The position numbers and the translations under genes were made by a program. This document shows, in pieces, positions 1-64,000 of a stretch of 64,000 nucleotides of DNA. The stretch covers positions 1,260,151-1,324,150 of the forward strand of contig NZ_LFTY01000002.1 of assembly GCF_001078595.1 (NCBI RefSeq). The letters run 5' to 3'. This DNA comes from Candidatus Rhodobacter oscarellae (lineage in GTDB: Bacteria; Pseudomonadota; Alphaproteobacteria; Rhodobacterales; Rhodobacteraceae). A model generated the notes under the pieces. That model did not search any database. It saw only the letters and a program-made list of their open reading frames with translations, and had not been told where the DNA came from. Within the stretch, counting starts at the first letter, position 1, and every line of letters begins with the position of its first letter.

Positions 1-6
1 CTAGAT

Positions 7-39
7 GGCCGCCCAAGATATCGTCTCGGGCGGCCTTTT
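7..39 (+). terminator. Intrinsic terminator of a gene left of the window
   Basis: Two perfectly complementary 8-base arms (GGCCGCCC at 7-14 and GGGCGGCC at 28-35) enclose a 13-base loop and are followed by TTTT. This is the normal form of a rho-independent terminator reading rightward, so a plus-strand gene probably ends just left of the window. Confidence 0.7.
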
Positions 40-72
40 CCACAAGATCCGTGGTATCTCGCAGCTTCTGAC

Positions 73-124
73 CTTGGCGCGACGGCCCAAATTCCTTGGA
101 AGGAATTTGGGCCGTCGCGCCAAG
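73..124. repeat. Perfect 52-base palindrome (25-base arms, GG centre)
   Basis: The arms at 73-97 and 100-124 are exact reverse complements around a two-base GG centre. The inner part (CAAATTCCTT and its complement) matches other palindromes in this window near 4.5 kb and 59.5 kb. It lies 8 bases beyond the stop codon of the minus-strand DAHP synthase and faces the plus-strand terminator at 7-39, so a role as a bidirectional 3'-end hairpin is likely. No T-run follows the stem on either strand. Confidence 0.85.
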
Positions 125-132
125 TTCGGCAG

Positions 133-1500
133 TTAGCCCGCCTTCACAGCCCGGGTTTCGCGCAGCCCGATCAGCTCCTCAGCCACCAGGAAGGCCAGTT
201 CTAGGGACTGGCTGGCGTTGAGACGCGGGTCGCAGGCCGTGTGGTAGCGGCTGGAGAGGTCCTCGTCCGTCACCGCGCGCACCCCGCCGGTGCATTCGGT
301 CACGTCCTTGCCGGTCATCTCGAAATGCACGCCGCCGGGGATCGAGCCCTCGGCCCGGTGCACGCCAAAGAACTCCTGCACCTCGCGCAGCACGGACTCG
401 AAGGGGCGCGTCTTGTAGCCGGATGCGGCCTTGATCGTGTTGCCATGCATCGGATCGCAGGACCAGACCACGTTGGCGCCCTCTTCCTGCACGGCCTTGA
501 TCAGGCGCGGCAGGTGCTCGCCCACATTGCCGGCGCCAAAGCGCGCGATCAGGGTCAGGCGGCCCGGCTCGTTCTCTGGGTTCAGCGTCGCCATCAGGGA
601 CTTGAGGTGCCCGGTGGTCATCGAGGGACCGCATTTCAGGCCGATGGGGTTCATCACGCCCTTGCAGAACTCGACATGCGCGCCGTCGGGCTGCCGCGTG
701 CGGTCGCCGATCCAGATCATGTGCCCCGAGCCCGCCAGCCACTTGCCAGAGGTGCTGTCGATCCGCGTCAGCGCTTCCTCATACTCCAGCAGCAGCGCCT
801 CATGCGAGGTGTAGAAGCTGACGGTGGAGTATTCATGCGCCGCCGCAGAGCCAACGCCCGCCGCCTCCATGAAATCAATCGTGTCCTGGATGCGGTTCGC
901 CATGTCGCGGTACTTGCGTGCGTCGTCCTGATCCGTGAAGCCCAGCGTCCATGCATGCACCCGGCGCATGTCCGCAAAGCCCCCCGTTGAGAAAGCGCGC
1001 AACAGGTTCAGCGAGGCCGCCGCCTGGGTGTAGGCCTGCAGCATCCGGTCCGGATCGGGGATCCGCGCATCCGGGGTGAAGTCGAACCCGTTGATGATGT
1101 CGCCGCGGTAGCTGGGCAGCTCCACGCCCTCCACGGTCTCCATCGGGGCCGAGCGCGGCTTGGCCATCTGCCCGGCCACGCGGCCCACTTTCACTACCGG
1201 CAGCTTGGCGCCGAATGTCAGCACCATCGACATCTGCAGGAACACTTTGAACGTGTCGCGCAGCGTGTCCGCGCTGAACTCGCCAAAGCTCTCCGCGCAG
1301 TCGCCGCCCTGCAGAAGAAACGCCTCGCCGCGGGAGACCGCGCCAAGCTTTTCTTTAAGCTGCCGCGCCTCGCCCGCAAAAACGAGCGGCGGATACTGAG
1401 AAAGCTGGGCCTCAACGGCGGTCAGCTTGTCGGCGTCCAGATAGTCGGGCATCTGCACCCGAGGCTTGGACCGCCAGGCAGATTTGTCCCAAATGCTCAT
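133..1500 (-). CDS. Class II 3-deoxy-7-phosphoheptulonate (DAHP) synthase
   Basis: First enzyme of the shikimate pathway: it condenses phosphoenolpyruvate with erythrose 4-phosphate to DAHP in the cytosol. The 455-residue length and segments such as [12 protein letters not shown] near residue 62, [13 protein letters not shown] near 105, GLKCGPSM near 288 and the SCDPMHGNT block near 350 are those of the plant/actinobacterial-type (class II, AroAII) family, not the E. coli AroFGH type. The ATG follows GGAGCAAAGACA. It diverges from the GlxA-type regulator across about 175 bases. Family identity is certain; the gene symbol used varies between genomes, so none is given. Confidence 0.96.
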
Positions 1501-1675
1501 TGTCTTTGCTCCAAGATCGCAAGGTTAAGGAGCCTTGTTATAGGCGGGCGGCGCGCGGGCTAAAAGGGGCCAAAACGTGCGTCAACAGAGAATTTCGGTT
1601 TTTTTACCCTTGCGTAACCTTGCGCGTGGTGAACAAAGCTGCTTCCGTCTTTCGATCAATACGCCTGTGAGTCCC

Positions 1676-2680
1676 ATGCAAGCTATGCGCCAAGCATCCA
1701 ACACCAGCACACGCGAGGCCCCGGTCAAGCGCTTTGTGTTTGTTTTGCTGGACGATTTTACCATGCTTTGCTTTGCCAGCGCCGTCGAGAGCCTGCGGAT
1801 TGCAAACCGGATGTCGGGCAAGCCGCTTTATTCGTGGTCGCTGGTTGGCGAGGGCGGCGAGGAGGTGCGGTGCTCGGCGGGCACCGTGTTCCGGGTTGAT
1901 GGCGATCTGGCCGAGGTCGGTCGGGATGACGTGATCCTGGTCTGCGGCGGCATTGACGTGCAGGCCGCCTCGAGCAAGCGGGTGCTGAACTGGCTGCGGC
2001 GCGAGGCGCGGCGCGGGCCGGTGATCGGCGGGCTCTGCACGGCGGGGTTCACCCTGGCCAAGGCCGGGCTTCTGGACGGCAAGCGTGCCACGATCCACTG
2101 GGAGAACCAGGACAGCTTTGCCGAGGAGTTCGAAGAGGTCGAGCTGACGAAATCCGTCTTCGTGATGGACGGCAACCGGATCACCACCGCGGGCGGCACC
2201 GCCTCGATCGACCTGATGCTCAAGATCATCGCCGACGACCATGGCGAGCAGCTTGCAAACCTGGTGGCCGACCAGCTGATCTACACCTCGATCCGCACCG
2301 ACCAGGACACCCAGCGCCTGTCCGTGCCGACCCGCATCGGCGTGCGCCACCCCAAGCTGAGCAAGGTCATCCAGATGATGGAGCAGAATATCGAGGAGCC
2401 CATCAGCCCCTCGGTCCTTGCCAAGGATGTCGGCATGTCGACGCGCCAGTTGGAGCGGCTGTTCCGGCGCTATCTGAACCGCTCGCCAAAGCGTTACTAC
2501 ATGGAGCTAAGGCTGCAGAAGGCGCGCAACCTGCTTCTGCAGACCGATATGAGCGTGATCAACGTGGCCCTGGCCTGCGGTTTCGCCTCGCCGTCGCATT
2601 TCTCGAAATGCTACCGGGCGCATTACGACACGACCCCCTATCGCGAGCGCGGCACCCAGGCCGCCCGGCTGTCGATCTAG
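1676..2680 (+). CDS. GlxA-family transcriptional regulator (PfpI-like domain plus AraC HTH)
   Basis: Predicted cytosolic activator of about 334 residues. The N-terminal half (residues 15-190) is a DJ-1/PfpI-like amidotransferase fold, seen in FVLLDDFTMLCFASAVESLR and GGLCTAGFTLAKAGLLDG. The C-terminal 100 residues form an AraC/XylS double helix-turn-helix ending in NVALACGFASPSHFSKCYR. GbdR, CdhR and ArgR of Pseudomonas, which control betaine, carnitine and arginine catabolism, have this architecture, but the ligand cannot be read from sequence. An in-frame upstream ATG at 1577 exists; 1676 is preferred because the family homology begins soon after it. It ends 2 bases from the convergent gene. 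Confidence 0.9.
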   Translation: MQAMRQASNTSTREAPVKRFVFVLLDDFTMLCFASAVESLRIANRMSGKPLYSWSLVGEGGEEVRCSAGTVFRVDGDLAEVGRDDVILVCGGIDVQAASSKRVLNWLRREARRGPVIGGLCTAGFTLAKAGLLDGKRATIHWENQDSFAEEFEEVELTKSVFVMDGNRITTAGGTASIDLMLKIIADDHGEQLANLVADQLIYTSIRTDQDTQRLSVPTRIGVRHPKLSKVIQMMEQNIEEPISPSVLAKDVGMSTRQLERLFRRYLNRSPKRYYMELRLQKARNLLLQTDMSVINVALACGFASPSHFSKCYRAHYDTTPYRERGTQAARLSI

Positions 2681-2682
2681 CC

Positions 2683-3201
2683 CTACGCCCCTTTTTGGTC
2701 GCGTCCCTTGAAATAATGGCGCGCGCGAATTTCAACGGCGCGCTCAAAAAAATGCCCCCAGATGTTGCCAATCGCCATGGTGATCAGGCCGGAGGCGACG
2801 GCGAACTCAATCGTGCCATTGGCGAACCAGGTGAAACTCGCGTGGCCTATCACCGCAAAAACAAAGACGACCCCAAAGGCGCGCACGCCCCAATAGATAC
2901 CTGAGGCCTCCTTTCGAAACTCCGCAAGCTGTTTCCGCAATTTGCAGCGCCGTTCCTCGTGGCGCTTGGAGTGGAGTTCGCGATACATTTCGATGGATTG
3001 CGATTTCGCTTTGAAGAAATGTCCCCAGGCCAGGCCGGACGCCGCCAGCGGCACCCCAAAGGCCGCCGCGATGCGGTCCATCGCTTCCGAATTCTGCACG
3101 TTGATCGCAAAGAGCACCAACAACCCCACCAGCAGGGATGCCAGCACGATCCCCCACCAAAACACACCGTCCTTCAGGTATGGCAGGTTGATTTCACACA
3201 T
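2683..3201 (-). CDS. Membrane protein of unknown function with a duplicated WGHFF motif
   Basis: 172 residues, not assigned to a family. The start at 3201 (MCEINLPYL) was chosen because the longer reading frame would overlap the divergent exporter gene. There are about four hydrophobic segments in two pairs: residues 13-32 and 42-55, then 104-122 and 132-147. Each second segment runs into the same motif, GLAWGHFF near residue 56 and GNIWGHFF near residue 145, followed by a basic amphipathic stretch. The middle (about 65-100) is strongly charged and may form a coiled coil. The internal repeat suggests an old tandem duplication of a two-helix unit. Confidence 0.7.
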   Translation of the reverse strand: MCEINLPYLKDGVFWWGIVLASLLVGLLVLFAINVQNSEAMDRIAAAFGVPLAASGLAWGHFFKAKSQSIEMYRELHSKRHEERRCKLRKQLAEFRKEASGIYWGVRAFGVVFVFAVIGHASFTWFANGTIEFAVASGLITMAIGNIWGHFFERAVEIRARHYFKGRDQKGA

Positions 3202-3291
3202 GATCTCATCAATATAGCAAAGTCTCACTAGTATAGCAAAGCCGGTCGCTTTCCCCTGGTATATCCCTGCAACCAGTGGGATAGCTCGGCG

Positions 3292-4491
3292 ATGACTGCT
3301 CGCCCTCGCCTTTCGCAAACCGAATTCGTGGCCCTCTGCGCGATGATGTTCGCAACGATCGCCTTCTCTGTGGATTCGATGCTGCCAATGATGGGCGAGA
3401 TCGCGGCCGAGCTGACGCCCAGCGATCCCAATCGGGCGCAGTTGATGATCATCAGCTTCGTGTTCGGGATGGGGATCGGGACGCTCTTTAGCGGCCCCAT
3501 GGCCGACGCGATTGGGCGCAAGCGCACGATCATTGGCGGCGCGGTGATTTATTCGCTGGCCGCCGCCTGGGCCTATTTCGCGCAATCCATCGAGGCGATC
3601 CTGGTGGCGCGGTTCATCCAGGGCCTGGGCTCGGCGGGGCCGCGCATCGCGGCTCTGGCGCTGGTGCGCGACCTTTACTCGGGGCGCGACATGGCGCGGA
3701 TCCTGTCACTGGCGATGATGGTCTTCACCATGGTGCCAGCGGTGGCGCCGCTTATCGGCAGCTTCATCGCGGCGGGGTTCGGCTGGCGTGGGATCTTTGT
3801 GGCCTTCGTGATCTTTGCGGCGATGATGAGCCTCTGGCTTGGCGCGCGGCAACCCGAGACGCTTCGGGTGGAGGACCGCCGCCCGCTGCGCGTCTCGGTG
3901 ATCTGGGGCGGCATAAAAGAGGTCTTTGACCATCGCCGGGTGGTGGTGGTGCTTCTGACGATGTCGCTGTCCTACTACATGATCTTCTTCATAATCTCGA
4001 CGGTGCAGCAGGTGTTCGACGCGACCTTTGACCGCGCGGCGAGCTTCCCGTGGTGGTTCGCGCTGATGTCGGTGATATCGGCCTCCGGGGCATTGCTGAA
4101 CTCGCGGGTGGTGCCGGTGCTGGGGATGCGGCGGGTCACCCTGGCGGCCAACGGCGCGCAGATCGGGTTCTCGGCGGTGATGCTGCTGGTGATCCTAAGC
4201 GGGGTTCTCTCCGAGCTCGCCTATTTCTACGCCTATTGGATTTGGGTTTTGACCGTGTTCATGGTCGGAGGCGGTCTCTCATTGGGCAATCTGAACGCGT
4301 TGGGCGTCGAGCCGCTGGGGCATATGGCGGGGCTGGCGAACTCGATCATCGCCGCGGTGGGCACGGTGATCGCGGGGGTCTTGGCGACGTTGGCGGGGAT
4401 GTTCTTTGACGGCACGCCGTGGGTGCAGGTGCTGACGGTCTGCATGGCGGCCACCGGAGCGGTCCTGTTGATGCGCTCGATCGAGGATTAG
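3292..4491 (+). CDS. Bcr/CflA-family MFS exporter
   Basis: Inner-membrane major facilitator protein of 399 residues with about 12 hydrophobic segments. It begins with the family hallmark EFVALCAMMFATIAFSVDSM and carries motif A-like GPMADAIGRKR after the second helix (residues 63-75), plus RFIQGLGSAGPR around residue 103. Known members export bicyclomycin, sulfonamide or chloramphenicol by proton antiport; the substrate here is unknown. It diverges from the preceding membrane protein. Its 3' end lies a few bases from a palindrome that an IS element has split. Confidence 0.9.
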   Translation: MTARPRLSQTEFVALCAMMFATIAFSVDSMLPMMGEIAAELTPSDPNRAQLMIISFVFGMGIGTLFSGPMADAIGRKRTIIGGAVIYSLAAAWAYFAQSIEAILVARFIQGLGSAGPRIAALALVRDLYSGRDMARILSLAMMVFTMVPAVAPLIGSFIAAGFGWRGIFVAFVIFAAMMSLWLGARQPETLRVEDRRPLRVSVIWGGIKEVFDHRRVVVVLLTMSLSYYMIFFIISTVQQVFDATFDRAASFPWWFALMSVISASGALLNSRVVPVLGMRRVTLAANGAQIGFSAVMLLVILSGVLSELAYFYAYWIWVLTVFMVGGGLSLGNLNALGVEPLGHMAGLANSIIAAVGTVIAGVLATLAGMFFDGTPWVQVLTVCMAATGAVLLMRSIED

Positions 4492-4509
4492 TGCGACAAT
4501 TTCCTTCCA

Positions 4510-5705
4510 AGAGACCTCAGCGAAACTCTTGGGATTCCCGCGCCGGTTAATGATTGCTATCGTGCGGCATGAGACAAAGCTTCACGACCCAGCCCGCCTT
4601 GTTTGCTCCGCAGGAGCTGTTTGATCACCCCGCGATGAGCGCGTTGGACGGGGTCGAGGAGCTGCTCGACTGGTCGCGGATCGAGGCGCTCCTGCCGCGC
4701 GGCTAAGACCGGGCGCGGACCGGCAGGCCGGGCTATCCGGCGCAGACCCTGTTTCGGGCGCTGCTGCTTGGCCTGTGGTACGACCTTTCGGACGTGAAGC
4801 TGGAGGCGCAGCTGGCCCGCGACCTTCTGTTCCGCAAGTTCTGCCGCTTGGAGCTGGACCAGGGCGTGCCGCAGGCGAGCACGTTGGGCCGGTTCCGGGC
4901 GCGGCTGAGGGACCGGCTGGAGGCGGTTGTGGCGGAGGTCGTGGCGCAGCTCGAAGCGGCCCGCGTGGTGCTCGCGGAGGGGCGCGTGGCCATCGTCGAT
5001 GCGACCGTGGTGGAGGCGGCGCGGAGCGGGCTGCGCAAGCGGGATCCAGGCGCGGGCTCGGCCGTGAAGGTCACGGTGAAGGGCCGCAAGCAGGCGGTCT
5101 GGGGCTGGCAGGCCTTTGTCAACTGCGACGAGGACGGGTACATACGGCGGGTCGCGGTGAGCGCCGGCAACCGCGCGGAGGTGGACAGCCTGGAGGCCCT
5201 GGTGGCCGGCGACGAAAGCGCGCTCTATGCCGACGCGGCCTATATCGGGCCGCGCACGCGGGCCCTGCTGGCGCGCAGGGGCATGGCCGACCGGGTGCAG
5301 CGCCGCGGCGCGCGGGGGCATCCGCTTTCCGACGAGAACAAGGCGCGCAATGTCGAGATCGGCGTGACCCGCGGTCGGGTCGAAGCGATCTTCGGCCACT
5401 GGAAGAGGCACTGGGGCCTGCGCAGGACCCGGTTCTTGGGAGAGGCGAAGATGATGACCGTCACGACGCTCGCCGCCATCGGATGGAACCTGCATAAAGG
5501 GGCGCGGTTCAGGAGGCTATACGGCTGACCCTCAGTCGCAACCGCCACAACCCCACCAATCGCCGCCCAACCAAGGTGACGCCCCTCCAAAAAGGGGAGG
5601 CAGCGGACGCAACCCGGCCCAATCATCCCCAAAACACCCATCCGCGGACATCAATCCACACGCAAAAGCAGTCAGAGAAAATCCAACCGTTTCGCTGAGG
5701 TCTCT
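4510..5705 (+). mobile_element. IS5-family insertion sequence with a disrupted transposase
   Basis: About 1.2 kb, bounded by perfect 17-base terminal inverted repeats: AGAGACCTCAGCGAAAC at 4510-4526 and its reverse complement at 5689-5705. A single transposase frame fills the interior. Flanking CCA (or TCCAA) is duplicated, and the insertion point is the centre of a palindrome. An in-frame stop in the transposase makes autonomous movement unlikely, but the intact ends could still be moved by a related transposase. Confidence 0.92.
4569..5528 (+). pseudogene. IS5-type DDE transposase, interrupted by an in-frame TAA
   Basis: The frame from ATG 4569 would encode about 319 residues but has TAA at 4704-4706 (codon 46). 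Both sides are in the same frame and both match the family: an N-terminal DUF772-like region (TLFRALLLGLWYDLSDVKLE), then a DDE core with Asp in VAIVDATVVEA, Asp in LYADAAYIG and Glu in GRVEAIFGHWKRHWGLRR. A GTG at 4794 opens the downstream fragment, but that product would lack the N-terminal DNA-binding part. A single substitution of a sense codon explains the stop. It is most likely inactive. Confidence 0.88.
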
Positions 5706-5718
5706 CCAAGGAAATTGC

Positions 5719-5740
5719 AAAACTCTGAAGTCAGAGTTTT
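5719..5740. terminator. Palindromic hairpin at the 3' end of mfd
   Basis: AAAACTCTGA (5719-5728) and TCAGAGTTTT (5731-5740) are exact complements around AG. The hairpin starts 22 bases beyond the mfd stop codon on the minus strand. It ends in a T-rich arm, so it could work as an intrinsic terminator in which the 3' arm supplies the U-run. It has the same 10-2-10 form as the neighbouring split palindrome. Confidence 0.65.
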
Positions 5741-5761
5741 CCCCCACCCAGAACCAACCGG

Positions 5762-8700
5762 TCAGGCCGATTTCGCGTGCTTCGCCAGGTCCTGCGCGAT
5801 GGCAAAAGCGCCCTTGATCTTATCAGAGGTCTTCTTCCAGTCGCGCCGCACCACGATCTTATTCTCGCGCACCTTGGCCAGCCCGTCCTGCGCGTTGATG
5901 AACTCCACCAGTCCCGCCGGGTTGGCGAACTTGTCGTTGTGGAACTGGATCGTGGCGCCCCGCGGGCCGCCGTCGAGCTTGGCGATGCCGGCCTGTTTGC
6001 ACTTGTCCTTGATGCGCACGATCAGCAGCAGCATGTTGACCTCTTTGGGCAGCTTGCCGAAGCGGTCGATCAGCTCGGCGGCGAAACCCTCTAGCTCGAC
6101 CTTGGTCTTCAGGTCGCTGAGGCGCCGGTAGAGCCCCAGACGCACATCAAGATCGGGCACGTAATCCTCTGGAATTAATACAGGAACGCCCAGGTTGATC
6201 TGCGGCGCCCATTGCGTGTCCGTATCGGTCAGCCCCTCCATCTCGCCGGACCGGATCTTGGCAATCGCCTCCTCCAGCATGGACTGATATAGCTCATAGC
6301 CGACCTCTTGGATATTGCCCGACTGCTCCTCGCCCAGAAGGTTGCCCGCGCCGCGGATGTCCAGGTCCTGGCTGGCCAGGGTGAACCCCGCGCCCAGGCT
6401 GTCGAGCGAGCCCAGCACCCGCAGCCGCTTCTCGGCGGTCGTGGTCAGGCGCGTGCGCGGCTTGGTCGTCAGATAGGCGTAGGCGCGCGTCTTCGAACGC
6501 CCCACCCGCCCCCGGATCTGATAGAGCTGCGCCAGCCCGAACATATCCGCGCGGTGCACCACCATCGTGTTCGCCGTGGGGATGTCCAGCCCGCTTTCCA
6601 CAATCGTGGTCGCCAGCAGCACGTCATATTTGCCGTCATAGAAGGCGTTCATCCGGTCATCGAGCTGCCCCGCCGCCATCTGCCCATGCGCCACCACATA
6701 GGTCAGCTCGGGCAATTGCGTCTTAAGGAACTCCTCGATCTCCGGCAGATCCGAGAGGCGCGGCACCACATAAAAGGACTGCCCGCCGCGGTAATGCTCG
6801 CGCAGCAGCGCCTCGCGGATGGTCACCGCGTCGAACTCCGAGACATAGGTGCGGATCGCCAGCCGGTCCACCGGCGGGGTGCCGATGATCGACAGGTCCC
6901 GCACGCCGGTCAGGCTCAGCTGCAGCGTGCGCGGGATCGGCGTGGCGGTCAGGGTCAGCACGTGGATGTCGCTGCGCAGCTCCTTCAGGCGTTCCTTATG
7001 GGTGACGCCGAATTTCTGCTCCTCGTCAATGACCAGCAGGCCCAGATCCTTGAACCGCACGTTCTTGGCCAGCAAGGCATGGGTGCCGATAACGATATCC
7101 GCCGTGCCGCGCGAGGCGGCGTTGCGGGTCTCCTCGGCCTCTTTGGTGGACACGAAGCGCGACAACTGGCGCACCTCGATGGGAAAGCCGCGGAAGCGCT
7201 CGGCAAAGCTCTTATAGTGCTGCCGCGCCAGCAGCGTGGTGGGGGCGATCACGGCCACCTGCTTGCCGCTGAGCGCCGCCACGAAGGCCGCGCGCATCGC
7301 GACCTCCGTCTTGCCGAAACCCACATCGCCGCAGATCAGCCGGTCCATCGGCATGCCGCCGGACAGGTCCTCGATTGTCTCCGAGATCGCGCGCAGCTGG
7401 TCGTCGGTCTCTTGATAGGGGAAGCGCGCGGCGAAGGCGTCCCACATGCCGGTGGGCGGCTCCATGATCGGCGCGCGACGCAGCTGACGCTCGGCGGCCA
7501 CCCGGATCAGCCGGTCGGCCATCTCGCGGATGCGCTCCTTAAGCTTGGCCTTCTTGGCCTGCCATGCACCGCCGCCAAGCCGGTCGAGCAAGCCTTCTTC
7601 GTGGCCATACCGGCTGAGCAGCTCGATGTTTTCCACCGGCAGGAACAGCCGGTCGCCACCGCCATATTCCAGCGCGATGCACTCATGCGGAGCACCCAGC
7701 GCCTCGATCACCTCCAGCCCGTTATACTTGCCGACCCCGTGGTCGACATGCACGATCAGGTCACCGGGGCTGAGGCTCTGCGTCTCGGTCAGGAAGTTCT
7801 CGGCCCGGCGCTTCTTCTTGGGTGCGCGGATCAGGCGGTCGCCCAGGATGTCCTGCTCGGCGATCACGGTCAGCTCGGGGGTCTCGAACCCCGCCTCGAT
7901 GGGCCAGATGGCCAGGGCGATCTCGTGCTTGCCAAGGTCGGCGTGGCGGCGCACCGTGGCCGCGCCCTGGATGTCGTGATCCTCCAGCAGGTGGCCCAAC
8001 CGCTCGGCGGCGCCCTCGGAATAGGCGGCCAGCACCACGGCGCCCTCTTGCGCGCGCTCCTGAACATGATCGGCGACTGCACCGAAAAGGCTGATGTTTT
8101 CCTGTTGCCGCTCGGGCGAGAAGTTGCGCCCGATGCGCCCGCCCGCGTCGATCACGCCAGGCCCCGAGGCCTGGGCCAGCGGATGAAACTGCAAGGATCG
8201 CCGCCCGTCCAGAGCGCCCTCCCAGGCCGCATCGTCGAGATAAAGCAGATCGGGCGGACAGGGCTTGTATACCGTGTCCAGGCGGTTCTTCTGGGTCAGC
8301 GCGTGCTGGCGCGTCTCATATTGGTCGGTGATGCCGTCCCAGCGGCTGAGCCGCGCCGGCGTCATCTGGTCGTCCAGGCATACCGACGCGCCGGGCAGGT
8401 AGTCAAAGAGCGTTTCCAGCTCTTCATGGAAGAAAGGCAGCCAATGCTCGACACCCGCGTGCTTGCGGCCCGCGCTAACCGCCTCGTAAAGCGGGTCATC
8501 CGTGCCCGCCGCCCCGAACTCGATGCGGTAGTTCTGCCGAAAGCGCCGGATCGCGGCCTCGTCCAGGATCACCTCGCTGACCGGGGCAAGCTCGACCAGC
8601 TCAAGCTGCTCGGTGGTGCGCTGGCTGACCGGGTCAAAACGCCGCGCGCCGTCCAGCACGTCGCCGAAGAGATCCAGGCGCACCGGCCCGCCCTCGCCCG

Positions 8701-9199
8701 GCGGGTAGATGTCGATAATGCCGCCGCGGACCGCGTAGTCGCCGGGCTCCATCACCGTGGGCGCCTGGGTAAAGCCCATGCGGGTCAGGAAACCGCGCAG
8801 GCCCTTCTCGTCGATCCGGTGGTCGACCCGGGCCACAAAGGCCGCCTCACGCAGCAGCGTGCGGGCCGGGACGCGCTGGGTGGCGGCATTCAGCGTGGTC
8901 AGAACGATGAACGGCCCGTCCAGCCCCGCGGCCAGAGTCGCCAGAGTGGCCATGCGGGCCGCCGAGATGTCCGCGTTGGGCGAGATCCGGTCATAGGGCA
9001 GGCAATCCCAGCCCGGGAAGACCAAGACCGGCACGTCCGGGGCGAAGAACGCAAGCGCGGCCTGCATCGCGGCCAGGCGCTTGTCGTCGCGCGCCACATG
9101 CACCACCGCGCCGCCAGTGCTCGACACCTCGCGCAGCACCAGCTGGGCGTCGAAACCCTCGGGCGCGCCGCCGACGGAGATATGGGTTTGGCTTGGCAT
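5762..9199 (-). CDS. mfd: Transcription-repair coupling factor Mfd
   Basis: Large DNA translocase, about 1145 residues, that displaces RNA polymerase stalled at lesions and recruits UvrA. Visible in order: UvrB-like N-terminal domains (FPGWDCLPYDRISPN near residue 80), the RNA-polymerase-interacting region (PGDLIVHVDHGVGKYNGLE near 490), a RecG-like helicase core with Walker A GDVGFGKTEVA, DEEQKFGV and the QIRGRVGRS motif VI, and the C-terminal TRCF domain. ATG 9199 is preferred to the upstream in-frame GTG at 9211, since AGGTGA lies 8 bases before it. It converges on the exporter across the IS element. Confidence 0.97.
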   Translation of the reverse strand: MPSQTHISVGGAPEGFDAQLVLREVSSTGGAVVHVARDDKRLAAMQAALAFFAPDVPVLVFPGWDCLPYDRISPNADISAARMATLATLAAGLDGPFIVLTTLNAATQRVPARTLLREAAFVARVDHRIDEKGLRGFLTRMGFTQAPTVMEPGDYAVRGGIIDIYPPGEGGPVRLDLFGDVLDGARRFDPVSQRTTEQLELVELAPVSEVILDEAAIRRFRQNYRIEFGAAGTDDPLYEAVSAGRKHAGVEHWLPFFHEELETLFDYLPGASVCLDDQMTPARLSRWDGITDQYETRQHALTQKNRLDTVYKPCPPDLLYLDDAAWEGALDGRRSLQFHPLAQASGPGVIDAGGRIGRNFSPERQQENISLFGAVADHVQERAQEGAVVLAAYSEGAAERLGHLLEDHDIQGAATVRRHADLGKHEIALAIWPIEAGFETPELTVIAEQDILGDRLIRAPKKKRRAENFLTETQSLSPGDLIVHVDHGVGKYNGLEVIEALGAPHECIALEYGGGDRLFLPVENIELLSRYGHEEGLLDRLGGGAWQAKKAKLKERIREMADRLIRVAAERQLRRAPIMEPPTGMWDAFAARFPYQETDDQLRAISETIEDLSGGMPMDRLICGDVGFGKTEVAMRAAFVAALSGKQVAVIAPTTLLARQHYKSFAERFRGFPIEVRQLSRFVSTKEAEETRNAASRGTADIVIGTHALLAKNVRFKDLGLLVIDEEQKFGVTHKERLKELRSDIHVLTLTATPIPRTLQLSLTGVRDLSIIGTPPVDRLAIRTYVSEFDAVTIREALLREHYRGGQSFYVVPRLSDLPEIEEFLKTQLPELTYVVAHGQMAAGQLDDRMNAFYDGKYDVLLATTIVESGLDIPTANTMVVHRADMFGLAQLYQIRGRVGRSKTRAYAYLTTKPRTRLTTTAEKRLRVLGSLDSLGAGFTLASQDLDIRGAGNLLGEEQSGNIQEVGYELYQSMLEEAIAKIRSGEMEGLTDTDTQWAPQINLGVPVLIPEDYVPDLDVRLGLYRRLSDLKTKVELEGFAAELIDRFGKLPKEVNMLLLIVRIKDKCKQAGIAKLDGGPRGATIQFHNDKFANPAGLVEFINAQDGLAKVRENKIVVRRDWKKTSDKIKGAFAIAQDLAKHAKSA

Positions 9200-9322
9200 G
9201 GCGCGCTTCACCTACAGCGGTTTGGGGCGGTGTCAACTCTGCGCGGTGCATCGCCGCGCGGGCTGCGCTGATTACGCGCGGCGGATGTTCATGAGATGTT
9301 AGAGCGACTCAGGCAGAATCAA

Positions 9323-9364
9323 AGGGTGGTGGTGGGGAACCGTGCCCAAGGCGCCGCCCACCCT
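9323..9364. repeat. Dispersed GGGTGG-type inverted repeat, copy 1
   Basis: AGGGTGG (9323-9329) and CCACCCT (9358-9364) close an imperfect hairpin with inner sequence GGTGGGGAACC. A close relative with the same GGGTGGTGGT and GGGGAACC segments occurs at 56114-56158. It lies between the 5' end of mfd and the 3' end of the next minus-strand gene. The rest of this 240-base gap shows no gene. Confidence 0.6.
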
Positions 9365-9450
9365 CGATTATGTTTGTCGCCAATTTTGGCCTAAGATTCG
9401 GTTAACGCATCCGCCCCTGCGACGATCTGGAGCACCCGGCACGGCTCAGA

Positions 9451-10011
9451 TCACCCGCCCAACGCCCCGACCGTGGAATTCTGATACATCCCCCACAGGG
9501 TTGTCACGAAAATCGAGAATATGCCGATAAACTGGATGTAAAGCCGGTGCCGCTTCATCTGCGCATAAAGCGCCTCCCCCGAGAGCCCCAGGCTGACAAT
9601 CTTATTCGCGGTGGCAAGGCTCAACGCGCCCACAAATGAGAGCGGGAAGGCCAGCAGGAACACCGCCTGCGCGAACTCCAAGAAGTAGAGGAACCCCAGC
9701 AACGCTAGCGCCGTCAGCGCGGCGAACACGATCCCCACCATCCAAAGCCCCGAGACCCGCGCCACATAAAGCAGCCGGTTGCAGTTGATCCGGACGATGT
9801 CCTCGAGATCCTGCGCCGCCTGCCCGCCATTGCGCGCCGCGCGGCCCACCATATCGAAGGGCACGCCAAGCACCCAATGGCTTGCGGTGGACCAGACAAC
9901 GGCCAGCGCGATCCAGAACCAGAGGTTCGAGAAGGACCGCATGTCTATGAGCTCGAAAACGGTGTCGTACCAGGTCAACTCGGGCGCCTGCATTATTGTT
10001 TGGGGAGACAT
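9451..10011 (-). CDS. Conserved membrane protein, resembling one annotated in Rhodobacterales as a SufBCD-complex component
   Basis: 186 residues with about four hydrophobic segments: residues 30-47, 85-108, 112-130 and 155-175. The opening WYDTVFELIDMRSFSNLWFWIAL and the segment ASHWVLGVPFDMVGRAAR resemble, from memory, a Rhodobacterales family labelled 'component of SufBCD complex'. I see nothing in the sequence that shows Fe-S chemistry: the single cysteine near residue 77 is not in a cluster motif. Both MSPQT (10011) and MQAPE (9993) are possible starts. It faces hemB head to head across 80 bases. The function should be treated as unknown. Confidence 0.75.
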   Translation of the reverse strand: MSPQTIMQAPELTWYDTVFELIDMRSFSNLWFWIALAVVWSTASHWVLGVPFDMVGRAARNGGQAAQDLEDIVRINCNRLLYVARVSGLWMVGIVFAALTALALLGFLYFLEFAQAVFLLAFPLSFVGALSLATANKIVSLGLSGEALYAQMKRHRLYIQFIGIFSIFVTTLWGMYQNSTVGALGG

Positions 10012-10042
10012 ACCGCCTGTCTGCGGCGATTCCTAGGGTTGA

Positions 10043-11104
<1,062 letters not shown>

Positions 11105-11311
11105 GGCAATCGCCCTGCCATAGCGACGTCTCCATTGGCATTCTAAGCGGGGACCGCCCGGAAACCCTGCGCCGGTTGCGGCGGCAATCGTCGGCAACAA
11201 TCTTCCAAAGCATACATGCTGTGGTGACAACCCAGGTTACACACTCTATAAAGGGCGCAACTGGCAGAAAATCGCTAGACCGAGGCAACCGGCAAGACAA
11301 GGCAGACACTC

Positions 11312-11872
11312 ATGGACAAACTTCCCCGTCGCACTTTCATGGTGGGCGCAGGCGCGGCGACGCTGATGACCGCGGCCTGTGGCAATGGCGTGAACTCCCG
11401 TGGCGCTCAGACGATCGAGGCGCGCGTGGAGTCGACTTTGAACTTTCTGTTCAACAAATACCCAAACACCGTTGAGCTGGACAACAAGGCAGTGGGCAAG
11501 CTGGTGATGCCGCTGGTCACAAAGGCCGGCTTCGGCGTGGGCGCCTCCTACGGGCGCGGTGCGCTGCGCGTGGGCGGGGTCACGGTGGACTACTATTCCC
11601 AGGCCTCGGGGTCCTTCGGGCTGCAAATCGGCGCGCAGCAGTTCAGCCATGTGCTGTTCTTCATGACCCAAGACGCGTTGAGCGATTTCCGCTCCTCGCC
11701 GGGCTGGTCCGCGGGCGCCGATGCCGAGTTCGTGCTGAACGAGAATGGCGAGAACCTTTCGGCCGACACCGTGACCGCCCTGTCGCCGGTGATCGCGCTG
11801 ATCTTTGGTCAGGCCGGCCTACAGGCCGGCGCCACGCTAAAGGGCACAAAATACACCCGCATCATCCCGTAG
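11312..11872 (+). CDS. SYLF/YSC84-domain lipoprotein
   Basis: Exported protein of 186 residues. The N-terminus RRTFMVGAGAATLMTAACG combines a twin-arginine-like pair with a lipobox (L-M-T-A-A-C), so it is probably lipid-anchored facing the periplasm. The rest matches the SYLF (YSC84-related) lipid-binding fold: NKAVGKLVMPLVTKAGFGVGASYGRGALRVGG followed by YYSQASGSFGLQIGAQQFSHVLFFMT. In bacteria this family is mostly uncharacterised. The stop codon is the first base group of a small inverted repeat. It stands alone between hemB and gyrA. Confidence 0.85.
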   Translation: MDKLPRRTFMVGAGAATLMTAACGNGVNSRGAQTIEARVESTLNFLFNKYPNTVELDNKAVGKLVMPLVTKAGFGVGASYGRGALRVGGVTVDYYSQASGSFGLQIGAQQFSHVLFFMTQDALSDFRSSPGWSAGADAEFVLNENGENLSADTVTALSPVIALIFGQAGLQAGATLKGTKYTRIIP

Positions 11873-11941
11873 GGTGGGCAATCTGCCCACCACGCTCTCA
11901 AGGGTTTTTGTGCGATCTGTAGGGTGGGCAATTTGCCCACC
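11869..11941. repeat. Two copies of a 23-base GGTGGGCA inverted repeat
   Basis: GTAGGGTGGGCAAT then C or T then TGCCCACC occurs at 11869-11891 and again at 11919-11941. Each copy folds into an 8-base stem (GGTGGGCA with TGCCCACC) with a 3-base loop. The copies differ at one base. The first overlaps the stop codon of the SYLF gene. They look like REP-type elements; a terminator role for the SYLF transcript is possible. Confidence 0.75.
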
Positions 11942-12280
11942 GTGATCACGCGCGCCCTCCATGCAATGCAAACACCGGATACGTGGCCTCACGCACCGCT
12001 CCTGGGAAAAACCGCGACGCCATCACCACCGCGCGGTGTGTTAACCCCACCAGTTGCCATACAAGGTGCCATACGCAAGGCCGACGTTTTGCCGACGCTT
12101 TGCCGACCGCGAATTTCCCAACAAAATAGGCCGTTACCCCACGCAATCGCCAACCCGTCGCGATTCCACCGCCCGCACCGTTTACCACCGGGTAACGCAT
12201 GCCGCGCGCAACGTCCCCGCCGAGCGCCACCGCGCGGCCTTTCTGGGCCACCGAAACACCCAAACATCGCCCGGCTTCGC
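11942..12280. other. Non-coding upstream region of gyrA
   Basis: About 340 bases with no reading frame that resembles a gene. A short imperfect direct repeat of TTTGCCGACG lies near 12085-12112. Nothing else is recognisable until the promoter at 12281. Confidence 0.5.
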
Positions 12281-12309
12281 TAGACACCATATCTTGCGTG
12301 CTGTATAAG
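12281..12309 (+). promoter_or_regulatory. Sigma-70-type promoter of gyrA
   Basis: TAGACA at 12281-12286 and TATAAG at 12304-12309 are separated by exactly 17 bases, matching the housekeeping consensus at 4 of 6 or better in each hexamer. Transcription would start near 12316, giving a leader of about 38 bases before the GTG at 12354. Confidence 0.65.
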
Positions 12310-12353
12310 GCTCGCAACAACAATGCAGGCCCAAAACGAGTACGGACCGCCAC

Positions 12354-15104
12354 GTGAGCGACACGCCAGAACCTCCTGAAAACGATGACGAAAACACGCC
12401 GGAACGCCCGGCCTATGATGGTGAGCAGATCTCGATCTCTGACGAGATGAAGTCGAGCTATCTCGACTATGCCATGTCGGTTATCGTCAGCCGTGCGATC
12501 CCGGACCTCCGGGACGGCCTAAAACCGGTGCATCGCCGCATTCTTTTTGCGATGAACGAGACCGGCAATAGCCACGACAAGGCCTATCGCAAATCGGCCC
12601 GCCCGGTGGGCGACGTCATGGGTAAGTACCACCCCCATGGCGACCAGGCGATCTATGACGCGCTGGTGCGGATGGCGCAGGATTTCTCGATGTCGCTGCC
12701 CCTGCTGGACGGCCAGGGCAACTTCGGCTCGATGGACGGCGATAACCCGGCGGCCATGCGTTACACCGAGGTGCGCATGGACAAGCCCGCGGCTTTCCTG
12801 CTGTCCGATATCGACAAAGAAACCGTTGATTTCCAAGACAATTACGACGGCAAGGACCAGGAACCAACGGTCCTGCCCGCCCGCTTCCCCAACATGCTGG
12901 TCAATGGCGCCGGCGGCATCGCCGTGGGCATGGCGACCAATATCCCGCCGCATAACCTGGGCGAGGTCGTGGACGCCACGCTGGCGCTGATCGAGAACCC
13001 CGATCTCGATAGCCTGGAGCTGATGGAATACGTGCCCGCCCCGGATTTCCCCACCGGCGGGATCATCCTGGGCCGCTCCGGCGCCCGCAAAGCCTATTCC
13101 GAGGGCCGCGGCAGCGTGATCGTGCGCGCCAAGACCCGCATCGAGGAGATCCGCAAGGACCGCTACGCCATCGTGCTGGACGAGATCCCCTATCAGGTAA
13201 ACAAGGCCCGCCTGGTCGAGCAGATCGCGGAGCTGGCCAAGGACAAAAAGCTTGAAGGCATCGCCCATGTTCAGGACGAAAGCGACCGCGTCGGTGTGCG
13301 CGTCGTTGTCGAGCTAAAGCGCGATGCCACGGCCGAGGTCGTGCTCAATCAGCTCTTCCGCTTCACCCAGATGCAGACCTCCTTCGGCTGCAACATGCTG
13401 GCGCTGAATGGTGGCCGCCCGGAGCAGCTGACGCTCCGGGATTTCCTGAGCTATTTCATCCAGTTCCGCGAGGAAGTTGTCGCGCGCCGCACGGCGTTTG
13501 AGCTGCGCAAGGCGCGCGAGCGCTCGCATGTGCTATGCGGTCTGGCTGTGGCGGTGTCCAATGTGGACGAGGTCGTGGCCACGATCCGGGCCTCTGCCAC
13601 CCCCGCCGAGGCGCGCAAAAAGCTGATGGAGCGGCGCTGGCCCGCTCATGACATCGCGCCTTATATCCGGCTGATCGACGACCCGAGCCATACGGTCAAT
13701 GACGACGGGACCTATTACCTGTCCGAGATCCAGGCCCGCGCCATTCTGGACCTGCAATTGCAGCGCCTGACGCAGCTGGGTGTCAAGACGATCACTGACG
13801 AGCTTGAAGAGCTTGCGGCTAAGATCAAGGATTTCTTGGATATTCTGCGCTCGCGTTCGCGGATTATGACGATCATCTCTGATGAGCTGAAAGAGGTGAA
13901 AGAGCAGTTTGCCGTGCCGCGCCGCTCTGAGATCGTTGAATGGTCCGGCGACATGGATGACGAGGACCTGATCGAGCGCGAGGACATGGTCGTGACCGTG
14001 ACCCAGGGCGGCTATATCAAGCGCACGCCCCTGGCCGATTTCCGCAGCCAGGCGCGCGGCGGTAAGGGCCTGTCGGGCATGGCCACCAAAGAAGAGGACG
14101 TGGTCACCACGCTCTTTGTGGCCAACACGCATACGCAGCTTTTGTTCTTCACCACCGACGGGATGGCCTACAAGCTCAAGACCTGGCGCCTGCCGCAGGG
14201 CAGCCGCACCGCCAAGGGCCGCCCGATCATCCAGATCCTGCCGATCCCGCAGGGCGTGTCGATCGCAGCGATTATGCCGGTGGATGTCCCCGAGGAGGAA
14301 TGGGGCGATCTGCAGATTGTCTTCGCGACCTCCAAGGGCACTGTGCGGCGTAACCGCCTGTCAGACTTCACGAATGTGAAGTCCAACGGCAAGATCGCCA
14401 TGAAGTTCGAGGACGAGAATGCCGGGACGCGCCTGATCAACGCGCGCATCTGCTCGCAAGACGACGATGTGATGCTGGTCACCTCCGGTGGCCGGGCGAT
14501 CCGCTTCCCCACAACTGAGGTACGCGTCTTCAACAGCCGCGCCTCTGTGGGCGTGCGCGGGATCAACCTGAAGGGCGATGACGAGGTCGTCTCGATGTCC
14601 GTGATCCGCCACTTCCGCGCCTCGCCTGAAGAGCGCGTGGCCTATCTTAAGCAGCGCCGTGCCGTGGCCGGTCTGGCCGACGACGCTGAGACCGACGAGG
14701 ACGAGGTCGCGCCAGGCCTGATCACGCAGGAGCGCTATGCCGAGATGTCCGCAACCGAGGATTTGATCCTTACGATCACCTCGGAAGGCGCGGGCAAGAT
14801 CAGCTCTAGCCACGATTATCCCGTGCGCGGGCGCGGCGGCCAAGGCGTGATGGCGATGGACAGGGCCATGCGCGGCGGGCGGCTTGTGGCCAGCTTCCCC
14901 GTCGATATGGACGACCAGATCATGCTGGTGACCTCGACCGGGCAATCGATCCGGTGCCCGGTGGACGGGATCAGCTTCCGGTCGCGCGGGGCGGGCGGCG
15001 TGAAAGTGTTCAACACCGCCAAGGGTGAAAGGGTGGCTTCGGTCGCTTGGATCGCGGATCAGGGCGACGAAGAGGATAGCGAGATCGCTCCGGAACAACC
15101 CTAG
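12354..15104 (+). CDS. gyrA: DNA gyrase subunit A
   Basis: Breakage-reunion subunit of gyrase, 916 residues, introducing negative supercoils with GyrB. Seen: the N-terminal winged-helix and tower region from [25 protein letters not shown], the catalytic tyrosine in [10 protein letters not shown] near residue 138, and C-terminal beta-pinwheel blades including the GyrA-box-like [11 protein letters not shown] near residue 563. The quinolone-determining segment reads [19 protein letters not shown], with Gln at codon 98 (12645-12647), where E. coli has Ser83; Asp87 is kept. The start is GTG, just after a good promoter. Confidence 0.97.
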
Positions 15105-15348
15105 GCGTCGTGATTCGTTAACGCGCCCGCAACCCAGGCGTGTCTCAGGAATTGGCCCTGTATTTTGAACAATGCGGGGCCATTTCAGTTTTAGTTGCAG
15201 CCAAATTCACATCGAATTTTTAACCAATATTAATAAAAATATACGCTTAGGGTTGTCGCCTTAAAGCTGACGCGATTCGAACCAAGCCGCGCCACACCGC
15301 CCATTCTTAGATCCTTCCAACAACAAAAATTGGCACGGAGGAACTACG

Positions 15349-16011
15349 ATGAAAACGGCACGACCTGCTCAAATCAACACCGGTGGGGATGTGATTAGTC
15401 GGACGGTTTTGTCAATTGTTCGGATCTTGATCGCGTCCTACTTCCTGGCATCCGCGACGGGTCTTGTGTTTGATCCCTCTACGCGAACCTTCCTGGATCC
15501 GATTCTGCCCCGTGACGCCGCGGTGGCCGTCACCACGGCGTATCTGTTCATAACTGCTTTCGCCGTGATGGTGGGCTTCTGCGTCAGACCGGCGGCTCTT
15601 TTGCTGGCGGTCTATGTCTTCTGGTCGGCCTTCTCGCAATTTGGCAACGCGGCCACGGTCGCGGCGCTGTCGGTGTTCTGGCAGAACATGGCGCTGATGG
15701 GGGCGTTGTTGCTGATCGCGATCACAGTGCCCGGCGGGAACACCCGGTTCACCCTTTGGGCGCGCCGCATTGCCCCGCGCCGCGTCAATCGCCAGGATCT
15801 TAAGAACGTTGTCGCCAAACGCAGCGCGCGACCGATCAAGCAGGACGAGCTCCTGACGCGGGACGCGATCTTGACCGGCGCGACCTTTATCCCGGCCGCG
15901 GGCCAGACCCGGCGCAAGGGCGCCAACGCAACCCGCGACGCGGCCGGGGAGCCCGAGAACCTCTTCGAGGATGCCTGGGAACCCGCAAAGCGCCACGCGC
16001 GCATGGCATGA
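15349..16011 (+). CDS. DoxX-like membrane protein
   Basis: 220 residues. The first 130 hold four hydrophobic segments: about residues 18-38, 58-78, 83-103 and 108-128, with the pattern of the DoxX family (RILIASYFLASATGL at the start, then VGFCVRPAALLLAVYVFWSAF). The C-terminal 90 residues are basic, hydrophilic and unlike DoxX, ending without an obvious domain. ATG 15349 follows GGAGGAACTAC, a strong ribosome binding site. The physiological role is unknown. The 240-base gap before it is AT-rich (TTAACCAATATTAATAAAAAT-like stretch near 15220-15243) and probably carries the promoter. Confidence 0.7.
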   Translation: MKTARPAQINTGGDVISRTVLSIVRILIASYFLASATGLVFDPSTRTFLDPILPRDAAVAVTTAYLFITAFAVMVGFCVRPAALLLAVYVFWSAFSQFGNAATVAALSVFWQNMALMGALLLIAITVPGGNTRFTLWARRIAPRRVNRQDLKNVVAKRSARPIKQDELLTRDAILTGATFIPAAGQTRRKGANATRDAAGEPENLFEDAWEPAKRHARMA

Positions 16012-16085
16012 CACTGGATTCAAGATTACTGTAACTCCGTAAGAAAACCATTTCACGCCGCGCAAATGCCGTCTATCTGGGCGGC

Positions 16086-17447
16086 ATGAGCGTTGACAGA
16101 CCCCCTCTTCACATCGTTGGCGGCGGCATGGCCGGTGCCGAGGCCGCCTGGCAGGCCGCACAGATGGGCGTGCCCGTGGTGATCCACGAGATGCGCCCGC
16201 ATGTGGGCACCTTTGCCCATCAGACCGGCCATCTTGCCGAGATGGTGTGCTCTAACTCCTTCCGTTCCGACGACAGCGAGCAGAACGCCGTGGGGCTCCT
16301 GCATTGGGAGATGCGGCAGGCCGATGGGCTGATCATGGAGACGGCGGATGCGCATCGCCTGCCCGCCGGGGGCGCGCTGGCCGTGGACCGCGACCCGTTC
16401 GCCGAGGCCGTAACGGCCCGCCTGCGAGCCCATCCATTGGTGACAGTCGTGGCCGAAGAGCTGACCGCCCTGCCCCAGGACGGCGAATGGATCATCGCCA
16501 CCGGCCCGCTGACGTCAGACGCTCTGGGTCAGGCGATCGCCGCAGAGACCGGCGCAGAGGCGCTGGCCTTTTTCGACGCCATCGCGCCCATCGTCTATGC
16601 CGAGAGCATTGATATGAGCCAGGCCTGGTTCCAGTCGCGCTATGACAAAGGCGAGACCGAGGACGAGCGCCGCGCCTATCTGAACTGCCCCATGGACCGC
16701 GACCAATACGAGGCCTTCATCGACGCACTTCTTGCGGCCGACAAGACCGAATTCCACGAGGGCGAGACCGCCAAATATTTCGACGGCTGCCTGCCCATCG
16801 AGGTGATGGCCGAGCGCGGTCGCGAAACGCTGCGCCACGGCCCTATGAAGCCGGTGGGCCTGACCAACCCGCATGCCCCGGACGTCAAGCCCCACGCCGT
16901 GGTGCAGTTGCGCCGCGACAACAAGCTGGGCACCTTGTTCAACATCGTGGGTTTCCAGACTAAGATGAAGTACGGCGCGCAGGCGGATGTTTTCAAAACG
17001 ATTCCCGGCCTGCAGGAGGCGCGATTCGCGCGGCTCGGCGGGATCCACCGCAACACGTTTCTGAACTCTCCGACGCTCCTGGACCAGCAGATGCGTTTTC
17101 GCGCCATGCCGCATATCCGTTTTGCCGGGCAGATCACGGGCGTCGAGGGCTATGTGGAAAGCGCCGCGATGGGTCTTTTGGCAGGGCGGCTTGCGGCGTC
17201 GCAGATGCTTGGCCGGGCGCTGCACGCGCCGCCACCCGAGACCGCCACCGGCGCGCTTGTGACCCATATCACCGGCGGCGCAGAGGCGAAGACCTTTCAG
17301 CCTATGAATGTCAATTTCGGGCTCTTCCCGCCCGTCGACCTGAAGGGCGGGCGCAGGAACCGCCCGGCCCGCTACAAGGCCTATACGGACCGCGCAAAAC
17401 AGGCCTGGACGACCTGGCTCGCGCAATCAGTACTGGACGCGGCCTAA
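16086..17447 (+). CDS. trmFO: Methylenetetrahydrofolate-tRNA-(uracil-5)-methyltransferase TrmFO
   Basis: Flavoenzyme that makes ribothymidine at U54 of tRNA using methylene-tetrahydrofolate. The N-terminus [18 protein letters not shown] is the FAD-binding dinucleotide fold. It is followed by the GidA-like features [10 protein letters not shown] near residue 55, [11 protein letters not shown] near 180, [11 protein letters not shown] near 200, and the C-terminal [13 protein letters not shown]. The length of 453 is normal. It is followed after 22 bases by another RNA/DNA-type methyltransferase gene (frameshifted) and then gluQRS, so it heads a tRNA-modification group. Confidence 0.96.
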
Positions 17448-17469
17448 ACGGACGGTTTACCAATGCCGC

Positions 17470-18082
17470 ATGGCAGATAACTTACTTAACAAAGTCTACA
17501 CGCCGATGGACGAGAGCCAGACGCGTGATTTCTATGACAAATGGTCCGATCAATACGAGGCCGATGTGGGAAGCGCGGGCTATGCCACACCGGGGCGCGC
17601 CGCAAAGGCGTTGGCGGCGGCGGTGGCGGACCAGGGCTCCGCGATCCTGGATTTCGGTTGCGGCACTGGCTTGTCCGGCCTTGCCTTCGCCGAGGCGGGG
17701 TTCACTGTGATCGACGGGATCGACCCTTCGGGCGAAATGCTGGAGGGCGCGCGGGCCAAGGGCGTCTATCGCACGCTGACGCAAATCGAACCCGGCAGCG
17801 CCCTGCCCTTGGGCTATGACGCGATCGCGGCGGTCGGCGTGATCGGATTTGGTGCCGCACCGGTCTCGGTCTTTGATGATGTGATGGCGGCCCTGGCCCC
17901 GGGGCGGGCTCTTTGTGCTGAGCTACAACGACCACGCGTTGGAGCATCCCGAGTACATGGAAAAGCTTGAGAGCTACACCGAAGCCGACAAGGCGCGGCT
18001 GGTCTCCGAGGAATATGGCCCGCATCTGCCCGGCCTTGGATCGAACCCGATGTCAAAGATCTTTGTGCTCGAGAAGATTTGA
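17470..18082 (+). pseudogene. Class I SAM-dependent methyltransferase, frameshifted
   Basis: The first frame (17470-17970) encodes a small methyltransferase: RDFYDKWSDQYEADV, then motif I ILDFGCGTGLSGLAFAEAGF, then GIDPSGEMLEGARAKGVY. After MAALAPG the frame becomes meaningless. Dropping one G from the GGGG run at 17901-17904 restores a continuation beginning GLFVLSYNDHALEHPEY and ending SKIFVLEKI with TGA at 18080-18082. The full protein would be about 203 residues. The restored stop overlaps the gluQRS start by four bases, the usual form of translational coupling, which supports this reading. It is either a recent mutation or a sequencing error. Confidence 0.85.
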
Positions 18083-18855
18083 GCTACGTCACAAGGTTCG
18101 CGCCCTCGCCGACCGGTCCGCTGCATCTTGGGCACGCCTACTCGGCCATCCTGGCGCATGACCGCGCGCGGGAACGCGGCGGGCGGTTCCTGTTGCGGAT
18201 CGAGGATATCGACAGGCAGCGATCAAAGCCCGCCTGGGAGCAGCAAATCTACGAGGACCTGACCTGGCTCGGCTTGACGTGGGACGGGCCGGTGATGCGG
18301 CAGTCGGACCGGTTAGACCGGTACCGGGATGCCCTGCAAGAGCTTTGGTCGCGCGGTCAGCTTTTTGCGTGCAGCTGTTCGCGCCGGGATATTGAGACCG
18401 CCTCTAGCGCGCCCCACGAAGGCGAGCCGCCGATGGGCCCAGATGGTGTGATCTATCCCGGCACCTGCCGCGGAACTTGTCCCGAAGAGATGCCGGACCA
18501 GGTGGCGCTAAGGTTGGACATGACCAAAGCTGCCCCGGACCTCAGCGAGAGCGTCGGAGATATCGTGCTGTCACGAAAGGATTTCTTGGGCAGCTACCAC
18601 CTTTGCGCCGTGCTGGATGACGCAGATCAGAGCATCTCTGAGGTTGTGCGGGGTGAAGATCTGCAGCCCGCGACGCAGATCCACCTGGTGCTGCAGCGCC
18701 TGCTGGGCTTGCCAACGCCCAGCTATTGGCATCACCGCCTGATCCGGGACGACGCGGGCAAGCGGTTGGCCAAGCGGGACGATGCAAGATCCATCGCGAC
18801 GTACCGCGCCGAGGGGGCCACGCCGGACGAGGTCCGGTCGATGGTCGGTCTCTGA
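18079..18855 (+). CDS. gluQRS: Glutamyl-Q tRNA(Asp) synthetase
   Basis: A truncated glutamyl-tRNA synthetase paralogue that attaches glutamate to queuosine at position 34 of tRNA-Asp. It has 258 residues and lacks an anticodon-binding domain. Seen: the class I signature RFAPSPTGPLHLGHAYSA at the start, zinc-binding cysteines in CSCSRRD and YPGTCRGTC, and KRLAKRDDARSI, the KMSKS-equivalent loop. The start is TTG at 18079, overlapping the previous gene's restored stop; no ATG lies close. It is followed by a short gap and the convergent hisI. Confidence 0.94.
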   Translation: MSYVTRFAPSPTGPLHLGHAYSAILAHDRARERGGRFLLRIEDIDRQRSKPAWEQQIYEDLTWLGLTWDGPVMRQSDRLDRYRDALQELWSRGQLFACSCSRRDIETASSAPHEGEPPMGPDGVIYPGTCRGTCPEEMPDQVALRLDMTKAAPDLSESVGDIVLSRKDFLGSYHLCAVLDDADQSISEVVRGEDLQPATQIHLVLQRLLGLPTPSYWHHRLIRDDAGKRLAKRDDARSIATYRAEGATPDEVRSMVGL

Positions 18856-18923
18856 CCCGGCGCCGTGCCCGCCCTGAAACGATTGTTGCGTTGATTCGGC
18901 AAAGATTTCTCTAATTTTGACGC

Positions 18924-19286
18924 TCATTCCACCATCGGTGCCATTAACTCGCGTTCCTCCTCGCCGGTCACCGAGGTGTAAAAGCAACTCCGGCGGTTGG
19001 TGTGGCAGGCCGGGCCCGTTTGTTGCACGATCGCCAAAAGGCAATCGCGGTCGCAATCCACCCGCAGATCCACCAGCTCTTGCGTGTGTCCGCTGCTCTC
19101 ACCCTTCACCCAAAACGCCTGACGCGAACGCGACCAGTATGTCACGCGCCCTGTCTCAAGCGTGCGCGTGATAGCCGCCGCATTCATCCAGGCCAGCATT
19201 AGGACTTCGCCGGTCCCCTCCGCCTGGGCGATGACCGGCACGAGGCCCTGGTCATTGAATTTCAGTGTCGCCGGATCGAAGGCCAT
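18924..19286 (-). CDS. hisI: Phosphoribosyl-AMP cyclohydrolase
   Basis: Third step of histidine synthesis, opening the adenine ring of phosphoribosyl-AMP. It has 120 residues, so it is the stand-alone HisI form, not fused to HisE. Metal-binding elements are visible in LRVDCDRDCLLAIVQQ and GPACHTNRRSCFY, and the substrate region in LMLAWMNAAAITRTLETGRVTYWSRSR. It faces the NifU-like gene divergently across 64 bases. Confidence 0.96.
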   Translation of the reverse strand: MAFDPATLKFNDQGLVPVIAQAEGTGEVLMLAWMNAAAITRTLETGRVTYWSRSRQAFWVKGESSGHTQELVDLRVDCDRDCLLAIVQQTGPACHTNRRSCFYTSVTGEEERELMAPMVE

Positions 19287-19350
19287 CAGTTATCCTTTTC
19301 AACATCACTCGGACACCCTATGTAGGGGGTCCAACGAGGTGAGGGAAGCC

Positions 19351-19800
19351 ATGAGCGACGCGGACCTGATCAAGCTATATTCGGGGCGGATTCTGGAACT
19401 CGCCAGCGATATCCCTTTCACCGAGCGTCTTTCGGCGCCGGATGCCAGCGCGAAAAAGCGCTCGCCGCTTTGTGGCTCTACGATCACCGTGGATGTTTCC
19501 ATGAATCACGGGCGCGTCACGGCATTCGGTCAGGATGTGAAGGCCTGCGCGTTGGGACAAGCAGCGGCCTCGGTCGTTGGCGGGAACATCATCGGGCGCA
19601 ACCGGGTCGAGGTAGAAACGGCGCGCGACCAACTCAAGGCCATGTTGAAATCCGATGGCCCGGCGCCGGATGCGCCTTTTGATGGCCTGGAGGTGCTGAT
19701 CCCAGCCAAGGAGTTCCGGAACCGGCACGCCTCGATCTTGCTGTCATTGGAGGCCACCGCAGAGGCTATGGCCGAGGCCGAGAAATCCGCCTGCGCCTAG
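19351..19800 (+). CDS. NifU-like iron-sulfur cluster scaffold protein
   Basis: 149 residues of the NifU_N/IscU fold. The family's cysteines appear as SPLCGSTITVDV near residue 41 and VKACALGQAAASVV near 70, with a conserved Asp region between them. A third Cys is near the C-terminus. The reading frame extends upstream, but ATG 19351 follows AGGTGAGGGAAGCC and fits the family start (MSDADLIKLYSGRILELAS). It may help load or carry Fe-S clusters; it stands apart from suf genes here. Known members sit beside hisI in related genomes, but the reason is unclear. Confidence 0.88.
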   Translation: MSDADLIKLYSGRILELASDIPFTERLSAPDASAKKRSPLCGSTITVDVSMNHGRVTAFGQDVKACALGQAAASVVGGNIIGRNRVEVETARDQLKAMLKSDGPAPDAPFDGLEVLIPAKEFRNRHASILLSLEATAEAMAEAEKSACA

Positions 19801-19927
19801 CGGCCGCCCGCATGAAATTCACAATTCCCGACCCCGCGCAGACCGCAGCGGGTGCGTTCGACGGCACCTTGTGCCTTGCCGAAAAAAAGAGCGTGCGGAA
19901 GCACACATTTGGATCACGCTCCTTAAC

Positions 19928-19962
19928 AAAAAAACCGCCGCCTCGGGGGAACGAGGCGGCGG
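19928..19962 (-). terminator. Strong intrinsic terminator, minus strand
   Basis: An 11-base perfect GC-rich stem (19935-19945 with 19952-19962) and a 6-base loop are followed on the minus strand by seven T (19928-19934). It lies about 140 bases beyond the stop codon of the 40-residue microprotein and ends its transcript. The plus strand has no T-run after the stem, so the direction is clear. No gene is seen in the rest of the 300-base gap 19801-20100. Confidence 0.9.
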
Positions 19963-20100
19963 GTAGTGGCGTCGAATTGCTCCGGTCGGCGGGGATGGGC
20001 GTTGGGGAAGGCCCGATGTGCCAGGGACAGGTAGCGGCACGTTGCGTCTATTGGGACAGGGACGCAGAGAGCCGACCGGGATACGGACGCAGGCAGAAAC

Positions 20101-20223
20101 CTAAGTAATAACAGGCAGGTGCAGGCCGATTGCGAGCAGGAGGATCAGCGTTGCCGCGCCCGCCAGGTCTTGCAGCATTGTGTGGCCGGAGCGGGCGATC
20201 GTGGCTTTAAGGTCGGTTAGCAT
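20101..20223 (-). CDS. 40-residue single-pass membrane microprotein behind a LexA-like box
   Basis: The frame starts at ATG 20223 (MLTDLKATIARSGHTMLQ) and ends at TAG 20101. Residues 1-18 could form a short amphipathic helix; residues about 19-38 (DLAGAATLILLLAIGLHLPV) form one hydrophobic helix with a short tail. The ribosome binding site is weak (GAGAG). Upstream lie a GAAC-N7-GAAC box and a TACAAT -10 element, and downstream a strong terminator, so the unit looks like a complete small gene. The same frame is open upstream to 20310, but that would start before the promoter. Function is unknown; see findings for an SOS hypothesis. Confidence 0.7.
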   Translation of the reverse strand: MLTDLKATIARSGHTMLQDLAGAATLILLLAIGLHLPVIT

Positions 20224-20275
20224 CGGGGCGGGCTCTCTGTTGTTTGTTGCCCATTTGTTCTCAAATTGCGAACGG

Positions 20276-20298
20276 ATTGTAAAGAACTTTTTGAGAAC
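20276..20298 (-). promoter_or_regulatory. LexA-type (SOS) box over a promoter
   Basis: On the plus strand GAAC at 20284-20287 and GAAC at 20295-20298 are separated by exactly 7 bases. This is the direct-repeat operator described for LexA of Rhodobacter and other alphaproteobacteria (GTTC-N7-GTTC on the minus strand). A -10-like TACAAT (minus strand, 20276-20281) lies immediately downstream, so bound repressor would block RNA polymerase. Further GAAC elements occur at 20270 and 20305. No clear -35 hexamer was found. Confidence 0.65.
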
Positions 20299-20326
20299 AT
20301 TTGCGAACAAATTGCCATCCGCGGGT

Positions 20327-24621
<4,295 letters not shown>

Positions 24622-25335
24622 CTAGGCGCCGATGGCAAACTGCTCGTCCATAACCGATGGCTCTGGATCGCGCAGCACATAGCCGCGGCCCCATACGGTT
24701 TCGATGTAATTCTCTCCACCGGTGGCTTTAGACAATTTCTTTCGCAACTTGCAGATGAAGACGTCGATGATCTTCAATTCCGGTTCATCCATGCCGCCGT
24801 AAAGATGGTTGAGGAACATCTCTTTGGTTAAAGTCGTACCTTTACGCAGAGAAAGAAGCTCTAGCATCTGGTATTCCTTGCCGGTCAGATGCACGGACTT
24901 TCCTTCCACATCAACGGTTTTTGCGTCGAGATTGACCTCGATCTGGCCGGTGCGGATGATCGATTGGGAATGTCCCTTGGAGCGGCGGATGATGGCGTGA
25001 ATACGCGCGACCAGTTCCTCACGATGGAACGGTTTGGTCATGTAATCGTCGGCCTCAAATCCAAACCCTTTTAGTTTGTTTTCGGTATCGTCCGCGCCGG
25101 AGAGAATCAAAATGGGCGTCTCGATCCGAGCCAGGCGCAACTGGCGCAGCACGTCATGCCCGTTCATATCCGGGAGGTTCAGATCAAGCAGGATCAGATC
25201 GTAATCGTACAGCTTGGCGAGATCTATCCCTTCCTCCCCCAGATCCGTCGCGTAGACGTTGAGGTTGGCGTGCGTCAGCATCAATTCGATACTGCGCGAG
25301 GTGGTGGGATCATCTTCTACCAATAGAACGCGCAT
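24622..25335 (-). CDS. ctrA: Cell-cycle response regulator CtrA
   Basis: OmpR-type DNA-binding response regulator, 237 residues. The receiver domain begins [20 protein letters not shown] with the phosphorylated Asp51 in [10 protein letters not shown]; the winged-helix domain ends [12 protein letters not shown]. In Caulobacter CtrA blocks the replication origin and activates about a hundred genes; in Rhodobacterales it mainly controls motility, gene transfer agents and quorum-linked traits. ATG 25335 is preceded by GGAGAG; 15 further codons lie in frame upstream. Phosphorelay partners are not in the window. A CtrA-box-like site lies just upstream. Confidence 0.96.
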
Positions 25336-25386
25336 CAAGTCTCTCCGCATCATTTGAACCGTTAACGTTACTGTGATCAAAAAAGG

Positions 25387-25401
25387 TTAACGCCCGGTTA
25401 C
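25387..25401. promoter_or_regulatory. CtrA-box-like site upstream of ctrA
   Basis: TTAA at 25387-25390 and TTAC at 25398-25401 are separated by 7 bases, one mismatch from the TTAA-N7-TTAA consensus. A second GTTAACGTTAC block lies at 25361-25371. The site is 52 bases before the ctrA start codon, in a position suitable for autoregulation as known in Caulobacter. Confidence 0.5.
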
Positions 25402-25428
25402 CAACCATTACAGAGAAAACCGTTCTAG

Positions 25429-25707
25429 TTAAAGTTGTCTATATTTTTTCAACGCCGTCGCTTTCAAAGCCGCTTCTCCGTGCTTTTCAACCGCACCACG
25501 CCATGCGTCAAACTCTTCTTCGCTTAACCCATATGTCTCAAGCGCCTCATTTAGCGACAATAATCCATATGCGACACCCTTTACCACGGCGGCCTTACGG
25601 CTGGCCACCCAGCGCCGCGTATTCGCCGACGGCAAATCCGCGCGCGACATCACAGTGCCATCTGGCAAAGTGACCGTCCTAGGCCCATCTATTTTTCGCA
25701 GGTACAT
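25429..25707 (-). CDS. sciP: CtrA inhibitor SciP (DUF1153)
   Basis: Small helix-turn-helix protein, 92 residues. The family core is seen as GPRTVTLPDGTVMSRADLP near residue 8 and TRRWVASRKAAVVKGVAYGLLSLNEALETYGLSEEEF at 30-66. In Caulobacter SciP binds CtrA at promoters and blocks RNA polymerase recruitment. It lies 93 bases upstream of ctrA on the same strand, so regulator and inhibitor are neighbours. It diverges from mnmA. Confidence 0.92.
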   Translation of the reverse strand: MYLRKIDGPRTVTLPDGTVMSRADLPSANTRRWVASRKAAVVKGVAYGLLSLNEALETYGLSEEEFDAWRGAVEKHGEAALKATALKKYRQL

Positions 25708-25827
25708 CTTGCTACCCCTCGTGGAAACACCTGGATTGTGAGGCGGCAGGCTTAACAGTGGGTGAAATCGCGCCTTGTGAGTAGTTAGGATTTTCCTATA
25801 TTCTGAACGGCCATTAAGGAGGTCTTC

Positions 25828-26967
25828 ATGAGCCTGGACGGCGCCTTAAATTCGCTTGGCTTCGCCAAGCCCCCCGCAGAGACCCGCGTGGTGGTGGCCA
25901 TGTCGGGCGGCGTCGATTCGTCCGTGGTGGCCGCCGAGCTGGCAGGCGAGGGCTATGACGTGGTGGGCGTCACGCTGCAACTATACGACCATGGCGCGGC
26001 GCTGGCCAAGAAAGGCGCCTGCTGCGCGGGAATCGACATTCATGATGCGCGGCGCGTCGCCGAGGAGATGGGATTTCCGCATTATGTTCTCGATTACGAG
26101 AATATCTTTAAGGACGCGGTGATCGACGAGTTCGCTGATTCGTACCTCGCAGGGGCCACTCCGGTGCCCTGCATCCGCTGCAACGAGCGGGTGAAGTTCA
26201 AGGACCTCTTGGAGACCGCCAAAGACCTGGACGCGGACTGCATGGCCACGGGGCACTATATCCAGCGCAAGATGGGCGCGGGCGGCGCCGAGTTGCACTC
26301 CGCGGCAGACGCGGCGCGGGACCAGTCCTATTTCCTGTTCTCCACCACGCCGCAGCAGCTCGACTATCTGCGGTTTCCTTTGGGGCACCTGCCCAGCAAG
26401 GCCGAGACCCGCGCCTTGGCCAGCAAGCATGGCCTGATGGTAGCGGATAAGCCCGACAGCCAGGATATCTGCTTTGTCCCCAACGGCGACTATGCCTCGG
26501 TGATCGAAAAGCTGCGCCCGGGTGCCGCGGACCCCGGCGAGATTGTGCATGTCGATGGCCGCGTGCTGGGAGAGCACCGCGGCGTGATCCATTACACGAT
26601 TGGGCAGCGGCGGGGCCTCGGCATCGGCGGGCTGGACGAGCCACTATACGTGGTCCGGCTGGACGTGGAGGCGCGGCGCGTGATTGTGGGCCCGAAAGAG
26701 ATGCTGGCCACCCGCGTGGTGCCGGTGCGCGAGATCAATTGGCTCGGCGATACGCCCTTCACCTCGCAGGATGAATGGCCGTTGGCGGTCAAGGTGCGCT
26801 CGACCCGGCCGCCGCGCGACGCGGTGATCCGCCCGAAGTCAGAGACCGAGGCCGAGGTGGAACTGATCGTCGCCGAAGAGGGCGTCTCGGCCGGCCAGGC
26901 CTGCGTGTTCTATGACCCGAATGGCTCGCGCATCTATGGCGGCGGCTGGATCTGGCGCGGATATTGA
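25828..26967 (+). CDS. mnmA: tRNA-specific 2-thiouridylase MnmA
   Basis: Adds sulfur to U34 of tRNAs for Glu, Gln and Lys. It has 379 residues. The PP-loop reads [17 protein letters not shown] at residue 22. The catalytic cysteine pair is seen in [14 protein letters not shown] near 113 and in GQACVFYD near 361. ATG 25828 follows TAAGGAGG, an almost perfect ribosome binding site. It diverges from sciP. Its last 32 bases overlap the next small gene, suggesting coupling. Confidence 0.97.
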
Positions 26968-27184
26968 GGTCTGGCAGCGCAGTAGCGCGCTGATCTGGCA
27001 ATTGGCCACGGTCGAGGGCGAAACCGTCCGGCGCGCGGTGGCGATTTCGGTCCTAATGTGGTTCGGCGTGGACAGCGTGTTTTCGATCATAGCCGGCGCG
27101 CCAATGAACGTGTTGGGCAATATCGCCTTCGCGGCGGCGCTGCTTTGGCCGCTACGCCCCATATATAATGTGCAGACCGCCTAG
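26936..27184 (+). CDS. Small conserved-looking membrane protein downstream of mnmA
   Basis: About 82 residues from ATG 26936; in-frame ATGs at 26912 and 26921 are also possible. A hydrophilic start ([22 protein letters not shown]) is followed by two hydrophobic segments, [22 protein letters not shown] and [17 protein letters not shown], so a two-helix inner-membrane protein is expected. It overlaps the 3' end of mnmA, and its stop overlaps the stop of the convergent lpxB by 4 bases. No function is known to me. Codon use fits the neighbours. Confidence 0.65.
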
Positions 27185-28350
27185 GCGCGGGCCAGGCCGT
27201 CAAGTACGGCGCGCGCGGCGCGGAGCCCCGGCGGCTCGGCGCCCGCGCCAAGCTTGATCATCGCCTCGGCCATGGCCGCCTTTTGTGCGGTAAGCCGCGC
27301 GGGGTCGCTCAAAAGGTCATTCAGCGCCCCGGCAATCGCGTCCGGTCGACAGGCGGGGCCCAGGAACTCTTCTATATGGCGGGTCTCGCTGACCAGGTTG
27401 ACCAGCGTCACCGTGTCGGATTTCAGCATCCGGCTCATGATCTGCCAGCTGAGCCAGTTCATATCGTAGGCGATGACCATGGGCGTCGCAGCGGCTGCAA
27501 GCTCCAGCGAGACGGTGCCCGAGGCGGCCAGCGCCACATCCGCCGCGGCAAAGGCACGGCTCTTTTCTTGGGTGGCGGCCTCGGTGGTCTGATCGCGCGG
27601 GTCCAGCACCACGGGGTTGCCCGGCCAGCTTTTGGCCACCTCAATCGCAGCACTTGCCACAGAGGGCGCCGCAGGCAAAACCACCCGCATCTCGGGATGT
27701 TGCGCCAGGACGGGTCGCAGGGCCTCGCCAAAGACCGGCCCCAGGCGAGAGATCTCGCCCCGCCGCGACCCCGGCAGCACCATCAAAAGCGGTGCGGCGC
27801 CTATGCCGTGTTCCGCGCGGAAGGCCTGGATGTCACCATCGGATGCCTGAGGCTCCGTCGCCACCGGATGCCCCACGAAGTCGCAGCGCATCCCCGCCGC
27901 CTCCATATAGGGCGGCTCGAAGGGCAGGATTGCCAGCACCTGGTCGATGCATTTGGCCATCTTCTCGGCCCGGCCCGCGCGCCAGGCCCAGACCGACGGC
28001 GCCACGTAATGCACGGTATGGGTGGTGCTGGCGGCCTTCACGAGGCGCGCGACGCGCAGGCAGAAATCGGGGCTGTCGATGGTGATCAATACGTCCGGCT
28101 GGGTCTCGATCACCGCCTCTGCCACCTCGCGAATGCGCCGCTTGAGCTGGCGATACTTCGGCAAGACTTCAAGGATGCCGAAAACGGTGAGCTCTTCCAT
28201 GGGGAAGCGGCTGGTCATGCCTTGGGCCTGCATCAGGGGACCGCCCACGCCGTCAAAACTGACCTCTCCCACCAGGTCCTTGAGCCCCGACATCAGCGCC
28301 GCCCCCAGGCGATCGCCAGAGGCCTCGCCCGCGATGACAAAAACCCTCAC
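27181..28350 (-). CDS. lpxB: Lipid-A-disaccharide synthase LpxB
   Basis: Glycosyltransferase (GT19) joining UDP-2,3-diacylglucosamine and lipid X to lipid A disaccharide at the inner membrane. It has 389 residues. Marks are FVIAGEASGDRLGAALM at the start, HYVAPSVWAWRAGRAEKM near residue 115, LMVLPGSRRGEISRL near 190 and AASGTVSLELAAAATPMVIAYD near 270. Its start overlaps the lpxI stop by 4 bases. It is the last gene of the envelope cluster. Confidence 0.96.
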   Translation of the reverse strand: MRVFVIAGEASGDRLGAALMSGLKDLVGEVSFDGVGGPLMQAQGMTSRFPMEELTVFGILEVLPKYRQLKRRIREVAEAVIETQPDVLITIDSPDFCLRVARLVKAASTTHTVHYVAPSVWAWRAGRAEKMAKCIDQVLAILPFEPPYMEAAGMRCDFVGHPVATEPQASDGDIQAFRAEHGIGAAPLLMVLPGSRRGEISRLGPVFGEALRPVLAQHPEMRVVLPAAPSVASAAIEVAKSWPGNPVVLDPRDQTTEAATQEKSRAFAAADVALAASGTVSLELAAAATPMVIAYDMNWLSWQIMSRMLKSDTVTLVNLVSETRHIEEFLGPACRPDAIAGALNDLLSDPARLTAQKAAMAEAMIKLGAGAEPPGLRAARAVLDGLARA

Positions 28351-29150
28351 GGCTCTTCGGCCAGGATGAAGACGCCCAGAGCCTTTGCGCGGCGCAGCGT
28401 CTCTTCTCGCTCAAGAAGCACGACCTGGCCCGCATCCAAGACAAGGCCCGCCAATCCCGCCTTTGCGGCGGCTTCGACTGTTTTGGGGCCAACGGCGGGC
28501 ATGTCGACGCGCAGGTCCTGCCCTGGTTTGGGCGCTTTGACCAAGACACCCTTGCCGCGCCGCAGACCCTCGGGCGTCTCGGCCACAAAGCGCAGCATCG
28601 CGTCCGTGCCCTGCGCGGTCTCAATGCCCAGAACCTGCCCGCCCGCGACCACAGCCCCCTGCCCCACATCTAGCGGCCCGAGCGTGCTCAGCACATCGCG
28701 CGCGCGTGCGATGTCCTTGCGATCGGCATCCGAAGGCTCGGGGCCGGTCAGCAGACCCGCCGCACAGGTCAGCCCGGGCAGGAGCTCATGGGCGCCGCGC
28801 ACCGCGAACCCATGTTCTTCAAAGGCCGCGATCACCGCCCGCAACAGCCCATCATCGCCGCCCTGCATCGCCGCCATGAACCGCGGCGCGAGCTGCATCA
28901 TCTTGGCGTCGAAATTGGCGGGGTTCAGCTGCGGTCGGGCCAGGCCGCCGGCAAAGACGACCTCTGTCACGCCAGCGACGCTCAGCCCATCGAACATCTC
29001 GCCGAAGCGTTCATACGAGGTATGAAGATGCTCATTGTCGGGCGGCGAGACGTCCAGCCCCTCGAAGGTCACGAAAAGCGCAGGCGCATGCGCCGCGGCA
29101 AGTTGGTTGGGCAGGCTGCCCTGCCCGGCAAGGATCGCGAGGCGGTTCAT
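28347..29150 (-). CDS. lpxI: UDP-2,3-diacylglucosamine diphosphatase LpxI
   Basis: Hydrolyses UDP-2,3-diacylglucosamine to lipid X and UMP. This is the alphaproteobacterial enzyme unrelated to LpxH. It has 267 residues with the family features LAGQGSLPNQLAAAHA at the N-terminus, the GDDGLLRAVIAAFEEHGFAVRG block near 98, and GVLVKAPKPGQDLRVDMPAVGPKTVEAA near 195. It lies between lpxA and lpxB and overlaps lpxB, as expected for the pathway step between them. Confidence 0.94.
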   Translation of the reverse strand: MNRLAILAGQGSLPNQLAAAHAPALFVTFEGLDVSPPDNEHLHTSYERFGEMFDGLSVAGVTEVVFAGGLARPQLNPANFDAKMMQLAPRFMAAMQGGDDGLLRAVIAAFEEHGFAVRGAHELLPGLTCAAGLLTGPEPSDADRKDIARARDVLSTLGPLDVGQGAVVAGGQVLGIETAQGTDAMLRFVAETPEGLRRGKGVLVKAPKPGQDLRVDMPAVGPKTVEAAAKAGLAGLVLDAGQVVLLEREETLRRAKALGVFILAEEP

Positions 29151-29316
29151 GCGGCGCCTCGTGGCTGGATTTCACAGCCCCGCGCGGCGCTCTGTCGCCA
29201 AAATACATGCGCATTCGCGGCCATGCAGCAAAAATTAACCGAATCGCCAAAGGATAAAGGGCGGTAGGGAGGGGGTAACTTCAGCGCATGACGCGTTAAC
29301 GAATTGGTCACTTGCA

Positions 29317-30114
29317 TCAATCCGGCGTCAGGAAAGAGCGATCCGTCGCCCCCATCACGAACGCAGTTACCTCGCGCACATAGGCGCTGTCCGTTTCCTC
29401 GTTCAGGCGGCGCGCGCGATCTTGGAACGTGCCCTCGCCCTGCGCCAGCATCTGATAGGCGGCGCGCAGCGCGGTGATGTCGGCCCGCGACACGCCCTTG
29501 CGCTTAAGCCCCACCAGGTTCAGCCCATCTAGGGTCCCACGCGGGCCTTGAACCAAGCCATGCGGGATCACGTCATTCGTGACCATGGTCACGGCGCCGA
29601 TGATCGCGCCCTTACCGATCCGCACCCATTGATGCACGCCAGACAGGCCGCCGATGATCACGTCATCGCCCACAACGCAATGCCCGGCCAAGGCAGAGTT
29701 GTTCACCATGATCACACGGTCGCCAATTTGGCAGTCATGGGCCACGTGGCACCCGGCCATGAACAGCCCATCATCGCCCACGCGGGTCACACCGCCACCG
29801 CCATCGGTGCCGGTATTCATCGTGACGTTTTCCCGGATGCGGTTGCGGGCGCCGATCTCTAACCTGGTCTCTTCGCCTTTGAACTTCAGATCCTGGGGGA
29901 TCTCGCCCAGGCATGTGAAGGGGAACACAATCGTCCCCGACCCGACGCGCGTGATACCGCTGATCACGACATGGCTCTTTAGTTCGACCGCGTCGGCCAG
30001 CGTCACCCGCGGGCCGATAACGCAGAACGGACCGACGATGCAGCCGTCGCCGATTGTCGCCCCCTGCTCTATAACGGCGCTGGGATGGATCTGCGCGTTG
30101 GCAGAGATGCTCAC
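29317..30114 (-). CDS. lpxA: UDP-N-acetylglucosamine acyltransferase LpxA
   Basis: First committed step of lipid A synthesis: transfer of a 3-hydroxyacyl chain from ACP to UDP-GlcNAc. It has 265 residues of left-handed beta-helix built from hexapeptide repeats ([22 protein letters not shown] onward). The catalytic histidine lies in [14 protein letters not shown] near 122. The C-terminal helical bundle is present. It overlaps fabZ by 4 bases. A 165-base gap before lpxI shows no gene. Confidence 0.97.
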
Positions 30115-30575
30115 GAATCGGCCTCGGGGATATCGATCATGGCGGTGAACTCGGCTTGCGCGGCCAGCTCTCCATCAACCTCGCCGCGGCCTCTGAACCT
30201 CCAGATTTTCGATCCGCCGCGAATGGTCTCGACATGCAGCTTGAGAACGTCGCCCGGGACGACCTTGCGCCGGAACTTGCATTTGTCGATGGCCATGAAA
30301 TAGATCAGAAAGTTCTGATCCGCCATGTCCTCGGTCACGCCCACCATGACAGCCGCGGTCTGCGCCATGGCCTCGATGATCGTGACCCCGGGCATGATCG
30401 GCGCGCCGGGGAAGTGACCCTGAAAATGCGGCTCGTTAAAGCTGACATTCTTAAGCCCGGTGGCCGAGGTCGTGCCGTTGATGTCAACGACGCGATCCAC
30501 CAGCAAAAACGGATAGCGATGCGGGATGATCCGTTGGATCAGATCAATATCTGCGGACGGCAAAGGCGCGTTCAT
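30111..30575 (-). CDS. fabZ: 3-hydroxyacyl-ACP dehydratase FabZ
   Basis: Dehydrates 3-hydroxyacyl-ACP in fatty acid elongation and so competes with LpxA for the same pool. About 154 residues with the hot-dog motif [14 protein letters not shown] and the catalytic His and Glu in [25 protein letters not shown] 30575 is preferred; the frame continues to an upstream TTG at 30614, which would add a non-homologous tail. It is translationally coupled to lpxA. Confidence 0.95.
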
Positions 30576-30650
30576 GGGGTTGGTCTTGGTCCTTGTTTTG
30601 GCAAAGGGTAGCAACTGGTCCAGGTCGAGACAAGCAAGGCCGGGTTACTC

Positions 30651-31229
30651 CTACGGTGGGGTGACGTCCAAGGGGGGTTGCTGATCTAGGTTGAGTGCAG
30701 CAGAAACCCGCCCAATCGTTTCGTTTGTGATGTCGATAACATCCGCGGACAGTAGCGTTAATCTTTTGTCCAGCACCAGGAGCGCGCCGCGCTCACGGGC
30801 GATGACCTCGACAACCGGTAGAATGTTCTGGACATACGCGGTTTGAACAACCTCAACTCTTTGCTGCTCTAGACTCGCCAGCTTATTGTCCTGCTCAGTG
30901 CGAATTTTGCGGACCTTCTCGTCAAAGGCATCCGCGAGCCTGCGGAACTCTGTTGGTTGCAAATCCGGCCGAAGCTCGGTCAGCTCCAGCTCTTCGGCCT
31001 TCAGCTCGTCTTCGATGCGCCGGACCTCTTCTTCTAGCTCCCGGAGTTTGCCATCAAAGTCGAATGCCGCATAGATTTCGGCGCCAATGCTCTCGAGCAC
31101 ACGATCGCGGTCGACGACCACGATGCGCGACGCGATCAGGGGCGCCGATGCGTCCTGCGCGCGCACGCCAGCTGAGCCCAGTGCAGCGCATAGGGCAGTC
31201 GCCAATGCAAGGCCCGTGTATCTGAACAT
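30651..31229 (-). CDS. OmpH/Skp-family periplasmic chaperone
   Basis: 192 residues with a cleavable signal peptide (RYTGLALATALCAALGSAGVRAQ). The mature part is dominated by a long charged coiled-coil between residues 55 and 130 (REQEEEVRRIEDELKAEELELTEL-like), the tentacles of Skp. It would hold unfolded outer-membrane proteins for BamA. Its start lies 2 bases after the bamA stop, so the two are expressed together. In E. coli lpxD follows at this position; here fabZ does. Confidence 0.88.
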   Translation of the reverse strand: MFRYTGLALATALCAALGSAGVRAQDASAPLIASRIVVVDRDRVLESIGAEIYAAFDFDGKLRELEEEVRRIEDELKAEELELTELRPDLQPTEFRRLADAFDEKVRKIRTEQDNKLASLEQQRVEVVQTAYVQNILPVVEVIARERGALLVLDKRLTLLSADVIDITNETIGRVSAALNLDQQPPLDVTPP

Positions 31230-31231
31230 GG

Positions 31232-33580
31232 TTAAAACCGGGTGGAGATCGTCAGATCAAAGTCGCGCTCGATGTCATAGGGCTGTTTCTCAAGCGTCCT
31301 CGAGAAGTTGAACCGCAAGGGTCCAATGGGCGTGTCCCGGAACAACGAGACCCCCGCCGCCGAGCGAAGATGTAAGCTATCGTCGACGGGACCACCTGTG
31401 CCCGCGACATTGTCCAGCCCCCAGACCGAGCCAACATCCAGGAAGACGCCGCCGCGGACGCCGTACTCCTCTGGCAGGCCAAGCGGGAATTCTGCCTCGA
31501 ACTTGGCGACGGCAAAGTAGTTGCCGCCTAGCGCGTCCTGGTTCGCGGCACCCAGATCCCGTGGCCCGATTCCGAAGGAATCAAACCCGCGCATCTTTCC
31601 GTTCAGATTGAAGCGATCCGTGATACGGCTGACGTCGCCGCCGAGCGATGAATGCGCCCCGCCCTCGAACACCGCTCGCAAGGTCACGTCATTGTTTAGC
31701 ACTTTCCGTTCAGCAACCAGCAGCGCGTTCGTCTGCACATACTCAAGATCGCCCCCAAGCCCGGCGAAATCTTGACCGAACCGGAACAGAATGCCCGCAT
31801 CTGGGTTAAGCCCGGTGTCCAACGTGCGATAGCTATAGGTGTATCCGACGCCGCTGGCGATCTGCATCCCAACGGCATCCTCGGCTTGCAAAATCGCAGA
31901 GGAAGTGGCCGGAACATCCGAAATCTCGGTCGCGTTCAAAACATAACGCACCTGCAACCGACCGTTTTCTGACACGGGGAACTCCAACGATGGAGAGAAG
32001 AGGCCGCGGACAGTGTCATAGCTGGTATTGGTGGCAGTCGTGGTTTCTGAATAGCTGGCGGAGATGCCAAACTGCAGATTTCGCCCTAAAAACCCCGGCT
32101 CGACAAAGTTGAAACCATAGGTGCCTGTGTCCGCTGTCGTCGTAAACTCCAACTGCAAGCGCTGACCACGACCCAGAAAGTTTCTCTCCGAGAAGCTGAC
32201 GTTTACTCCGACGCCACCCGATGCGCTGTAGCTGGCGCCAAAACCTAGGCTGCCCGTGGGCTGCTCTTCGACATCGACGTCCACGATCACTTGCTCGGGC
32301 GAAGATCCCTCGCGGGCGTTCACTTCCGCATTCGAGAAGAAGCCCAAGGCGCGAATGCGCTCTGCCGCATCGCGGATTTGGCGCGGGTTGAAGGGGTCAC
32401 CTTCCACGGTTTCGAACTGCCGACGCACCACGCGGTCCAGCGTCGTCGCGTTGCCCTCGATATCGATGCGTTCAACGAAGACGCGCGGGCCTTTGACCAC
32501 GGCGAACTCGATATCCAAAGACAGGTTACGATCATTGCGCGTCACGCGTGGGTCAACACGAATGAAGTCCAGGTCTTTTTGCACCGCCAGCCGCTCTAGT
32601 CGACGGATCGTGTCGTCGACGCCATTGGGCGAATAGGTCTGACCGGGGCGAATTTTGACCTCGCGCGCGAATTCATCTGGGTCGATGTTGCCAAGCTCGG
32701 AGGTGACCGTGATCTCACCGAAGGAATATCGCTGCCCCTCGCGCACGTTGAACGTCACGAAGAACCCATCGCGTTCGCGGCTGAACTCCGGCGTGGCCGA
32801 CAGCACCTGAAAGTCGACAAAGCCGCGCGCCAGGTAGAAATCCCGGATCACCTGCTTATCGAACTCAATCCGATCCGCGATGAACGTGTCGCGTTGGATG
32901 ATACGGCGGAAAATGCCCGCCTGCTTGGATTCCAAGACCCGGCGCAGCCTGCGGTCGCTGTAGTTCCGGTTGCCGACAAAGCTGATCCGCTCGACCTCAG
33001 AGACGCGGCCTTCGCGGATCTCAAACACCAGATCGACGCGGTTGTTCGACCGGCGAATGATCACCGGGTCCACGCTTGCGGCAAGGCGGCCCTGCTGCTC
33101 GTAGGCCTGCGTAATCCGCGCGGCGTCCTGTTCGGCGATGCTGGGCGAATAAACGCGGCGCACCTGGGACTGCACAACCTGCGACAGCTCTTCGTTTTTC
33201 AGGCGGCGGTTGCCCTCGAAATTGATGCGGTTCACTGTGGGGTATTCCACGACGCGGATGATCAGAGTGTTGCCGCTGGGCACAAATTCCACGGTCTCGA
33301 ACAGGCGCGATCCAAGGACGTTCTGGTACGCCGTGTTCAACTGCCCGGCAGAGATGGTTTCGCCCTGAGCGATGCCCGCATAGGTCAGGATCGTCGCCGG
33401 CTCGATGCGCGTCGCGCCCTCAACGGTCACGTTGGTGAATCGATAGGTCTGCGCCTCGGCAGGGCTGGTAAGCGGCAGCGAGAAAATCGAAAACGCAAGA
33501 ATTACCAAGGAAAATCTTATGCTTAGTAAACGTGCTGCCAAACCACAGCCTTGGCTGTCAGCCCCTAAGTGTCGTCCCAT
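31232..33580 (-). CDS. bamA: Outer-membrane protein assembly factor BamA
   Basis: Omp85 insertase, 782 residues. A signal peptide (SLVILAFSIFSLPLTSPAEA) is followed by five POTRA domains (about 45-420; the first begins RFTNVTVEGATRIEPATILTYAGI) and a 16-strand beta-barrel. The barrel ends in Phe (LTISTRF), the outer-membrane sorting signal. The lid-loop region contains GRGQRLQLEF near 470. A terminator lies between this gene and the microprotein gene upstream, so bamA probably has its own promoter in 33581-33756. Confidence 0.97.
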   Translation of the reverse strand: MGRHLGADSQGCGLAARLLSIRFSLVILAFSIFSLPLTSPAEAQTYRFTNVTVEGATRIEPATILTYAGIAQGETISAGQLNTAYQNVLGSRLFETVEFVPSGNTLIIRVVEYPTVNRINFEGNRRLKNEELSQVVQSQVRRVYSPSIAEQDAARITQAYEQQGRLAASVDPVIIRRSNNRVDLVFEIREGRVSEVERISFVGNRNYSDRRLRRVLESKQAGIFRRIIQRDTFIADRIEFDKQVIRDFYLARGFVDFQVLSATPEFSRERDGFFVTFNVREGQRYSFGEITVTSELGNIDPDEFAREVKIRPGQTYSPNGVDDTIRRLERLAVQKDLDFIRVDPRVTRNDRNLSLDIEFAVVKGPRVFVERIDIEGNATTLDRVVRRQFETVEGDPFNPRQIRDAAERIRALGFFSNAEVNAREGSSPEQVIVDVDVEEQPTGSLGFGASYSASGGVGVNVSFSERNFLGRGQRLQLEFTTTADTGTYGFNFVEPGFLGRNLQFGISASYSETTTATNTSYDTVRGLFSPSLEFPVSENGRLQVRYVLNATEISDVPATSSAILQAEDAVGMQIASGVGYTYSYRTLDTGLNPDAGILFRFGQDFAGLGGDLEYVQTNALLVAERKVLNNDVTLRAVFEGGAHSSLGGDVSRITDRFNLNGKMRGFDSFGIGPRDLGAANQDALGGNYFAVAKFEAEFPLGLPEEYGVRGGVFLDVGSVWGLDNVAGTGGPVDDSLHLRSAAGVSLFRDTPIGPLRFNFSRTLEKQPYDIERDFDLTISTRF

Positions 33581-33756
33581 TACCGATCCCCGTCGTGCCC
33601 AGGCTTTCTGTCTGAGTATCGGGAATAAATTGGCTTGTCAAAAGCGCTTTGCCCCCACCGAATGGGTTTGATTTGCACCCCGACCACAACACCTTGTGTT
33701 GCCAGGCGGGAAAGTTATACACAGGCCCGGCCAGAATCCGCGCACCCCTGTGGAAA

Positions 33757-33784
33757 ACAAAAAGGCGCCCGAGATTCGAGCGCC
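33757..33784 (-). terminator. Intrinsic terminator between the microprotein gene and bamA
   Basis: The minus strand reads GGCGCTCGA, ATC loop, TCGGGCGCC, then TTTTTGTTTT. The stem is 9 pairs with one T-G wobble. It begins 24 bases beyond the microprotein stop codon and would end a transcript coming from rseP or from the microprotein's own promoter before bamA. Confidence 0.85.
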
Positions 33785-33808
33785 AATAAACCGTTCTGTT
33801 ACCAGGAC

Positions 33809-33934
33809 TTAGAGCGAAACGAGGTAGCTCGCCACGAACAGCCCAGATCCGGTCGCGAACAAGACCAAGAAGCGGTCCATGTTCAAATACGCAAGCAGGG
33901 ATAGGCTTTCCACTCCCTCTTTGATGGTCTGCAT
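33809..33934 (-). CDS. 41-residue membrane microprotein between rseP and bamA
   Basis: ATG 33934 follows AGGGAGGCCGAC, a strong ribosome binding site. The frame encodes MQTIKEGVESLSLLAYLNMD and then a hydrophobic helix (RFLVLFATGSGLFVASYLVSL) up to TAA. The N-terminus is short and mildly charged; the single helix fills residues 22-41, so the C-terminus lies at the membrane edge. A terminator follows at once. The unit is too short for usual gene callers. Function is unknown; its position suggests an envelope role, but that is inference from location only. Confidence 0.72.
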   Translation of the reverse strand: MQTIKEGVESLSLLAYLNMDRFLVLFATGSGLFVASYLVSL

Positions 33935-34008
33935 GTCGGCCTCCCTTTGCTGGCTCGCGCCCTAGCTACAAAGGCATTGTGGCGCGATTGAGGCAGAACG
34001 CAGAACTT

Positions 34009-35349
34009 TTATGGACAGGTGAAGTCGTTGGTTAACCCAAACAACATCAAAGACAGCACGATCATCAATCCACCGACCATCAGAACCTGCATCACGCGGT
34101 CACCGGGCGGCTTACCCCGCACCGCCTCGTAGGCGAAGAAAACGAGGTGCCCGCCGTCCAGCACCGGGATCGGGAACAGGTTCAGCAGCCCCACCGCCGC
34201 GGACAACACCGCGATGAAGCGAATGAAAGTGTCCAGCCCCTGGCTTGCCGCCTCGCCGCTGGTTTGGGCGATGCCGACCAAGCCGCGCATGTTGCAGCGG
34301 TCGATCTGGAACGTGGCGATGTTGTAGAGCGCGGAGACAGAGACCTTCATGATATACCAGGTCTGATCAAGCCCGAACCAAATCGCCTCGCCAAAGCCCG
34401 GCGTCTCGGTGTCCGCCGAGAACAACAGCTGCGCGCCAACACCGATCTTGTAATCACTGGTGAACCCGCCCTCCGCATTGGGAAGGTCGATCACACGGGG
34501 CGTCAGCTGAAAGTCAATTTCGTCCGAGCCGCGCACCACAGAGACCTTCATGGTGCGCCCCTCGGATGTCTCCACCGTGGTCAAGAGGTCGTAGAAATGC
34601 CGGATCGGGGCGTCGTCGACGGCCACGATGACGTCATCAAGCGCCACGCCCGCGGCCATGGCCGAGGCGCCCGGCGTCAGGGCTGAAACAATGGTGGTGT
34701 ATGGGTGCGGCGCCTGCAGCGTCACCTCGCGCCCATCGCGCAGCACGGTATATTCTAGCAACGCGCTGTCACGCGGCAGCGCCTCTAGAAAACCGCTCAT
34801 ATTGTCGATGGTGGGCACATCCGTGCCGGCGATCTGCAGGATCTCGTCGCCCGGCTCCAGCGTTTGCTCTATCCCCGGTAGGGTCTTGACCTCCTTGATG
34901 GTCAGCGGGTCCGAAGTGGTGCCCTGCACATAAAGGAACGCGCCAAAGACGATGGTCGAGAGGATGAAGTTAAAGACGGGCCCCGCGGCCACAGTCAGGG
35001 AGCGCGCCCAAAGCGGCGCGCCATGCATGGTGGCGCGGCGCTCCTCTGGCGTCAGCTCGGCAATCGAGCCGTCATCGCCCGCCGAGGCCGCGTTCGCGTC
35101 ACCGCGAAACTTCACGAACCCGCCCAACGGCAAGGCCGCTATCTGCCAAACCGTGCCGTGCTTGTCGGGGCGCGAAAAGATCACCGGCCCAAAGCCCAGC
35201 GAGAACACATCCGCCTTGATCCCGCACCAGCGGCCCACGATGTAGTGGCCATATTCATGGATCGCCACGATCACGCTCAGCGCGATGATGAAGGCCGCCA
35301 CGGTGAAGAACAGGTTTCCGAAATTCGGGAGTAGGTTAATCAGTTCCAA
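34009..35349 (-). CDS. rseP: RseP-type site-2 intramembrane metalloprotease
   Basis: About 446 residues. The zinc site HEYGH is in VIVAIHEYGHYIVGRWCGI near residue 29. The third ligand region is in LFPIPVLDGGHLVFF near 397. One or two PDZ domains lie between them (PGDEILQIAGTDVPTIDN and ASAMAAGVALDDVIVAVDD). In E. coli it cleaves anti-sigma factors and leftover signal peptides. The start is taken as TTG 35349, where the family homology begins; a TTG at 35406 would overlap dxr. It belongs to the dxr-rseP transcript. Confidence 0.93.
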   Translation of the reverse strand: MELINLLPNFGNLFFTVAAFIIALSVIVAIHEYGHYIVGRWCGIKADVFSLGFGPVIFSRPDKHGTVWQIAALPLGGFVKFRGDANAASAGDDGSIAELTPEERRATMHGAPLWARSLTVAAGPVFNFILSTIVFGAFLYVQGTTSDPLTIKEVKTLPGIEQTLEPGDEILQIAGTDVPTIDNMSGFLEALPRDSALLEYTVLRDGREVTLQAPHPYTTIVSALTPGASAMAAGVALDDVIVAVDDAPIRHFYDLLTTVETSEGRTMKVSVVRGSDEIDFQLTPRVIDLPNAEGGFTSDYKIGVGAQLLFSADTETPGFGEAIWFGLDQTWYIMKVSVSALYNIATFQIDRCNMRGLVGIAQTSGEAASQGLDTFIRFIAVLSAAVGLLNLFPIPVLDGGHLVFFAYEAVRGKPPGDRVMQVLMVGGLMIVLSLMLFGLTNDFTCP

Positions 35350-35383
35350 GGCCTGCGCGCCCCTTATTAGTGTTTGTTTGCCC

Positions 35384-36559
35384 TTACGCCGCGTGGGTGG
35401 TTTCAATCACCTCTTTTGCGCGGATACGTGCGAGATGGTCCATCTCGCGCACCATATCAAGCGTAATCTGGGCTGAACTAAGGCCAGAATTCAATGACAA
35501 TTGGTTAATCGTGGTCTCAACGACCGGTGCCATGTCGGTGAATCGGATCTCTTTGGCGATGAAAGCATCCAGCGCGCGCTCTTTGGCAGCGTTGAAGGCG
35601 GCCCCCGCCAGGCCGCCGATTTGCATGACCTCGCGGGCGAGGCGCAGCGCCGGCCAGCGGGTCTCGTCCGGCGTGGCAAAGTTGAGCTGGCCGATTTTGG
35701 CCAGGTCCATGCGTTGCACCGGCAGCGCCCGCCGCTCTGGGTGATGCAACGCGAACCCAATCGCGTGGCGCATATCCGGCGCGCCCAGATGCGCCATGAA
35801 CCCACCGTCGCTGAACCCTACAAGGGCGTGCACGATGCTCTCGGGGTGCAGCACGGCGCTGATCTGGTCCGGCGCGAAGCCAAAGAACTCTTTGGTTTCA
35901 ATCAACTCCAGGGCCTTGTTGAACATGGACGCGCTGTCGATGGTGATGCGCGCGCCCATGGACCAGTTGGGGTGGCGCATCGCCTGGTCGGGGGTCACAT
36001 CCTTCAGGACATCCAGCGGCGTGTTGCGAAACGCGCCACCGCTTGCGGTGATGATCACCTGCTCGACGGCGCCGTGGTCTTCGCCGATCAGGGCCTGGAA
36101 CACCGCGGAATGCTCGCTATCCACGGGCAGGATCGTGGCGCCATGCGCTGCCGCCGTCTGCATCAGCAAGGGTCCCGCGGTCACCAGGCTTTCCTTGTTG
36201 GCCAGCGCCAGGGTCGAGCCGTGGCGCAGCGCGCGCAATCCGGGCTCTAATCCCGCCGCGCCAATAATCGCCGACATGATCCAATCCGCGGGGCGGTCTG
36301 CCGCCTCAAGGATCGCGTCCGGACCAGCCGCCGCCACTATAGGCGCCCCAGACAAGGCCTCTTGCAGCGCGCGCAAGTGCTCAGGATAGGCAGTAACCGC
36401 CACCTCGGCGCCGAACTCCCGCGCGTCCGCGGCCAGCTGCGCGATATTCGCGCCGCCGGTCAACGCCACGACCTTGAACGCGCCGGGGTCGCGCCGAATC
36501 AAATCCAGCGTGTTCTGACCAATCGATCCGGTGGACCCGAAAATGGAGACGCGGCGCAT
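35384..36559 (-). CDS. dxr: 1-deoxy-D-xylulose 5-phosphate reductoisomerase
   Basis: Second enzyme of the methylerythritol phosphate isoprenoid pathway, NADPH-dependent. It has 391 residues, normal for the family. Marks are VSIFGSTGSIGQNTLDLIRR at the start, ALANKESLVTAG near 122, LPVDSEHSAVFQAL near 143 (metal ligands) and the MGARITIDSASMFNKALELIE block near 200. It lies 3 bases after cdsA. Confidence 0.97.
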   Translation of the reverse strand: MRRVSIFGSTGSIGQNTLDLIRRDPGAFKVVALTGGANIAQLAADAREFGAEVAVTAYPEHLRALQEALSGAPIVAAAGPDAILEAADRPADWIMSAIIGAAGLEPGLRALRHGSTLALANKESLVTAGPLLMQTAAAHGATILPVDSEHSAVFQALIGEDHGAVEQVIITASGGAFRNTPLDVLKDVTPDQAMRHPNWSMGARITIDSASMFNKALELIETKEFFGFAPDQISAVLHPESIVHALVGFSDGGFMAHLGAPDMRHAIGFALHHPERRALPVQRMDLAKIGQLNFATPDETRWPALRLAREVMQIGGLAGAAFNAAKERALDAFIAKEIRFTDMAPVVETTINQLSLNSGLSSAQITLDMVREMDHLARIRAKEVIETTHAA

Positions 36560-36562
36560 GGG

Positions 36563-37354
36563 CTAGAACTGTAGCTCCGGCACGTCCACGATCAACGCCG
36601 TCAGCAGCATGAACAGCGAGGCGCCCAGCAGCGCGTCGAAGCGGTCGAAAAGACCGCCATGCCCGGGCAGCAGGTTAGAGCTGTCCTTCACGCCCATCCG
36701 CCGCTTCACGGCGCTTTCGGCGATGTCGCCCATCTGCGAGGCAAAACTCAGCAAGGCCGAGATCCAGATCAGGTCGCGGCCCGCATCGGTGATCGCCAGG
36801 AACACGAAAGACACCAGCACCGCCGCCAGCCAGCCCGCGATGATGCCCGCCCATGTCTTCTTGGGGCTGATCGAGGGCCAGAACTTGGCCCCGCCGATCA
36901 TCTTGCCGGCGAAGTAGCCCGCGATGTCGGTCATCGCGACCACGATCACTAGCCAGAACAGCCAGACCACACCGTAAGTGTCGCGGAAGGCCGTCAGGCC
37001 GAACCCCGCAACCGTGATCCCCACCGCGTAGACCGCGAAGAGCCAGGGGTGCTTGCGCAGCAGAAATGCCCCCGAGACGGCCGGGATGAGCAATAAGGGA
37101 AGCGTATAGATATCAGGCAGTTGCCGCGCCAACAGAAGACAGATTGCCGTCACCACGCCAAGCTGGATCGCCTGCGACGCGCGATCATCGTCGATCATCC
37201 GGCTGAGTTCCCAGACCATGATCCCGGTCACGGCGGCGCAGGTCAGCGCAAAGACCATGCCGCCCATCGAGATCACGGTGATCCCCAGCGCAATCAAGAG
37301 CCCGCCGGTGATCACCCGCGGCCTAAGGTCATCCCATCGACGCGGGCCGCTCAT
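36563..37354 (-). CDS. cdsA: Phosphatidate cytidylyltransferase CdsA
   Basis: Makes CDP-diacylglycerol, the precursor of all phospholipids, at the inner membrane. It has 263 residues with about seven hydrophobic segments. The family signature is seen as SPKKTWAGIIAGWLAAVLVSF and then SQMGDIAESAVKRRMGVKDSSNLLPGHGGLFDRFDAL, with the metal-binding aspartates. It overlaps the uppS stop by 4 bases. Confidence 0.96.
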   Translation of the reverse strand: MSGPRRWDDLRPRVITGGLLIALGITVISMGGMVFALTCAAVTGIMVWELSRMIDDDRASQAIQLGVVTAICLLLARQLPDIYTLPLLLIPAVSGAFLLRKHPWLFAVYAVGITVAGFGLTAFRDTYGVVWLFWLVIVVAMTDIAGYFAGKMIGGAKFWPSISPKKTWAGIIAGWLAAVLVSFVFLAITDAGRDLIWISALLSFASQMGDIAESAVKRRMGVKDSSNLLPGHGGLFDRFDALLGASLFMLLTALIVDVPELQF

Positions 37355-38070
37355 GCAGGGACGGCACCAAAGCGGCGGTCGCGCTCGGCGTAATTGCCAA
37401 CGATCTGCGCGAAGATGTCCTGGGTGAAGTCGGGCCAGAGCGTGTCGATGAACTCATATTCCGCATAGGCCGACTGCCACAACAGGAAGTTCGAGATGCG
37501 CGCCTCGCCAGAGGTGCGGATCACAAGATCCGGGTCGGGCAGGAGCCAGGTGTCGAGGTAACGCGCCAGGGTCTCGCCATCGACGCTCTCTGGGTCGATC
37601 TTCCCGGCCTTAACTTCGCGGGCTAAGCGCTTGGTCGCGCGGGCAACTTCGTCGCGGCCGCCATAGTTCAGCGCGATCGTCAGGTGAACCTTAGAATTAT
37701 CCGCCGTCATCAGCTCTAGATCGTCCATCATCCGCACCAGCTTTTCATCAAGCTTGATACGGTCGCCGATGAAGCGCACCCGCACGCCTTCCTCGAAGAG
37801 CGCCTTGGCCTCGCGCATGATGTAGCGCCGAAACAGCGACATCAGCCCTGCGACCTCGGTCTGGGTGCGTTTCCAGTTCTCCGTGGAGAAGGCAAAGATG
37901 GTCAGGTATTTCACGCCGATATCCGGGCAGGCCCGAACGATCTCGCGCACGCGGCGGGCGCCAGCGTGGTGGCCAAACAGCCGCAGCCTGCCCCGCTGGG
38001 TGGCCCAGCGACCATTCCCGTCCATAATGATCGCCACGTGGCGTGGGCCGGCCATGACTTTGTCCCTCAT
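37351..38070 (-). CDS. uppS: Isoprenyl transferase (undecaprenyl diphosphate synthase)
   Basis: Cis-prenyltransferase making the C55 lipid carrier for peptidoglycan and O-antigen. About 239 residues, with the pyrophosphate-binding motif HVAIIMDGNGRWA near the start, FAFSTENWKR near 75, and the C-terminal DLVIRTSGEARISNFLLWQSAYAEYEF. ATG 38070 is chosen because AGGGTGAG lies just before it; the frame extends 7 codons further. Confidence 0.96.
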   Translation of the reverse strand: MRDKVMAGPRHVAIIMDGNGRWATQRGRLRLFGHHAGARRVREIVRACPDIGVKYLTIFAFSTENWKRTQTEVAGLMSLFRRYIMREAKALFEEGVRVRFIGDRIKLDEKLVRMMDDLELMTADNSKVHLTIALNYGGRDEVARATKRLAREVKAGKIDPESVDGETLARYLDTWLLPDPDLVIRTSGEARISNFLLWQSAYAEYEFIDTLWPDFTQDIFAQIVGNYAERDRRFGAVPA

Positions 38071-38167
38071 ACTGCTCACCCTGAATTTCATCGTCTATGT
38101 TATGGGCTGCCGCTAATATTGCTGCGACTGCTGTTCTCATAATAGAAACGATAAGAAAATCGAGGGG

Positions 38168-38737
38168 TTAAACCTGCATTATCTCGGCTTGTTTGTTCTC
38201 AAGCGCGTCATCGACGGATTTGATATGCCCGTCGGTCAGCTCTTGGATCTCGTCCTGCCAGATTTTCTGTTCGTCCTCGGACATGCCGGCGTTCTTGGCC
38301 TTCTTGAGCTGCTGCATGCCGTCCTGGCGCACGTTGCGGATGGCGACGCGGGCATTCTCGGCATAGCCGCCCGCCACTTTGGTCAGCTCGCGGCGGCGCT
38401 CTTCGTTCAGCTCGGGGATCGGCAGCATGATGATGGTGCCGTTGGTCTGCGGGTTGATGCCCAGGCCGCTCTCCATGATCGCCTTCTCAACCTTCGAGAC
38501 CAGCGATTTGTCCCACACGTTGATGGTGACCATGCGCGGCTCGGGCACGTTCACCGTGCCCACCTGGTTGATCGGCGTCTGGGCGCCATAGGCGTCGACC
38601 GTGACCGGCTCGATCATGCTGGCCGAGGCGCGGCCCGTGCGCAGCGAGGCGAATTCGGCCTTTAGCGAGCTCATCGCGCCGTCCATCCGGCGGGTCAGAT
38701 CATCCAGGTCGGGTTCAATGATTTCTTCGTCAGACAT
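38168..38737 (-). CDS. frr: Ribosome recycling factor
   Basis: Splits the post-termination ribosome with EF-G. It has 189 residues, normal for the family. The three-helix-bundle sequence ends in the usual block [26 protein letters not shown] followed by a long charged helix. It lies 76-80 bases from each neighbour within the pyrH-frr-uppS order found across bacteria. Confidence 0.97.
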
Positions 38738-38816
38738 GGGCGCCGCTCGTGTTTTTTGAGTTCGATTTATGCGCTCTTATAGCGCGAGTCGCTGCGCGGT
38801 GTAAAGGTCGTGAGGC

Positions 38817-39557
38817 CTAGCCGCTTACCGTCGTAAAGGTCCCTTCGCCCGCAAGCACCTTTCGGAACCCGTCGGGCTCGTCCAGCGGGAAGACGATGAT
38901 CGGCTGGCTGTTGCCCTGGGCCAGCGCGATCGCGGTGGCGTCCATCACGCCCAGATGCTGCGCCAGCACCTCGTCATAGGTGATCTTGTCATAGCGCTTG
39001 GCGTCATCGTGCTTGGCCGGGTCCTTGTCATACACCCCGTCCACGCCGTTCTTGCCCATAAAGATCGCGTCGCAGGACATCTCGGAGGCGCGCAGCACCG
39101 CGCCGGTATCGGTCGTGAAATACGGGTTGCCGGTGCCGGCGGCGAAGATGCACACGCGCTTCTTTTCCAGGTGGCGCACCGCGCGGCGGCGGATATAGGG
39201 CTCGCAGACCTGGTCCATCGGGATGGCGCTGATCACGCGGGTGAAGATGCCCAGACCCTCAAGCGCGGACTGCATGGCCAGCGCGTTCAGCACCGTGGCC
39301 AGCATGCCCATATAGTCGCCGGTCGTGCGCTCCATCCCCTGGGCCGCGCCTTGCAGCCCGCGAAAGATGTTGCCGCCGCCGATCACCATGCAGATCTCGA
39401 CGCCCATCTCGTGAACCGTCTGCACCTCTTTGGCGATGCGCTGGATCGTGGGAGGGTGGAGCCCGTAGCCCTGGTCGCCCATAAGGGCCTCGCCAGAGAT
39501 CTTGAGCATGACGCGTTGATACTGTGTGGCGGGGTCCTGCGTGGATGTCTCAGTCAT
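38817..39557 (-). CDS. pyrH: Uridylate kinase
   Basis: UMP kinase of the amino-acid-kinase fold, needed for pyrimidine nucleotides and UDP-sugars. It has 246 residues. Marks are [18 protein letters not shown] near the N-terminus, [10 protein letters not shown], and [21 protein letters not shown] near 150. It opens the envelope cluster here; rpsB and tsf, which often precede it, are not next to it. Instead miaA diverges. Confidence 0.97.
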
Positions 39558-39635
39558 TGGCCCGCTCCGTCTTGCTCTTTGCTTGGCGCGCTAAATGTCG
39601 CAAAACGTCGACATGATCAACGGGGAAAGCGCGGA

Positions 39636-40517
39636 TTGTTTACCAAACTGATAGGCGGTTTGTCGCCGGAGCTTCCGGTGCTGATTGCGGGGCCGACGGC
39701 GTCGGGCAAATCGGGCCTGGCGCTGCAGATCGCCGCCGCGCAGGGCGGCGTCATCGTGAACGCGGACGCGTTGCAGGTCTTTGGCAACTGGCGGGTCCTG
39801 ACCGCGCGCCCCTCGCCCGAGGAAGAGGCGCAGGCCCCGCATAGGCTCTATGGGCACGTGGCGGGGGACAAAGAATACTCGGTCGGGCATTGGCTGCGCG
39901 ACCTCGCGCCGCATCTCTCCGGCGGCCCGCGCCCGATCATTGTCGGGGGCACCGGGCTTAATTTCTCGGCGCTGACCGAGGGCCTGGCCGAGATCCCGCC
40001 GACCCCCGCAGAGATACGGGCCGAGGCTGATGCATTGCGGACCAAGCAGGGCACCGCGCCAATGCTGGCAGAGCTTGACGCGGACACGCTGTCGCGGATT
40101 GACCAGCTTAACCCGATGCGCGTGCAGCGCGCCTGGGAGGTCCAACGCGCCACCGGGCGCGGCATCGCCGCATGGCAGAACGAGACCCCTGCCCCGCTCC
40201 TTCCGCTGTCCGGCGCGCAACCGATTCTCTTAAGCGCGGATCGCGATTGGCTGAACGCGCGCATCGACCGGCGCTTTGACATTATGGTGGCCGGAGGCGC
40301 GCTGGAAGAGGCCCGCCAGAACTTGGCCGATTGGGACCCAGCCTGGCCAAGCGCCAAGGCCATCGGAGCCGCTGGCCTCATTGCGCATCTGCGCGGTAAC
40401 CGTGACCTGAAGGACGCAGTCGCCGAAGGAAAACGGTTTACCCGGCAATATGCCAAGCGACAACGAACATGGTTTCGGTCGAGAATGGGGGAATGGCGTG
40501 CGATTCTGCTGGATTAG
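39636..40517 (+). CDS. miaA: tRNA dimethylallyltransferase MiaA
   Basis: Adds a dimethylallyl group to A37 of tRNAs reading UNN codons. About 293 residues, with the P-loop LIAGPTASGKSGLALQIA near residue 16, VNADALQVFGNWRVLTARP near 41, and IVGGTGLNFSALTEGLAEIPP near 105. The frame is open far upstream, but that would run into pyrH. The start is taken as TTG 39636 after GGGGAAAG. The substrate, dimethylallyl diphosphate, comes from the pathway of dxr in the opposite cluster. Confidence 0.92.
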   Translation: MFTKLIGGLSPELPVLIAGPTASGKSGLALQIAAAQGGVIVNADALQVFGNWRVLTARPSPEEEAQAPHRLYGHVAGDKEYSVGHWLRDLAPHLSGGPRPIIVGGTGLNFSALTEGLAEIPPTPAEIRAEADALRTKQGTAPMLAELDADTLSRIDQLNPMRVQRAWEVQRATGRGIAAWQNETPAPLLPLSGAQPILLSADRDWLNARIDRRFDIMVAGGALEEARQNLADWDPAWPSAKAIGAAGLIAHLRGNRDLKDAVAEGKRFTRQYAKRQRTWFRSRMGEWRAILLD

Positions 40518-40598
40518 GGATAACAGGAATCGCACAGACCGAACATAAAAACCTGGGGACGGTGCCGGTGATCCCGGTATAGCTGCACAAATCGATCT

Positions 40599-41426
40599 AT
40601 GAAGATCTTTGATCCAACACGACCTGACATTAATTCGAGTGTCAAATCCAACCGCGTTCGCGTCGAGCAATTGCCGCGCCTGACGCCGGATAACAAGTGG
40701 CGCATCGAGGCGATGCGCTCTTACGATCAGCCCATTTTGCTGTGGTTCACCCGCGGCCAGGGCCGCATCACCATCGCGGGCGTCCGCCACGGTTTCGGCC
40801 CGCATCACGCCGTGTTCCTGCCCGCGGGCACCATGCACAGCTACGAGATGCTTGGCCAAGTTTTCGGCATGAGCGTGTCCTTCCCCAAGGAAAGCGAGCT
40901 GAGCCTGCCCGAGGCTCCGGTGCATTTCCGGTTCCGCGACGTGCAGCAGCAAGCCGAGCTGACCGGGCTCATCGACAACCTGTCACGAGAGCTTGAGGGC
41001 GACCGCCGCGGCCAGGACCGCGCGCTCTTGGCCCATGCCGGGCTGTTGTCGGTCTGGCTTGACCGGCAGATGATCGAGGAAAACCTGCACCACCTGGTGT
41101 CCGACGCGACGCGCCGGCTGGCGGCTGCGTTCACGTCCATGGTGGAGCGCGAGTTCCGCTCTGGCCGGTCCATCAACGACTATGCCGCGCGGCTGGGTGT
41201 GACGCCCACCCATCTGACGCGAAGCTGCAATGTGGCCTGCGGGCGGCCCGCCTCGGCCATCCTGGCGGACCGGCTGCACTTTGAGGCGCGCCGAATGCTG
41301 CGCGACACAGCGCGGCCCGTGAAGGACATCGCGAAGGATCTGGGCTTTAGCTCGGCGGCGTATTTCACCCGCGCCTTCCAGAAGCAGACCGGCCTCACGC
41401 CCACCGAGTTTCGCCGTCAAACCTAG
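40599..41426 (+). CDS. AraC-family transcriptional regulator
   Basis: 275 residues. The N-terminal 100 form a cupin-like ligand-sensing domain (LLWFTRGQGRITIAG and HAVFLPAGTMHSYE). The C-terminal 100 carry two helix-turn-helix motifs (SINDYAARLGVTPTHLTRSC and VKDIAKDLGFSSAAYFTRAFQKQTGLTPTEFRR). It resembles PobR-type activators. It stands 280 bases upstream of the ABC importer on the same strand and is the obvious candidate regulator of it. Effector unknown. Confidence 0.9.
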   Translation: MKIFDPTRPDINSSVKSNRVRVEQLPRLTPDNKWRIEAMRSYDQPILLWFTRGQGRITIAGVRHGFGPHHAVFLPAGTMHSYEMLGQVFGMSVSFPKESELSLPEAPVHFRFRDVQQQAELTGLIDNLSRELEGDRRGQDRALLAHAGLLSVWLDRQMIEENLHHLVSDATRRLAAAFTSMVEREFRSGRSINDYAARLGVTPTHLTRSCNVACGRPASAILADRLHFEARRMLRDTARPVKDIAKDLGFSSAAYFTRAFQKQTGLTPTEFRRQT

Positions 41427-41503
41427 GCATCCCCTTACGTCAAGAGACCGTCCGGCCCATCAACTTTGCTTGCTAGGCCCGTTTTTTTCTTGCGAATTCG
41501 CCG

Positions 41504-41554
41504 CGTGTCGTTTTTCCTATAACCATGTCGTTTTTCGCCCCCGAAAGGGCGAAA
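41504..41554 (+). promoter_or_regulatory. Direct-repeat candidate operator and hairpin upstream of the ABC importer
   Basis: TGTCGTTTTTC occurs at 41506-41516 and again at 41526-41536, spaced exactly 20 bases, about two helical turns, with a TATAAC element between them. AraC-family activators often bind such direct repeats. The second copy runs into an 8-base stem hairpin (TTTCGCCC at 41533-41540 with GGGCGAAA at 41547-41554). The reverse complement of CGTGTCGTTTT also occurs at 63852-63862, before the acyl-CoA dehydrogenase. Confidence 0.5.
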
Positions 41555-41705
41555 GCGGCCGTAGACGGGCCGCGTTGTTCTGTGCGGAATACACCAAGGG
41601 GAGATGAGACAGCGTGAACTGACGGCAACCAAAAAGAAAAAGCAGCCGGGACCGGATCGCGCCTGCAATCACCCAAATAGAAACACTACGTCACACAGGG
41701 AGAAA

Positions 41706-43358
41706 ATGATGACGAGTAAAGCAACCAACCTGCGGGTGCATCCTGCGGCAGCAATGTATGCCAAGGAGCACAAGGCAGGCCAGCTGGACCGCCGCGAATT
41801 CCTTTCGCGCGCCACCGCGCTTGGACTGACCGCGACCGCGGCCTATGGACTGATCGGCGCCAGCCCGGCGAAGGCCGCAGGCCACGCCCAACAAGGCGGC
41901 ACTTTGCGCATGCAGATGGAAGTCCGCGCGCTTAAAGATCCGCGCACCTATGACTGGACCCAGATTGCGACCTTCACCGCGGGCTGGCTGGAGTACCTGG
42001 TCGAGTACAACTCGGACGGCTCCTTTGAGGGCATGCTCCTGGAAAGCTGGGAAGCCAACGATGACGCCACCGAATACACGCTGAACGTTCGCAAGGGCGT
42101 GAAGTGGAACAATGGCGACGACTTCACCGCCGAGGACGTGGCGCGCAACATCGCTGGCTGGTGCGAGAAGGATGTCGAGGGCAACTCGATGGCCGGACGT
42201 ATGTCGTCGATGATCGACCCCGACACCAACAAGGCGTCCGAAGGCGCGATCACCGTTGTCGACAGCCACACCTTGAAGCTGAAGACCAACGCGCCCGACA
42301 TCACCATCATTCCGGGCATGGCCGACTATCCGGCCGCCATCGTGCATTCCAGCCACGACCCCGACAACATGCTCGGCAACCCGGTGGGCACTGGCTACAT
42401 GCTGCCGGAAAGCCTTGAGGTTGGCGTCAAGGGCGTGGTCGTGCGCAACGAGGACCACGAGTGGTGGGGCACTGCCGCAGGTAAGGGCGGCTATCTCGAC
42501 CGCATCGAGTTCATCGACTACGGCACCGATATGTCCGCCTTCGTGGTGGCGTTCGAGGCCGAAGAGATCGACATGAACTGGGAATCCACCGGCGAGTTCA
42601 TCGACGTGATGACCGGCCTTGGCCTAACCCAGTCCGACGTTGTATCGGGTACGACCATCGTGATCCGTCCCAACCAGGACAACGCGCCCTACGACAACAA
42701 GGCCGTGCGCCAGGCGCTGGCGATGGCCGTCGACAACGCCGTGCCGCTTGAGCTGGGGGTCAACGACCTGGGCATCGTGGCCGACAACTGCCACGTGGGT
42801 CCCGTGCACCCCGAGTGGAACAGCTCTGTGACCCGCGCGGCCTTCGATCCCGCCAAGGCGAAAGCCATGATGGACGAGGCCGGCTTTGGTGACTACGAGC
42901 ACGAGCTGATCTCGATCGACGACGACTGGCGCCGTCCCACGACCGACGCCGTGGCCGCGCAGCTGCGCGACGCGGGCATCAAGGTCAAGCGGACCATCCT
43001 GCCGGGCTCGACCTTCTGGAACGACTGGGCGAAGTACCCGTTCTCCTCGACGAACTGGAACCACCGCCCGCTGGGCACGCAGGTGCTGGGTCTGGCCTAT
43101 CGCTCTGGCGAGGCCTGGAACGAGACAGCCTTTGCCAATGCCGAGTTCGACGCTCTGTTGAACGAGGCTAACTCGATCGCTGATGTGGACGCGCGCCGTG
43201 AGGTGATGGGCAAACTGCAGGCGATCATGATCGACGAGGGCGTGATAATTCAGCCCTACTTCCGCACGATCACCCGCCACCACGTAGAGGGCCTGGTCGG
43301 TGTGGATATGCACATCGCTTACCTGCCCCAGATCTACAAATGGGGCTGGGCCGCCTAA
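41706..43358 (+). CDS. ABC-transporter substrate-binding protein, family 5, Tat-exported
   Basis: Periplasmic binding protein of 550 residues in the peptide/nickel/opine cluster. The N-terminus has a twin-arginine motif ([15 protein letters not shown]) and a hydrophobic stretch ending SPAKAA, so it is probably exported folded. The mature domain has the SBP_bac_5 features [39 protein letters not shown] and later [17 protein letters not shown] 41706 follows GGGAGAAA. Ligand unknown: family 5 members bind peptides, glutathione, opines or sugars. A terminator-like hairpin follows before the permease genes. Confidence 0.92.
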
Positions 43359-43371
43359 GGCAGACGAAACT

Positions 43372-43402
43372 GGCCGCGTCCCCCCGAGGGGCGCGGCCTT
43401 TT
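43372..43402 (+). terminator. Hairpin with T-run between binding-protein and permease genes
   Basis: GGCCGCG(T)CCCC, CCGA loop, GGGGCGCGGCC, then TTTT. The stem has 11 pairs with one bulged T. It lies 14 bases after the binding-protein stop. Partial termination here would give more binding protein than permease, as is common in ABC operons. Confidence 0.75.
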
Positions 43403-43504
43403 ACTACTCAGCCAAGCGCCATCTCGGGCGCGTAGCAAAGTAACGTAGGCGGCACCTACGAACCAAGATAACAACGCCGCCACGTCCCGACGACAGGGGA
43501 AATC

Positions 43505-44554
43505 ATGGGACTTTTTATCTTACGGCGCGTCGGGGTTATGATCTTGACCGCGCTCTGCTTGACGTTCGTGGTGTTCTTTCTAACGAACCTCTACCCAAAC
43601 CTTGAAAAACTGGCGAAAACGCAGGGCAACTTCCGCATGACGGACGCCGAGGTGGCCTCGTTCCTGGAGCCGCGCGGCTACCTGGAACCGCTGCCGATAA
43701 AATACGCGCAATGGCTGGGCGTGTTGCCGGGGCATGTGTCCGAGCCCGATGAGAACGGCGAGGTCCTGGGCCGGTGTATCCTGCCGGGCATGGACGCCGA
43801 GGAAGCGCCGCGGTTTTGCGGGGTGCTGCAAGGCAAATGGGGGCTCTCAACGGTCTTTAAGGAAGAGGTCGGCGGCATCGTCGGCAAGCGGCTGGGCCTG
43901 ACCGCCAAGCTGATGCTCTGCGTGATGCTGGTGATGATCCCCGGCGCGTTGATCATCGGGGTGCTGGCGGGGATGCGCGAAGGCTCGCGCCTGGACCGGA
44001 CGCTTTCGACCTTCTCGATCACCACCACAGCAACGCCGGAATACGTCTCGGGCGTTTTGTTCATCGCGATCTTCGCCTCGTCCGCGGTGGGTTTGAAATG
44101 GTTCAAGGGCAGCGCCACATCGGCGATGGATGACATAACGTTCGTGAACTTCACGCTGCCGGTGATGACGATTGCGCTTTACGGGATCGGTTACATCGCC
44201 CGGATGACGCGCGCCTCGATGGCCGAGGTTATGACCGCGCAGTATATCCGCACCGCGCGGCTGAAAGGCGTCTCCTTCGGCAATATCGTGATGAAGCACG
44301 CGCTGCGCAACGCGCTCATCGCGCCCTTCACCGTGATCATGCTGCAGTTCCCCTGGCTGCTGAATGGCGTGGTGATCGTCGAGACGCTGTTTAACTATAA
44401 GGGCTTCGGCTGGCTGCTGGTGCAGGCCGCAAGCAACAATGACATCGACCTCCTGCTGGCGGTCTCGGTGGTGTCGGTCATCGTGGTTCTCACGACACAG
44501 CTGATCTCGGATATCGGCTATGTCTATCTGAACCCCCGGATCCGCATCGCGTAG
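43505..44554 (+). CDS. ABC-transporter permease (DppB type)
   Basis: Inner-membrane permease of 349 residues. The N-terminal helix (ILRRVGVMILTALCLTFVVFF) is followed by a periplasmic segment of about 100 residues, then five helices. The permease motif binding the ATPase coupling helix is YIRTARLKGVSFGNIVMKHALRNAL near residue 245. ATG 43505 follows a purine-rich GGGGAAATC. It pairs with the next permease, 15 bases downstream. Confidence 0.92.
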   Translation: MGLFILRRVGVMILTALCLTFVVFFLTNLYPNLEKLAKTQGNFRMTDAEVASFLEPRGYLEPLPIKYAQWLGVLPGHVSEPDENGEVLGRCILPGMDAEEAPRFCGVLQGKWGLSTVFKEEVGGIVGKRLGLTAKLMLCVMLVMIPGALIIGVLAGMREGSRLDRTLSTFSITTTATPEYVSGVLFIAIFASSAVGLKWFKGSATSAMDDITFVNFTLPVMTIALYGIGYIARMTRASMAEVMTAQYIRTARLKGVSFGNIVMKHALRNALIAPFTVIMLQFPWLLNGVVIVETLFNYKGFGWLLVQAASNNDIDLLLAVSVVSVIVVLTTQLISDIGYVYLNPRIRIA

Positions 44555-44569
44555 CGAGGAGAGAGAGCA

Positions 44570-46027
44570 ATGGAACCTCTTACTTGGACAGGCGGGCTGG
44601 GCACAGTTCTGAACCCGCTTCTTTTGATCGCCGTGATCGCCTTTGTGGTCTCGGTGGTGGTGCAATTCCTGGCCACGACCTTCGCCGGGGCCGACCGGAT
44701 CCGCTATGGCGAGGACGGCGTTGCCGTCGCCGAGGCGGGCTTTACCGGGCTGAGCAACAATGCGCTGAAATACAGCTTCTATGCGTTGGTGGCGGTGGTG
44801 CTGGGCTACATCGTGGTGGGCATGTTCCTGGGCCATCGCGGCGCGGGCATCATCGGCGCGCTCTCGGCGCAGATGGCGCCGGTTTGGATCGCCTTGATCC
44901 TGACCTTCGCGGCGTCGATGGTCTATAAGCGCAGGCTGGGTCTTTACGGCAAGCTGTTTGACAGCCCGGTGGGCATGATCGGGCTTGGCCTGGTGCTGTT
45001 CTGGGTCTTCACCGCGATCTTCACCGGTCTTTTCGACATGATCGCGACCCACGAGCCGCTAGAGCAGTATTCGGGCATGAAGAACAAGGTGCCCGGCACG
45101 CCGCTGCGCGGCGCCGAAGAGGGCGACTATGCCTGGTATCTGCTGGGCGGCGACAACCTGGCGCGAGACGTGTTCACCCGTGTGATCAAGGGCGCGCCCA
45201 TCGTGATTGCGATTGCGCCGCTGGCGACGATCTTCGCCTTTATGGTCGGCATCACGCTGGGCCTGCCGGCGGGTTATTACGGCGGTCGCTTCGACACGCT
45301 GCTGTCCTTCGCGGCCAACTTGATCCTGGCCTTCCCGGTGATCCTGCTGTTCTATCTGTTGGTGACACCAGAGATCCGCGCCACGGGCATCCCGGCCTAT
45401 ATGGCGGCGGTCCTGTTCGCCTTCCCGCTGATATTCATCGGGGTCTTGCTGAACAGCCGCTACCACACGCAGCCCTCGGTGCGCACGCCGCTGCTGATCA
45501 TCGTGCTGGCGGTGGGCTTCTGGCTTTACGCCTCGATGGTCTCGGAATGGGAGCGCGGCACGGTCGTGGACCTGCTGCCGGCCTGGATGGACCTCTTTGA
45601 TATCCCCGGCGGGGTGCTGGTGGTCTTCGTCGCGGTGGTCTTTGTGAACTCGCCCACGGTCTTTAGGATCGTGCGCGGGCTGGCGCTGGACATCAAGACG
45701 CGGGACTATGTGGCCGCCGCCCAGACCCGCGGCGAGGGCGCCTGGTACATCATGCTGTGGGAGATCTTGCCAAATGCGCGGGGGCCGTTGATCGTCGATT
45801 TCTGCCTGCGGATTGGCTATGTGACCATCCTGCTTGGCACCTTGGGCTTCTTTGGCCTGGGCCTGCCGCCGGAAAGCCCGGACTGGGGCTCGACCATCAA
45901 TGACGGGCGCAAGCTCTTGTCGATCTACCTGCATCCGGCCCTGCCGCCCGCGCTCTCGCTTCTGAGCCTGGTGCTTGGCCTGAACCTGCTGGCCGATGGC
46001 CTGCGCGAAGAATCCCTGAAGGACTAG
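44570..46027 (+). CDS. ABC-transporter permease (DppC type) with an extended N-terminus
   Basis: Partner permease of 485 residues, clearly longer than the usual 280-320. The extra N-terminal part holds hydrophobic segments at about 10-40, 60-90 and 95-115, before the usual DppC start (LFDSPVGMIGLGLVLFWVFTAIF near 135). A further insertion of two or three helices near 240-350 separates the conserved core from the coupling motif DYVAAAQTRGEGAWYIMLWEILPNA near 385. The C-terminal GFFGLGLPPESPDWGSTINDGR is typical. The extra segments may contact an unusual partner or lipid. Confidence 0.9.
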   Translation: MEPLTWTGGLGTVLNPLLLIAVIAFVVSVVVQFLATTFAGADRIRYGEDGVAVAEAGFTGLSNNALKYSFYALVAVVLGYIVVGMFLGHRGAGIIGALSAQMAPVWIALILTFAASMVYKRRLGLYGKLFDSPVGMIGLGLVLFWVFTAIFTGLFDMIATHEPLEQYSGMKNKVPGTPLRGAEEGDYAWYLLGGDNLARDVFTRVIKGAPIVIAIAPLATIFAFMVGITLGLPAGYYGGRFDTLLSFAANLILAFPVILLFYLLVTPEIRATGIPAYMAAVLFAFPLIFIGVLLNSRYHTQPSVRTPLLIIVLAVGFWLYASMVSEWERGTVVDLLPAWMDLFDIPGGVLVVFVAVVFVNSPTVFRIVRGLALDIKTRDYVAAAQTRGEGAWYIMLWEILPNARGPLIVDFCLRIGYVTILLGTLGFFGLGLPPESPDWGSTINDGRKLLSIYLHPALPPALSLLSLVLGLNLLADGLREESLKD

Positions 46028-46036
46028 GAGGCTATC

Positions 46037-48121
46037 ATGTCTAAAGAGGAATATGACGGCCCGATCCTGGAGATCGACAAGCTCTCGATCTCCTTCTTCA
46101 CCAGGCTGCGCGAGATCCCGGCGGTGATGGATTTTTCCTGCACCGTGCGACCCGGCGAGGCGATGGGCCTCGTCGGCGAGAGCGGCTGTGGCAAGTCCAC
46201 CGTGGCGCTGGGGGTGATGCAGGACCTGGGTGTGAACGGGCGCATCGTTGGCGGCTCGATCAAGTTCAAGGGCCGCGACCTGAACGAGATGTCGATGGAG
46301 GATCTCAACCATCTTCGCGGCAACGAGATCGCGATGATCTACCAAGAGCCCATGGCCTCGCTGAACCCGGCGATGAAGATCGGCAAACAGCTGATGGAAG
46401 TGCCGATGATCCATGAGGGCGTGGGCCAGGAAGAGGCCTATGCCCGCGCGCTGGAGGTGGTCACGGATGTGAAGCTGCCCGACCCAAAGCGGATGCTGGA
46501 CAGCTTCCCGCACCAGCTCTCGGGGGGGCAGCAACAGCGGATCGTGATCGCGATGGCGCTGATGGCCAACCCCAGCCTGCTGATCCTGGACGAGCCCACC
46601 ACCGCGCTTGACGTGACGGTGGAGGCCGCCGTGGTCGAGCTGGTCAAGGACCTGGGCAAGAAATACGGCACCTCGATGCTGTTTATCTCGCACAACCTGG
46701 GCCTGGTGCTGGAGACCTGCGACCGCATCTGCGTGATGTATTCCGGCGAGGCGGTCGAGACCGGCTCGATCGAGGACGTGTTCGATAAAATGCGCCACCC
46801 CTATACGCAGGCGCTGTTCCGTTCGATCCCCCTGCCCGGCGCCGACAAGAACGCGCGGCCTCTCAAGGCGATCCCGGGCAACTTCCCGCTGCCGCACGAG
46901 CGCCCGCCGGGCTGCAACTTTGGCCCGCGCTGTGACTATTTCGAGGACGGGCGCTGCAACCAGGGCGACATCTTTATGTCGGACGTGCCCGGCGATGACC
47001 GCCATGGCAGCCGCTGCCTGAAATGGCAGGAGATCGACTGGGACGCGCCGATGGTCGTCACCGAGCAAAAGGAGAAGGCCAAGGTCGGCGATGTCGTCCT
47101 GAAGATGGACAACCTCAAGAAACACTACGAGGTGGCCGCGAACGCCTTGTTCGGGGGCGGCGACAAGAAGGTGGTCAAGGCCAACGAGACGCTGTCCTTC
47201 GAGGCGCGCGAATCCGAGACCCTGGCCATCGTCGGCGAATCCGGCTGCGGCAAGTCCACCTTCGCCAAGGTGCTGATGGGGCTAGAGACCGCCACGGACG
47301 GCCAGATCCTTTTGGACAACCGCAACATCGAGGCGGTGCCCATCGAGGAGCGCGACACCAAGACCGTGGGCTCGGTGCAGATGGTGTTCCAGAACCCGTT
47401 TGACACGCTGAACCCGTCGATGACGGTCGGGCGGCAGATCATTCGCGCGCTGGAGATCTTTGGCATCGGCGACAACGACAAGGCGCGCCATGATCGGATG
47501 CTGGAGCTGCTCGACCTGGTGAAGCTGCCCCGCGAGTTCGCCGAACGTATGCCGCGGCAGCTCTCGGGCGGCCAGAAGCAGCGCGTGGGCATCGCGCGGG
47601 CCTTCGCCGGCGGCGCGCGGATCGTGGTGGCGGACGAGCCGGTCTCGGCGCTGGATGTGTCGGTGCAGGCGGCGGTGACGGATCTTCTGATGGAGATCCA
47701 GCGCGAGGAGAAGACGACGCTGCTCTTCATCTCGCATGACCTGTCGATTGTGCGCTACCTCAGCGACCGCGTGATGGTGATGTATCTGGGCCATGTGGTC
47801 GAGCTGGGCGATACCGAGCAGGTCTTCGCCCCACCCTACCACCCCTATACCGAGGCGCTTCTGTCGGCCGTGCCCATCGCGGACACCAAGATCGAAAAGC
47901 AGCATATCGTGCTCGAAGGCGACATCCCCTCGGCAATGAACCCGCCACCGGGCTGCCCGTTCCAGACGCGCTGCCGGTGGAAGGATAAGGTGCCTGGCGG
48001 GCTTTGCGAGACGGAGATCCCAGAGCAGAAGACCCTGGCGGACGGGCACCAGATCAAATGCCACCTCTCGAATGATCTGCTGGCCGAGATGATGCCGGTG
48101 ATCAAGGTCGCAGCGGAGTAA
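46037..48121 (+). CDS. ABC-transporter ATP-binding protein with two fused ATPase domains (DppD-DppF)
   Basis: 694 residues carrying both nucleotide-binding domains of the importer. Domain 1: Walker A GESGCGKSTV near 52, signature LSGGQQQRIVIAMAL near 158, Walker B LLILDEPTTALD, and the oligopeptide C-terminal cluster CNFGPRCDYFEDGRC near 295. Domain 2: GESGCGKSTF near 398, LSGGQKQRVGIARAF near 515, and a second Cys-containing tail CPFQTRCRWKD near 640. The Cys clusters are those that bind Fe-S in related DppD proteins. It starts 9 bases after the permease. Confidence 0.95.
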   Translation: MSKEEYDGPILEIDKLSISFFTRLREIPAVMDFSCTVRPGEAMGLVGESGCGKSTVALGVMQDLGVNGRIVGGSIKFKGRDLNEMSMEDLNHLRGNEIAMIYQEPMASLNPAMKIGKQLMEVPMIHEGVGQEEAYARALEVVTDVKLPDPKRMLDSFPHQLSGGQQQRIVIAMALMANPSLLILDEPTTALDVTVEAAVVELVKDLGKKYGTSMLFISHNLGLVLETCDRICVMYSGEAVETGSIEDVFDKMRHPYTQALFRSIPLPGADKNARPLKAIPGNFPLPHERPPGCNFGPRCDYFEDGRCNQGDIFMSDVPGDDRHGSRCLKWQEIDWDAPMVVTEQKEKAKVGDVVLKMDNLKKHYEVAANALFGGGDKKVVKANETLSFEARESETLAIVGESGCGKSTFAKVLMGLETATDGQILLDNRNIEAVPIEERDTKTVGSVQMVFQNPFDTLNPSMTVGRQIIRALEIFGIGDNDKARHDRMLELLDLVKLPREFAERMPRQLSGGQKQRVGIARAFAGGARIVVADEPVSALDVSVQAAVTDLLMEIQREEKTTLLFISHDLSIVRYLSDRVMVMYLGHVVELGDTEQVFAPPYHPYTEALLSAVPIADTKIEKQHIVLEGDIPSAMNPPPGCPFQTRCRWKDKVPGGLCETEIPEQKTLADGHQIKCHLSNDLLAEMMPVIKVAAE

Positions 48122-48131
48122 CAACGCATAG

Positions 48132-48157
48132 GAGGGGGCGGGCCACCCGCCCTCTCT
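48132..48157 (+). terminator. GC-rich hairpin after the importer operon
   Basis: GGGCGGG (48136-48142), CAC loop region, CCCGCCC (48146-48152), flanked by AG-rich and CT-rich extensions. It has no long T-run (TCTCTGCTTATTG follows), so termination may be partial. Confidence 0.5.
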
Positions 48158-48206
48158 GCTTATTGCCCCGCGCATCTTGTGCAGGGCTCGGAAAGGAATT
48201 TGGAAC

Positions 48207-48602
48207 ATGGCATTGGACCCCCAGGCAATCGAGCGCATGTCGGCGGATTACACCGAGGCCTGGAATTCCGGCGATCCGGCAAAGGTGGCGTCCTTCTATG
48301 CGCCCGATGCGGGCATCGTGATCAACAAAGGTGACCCGCATATGGGCACAGCCGCGATGCAGGCGATGGTCGCGGGTTTCTACGCCGCGGTGCCGGACCT
48401 TGAACTGACATGCGACGGGGTGCTTGTCGCGGGGGACCACGCGGTGTTCCAATGGACCTTCACCGGGCATGACACAGAGACCAAGAACCCTTTGCGCGTG
48501 TCAGGTTGGGAGGAGTGGGATCTCGGCCCGGATCTTAAGGTGAAGGCCTCGCGCGGTTGGTTCGATGCCGAGGACTACGCGCGCCAGATCGCGGGAGAGT
48601 AG
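48207..48602 (+). CDS. SnoaL/NTF2-fold protein
   Basis: 131 residues of the SnoaL-like polyketide-cyclase or ester-cyclase fold, recognised by IERMSADYTEAWNSGDPAKVASFYAPDAGIVINKG, then AMQAMVAGFYAAVPDLELTCDGVLVAGDHAVFQWTFTGHD. ATG 48207 follows AAAGGAAT. This fold is used by many unrelated small enzymes and binding proteins, so no reaction can be given. It follows the importer operon and may act on the imported compound, by location only. Confidence 0.8.
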   Translation: MALDPQAIERMSADYTEAWNSGDPAKVASFYAPDAGIVINKGDPHMGTAAMQAMVAGFYAAVPDLELTCDGVLVAGDHAVFQWTFTGHDTETKNPLRVSGWEEWDLGPDLKVKASRGWFDAEDYARQIAGE

Positions 48603-48639
48603 CTTGCGCCTGGATGGCAAACTTCCAAAGCGTTCCTGA

Positions 48640-48656
48640 AAACCTGATTCAGGTTT
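48640..48656. repeat. 17-base palindrome between two plus-strand genes
   Basis: AAACCTGA (48640-48647) and TCAGGTTT (48649-48656) are exact complements around one T. It lies 50 bases before the next start codon, so it may be a small terminator or an operator. Not seen elsewhere in the window. Confidence 0.55.
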
Positions 48657-48705
48657 GTTGCGATCCGGTGTAGGCTCCGGCAGGTAGCCTTTCCGGAGCT
48701 CTTTT

Positions 48706-49041
48706 ATGTCCCGTTTCGCCCCCCTGCCCGAGCCGCCCTATTGGGCGGTGATCTTCACCGCGCAGCAATCCGATGACACCGAGGGCTATGGCGCCATGGC
48801 CGACGTGATCGCGGCCCGCGCGCTAGAGCAGCCCGGCTGTATCGGCATGGAGACCACCCGCGACGGCGCGGGGCTTGGGATCACGGTTAGCTACTGGGAC
48901 AGCGAGGCGGCGCTGCTGGCCTGGAAGGCCGACGCCAAGCACCTGGTCGCGCAATCCATGGGCAAGGACAAATGGTACAGCCATTACACCCTGCGCGTGG
49001 CCAAGGTTGAGCGGCAATATTCCGGCCCCGAGGGACGCTAA
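48706..49041 (+). CDS. Antibiotic-biosynthesis-monooxygenase-domain protein
   Basis: 111 residues of the dimeric alpha/beta-barrel ABM fold: YWAVIFTAQQSDDTEGYGAMADVIAARALEQPGCIGMET followed by ISYWDSEAALLAWKADAKHLVAQ. Family members range from quinone-forming monooxygenases to heme-binding proteins; catalytic residues are not conserved enough to decide. It lies just upstream of the TPR gene. Confidence 0.82.
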   Translation: MSRFAPLPEPPYWAVIFTAQQSDDTEGYGAMADVIAARALEQPGCIGMETTRDGAGLGITVSYWDSEAALLAWKADAKHLVAQSMGKDKWYSHYTLRVAKVERQYSGPEGR

Positions 49042-49078
49042 TTTAGTGTATACTGCCGCCACATTGATGGGGGTAAAT

Positions 49079-50707
49079 ATGTCTTATTATGATCTTGGAG
49101 ACTATTCGCGGGCACTCTCAAACGCGACACCAGAGGCTCATACCTGGTTCGATCGGGGGCTCATTTGGGTTTTCGGCTTCAACCATGCCGAGGCGATCCG
49201 CTGTTTCGAACGCGCGCTGAGCGCTGATCCAAGCTGCGCATTGGCGCATTGGGGCATCGCCTTCGCGGTCGGCCCGCACTACAACCAGGAATGGGATTTT
49301 TACGCGGTTGAGGAACGTCAGCAGATGCTCGACCGCGCCCATGCCGCGCTGGCCTTGGGCAAAGACGCCGGTGGTTCCGAGCCCGAGATGGCGTTGATCG
49401 AGGCGCTGGCCGCGCGTTACCCGACCGATCCCACGCTGGAGGATTTTCGCCCGTTCAATGACGCCTTCGCCGCTGAAATGCGCAGAGTTCACAACCTCTT
49501 CCCGGATGACCTTGATGTGACGTCCGTCTTTGTCGAAGCGATGATGAACCGCACGCCTTGGGCCCTCTGGGACCTCGCCAGCGGGCAGCCAGCGGAGGGC
49601 GCGGACACCGAGGAGGCCCGGCGCGTTATTGAAAACGCCTTTGACAACCTGCCCGGCGCCTGGGACCACCCCGGTCTGCTGCACCTCTACATCCACCTCA
49701 TGGAGATGTCGCCCTGGCCCGAAAAGGCGCTGCGGCATGGCGACCGGCTGATGACGCTTTGCCCGGATGCCGGTCATCTGGTGCACATGGCCACCCATAT
49801 CGACGTGCTCTGCGGCGACTACCAAAACGTGATTGCGCGCAACAAGGTGGCGGCGCAGGTGGACAAGGCCTATGAGGCGCAGGCGGGGAGTGAGAATTTC
49901 TACACCGTATACCGCATCCACAATATCCATTTCATCGCCTATGGCGCGATGTTTCTAGGCCAGCCCACGCCAGCGTTGGAGGCTTGCGCGGCGCTGCGCG
50001 ACGCCCTGCCCGAAGCCACCGTGCGCTACCTGCCGGAGCTGTTTGAGGCCTTCGTCGCAATGGACCGCCATATCCTGGTGCGGTTTGGCAAGTGGGAGGA
50101 AATCCTGGCGCTAGAGCTGCCCTCGGATACGGAGCTATACTGCTTTACCACGGCGCTGACGCATTATGCGCGCGGCGTGGCCTTGGCCAATCTGGATCGC
50201 ATCGCCGAGGCAGAAGCCGCGCGTGACGCGTTCATGGCGGCGCGGGACGCCGTGCCCGAGGACCGCTACATGTTCAACAACCCCTGCGCCGCAGTGCTTG
50301 AGGTCGCCGAGGCAATGCTGCTGGGCGAGCTGGCCTATAAGGCCGCGCGCCATGCTGAGGGGCTAGAGCATCTCCGAGATGCGGTGCGCCTGGATGATGG
50401 GCTCATTTATGATGAGCCCTGGGGCTGGATGCAGCCCGCTCGGCACGCGCTTGGCGGTCTGTTGATGGATCAGCAGCACTACGAGGAGGCCGAGTCCGTG
50501 TATCGCGCCGATCTGGGCCTAGACGCCACGCTGGCCCGCCCGTGCCAACACCCAGGCAACGTTTGGGCCCTGCACGGGTTGCACGAGTGCTTGGCCAAGC
50601 GAAATGAGGATCAAGAGATCAATCACGTGCGTGCGCAGCTTGATCTAGCCATGGCCCGGTCGGATATTGAGATCAAGGCAAGCTGCTATTGCCGCGCCAA
50701 CGCTTAA
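49079..50707 (+). CDS. TTC38-like tetratricopeptide-repeat protein
   Basis: About 542 residues, soluble. The N-terminus AHTWFDRGLIWVFGFNHAEAIRCFERALSADPSCALAHWGIAF is a clear TPR pair, with further repeats near 350-480. The whole resembles the TTC38 family, found in Roseobacters and in eukaryotes and without a known biochemical role. ATG 49079 follows GGGGGTAAAT. The reading frame extends backward through the preceding gene in another frame; that part is ignored. A hairpin-like inverted repeat (GGGGCGG with CCGCCCC) follows between 50710 and 50753. Confidence 0.85.
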   Translation: MSYYDLGDYSRALSNATPEAHTWFDRGLIWVFGFNHAEAIRCFERALSADPSCALAHWGIAFAVGPHYNQEWDFYAVEERQQMLDRAHAALALGKDAGGSEPEMALIEALAARYPTDPTLEDFRPFNDAFAAEMRRVHNLFPDDLDVTSVFVEAMMNRTPWALWDLASGQPAEGADTEEARRVIENAFDNLPGAWDHPGLLHLYIHLMEMSPWPEKALRHGDRLMTLCPDAGHLVHMATHIDVLCGDYQNVIARNKVAAQVDKAYEAQAGSENFYTVYRIHNIHFIAYGAMFLGQPTPALEACAALRDALPEATVRYLPELFEAFVAMDRHILVRFGKWEEILALELPSDTELYCFTTALTHYARGVALANLDRIAEAEAARDAFMAARDAVPEDRYMFNNPCAAVLEVAEAMLLGELAYKAARHAEGLEHLRDAVRLDDGLIYDEPWGWMQPARHALGGLLMDQQHYEEAESVYRADLGLDATLARPCQHPGNVWALHGLHECLAKRNEDQEINHVRAQLDLAMARSDIEIKASCYCRANA

Positions 50708-50818
50708 GGGGCGGCCCCAAGGGACGGTGTTCCGGCTTGGATCGCCGCCCCATCCTGCGCAGCTGCTATCGGATGTTACGTGATGCCCATAGAGGTTAAA
50801 CGTTAGGGAAGCCCTGCC

Positions 50819-51583
50819 TCAAGGCGTGATTTTCGTTGGCGTAAGAACTGCGTCTGGCCCTTGTGAGACTTTGTCAAACAAAACATGGCTTTCGGCCAGT
50901 AGGTCTTTCGCGCTCTCGTATTCAAATAATCCATTGAAACTGTCCACACCGAACGTCTTCAGGTCGATGCTTTCGAACTCAGCAACGATCTCATCATAGG
51001 ATTCTTTAAGAACTCGAGACTTCGGCTTAAGACCACTTACCAAAACCAAGCCCGTTGGGGCGCAATCGAGAACTCTGACATTCAATTCGGGGCGATACTT
51101 CTTGAGTATGGGGATAAGCTTCCAGACATCACCGGTCCAGTTTCCGTCGGGTAAGTTTTCCAGATCCCGTGTCGTCATTTCATGCGAGAACGGGCAACAA
51201 TCGTGCAAAGCTATCACGCTGTCAGCTGTGCTATGCTTCTCTGTTTCGATAAAGTCCCTCAAAAGAAACTCGAACAAATGCATCCCGTCCAGAAAGGAAA
51301 AGGATAGTTTGACCTTCATGGCCTTCAAAAAATTCGACGCGTAGAAATCATCGCTCGTTTCCTGGAAAATATGAAGGCCAGGCTTTACCCCAATGACATT
51401 TCTCTCCACCTGAAAATACGGATCAACGGCAATCGTCTTGCCGCGCGATCTCTGGAATATTCGGCCGGTTCGGCATCCAACTTCCAGGTACCAATCGAAG
51501 ATATGGCGATCCAGAATATTCGATAGGAAACGAACATATCGCATTCCGTTAGCTTGATTGAAATCGTCAGTCCGATAATCCAC
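50819..51583 (-). CDS. Class I SAM-dependent methyltransferase of a low-GC island
   Basis: 254 residues. A Rossmann-like start is seen in FDWYLEVGCRTGRIFQRSRGKTIAVDPYF (motif I and II), then an acidic SFSFLDGMHLFEFLLRDFIETEKH and ALHDCCPFSHEMTTRD, as in the methyltransferase-24 type often found in polysaccharide and rhamnose-modification clusters. Its start overlaps the GT61-like gene's end by 17 bases. GC content is near 45-50 %, far below the neighbours. Acceptor unknown; a role in surface glycan modification is inferred from its partner. Confidence 0.75.
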   Translation of the reverse strand: MDYRTDDFNQANGMRYVRFLSNILDRHIFDWYLEVGCRTGRIFQRSRGKTIAVDPYFQVERNVIGVKPGLHIFQETSDDFYASNFLKAMKVKLSFSFLDGMHLFEFLLRDFIETEKHSTADSVIALHDCCPFSHEMTTRDLENLPDGNWTGDVWKLIPILKKYRPELNVRVLDCAPTGLVLVSGLKPKSRVLKESYDEIVAEFESIDLKTFGVDSFNGLFEYESAKDLLAESHVLFDKVSQGPDAVLTPTKITP

Positions 51584-52652
51584 GTCGTGCCCTTCTCCAA
51601 GCTCTATGCTCGGCTCTAGTCATAAGTTTTTCATCTGACGAAAGACCCGCGCGCATAGACGTCGAGATGCTTTCAGCTGATGGATTTTTCCATGTGTGAC
51701 CCGAGATGAAATCCGCCGATACAAGCTGATCGCGTAGGGTCGAGAAATTCAATTCGGCACGCGATTGATGAGCGCCGTGTAAAGGGGGCCAACCAATAGT
51801 CACGATTGCGTCAATCGCAGCCGTCGCTGGACCTGTCCGGTCAGCCATTTGGTTCGTCAGAACCTGCGGAAAATTATGACGGCGCATAATGACCGCTGAT
51901 ATTTGATGAGGTTGTCGAATAAGGGAAAACAGATGCAGTGCCGAGCCTTCAGCGAAAATCAGTTTCTCGGCGGAAAGAAAGGTCTCAATCTGGTGAAGAA
52001 TTGGATGCTGCTCAGGCGCATATATTTCATACCCTTCCTCTTGAAGGAGCCGTTCCAAATGATCCTCACAAGCGTATCGGCCGGCCTTTTGCCCGAGCGC
52101 AGAACGCGTTACATATAGTTTTCGTCCCTTTTTGGGGACCTGTTGACAGTTCCATTTCCTATCGATCCACTCATAGAATTCCGAAGTCCCACAGCCCCCT
52201 TTGACTTCGCCAAAAATTTCCTTCGGGACATGCAATGTTTCGAAATGTGTTTTGACCCTCAAGGCCAAAATTGGATTGTGGATCCCAAGTGACCGCAAGA
52301 TCATCGCGACATACTGGTATACTATGAATCTATTTGGGGTCTTGTGAGTGTACACTATGGTTGTTTCTGGCGGCAGTGCGTCGAGCGCCCAAAGCCGTCC
52401 AAGAGAGTTCAAAAGAACGAACCCGAATTGCTTGTCAGCGCTGCCAGCAAACATCGCTGGCCCGAAGATCTGCAACTCGCTACGGGTCTCTCGAATTTTT
52501 TTGGGCGGAGCGTTTGTCCATGAAGATGTTCTTATCTCTGCATTTTCGACAAGACTTCCATGCTCGTCGAAAATGCCGAACGTCGTTATCTGCCTATTGA
52601 CTCGATCTCCCGGCACACAAAAAGCAGATTGATAACTCACTATTTCCGACAT
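51567..52652 (-). CDS. GT61-like glycosyltransferase (DUF563)
   Basis: 361 residues. The C-terminal half has the DUF563/GT61 pattern: RKLYVTRSALGQKAGRYACEDHLERLLQEEGYEIYAPEQHP, then QIETFLSAEKLIFAEGSALHLFSLI. Such enzymes transfer sugars onto glycans or capsules. Low GC and codon use like the partner gene. TAGGA lies 8-12 bases before ATG 52652. It and the methyltransferase form a two-gene unit that seems to have been acquired. Confidence 0.78.
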   Translation of the reverse strand: MSEIVSYQSAFCVPGDRVNRQITTFGIFDEHGSLVENAEIRTSSWTNAPPKKIRETRSELQIFGPAMFAGSADKQFGFVLLNSLGRLWALDALPPETTIVYTHKTPNRFIVYQYVAMILRSLGIHNPILALRVKTHFETLHVPKEIFGEVKGGCGTSEFYEWIDRKWNCQQVPKKGRKLYVTRSALGQKAGRYACEDHLERLLQEEGYEIYAPEQHPILHQIETFLSAEKLIFAEGSALHLFSLIRQPHQISAVIMRRHNFPQVLTNQMADRTGPATAAIDAIVTIGWPPLHGAHQSRAELNFSTLRDQLVSADFISGHTWKNPSAESISTSMRAGLSSDEKLMTRAEHRAWRRARRGLSD

Positions 52653-53089
52653 TCACCTAGTTCCTAGTCCGCACCACGCGCCAGACCTACGAATATCGGT
52701 CGGCTGTGATGAGGTACGCAGTCCAAATTCCCTCCAGATTGCGCGAGCCCCTTTAGATTAAATCTTTGACCTTAGACACACACCCTGCCCGCTTACCTTC
52801 TTCGCATAAATTCTGCCCGCGTCGCGCTTTCCGGGGATGCACGCGTCATTGGCTGGCTAAGTTCAATACCGGATACGGCATGATATGTTAAATACCAATA
52901 GTGGACGACCAAATTATTGTAAAATGTGCCGTTTCGCACCCAGTCCTAAGCTCGCCGAAGGGGGGCTGTTGGGCATGACGATGAGTGATCATTCGGTGGC
53001 CGTGGCGACGCCGGGAGAGCGATGGGCGAAGTTAGGGGAATCTCAGCGATTCGTGCCGGATCATAGATCCGGGAGGGCGCCGCGGCGCG
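52653..53089. other. AT-rich gap upstream of the low-GC pair
   Basis: About 440 bases with no credible gene. It should contain the minus-strand promoter of the GT61-like gene. A short palindromic stretch TTTAGATTAAATC lies near 52752-52764. I see no attachment site, integrase or transposase remnant, so the mode of acquisition of the pair is not visible. Confidence 0.5.
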
Positions 53090-53680
53090 TCAGCTGCCCC
53101 AGATGATCCGCACGTAGTTCTTGGTCTCTTTATAGGGCGGCACGCCGCCATATTTCTCCACCGCGCCGGGACCGGCATTATAAGCCGCAAGCGCCAGGCG
53201 CCAGGATTTGAACCGGTCGTATTGTTGCCGCAGGTACTTCGCGCCGCCGTCCAGATTCTCGTAAGGGTCCAACCGGTCCACCCCAAGCGCGCGCGCTGTT
53301 GCGGGCATCAGCTGCGCAAGGCCGTAGGCGCCCTTGTGCGATTTGGCGGTGGGCTTCCAGCCGCTTTCCTGCTGCACCAGCCGCAGGAACAGATCCTCTG
53401 GCACCCCGTGCCGAGACGCCGCCGCGCGGGCCATCGCCAGGTATGGGCCGTTGTACTTGCCGCGAAAGGCCGGGCCCGCGTCGGTCAAATAGTCAAAGTT
53501 GCGCGGCTGCAGGCGCACCGACGCGGCGTATTGCGTGGACGCGCGGCTGTCGAGCACACTGGTCTGGTTCTTGAACAGCAACTTGCGGTTTTTAGAGCCG
53601 AACGTAACCCCATCCTCCGCGCCCAAATCAGGCATGGCTATAATCGATATCATGATAAAAAGGCTCACAAGAATTCGCAT
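53090..53680 (-). CDS. Lytic transglycosylase (SLT domain)
   Basis: 196 residues with an N-terminal signal sequence ([20 protein letters not shown]) for export. The C-terminal 110 residues are a lysozyme-like SLT domain: [34 protein letters not shown], with the catalytic Glu in QQES, then [16 protein letters not shown] and [25 protein letters not shown]. It cleaves peptidoglycan glycan strands with anhydro-ring formation. It may serve cell-wall turnover or insertion of envelope machines. Confidence 0.93.
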
Positions 53681-53854
53681 GAGACCAGCCCCCTCGCTCA
53701 GCGCGTACTATAGCTCTTTCTGCCGCGGGAGCCAGCCCCAAGGGCCTCACGATTTTGCGGCCCCGGCTCCGAACGACGCGATATTTACCTTCCCTTTACC
53801 TTGATCCGGTGGTGTAACTGCCATCCGAGAGATGAGATTCGTAAGGAGCATGGC

Positions 53855-54367
53855 ATGGCCGGGTCGTTAAACAAGGTGATGTTGATCGGGAACTTAGGGC
53901 GCGACCCCGAGGTCCGCACATTCCAGAACGGCGGCAAGGTCTGCAACCTGCGCATCGCGACTTCTGAGACCTGGAAGGACCGCAACACCGGCGAGCGCCG
54001 CGAAAAGACCGAGTGGCACTCGGTTGCGATCTTTCAAGAGGGGCTGGTGCGCGTCTGCGAGCAATACCTCAAGAAGGGCTCAAAGGTCTATATCGAGGGC
54101 CAGCTACAGACCCGCAAATGGCAGGACCAATCCGGCGCGGATCGCTATTCGACCGAGGTGGTGCTGCAGGGCTTCGGCGGCAGCTTGGTGATGCTTGATC
54201 CGCGCGGTGGCGGCGGCGGTGGTGACTTTGGCGGCGGCGGTGGCGGCGGCGGCTATATCGAAGACCGCTCTGGCGGCGGCAATTTCGGCGGCGGTGGCAG
54301 CCAGCAAGGCGGCAACTTTGGTGGTGGGGCCCCGGCGGGCGACATTGACGACGAGATCCCGTTCTAG
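53855..54367 (+). CDS. ssb: Single-stranded DNA-binding protein
   Basis: 170 residues. The OB fold covers 1-110 ([23 protein letters not shown], then [34 protein letters not shown]). It is followed by a Gly-rich linker of about 45 residues and the conserved acidic tip DIDDEIPF, which docks replication and repair partners. ATG 53855 follows AAGGAG; the frame extends 18 codons upstream without a better start. No SOS box was seen before it. Confidence 0.97.
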
Positions 54368-54417
54368 GGCCGCGCCTGCACCCGATTCAACGTACTGTCA
54401 ATGTGACCGGCCTTCGC

Positions 54418-54450
54418 GGGCGTCGGAAGCTTTCAAAGCTTCCGACGCCC
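54418..54450. terminator. 33-base palindrome between converging ssb and MttB-family genes
   Basis: GGGCGTCGGAAGCTTT (54418-54433) and its exact complement (54435-54450) flank a single C. The two genes converge on it, so it is most likely a shared 3'-end hairpin. Stem of 16 pairs; no T-run on either side. Confidence 0.75.
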
Positions 54451-54497
54451 GGGGCACCGTCATCGCAACTGATGACCGCCGTTCTCAGTCCTTGCGA

Positions 54498-56015
54498 TTA
54501 ACTCTCCGGCGCGGCGCCACCCGCGTCGGTGCGTCGAGCGATGTAGTCTTTCAGCGCCTCCAGCCGGGTGCCGTCGACCCGCGGACGCTGATCCGCGGCG
54601 AGGATATCCTGCCAGACACGCGTCGCACGGGCCGAGGCATCCTCGGCGCCACGCTCGGTCCATGTGCCGAAATTGGCGTAGTCGTGCACGACCGGCTCGT
54701 AGAACTCCGTGTTATAGCGCGCCATCGTCTGGGCCGCGGCAAAGAAATGCCCCTGCGGTTGGACCTCTTGCAGCGCATCAAAGCCGATCTCGGCCGCGCC
54801 CGCCTGAGCGCCCGCGCAAAGCTCTGCCACCATGTTCAGGATCTCCACATCGCAGATCAGTTTTTCGTAGCTGACGGTTAGCCCGCCCTCCAACCAGCCA
54901 GCGGAATGGATCACCACGGCCGCCCCCGCCATCAGACAGCCCCACAGCCCGAACTGGTTCTCGTTGGCGGCCTGCACGTCGTTGATATTCGCCGCCGAGC
55001 CCGCAGCAGAACGCCAGGGCAGTCCGATCATCCGCGCGAGCTGACCCGCTGCCAGCGAGGCCTGGAAATGCGTGGGCGTGCCAAAGGCGGGTGCGCCGGA
55101 CCTCATATCCACATTGCTGGTAAACGTGCCGTAGCATATTGGCGCGCCGGGGCGGGCGAGCTGGCCCAGCGTGATCGCCGCCAGCGCCTCGGCATGGCTG
55201 AGCGTGACCGCCCCCGCCACCGTGATCGGCGCCATCGCCCCCATCAGCGTAAACGGCGTGATGATCGAGACCTGCCCCGCCCGCGCGAAATCAATCACCC
55301 CATGCGCCATGGGGATATCCAGCGTGCGCGGCGAGTTGGTGTTGATGATCGTGTAGCAATGCGGCGCGGCGTGGAAATCCGCGTCGCTCAGCCCGCGGAA
55401 GTCCCGCAGCATCTCGAAGCTTTCGCGCACCTGGGGCGTGCCGCGTGAGAAGACAAAGGGGAGCTTGTCGCTCAATTCCAACTGCGCCCGCATGGTGAAG
55501 TAATGCCGCAGATGCGTGGGCACGTCCTGCGGCTCAATCAGTGGCGGCATCATCTGCAGCACGTCATAGTGATGCGTCAACTGGACGAGTTCCTTGAAGT
55601 CCCGCGCCGTGCCGGGGCGCCGCCCCCGTGTCAGATCCGTCGCATGCGGGGCCCCGGCGCCGGGCTGAAAGACCAGGCTCCCCAGCTCCAAGAGCACGTC
55701 ACGGTCGCGCGCGCCGGCCCGCGCCAGGATCGATTTCGGCGCGCTTGCCAGGGCCGCCTCGACCATCTCGCGGCCGATATAGATCATATCGCCGTCAGCC
55801 CTTGCACCGCCCGCAATAAAGATCTTTCGGGCCTCGGGCAGAAGCACGCGCATGCCCAGCTCCTCCAGCGCACGCAGTGCGGCGTCATGCATGCTGGCGA
55901 TCTCATCCGACGAGAACACGTCCATCGGCGGGAACGGGTTCTTAAGCTGGCGGTAGTTCACCCGCCGCTTGGGGGAGCTGTCCTCCAGATGTGCTTTCCT
56001 GCCGCGTCGCGCCAT
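54498..56015 (-). CDS. MttB-family (trimethylamine methyltransferase-like) protein
   Basis: 505 residues of the COG5598/MttB superfamily, seen in RQLKNPFPPMDVFSSDEIASMHDAALRALEELGMRVL and the barrel segments CYTIINTNSPRTLDIPMAHGVIDFARAGQ and GAPICYGTFTSNVDMRSGAPAFGTP. There is no in-frame TAG, so it is a non-pyrrolysine member; characterised ones (MtgB, MtpB, MtcB) demethylate glycine betaine, proline betaine or carnitine onto a corrinoid protein. No corrinoid-protein gene is in the window. The substrate is unknown. It precedes a flavoprotein that also handles methylated amines. Confidence 0.9.
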   Translation of the reverse strand: MARRGRKAHLEDSSPKRRVNYRQLKNPFPPMDVFSSDEIASMHDAALRALEELGMRVLLPEARKIFIAGGARADGDMIYIGREMVEAALASAPKSILARAGARDRDVLLELGSLVFQPGAGAPHATDLTRGRRPGTARDFKELVQLTHHYDVLQMMPPLIEPQDVPTHLRHYFTMRAQLELSDKLPFVFSRGTPQVRESFEMLRDFRGLSDADFHAAPHCYTIINTNSPRTLDIPMAHGVIDFARAGQVSIITPFTLMGAMAPITVAGAVTLSHAEALAAITLGQLARPGAPICYGTFTSNVDMRSGAPAFGTPTHFQASLAAGQLARMIGLPWRSAAGSAANINDVQAANENQFGLWGCLMAGAAVVIHSAGWLEGGLTVSYEKLICDVEILNMVAELCAGAQAGAAEIGFDALQEVQPQGHFFAAAQTMARYNTEFYEPVVHDYANFGTWTERGAEDASARATRVWQDILAADQRPRVDGTRLEALKDYIARRTDAGGAAPES

Positions 56016-56113
56016 GGTTCCGCCCTCCTCTGCGCCCCGGGCGAGATGCCGCAGAGGGCGGGCCCGAGGTGAAATCTTTGGAAAATATTAGGGCGAATCA
56101 TGCCACCCTAAAC

Positions 56114-56158
56114 GGGTGGTGGTTGGGGAACCCTGCAAAAGAGCAACGTTGCCCACCC
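56114..56158. repeat. Dispersed GGGTGG-type inverted repeat, copy 2
   Basis: GGGTGGTGGTTGGGGAACC near the left end and GCCCACCC at the right end match the element at 9323-9364, with a different centre. It lies in the 195-base gap between the MttB-family gene and the flavoprotein gene. It may be a mobile REP-like repeat or a terminator. Confidence 0.55.
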
Positions 56159-56209
56159 ATTTTCAGTATCCGCCCCTCCAGTTAATAATTCATCAACATA
56201 TCCAGCGGC

Positions 56210-58612
56210 TTATCCGCGCATCGCTCTCCCAGAAGGGTCGTAGGGCGACGGCGCGATCACCCGCGCCGGGCGCTCCACACCCACGACATGCACGCTCAAT
56301 TCGCTACCCTCAGCAGCGTGCTCGCGGTCCACCATCGCCATGGCCAGGGACTTGCCAATCGTGTGGCCAAACCCGCCCGAGGTCACAAAGCCCACACGCT
56401 TGTCGCCCGCCCAGATGGGCTCATAACCGCTGGCATCGGCGTCCCTGGCCTCCACCTCGAGCGTCACCACCACCTGCGCCGGGCCGTTGCCCTCGCGCTC
56501 GGCCATGGCGGCCGCCTTGCCGACGAAGTCCTTGTCCCAGTCGATCCAGCGATCCATGCCGGTCTGCGCCGCGGTGTAAAGCTGGGTGAACTCCGCCGAC
56601 CAGATGCCAAAGCTCTTCTCCAGCCGCAGCGACAGCATGGCGTTGAACCCGTATTCCTGCAGGCCGAATTTGGCGCCGGCCTCCAGAAGCGTCCGGCGCA
56701 GCGTGATATGGTCGCCCATGCGGCAGTTGATCTCGTAGCCCAGCTCGCCCGCCACGCTCATGCGCGCCACGCGGCCCCAGATCATGCCGACATCAAAGCT
56801 GGCGCAGCCCATGAACGGCATCGGCGCCAGGTCATGCGCGACCAGCTCTTGCAGCACCTTGCGGCTGTTGGGCCCGGTCAGGGCGAAACCGGCCATCTCC
56901 TCGCCCAGGTCGCGCACCTGCACGCCATCCATCATGTGATCGTCAAACCAGCGCATATGCCAGGCGCGCAGGTAATAGCTGCCCATGATCCAAAAGCTGC
57001 CATCGCCCCAGTTCATCACAGTCAGGTCGCCCTTCAGCCGCCCGTCGTCGGCCAGCATCGGTGCAAGGCCCGCGCGCCCGGCCTCGGGGATCTTGGACGC
57101 CATCAACCCGTCGAGCCATTCCCGCGCCTTCGGCCCCGTCACCTCGAAACGGCTAAAGCCGGTTATATCAACCATTCCAACGTTTTCGCGGGCGTTCTTG
57201 CACTCGGCGGCGACGATGTCGAAGGCGCTGGAGCGCTTTAGCGTGCCCTCTTCTTCATAGCCCTCTGGCGCGAAGTACAAAGGCACCTCCAGGTCCCAGC
57301 TTTGCCCCCAGCGGCAGCCCGCCGCGCTCATCTCGGAATGCGCCGGGGCCATCTTTAGGGGCCGCCCGGCGGGCAGCTGCTCGTTGGGATAGGTCATCAC
57401 GAAGCGGCGCGAATAGAACTGCCCGGTGGTCTCTTTGATGTATTGCCGGTTCTCGGCGAACTTGCCATAGCGCGCCACGTCCATGCAGAAGACATCCGCC
57501 TCTGGGTGGCCATGGATCATCCATTCCGCCAGCGATTTGCCGACACCGCCGCCCTGTAGAAAGCCCGCCATCACAGCACAGGCGCACCAATAGCCCGGCT
57601 TGCCAGGCACCGGGCCCACCAGGGGGTTGCCATCGGGCGAGAAGGTGAACGCCCCGTTCACCCAGGTCTTGACGCCAACATCCTGCAGGGCCGGGTAGCG
57701 CTCGAACCCGCAAGTGAGCTCATGCTCAATGCGGTCGGTCTGCTCTTGGAACAGCTCCATGCCGTAATCCCAGGGCGCGCCGTCCATCGCCCAATGCTCG
57801 TGGTCGACCTCATAGATGCCCAGCAGAACGCCTTTCTGGTCCTGGCGCAGATAGGTGAACCCTTCCAGGTCCACCGTCATCGGCACCTCGAAATCCAGCT
57901 CTTCTAGTTGCGGGATCGTGTCCGAGATCAAATAATGGTGCTTGAGGGGCGAGACGGGCAGCTCGATCCCCGCCATGCGCCCCAGCTGCTTGGCCCAGAG
58001 CCCGCCCGCGTTGACCACATGCTCGGCGCGGATGTCGCCTTTGTCGGTCCTGACGATCCAGCCATCATGGACCTGCTCCAGCGCCTCGACCTTGGTGTGC
58101 TCGAAATATTCCGCGCCGCGCCTCTTGGCGGCGACCGCATAGGCATGCACGGTCCCGGTCGTGTCGATATAGCCCTCGCGGTCGGCCCACATGCCGCCCA
58201 GCAGGCCGTCGGTGGACATGATCGGGCAGCGCTTTTGCGCCTCCTCCGGGGTCACCAGCTCGCAATCCTCGATGCCGATGGACTGAAAGACGCGGTAGGC
58301 GGATTGCAACCATTCCCAGCGCTCCGGCGTGCCCGCCATGGTCAGCCCGCCGGTCATGTGCAGCCCGATATTCTGGCCGCTCTCGGCCTCGACCTCGCTG
58401 AGCAGATCAATCGTATAGGCCTGCAATGCGGCCATGTTCGGATCAGCGTTCAGCGCGTGGATGCCGCCCGCCGCATGCCAGGAGGACCCCGCCGTCAGAA
58501 CCGAGCGCTCAAGCAGGCAGACATCGGTCCAGCCGAACTTCGCCAAGTGATAAAGCACCGACGCGCCCACCACGCCCCCGCCGATGACCACAACGCGGTA
58601 TTGCGACTTCAT
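56210..58612 (-). CDS. FAD-dependent dimethylglycine/sarcosine-dehydrogenase-like protein with a GcvT domain
   Basis: About 800 residues. The N-terminal half is a DAO-type flavoprotein: VVVIGGGVVGASVLYHLAKFGW and the TAGSSWHAAGG signature where related enzymes bind FAD through His. The C-terminal half is a GcvT-like folate-binding domain (YFAPEGYEEEGTLKRSSAFDIVAAECKN, then NVGMVDITGFSRFEVTGPKAREWLDGL). Members oxidatively demethylate dimethylglycine or sarcosine and pass C1 to tetrahydrofolate. ATG 58612 is chosen after GGGAGG. It diverges from the TetR gene with a palindrome between. Confidence 0.9.
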   Translation of the reverse strand: MKSQYRVVVIGGGVVGASVLYHLAKFGWTDVCLLERSVLTAGSSWHAAGGIHALNADPNMAALQAYTIDLLSEVEAESGQNIGLHMTGGLTMAGTPERWEWLQSAYRVFQSIGIEDCELVTPEEAQKRCPIMSTDGLLGGMWADREGYIDTTGTVHAYAVAAKRRGAEYFEHTKVEALEQVHDGWIVRTDKGDIRAEHVVNAGGLWAKQLGRMAGIELPVSPLKHHYLISDTIPQLEELDFEVPMTVDLEGFTYLRQDQKGVLLGIYEVDHEHWAMDGAPWDYGMELFQEQTDRIEHELTCGFERYPALQDVGVKTWVNGAFTFSPDGNPLVGPVPGKPGYWCACAVMAGFLQGGGVGKSLAEWMIHGHPEADVFCMDVARYGKFAENRQYIKETTGQFYSRRFVMTYPNEQLPAGRPLKMAPAHSEMSAAGCRWGQSWDLEVPLYFAPEGYEEEGTLKRSSAFDIVAAECKNARENVGMVDITGFSRFEVTGPKAREWLDGLMASKIPEAGRAGLAPMLADDGRLKGDLTVMNWGDGSFWIMGSYYLRAWHMRWFDDHMMDGVQVRDLGEEMAGFALTGPNSRKVLQELVAHDLAPMPFMGCASFDVGMIWGRVARMSVAGELGYEINCRMGDHITLRRTLLEAGAKFGLQEYGFNAMLSLRLEKSFGIWSAEFTQLYTAAQTGMDRWIDWDKDFVGKAAAMAEREGNGPAQVVVTLEVEARDADASGYEPIWAGDKRVGFVTSGGFGHTIGKSLAMAMVDREHAAEGSELSVHVVGVERPARVIAPSPYDPSGRAMRG

Positions 58613-58662
58613 GCCAACCTCCCAATGCAAATTCCGCGCGAGCCTAGGCGCGATCCCCCTTG

Positions 58663-58674
58663 CTGTCTAGACAG
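58663..58674. promoter_or_regulatory. 12-base palindrome, candidate TetR operator
   Basis: CTGTCTAGACAG is a perfect palindrome in the 84-base gap between the divergent flavoprotein and TetR genes. A further TGTC at 58678-58681 forms an imperfect GACA-N4-TGTC repeat with the right arm. The position fits an operator that controls both genes. Confidence 0.6.
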
Positions 58675-58696
58675 GCATGTCCAATACTCCAAACCC

Positions 58697-59359
58697 ATGA
58701 GCGACAAAATCCTGCTGCACCGCGACGACCCAGACAAAGACCCGCTGGTTGGCCATGTGAAGGTCACCCGTGAGGATTGGATCAACGTCGCCCGAGACAT
58801 CCTAGTCACCGATGGCATGGCCGAGGTGAAGGTCCTGGCGATCAGCGAGCGCTTGGCCGTCTCGCGGTCCAGCTTTTATTGGTATTTCAAGAGCCGCAAG
58901 CACCTGCTGGACGGGCTCCTGGACGATTGGGAGGCACAGAACACCGCCACAATCGTGGCCCATTGCGCGATGCCAGCGGATTCGATCCACGCGGCCGTCT
59001 GCAACTTCTTTAAGTGCTTCGTGAACCCTGACCTCTTCGACCAGGGACTGGATTTCGCGGTGCGCGAGTGGTCGCGGCGCTCTGGCGCCGTGCGCCAAAG
59101 GATCGACGCCGCGGACGCGGCGCGGCTGGCGGCAGTGAAAGAGATGTACGCGCGGTTCGGCTTCGAGCCGATGGCCGCGGACGCACGCGCACGCATCCTG
59201 TACTATATGCAGCTCGGATACCATGCGCTAGAGGTGCGCGAACCCATGGTCGAGCGGATGCGGCGCACCACAGAGTACCTGGAGGGGTTCACCGGATCAG
59301 CGCCAGACCCGGCTGTCGCCCAAGCGTTTTGTGACTACTCTATGCGACACGGGTCGTGA
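58697..59359 (+). CDS. TetR-family transcriptional regulator
   Basis: 220 residues. The N-terminal helix-turn-helix is seen in INVARDILVTDGMAEVKVLAISERLAVSRSSFYWYFKSRKHLLDGLL; the rest is the variable helical ligand domain with cysteines at about 94 and 100. The reading frame is open far upstream through the flavoprotein on the other strand; ATG 58697 is the only start near the homology. It probably represses the divergent flavoprotein gene and perhaps itself; the ligand may be a methylated amine or CoA ester, by inference. Confidence 0.9.
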   Translation: MSDKILLHRDDPDKDPLVGHVKVTREDWINVARDILVTDGMAEVKVLAISERLAVSRSSFYWYFKSRKHLLDGLLDDWEAQNTATIVAHCAMPADSIHAAVCNFFKCFVNPDLFDQGLDFAVREWSRRSGAVRQRIDAADAARLAAVKEMYARFGFEPMAADARARILYYMQLGYHALEVREPMVERMRRTTEYLEGFTGSAPDPAVAQAFCDYSMRHGS

Positions 59360-59483
59360 TGGCCTCCCTGGGCGCGCCATTGACCGGGAGCGGGCATTGG
59401 CGCGCCGCAATTTTCTTGCAAGAGTTTCTTCAGCGCGCCCCGAAATGCTTCTTCTATCGCAACCTCTTACCGGCGCGCGGGGC

Positions 59484-59527
59484 CACTTTCCTTGGAAGGA
59501 AAGTGCAAATCTCTTGCAAGAGATTTG
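59484..59527. repeat. Two tandem 22-base palindromes between TetR and enoyl-CoA hydratase genes
   Basis: CACTTTCCTT, GG, then its complement (59484-59505) is followed directly by CAAATCTCTT, GC, then its complement (59506-59527). Both have exact 10-base arms. A degraded third one (CAATTTTCTT, GC, AAGAG) begins at 59406. They lie between converging genes and resemble the palindromes at 73-124 and 4497-5717. Confidence 0.8.
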
Positions 59528-59563
59528 GCGCCCCCAAACGCCCGCTCCAGGCCAGAACCGCTC

Positions 59564-60346
59564 TTACCGCCCTTGCCAAACGGGGTCGCGGCCCTCAGCG
59601 AACGCCTTAGCGCCTTCAAGCTGATCCTCGGAGCGATACAGAGCCTCCACCGATTTGAACTGGCTCTTGGTGATCCGATTCATCGCGTCCTGGAACTTCA
59701 TGTCCTCCGCCTCGCGCACGATCTCTTTGATCGCCGCGTAGACCAGCGGCGGGCCGCTCTCTAGAAGCTCGGCCATCTTCCAGGCCTCCGCGCGCAGCGC
59801 CTCGGCGGGGTGGACGTAGTTCACCAGCCCCCAGCGCGCGGCCTCCTCGACGTCCAGCCAGCGCCCGGTCAGCAGCATCTCCATGGCGATGTGGTAGGGG
59901 ATGCGCTTGGGCACCTTCACGCTGGCGGCGTCAGCCACCGTGCCGGAGCGGATCTCTGGCAGCGCAAAACTGGCATGATCCGCGGCCAGGATGATATCCG
60001 CCGACAGGGCCAGCTCCAAACCGCCGCCACAGCAGATCCCGTTCACCGCGGCGATGACCGGCTTGTTCAGATGCGGCAGCTCCTGCAAACCGCCAAAGCC
60101 GCCGACACCGTAGTCACCATCCACCGCGTCGCCGCCAGCCGCGGCCTTCAGGTCCCAGCCTGCGCAGAAGAACTTCTCTCCGCCGCCGGTGATGATCGCC
60201 ACGCGCAGCTCGGGGTCGTCGCGGAAGTCGCGGAACACCTCGCCCATCTCGCGGCTGGTGGCCAGGTCGATGGCGTTGGCCTTGGGGCGGTCCAGCACGA
60301 CCTCCAGGATGCCGCCCTTGCGGGTCGTTTTTAGGCTGTCGCTCAT
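59564..60346 (-). CDS. Enoyl-CoA hydratase/isomerase, CaiD-like
   Basis: 260 residues of the crotonase fold. The oxyanion-hole segments are GEKFFCAGWDLKAAAGG near 55 and AAVNGICCGGGLELALSADIILA near 100; the active-site region ALPEIRSGTVADAASVKVPKRIPY is near 130. The sequence is closest in character to carnitinyl-CoA dehydratases (CaiD), but the family has wide substrate range. Its start overlaps the acyl-CoA ligase stop by 4 bases, so the two are coupled. Confidence 0.88.
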   Translation of the reverse strand: MSDSLKTTRKGGILEVVLDRPKANAIDLATSREMGEVFRDFRDDPELRVAIITGGGEKFFCAGWDLKAAAGGDAVDGDYGVGGFGGLQELPHLNKPVIAAVNGICCGGGLELALSADIILAADHASFALPEIRSGTVADAASVKVPKRIPYHIAMEMLLTGRWLDVEEAARWGLVNYVHPAEALRAEAWKMAELLESGPPLVYAAIKEIVREAEDMKFQDAMNRITKSQFKSVEALYRSEDQLEGAKAFAEGRDPVWQGR

Positions 60347-62361
60347 GGCGCTCTCCTTATTAATGCGTCCGCAACCACGGCGCGGGTGGGGGTGCAGATC
60401 AGGGGGTTGATCTCGATCTCGGCGACTTGGCCCTGATGGGCGGTGACATAGTCCTGCACCGCGCGCACGCTGTCCAGGATCGCGGCCATATTGGCCGCCG
60501 CCGCCCCGCGGTACCCCGCGAGCATGGGCGCGATTTTAAGGCTTTGCAGCGCGGCGGTGATCTCTTCATCAGTGGCGGGCAGCAGCAGGCTGGCGCTGTC
60601 CTTGAGGATCTCGGTCAGGGTGCCCCCCGCGGCCAGGGTCAGCAAGTAACCATGCGCCTCGTCCAGGGTGACCCCGATCAAAAGCTCGGCCACCCCGCCG
60701 GTGATCATCTCTTCCAGAAGAAAGCTGTCGGTGGGCATTTTCGCAGCACGCGCAGTCACTTCCGCGGCGGAGTTGAGGTTCAGTGCCACGGCGCCCGCTT
60801 CGGTCTTATGCGCGATCCCCTCGCCCTTCAGCACCAGCGGGAAACCCACCCGGGTGGCGGCCTCTGCGAGGCCGGACCCTTGTGCCCGCTCCGCGTTCGG
60901 CACGTCGCCACCATAGGCGCGCAGCGCGGCCTTGCCCTCGGCCTCGGTGAGAACACGCGTCTCCCCCGGCACCTGCGGCAAGAGGATCGGCGCGGGCACC
61001 GCGCCCGTCCTACCCAGGAAGGCTGCGGCCTCGATGGCCGCAAGCGCCTCGTCCATGCCGTTCAGCGGCGCGACACCCTTGGCGATCAGTTCCTCGGCGC
61101 GGTGCTCTGGCAGGGTCTCAGGCAGCGAGGCCACGATGGCCATGGGCTTGCCGCTGGCCTCCATGGCGGCCACCACGCCCGCGACCACCGGGTCCCAGTC
61201 GGCTTCCGAGCAGCGATCCGCGCGCGGGAAGTCCGCCACCACGCAGCCCAGGGCCAGCTCGCTGCCCAGCATCATGGCGCTATAGGCGGCCCCCATCGCA
61301 TCGGCATCCGCCCAGATATAGGTGTGGTAATCCAAGGGGTTGGCCAGGGCAACCTTGGGGCCGAGCGCGTCGCGCAGCGCCGCCTTCTGGGTCTCAAGCA
61401 GGGTGGGATAGATCACCGCCCTGCCCTCGGCCCGATCCGCCATCAGGCTCGCCTCGCCGCCCGAGCAGGACATCGAGCCGATCTTGTTCGACGCAAGGGG
61501 CCCGTGCACATGCAGAAGTTTCAGCGCCTCCAGCATCTCCGAGAGCGACGCCACCTCCGCGATCCCCAGCCGACGCAGGAGCGCCTGCGCGCCCGCCGCG
61601 CTGCCCGCCAGCGAGGCGGTGTGCGAGATCGTGGCCGCGCGCGCCTGCTCCGAGCGGCCCGCCTTTAGCGCAACGATGGGCTTGCCCAGCTTGCGGGCCT
61701 GCTCCGCCAGCGCCTCGAAGGCGCGGATATCGCCCACGCCCTCGATATGCATGCCAAGGGCTGTGACCCGATCATCGGCCAGGAGCGCGGATCCCAGATC
61801 CGCCAGCCCCAGCTGCGCCTGGTTGCCCGCGGTGACCAGATAGGCCATCGGCAAGCCGCGTTTTTGCATGGTGAGGTTGATTGCGATGTTGGAGCTCTGT
61901 GTGAGGATCGCCACGCCGCACTCGGCGGGCTGACCGCCCTGCTGGTCCGGCCAGATTCCTGCCCCGTCGAGATAGTTCAAGAATCCATAGCAGTTCGGCC
62001 CGATCAGCGGCATCTCGCCCGCGGCCTCCAGAAGCTGCGCCTGCATGTCGCCGCCATCGCCGAGCTCCTGCGCGGCCTCGGCAAAACCGCTGGCATAGCA
62101 GACCACGCCCCCGGCGCCCATCGTTGACAGGGCGGCGACGATTGGGATCGTCGCGATCCTATTGACGCCCACGAATACCGCGTCCGGCGCCGCGGGTAGA
62201 TCCGCGATGTCGGCAAAATCCCCCTTCGTGGGATGCACGTGCCAGATCTCGCCCGCAAAGCCCAGCTTGCGGCAGTTCTCAAGCACATAGCGCCCGACCA
62301 ACCCGCCGCCGATCACGGCGATGCTCTTGGGCCGCAGCAGGCGGCTGAGGTCGCGTGTCAT
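60343..62361 (-). CDS. Acyl-CoA synthetase, NDP-forming (acetate-CoA ligase family)
   Basis: About 672 residues. An N-terminal CoA-binding fold (LLRPKSIAVIGGGLVGRYVLENC) and succinyl-CoA-ligase-like part (GPNCYGFLNYLDG near 145) are followed by an ATP-grasp domain (GFPLVLKGEGIAHKTEAGAVALNLNSAAEV and FLLEEMITGGVAELLIGVTLDE). It would activate a carboxylic acid to its CoA ester with ATP or GDP/ADP chemistry, replacing CaiC. ATG 62361 follows GAGG. It lies between an enoyl-CoA hydratase and an acyl-CoA dehydrogenase. Confidence 0.88.
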   Translation of the reverse strand: MTRDLSRLLRPKSIAVIGGGLVGRYVLENCRKLGFAGEIWHVHPTKGDFADIADLPAAPDAVFVGVNRIATIPIVAALSTMGAGGVVCYASGFAEAAQELGDGGDMQAQLLEAAGEMPLIGPNCYGFLNYLDGAGIWPDQQGGQPAECGVAILTQSSNIAINLTMQKRGLPMAYLVTAGNQAQLGLADLGSALLADDRVTALGMHIEGVGDIRAFEALAEQARKLGKPIVALKAGRSEQARAATISHTASLAGSAAGAQALLRRLGIAEVASLSEMLEALKLLHVHGPLASNKIGSMSCSGGEASLMADRAEGRAVIYPTLLETQKAALRDALGPKVALANPLDYHTYIWADADAMGAAYSAMMLGSELALGCVVADFPRADRCSEADWDPVVAGVVAAMEASGKPMAIVASLPETLPEHRAEELIAKGVAPLNGMDEALAAIEAAAFLGRTGAVPAPILLPQVPGETRVLTEAEGKAALRAYGGDVPNAERAQGSGLAEAATRVGFPLVLKGEGIAHKTEAGAVALNLNSAAEVTARAAKMPTDSFLLEEMITGGVAELLIGVTLDEAHGYLLTLAAGGTLTEILKDSASLLLPATDEEITAALQSLKIAPMLAGYRGAAAANMAAILDSVRAVQDYVTAHQGQVAEIEINPLICTPTRAVVADALIRRAP

Positions 62362-62578
62362 CGGCTGACCTCGCAATCGCGGAGAGTTCGGGAGCCTCCG
62401 GCGGGGATATTTGTAGAACCGGAGAAGCAGAGGGGTCCAGCCCCCCGATCCGTCTCCGAATGCGAGGGGCCTTCTCCGGTTGCGGTCATCGGCGTCCCCG
62501 CCTGTACCGCGGGTTCATCTTTCAAGAACAAGGTTAACCGTCCGTTACTTCTTCGGTTTTTAAGTATCCTCGGGGGGT

Positions 62579-62601
62579 TTGGGGGGCAGACAGCCCCCCA
62601 A
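62579..62601 (-). terminator. Hairpin after the acyl-CoA dehydrogenase gene
   Basis: TTGGGGGG (62579-62586) and CCCCCCAA (62594-62601) enclose CAGACAG. It lies 30 bases beyond the acyl-CoA dehydrogenase stop on the minus strand. In the same gap, a stretch CCTCCGGCGGGGATATTT near 62396-62413 is of a kind common near gene ends in Rhodobacterales. Confidence 0.65.
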
Positions 62602-62631
62602 TTGGTCGACGCCGAAGGCGGCGAAACCAAA

Positions 62632-63792
62632 TCAGGCCCCAAGCGGTCGCAGCAGATCGCGGCTGATGATGTGGCGCTGGATCTCGCTGGTCCCGTCCCA
62701 GATCCGCTCGACCCGCGCGTCGCGCCAGAAGCGCTCGATCGGGAAGTCGTCCATCAGGCCCATCCCGCCATAGATCTGCAGCGTCGTGTCGGTCACCCGG
62801 GCCAGCATCTCGGAGGCATAAAGCTTGGCCGAGGCGATCTCGCGGTTCGAGGGCAGACCTTCATCCAGCCGCCAGGCGGCGCTCAGCGTCAGCCAGTCCG
62901 CCGCGTCGATCTCGGTGATCATATCCGCGATCTGGAAGCCCACGCCCTGGAACTTACCAATCGGCTGGCCGAACTGCTTGCGCTCGGCGGAGTAGTTAAG
63001 CGCCATGTCAAAACAGCGCCGCGCGCGGCCCACGCTGAAGGCCGCCACGGTCAGGCGCGTGGCATAGAGCCACTCGTTCATCACCGCAAAGCCGCCATCG
63101 ACCTCACCCAGCACCTGCGCCTGCGGCAGGCGGCAGTCATCAAAGCTCAGGATGTAGTTCTTGTAGCCCTTGTGGCTCACCGAGTTGTAGCCGTGGCGCA
63201 CGTCAAAGCCGGGCGTGTCGCGGTCCACCAGGAAAGTGGTGATGCGCTTCTTCGGCCCCTTCGGTGTCTCATCCACCCCGGTGGCGATGAAAACGATAAA
63301 GAAATCAGCATGCTCGGCGCCAGAGATGAAGTGCTTGGAGCCGTTCACAACCCAATCGTCGCCATCCTTGACCGCCTGGCACTTCATGCCGCGCACATCC
63401 GAGCCCGCGTCGGGCTCGGTCATTGCCAGCGCGTCCATCCGCTCGCCGCGCACGGCGGGAAGCAGGTAGCGCTCGCGCTGCTCGTCATTGCAGGCCATCA
63501 GAATGTTCTGCGGACGGCCAAAGAAATGCGTCAGCGCCATAGAGCCCCGCCCCAGCTCGCGCTCCACCAGGGTGAAGTCGAAATGCGACAGCCCGGCGCC
63601 GCCGACCTCCTCGGGGAAGTTGCAGGCGTAGAACCCCAGATCGATGCATTTTTGCTTGATCTCGTTGCCCAGCTCCACCGGCACGGTACCGGTGCGCTCG
63701 ACCTCCGCCTCATGCGGGTAGATCTCGTGCTCGACGAAGCTGCGCACCGTCTCGACGATCATTTCTTGTTCTTGGCTCAGCCCAAACTGCAT
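62632..63792 (-). CDS. Acyl-CoA dehydrogenase, CaiA-like
   Basis: 386 residues of the flavin-containing ACAD fold. Signatures: LAMTEPDAGSDVRGMKCQAV near 125 and QIYGGMGLMDDFPIERFWRDARVERIWDGTSEIQR near the end. It would oxidise or, like CaiA, reduce a CoA ester in the 2,3 position; the substrate could be a butyrobetaine-like or short-chain acyl-CoA. An electron-transfer flavoprotein partner is not in the window. It forms a set with the ligase and hydratase but has its own promoter region and a terminator in between. Confidence 0.92.
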   Translation of the reverse strand: MQFGLSQEQEMIVETVRSFVEHEIYPHEAEVERTGTVPVELGNEIKQKCIDLGFYACNFPEEVGGAGLSHFDFTLVERELGRGSMALTHFFGRPQNILMACNDEQRERYLLPAVRGERMDALAMTEPDAGSDVRGMKCQAVKDGDDWVVNGSKHFISGAEHADFFIVFIATGVDETPKGPKKRITTFLVDRDTPGFDVRHGYNSVSHKGYKNYILSFDDCRLPQAQVLGEVDGGFAVMNEWLYATRLTVAAFSVGRARRCFDMALNYSAERKQFGQPIGKFQGVGFQIADMITEIDAADWLTLSAAWRLDEGLPSNREIASAKLYASEMLARVTDTTLQIYGGMGLMDDFPIERFWRDARVERIWDGTSEIQRHIISRDLLRPLGA

Positions 63793-63851
63793 GGCAACTC
63801 TCCGATTTTCTGGCGTGCTAAAAGCACGTTTCTACGCCCCCTGAATGACCG

Positions 63852-63862
63852 AAAACGACACG
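63852..63862 (-). promoter_or_regulatory. CGTGTCGTTTT motif upstream of the acyl-CoA dehydrogenase
   Basis: On the minus strand CGTGTCGTTTT occurs 60-70 bases before the acyl-CoA dehydrogenase start. The identical 11-mer lies at 41504-41514 in the direct repeat before the ABC importer. Only one copy is present here. It may be a shared regulator half-site or chance. Confidence 0.3.
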
Positions 63863-63873
63863 CCAGCGCCCGT

Positions 63874-63999
63874 TCACGCAGGGCGCCCCAGATCGGCCTG
63901 GAGTCGGGTCAAAAAGGTGGCGGTCTCTTGCCCCGCCGGGATCGCTGGCAGGACACGCACGGTGATGACGCCCGGCCGACGCAGCCAGCTTCGGTATGG
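63874..63999 (-). CDS. C-terminus of a probable PlsC-like acyltransferase (cut by the window edge)
   Basis: Only the last 41 codons are present, ending GVITVRVLPAIPAGQETATF...LQADLGRPA with TGA at 63874. The pattern P-G-V-I-T-V-R-x-L-P-x-I-P-A-G is the usual end of 1-acyl-glycerol-3-phosphate acyltransferases. The rest lies to the right of the window. It is on the same strand as the acyl-CoA dehydrogenase, 81 bases upstream. Confidence 0.5.
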   Translation of the reverse strand, partial: PYRSWLRRPGVITVRVLPAIPAGQETATFLTRLQADLGRPA

Positions 64000-64000
64000 C

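Follow-up and report, generated by a model that had tools for sequence, protein, structure and literature searches.

A conserved gene between recG and a NifU-like gene in the Rhodobacteraceae encodes a 40-residue microprotein, is preceded by LexA-type boxes and continues after its stop codon into a structured RNA whose unpaired segments are complementary to the ribosome-binding site of ftsZ. The reading we favor, still tentatively, is that of a LexA-repressed dual-function transcript that would slow division through both a membrane microprotein and an ftsZ-silencing RNA. The Rhodobacteraceae are a major marine and photosynthetic family for which we know of no SOS division inhibitor, and the locus provides a candidate. 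If the reading is correct, a single conserved transcript unites a membrane microprotein with an RNA that targets ftsZ, each of them a known strategy. The locus also adds a new structured RNA family and a microprotein family unmatched in Pfam or NCBIfam.

In the proposed mechanism, LexA would occupy two boxes that flank the core promoter. DNA damage would remove LexA and release a single transcript of about 300 nt. Its first half would be translated into the 40-residue protein with one membrane span, while the second half, a four-way-junction RNA with the terminator, would act in trans as a small RNA or be cleaved to one. The unpaired CUGCCUG and CUGUCC would then pair with RCAGGCGGACAG, the ribosome-binding site of ftsZ, so that less FtsZ is made. 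The membrane protein would act on the divisome or on another inner-membrane complex, and both products would delay division until repair. An action of the protein on division is doubtful and is the least supported step. A stronger version, a family-wide one-transcript SOS checkpoint in which the protein stops the divisome while the cloverleaf-like RNA silences ftsZ translation, and which arose independently of SulA, SidA and DinR, seems to us improbable.

SOS microprotein genes and small RNAs derived from 3′ untranslated regions (UTRs) are already known; their union here is new as far as we have searched the literature. In the parts of the literature covered by that search, neither the gene, its RNA nor an SOS-controlled ftsZ-targeting RNA of alphaproteobacteria was found.

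Locus

We analyzed a 64,000-nt stretch of the genome of Candidatus Rhodobacter oscarellae, hereafter the window (GCF_001078595.1, NZ_LFTY01000002.1, positions 1,260,151–1,324,150). The gene is read from the minus strand and is flanked by recG, whose stop is at 20327, and by the NifU-like gene, which is on the plus strand (frame 19162–19800). Its parts follow one another as box, ATG, 40 codons, 3′ untranslated stretch and strong intrinsic terminator (Table 1).

An original prediction, made from the sequence of the window, had described a complete miniature gene at this place. Its reading of the letters was accurate. The box given there as GAAC-N7-GAAC is in plus-strand letters and reads GTTC-TCAAAAA-GTTC on the gene's own strand; the frame of 40 codons does start at the ATG at 20223 and ends with TAG at 20103–20101; and the terminator stem is followed by seven T, as described. 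The structured RNA between the stop codon and the terminator had been missed, and the promoter extends beyond what was described, with three GTTC half-sites, TTTACA as a −35 and an inverted second box. About 20 nt past the gene's own terminator, at 19906–19891 on the minus strand, there is another hairpin with a T run that resembles a terminator.

Table 1. Coordinates of the elements of the gene (positions in the window)
Element	Position	Strand	Remarks
Upstream half-site GTTC	20305..20308	-	6 nt before box 1 (GTTC-N6-GTTC-N7-GTTC); triple in 146/164 loci
LexA-type box 1, GTTCTCAAAAAGTTC	20284..20298	-	161/164 loci; motif shared with lexA, recA and uvrA
-35-like hexamer TTTACA	20278..20283	-	TTGACA/TTGACG in some divergent members
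Second, inverted box GAACAAATGGGCAAC (GAAC-N7-CAAC)	20246..20260	-	Overlaps presumed -10/start region; 160/164 loci
40-codon gene and stop, MLTDLKATIARSGHTMLQDLAGAATLILLLAIGLHLPVIT	20101..20223	-	276/394 family genomes; selection test
Single-stranded RNA tail UUUCUGCCUGCG, complementary to ftsZ leader GCAGGCGGA	20088..20099	-	CTGCCTGC count; ftsZ ranking
Conserved structured RNA	19928..20096	-	Outer stem, arms with CUGUCCC / CCUGUCCC loops, third arm, terminator
Intrinsic terminator, 11 pairs	19935..19962	-	Then seven T (19934-19928); helix 95.7% of cells paired (75 sequences)

Microprotein

The original prediction had suggested looking for the 40-residue frame downstream of recG in Rhodobacterales relatives. 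The frame was matched in 276 of 394 genomes of the same family (single-sequence query, E ≤ 0.1), nearly always in one copy; named carriers include Ruegeria, Phaeobacter, Tritonibacter, Sulfitobacter, Rhodovulum and Frigidibacter. Of the genomes with no match, the first 20 on the list were searched again with a profile of 83 relatives, which gave 10 matches, 9 of them beside recG. The tenth, in G029, lies away from recG, has an internal stop and was not counted as a gene. At two further loci (G001 and G015) divergent frames with a similar promoter were read by eye, and together with the nine matches beside recG they bring to 11 of 20 the "no-match" genomes that have the gene. Extrapolation from these 20 genomes, which are not a random sample, would put the gene in roughly 85% of the family.

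Beyond the family, 289 genomes sampled from the class gave the family profile no convincing match. Two genomes of other alphaproteobacterial families have weak matches (best E 0.003 and 0.008) that fall within frames of 290–652 codons, and we took these as chance. The protein of one relative (L023) had no match among 72,556 plasmids.

Details of the gene were compared at 84 loci (6 of 90 were dropped because they gave no tblastn match). recG lies upstream in 83 of the 84, within 260 nt of the ATG in 82 of these, and the downstream stretch fetched contains the NifU-like gene at 73. The protein is 39–42 residues long except at L058 (45 residues), and exactly 40 at 70 loci. D19, G22 and L34 are invariant over the 83 rows of the alignment (A1, which excludes L058); K6, R11, T15, L26, L30, L36 and P37 are nearly so. 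Selection was assessed on the 70 sequences of 40 codons, excluding the 14 of other lengths. The frame has a synonymous bias, the absence of which the original prediction had named as evidence against a gene: of 2415 pairs, only 3 have a pN above their pS, the mean ratio is 0.50, and the two shifted frames of the same sequences give mean pN/pS of 0.93 and 1.65. Judged by these comparisons of sequence, the frame is almost certainly a real conserved gene, and one that looks translated.

A structure model of the protein has helices at residues 2–11 and 13–39 (mean pLDDT 88.9). Residues 23–39 are predicted to be membrane-like (best 17-residue hydropathy 2.35), in line with the one hydrophobic helix described originally and consistent with a single membrane span within the long second helix. 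An amphipathic N-terminal helix was considered and found unsupported (moment p 0.255 for the window's protein, p < 0.1 in 17% of 70). The protein has no match in Pfam, NCBIfam or PHROGs at E up to 1, and its family profile hits no sequence in the PDB.

TisB and DinQ of E. coli are likewise small membrane peptides under SOS control, with antisense-RNA control and membrane depolarization among their features (PMC3567139, PMC8145889); the likeness here rests on size, span and operator. By analogy, the gene might encode a LexA-controlled membrane-depolarizing peptide, with the 3′ RNA controlling its own translation or decay. DinQ is a toxic one-span peptide under SOS control (PMC3567139), and a single span, small size, SOS-type operator and structured mRNA would all suit such a peptide. 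Against it, the gene occupies one fixed place, mostly as a single copy, in many genomes of the family, and the relative's protein has no plasmid match. No antisense RNA gene was noticed in the course of the analysis. An invariant D19 and a conserved K6/R11 are atypical of a simple pore peptide. We consider a depolarizing peptide quite unlikely and retain the dual-function transcript as the preferred reading.

Promoter

The box on its own carries no signal. The window contains one GTTC-N7-GTTC against 1.48 expected, and the whole genome (5.04 Mb) contains 101 against 152 for a reversed control; on these counts we rejected any significance judged from the window alone. The box is significant because it is conserved upstream of the frame, as the original prediction had proposed to check. 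GTTC-N7-GTTC stands within 260 nt upstream of the frame at 161 of 164 loci and in 0 of 715 windows drawn at random from these loci. The 164 loci (84 plus 80 named) comprise 147 distinct sequences, many from close relatives. The three exceptions (L095, L219 and L220) have three GTTC at 6-nt spacing, and the triple GTTC-N6-GTTC-N7-GTTC is found at 146 loci. A GTTC-N7-GTTC near the promoter, the mark of the alphaproteobacterial LexA (SOS) regulon, is present at nearly all loci.

What is conserved in this region is GTTCTTTAC, with the −35-like TTTACA/TTGACA; the combination GTTC-N7-GTTCTTTAC occurs upstream at 150 of 164 loci. Spacing was measured at 156 anchored loci, the other 8 being left out: CTTTAC is present in 153 and CTTGAC in 3, and TTTAC is separated from the GAAC of box 2 by 18 nt in 149. 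The TACAAT originally taken for the −10 element is present at 20281–20276, directly after the box, but is not conserved as such and falls within the conserved TTTACA region, and we rejected it in that role. The inverted second box, GAAC-N7-[CG]AAC, is found at 160 of 164 loci. Its last half-site is CAAC in 145 of the 156 anchored loci and a perfect GAAC in 4, a pattern that looks like a fixed weakening. Box 2 of three divergent members (L251, L274 and L277) is a perfect GAAC-N7-GAAC.

The LexA type ascribed to the box agrees with a positive control: the lexA, recA and uvrA genes of 15 genomes have a perfect box within 125 nt of the match start at 45 of 45 promoters. Two features count against the LexA reading. 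Box 2 is mostly imperfect (CAAC), and box 1 differs from canonical boxes at position 10, which is A in 96% of 83 loci and T in 92% of 50 canonical boxes. Position −1 is T in 96% of the 83 loci and in 80% of the canonical boxes.

Another regulator that recognizes GTTC repeats could read the operator, leaving the gene outside the SOS response. Such a regulator would fit the A at position 10, where the lexA, recA and uvrA boxes have T, and the restriction of GTTC-N7-GTTCTTTAC to the microprotein gene among 13 family genomes sampled: nine of the 13 have exactly one copy of the motif, and these are the nine with a protein match. (One of eight sampled genomes of other families, G400, has the motif once with no such gene beside it.) The exact GTTC-N7-GTTC core at all 45 canonical SOS promoters speaks against another regulator, as does the perfect second box in the three divergent members. 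We find this alternative very improbable, and control of the gene by LexA, through predicted binding and induction, likely.

The SOS motif of Caulobacter is also GTTCN7GTTC, and about 97% of its SOS promoters have a single box (PMC12700426), so a two-box promoter would be unusual. The main text of a LexA study in D. shibae (PMC6473078) does not mention recG, and one section of it does not name the gene.

The GAAC-N7-GAAC of all 15 recA promoters (L124–L138) is preceded, within 45 nt, by a lone GTTC, similar to the layout of the microprotein promoter. The lexA promoters of 5 of 15 genomes, the window's genome included, have a tandem GAAC-N7-GAAC-N7-GAAC (L109, L111, L114, L115 and L120).

Structured RNA

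The 3′ 170 nt of the transcript are a conserved structured RNA that lies wholly after the stop codon. Within the first 200 nt of the 3′ UTR, CTGCCTGC occurs at 55 of 84 loci and CCTGTCCC at 52, and the commonest 8-mer in 20 shuffled control sets reaches at most 11 of 84. Individual folds of 24 sequences mostly share one architecture: CUGCCUG as a single-stranded tail, then an outer stem, a junction bearing at most three arms, and finally the terminator. In 110 non-redundant UTRs (142 of 164 were kept for a recognized terminator and a length of 120–230 nt before near-copies were removed), the unpaired fraction is 0.73 for CTGTCCC and 0.72 for CTGCCTG versus 0.41 overall.

Because an alignment of 3′ UTRs by sequence only lost the structure, a covariance model was built from one clade. 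This model (R1, 15 sequences) matches 75 of 78 other loci at E ≤ 0.01, the six of the 84 loci used in building it being excluded; several low-scoring matches are only 55–100 nt long. The window, which R1 had not seen in training, scores 23.7 bits (E 0.0006), among the weaker full-length matches; it scores 65 bits with model R2, whose training set included it. As for the three loci missed by R1, a second model recovers L050 but not L033, and L097 gives nothing convincing.

Over 75 sequences, 87.4% of cells pair and 46 of 50 pairs show compensatory changes. Both partners vary in every one of the 36 pairs that lie outside the terminator helix. The covariation score is 0.300, versus 0.099 with 500 shuffles and 0.036–0.056 for slid versions. 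Because the covariation alignment was fitted to the structure, the single-sequence folds provide the independent support. The RNA of the window folds with a z of −6.74 (−3.67 without the terminator). One chance antisense match (L068 1703–1871 +, E 0.009) is retained in alignment A5 and model R2.

Rfam 15 gave one match for the window, at the terminator and far below gathering (E 0.81), which we took as chance; for six relatives, none of five matches at E up to 1 overlaps the element. The four-way-junction RNA is a new structured family with strong covariation, and very probably a functional one. It has the conserved structured 3′ end and intrinsic terminator of regulatory RNAs derived from 3′ UTRs. 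A search for further copies found none convincing; the second-best matches in G000 and G005, the two that were read, show no junction RNA. Thirty trans-encoded small RNAs have been reported in Ruegeria pomeroyi, and the part of that paper available mentions recG, NifU and LexA zero times each (PMC4809877).

Three loci keep the protein and the promoter without a detectable RNA (L033, L275 and L277; L097 is unsure), so the protein can do without the RNA. At L030 the protein and promoter are kept and the RNA is shortened. These four loci are natural test cases for which product matters.

Such loci fit another reading, in which a LexA-controlled protein of the SidA/YneA type blocks a membrane protein of the divisome and the 3′ RNA merely stabilizes or times the mRNA. 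The protein is conserved, its operator is of SOS type and a single span is predicted, and small membrane SOS division inhibitors are known elsewhere (SidA, YneA and SosA). SidA is a 29-residue membrane protein and, to our knowledge, is not known to carry a regulatory RNA. Compared by description, and with no homology claimed, the two systems share an SOS-type operator, a very small membrane protein and an alphaproteobacterial host; SidA is an SOS-induced division inhibitor of Caulobacter (PMC12700426). A merely stabilizing 3′ end, however, would need no conserved unpaired loops, and no result obtained here indicates a protein target. A protein acting by itself in this way is rather unlikely in our view, and we continue with the dual-function transcript.

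Complementarity to ftsZ

ftsZ was examined because DinR of Klebsiella represses ftsZ, so the target was chosen beforehand and not from a scan. DinR is cut from the 3′ end of the LexA-controlled dinI mRNA and represses ftsZ at the ribosome-binding site (PMC10907235). The RNA described here resembles it as the 3′ part of a small-protein mRNA under probable LexA control and in its pairing, here predicted, with the ftsZ ribosome-binding site. By description the two also differ: DinR is cut from within the dinI coding sequence, and DinI modulates RecA filaments (PMC10907235), whereas here the protein is a membrane microprotein and the RNA lies wholly after the stop codon, has a four-way junction and is family-wide. 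The E. coli dicBF operon similarly provides a small RNA, DicF, and a protein, DicB, both directed against division; it differs, again by description, as a prophage operon under DicA and not LexA (PMC10448788).

The unpaired CUGCCUG and CUGUCC of the RNA are complementary to the ribosome-binding site of ftsZ, where the leader upstream of the MTLNL start reads RCAGGCGGACAG, with the complements of the two loop motifs side by side. This match gives a division role a new and independent lead from the RNA. A first test, which used the whole 3′ UTR and a misplaced ftsZ start in 15 genomes, gave a mean z of −0.53 for ftsZ, −0.86 for recA, +0.54 for lexA and +0.61 for uvrA. Pairing of accessible regions was tested in a form designed after the motif had been seen. 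With corrected starts, 43 leaders were available from 15 + 28 genomes (29 of 30 additional genomes gave an ftsZ match); the counts exclude G008 (no ftsZ match) and G022 (partial match), and the ftsZ start of G017 is unsure.

RCAGGCGG occurs in the ftsZ leader of 31 of 34 genomes with the RNA versus 3 of 9 without it (Fisher p 0.0009, kinship ignored), and GGACAG in 18 of 34 versus 1 of 9 (p 0.055, kinship ignored). G057 was counted as a carrier because its RNA match is weak but present (E 0.00016 at the expected locus, nothing in a genome-wide search); recounted as RNA-less, the figures become 30/33 versus 4/10 (p 0.002) for RCAGGCGG and 18/33 versus 1/10 (p 0.026) for GGACAG. Seven of the genomes are without the gene, and an FtsZ tree places five of them on long branches, so the association may reflect ancestry and not co-evolution. 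The other two, G023 and G056, are nested among carriers and have neither gene nor RNA; both keep RCAGGCGG and lack GGACAG. In G030 the RNA is absent, yet the full leader RCAGGCGGACAG is present. Conservation of RCAGGCGG could reflect merely the Shine-Dalgarno region of ftsZ.

Among 333 gene starts of the window's own genome (464 kb, starts assigned by a simple rule), CAGGCGGACAG occurs in one, that of ftsZ. ftsZ ranks first of the 333 for the RNA tail and tenth for the whole RNA, for which nine other gene starts score equal to or above it. Helices between RNA and leader, weighted by accessibility and compared with shuffled leaders, give a negative z in 30 of 30 genomes (mean −2.0; 6 of 36 carriers were without an RNA sequence); pairing of the cognate partners reaches p < 0.05 in 13 of the 30 and not in 17. 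In 14 genomes with control leaders (G189 left out), the z is −2.03 for ftsZ, −0.11 for lexA, −1.11 for recA and −0.29 for uvrA. An RNA pairs slightly better with the leader of its own genome than with that of another (permutation p 0.018, kinship ignored). Contiguous pairing, G-U included, extends over 10 nt in G355 and G275, 11 in G007 and 12 in G239. The 11-mer GGGACAGGCAG, used as a target search in 15 genomes, showed no enrichment over a reversed control.

A real small RNA might instead have a main target other than ftsZ, with its C-rich loops binding many G-rich ribosome-binding sites or a protein. Several loops do carry similar C-rich motifs, the full RNA ranks ftsZ only tenth, and GGACAG is missing from 16 of the 34 ftsZ leaders of RNA-bearing genomes. 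ftsZ, however, was selected on the precedent of DinR without a scan, and its leader has the complements of both motifs adjacent. We think another main target somewhat unlikely. The complementarity to ftsZ is a good lead, short of proof; ftsZ as a direct target of the RNA, with predicted repression, is a serious possibility that falls somewhat short of probable.

The ftsZ leader of G018 (L327) has the two motifs in swapped order, and its GGACAGGCAG is the exact complement of the consensus loop CUGCCUGUCC. In the RNA of G018 itself, CUGCC and CCUGUCC are separate, and the best helix pairs CCUGUCC with GGACAGG.
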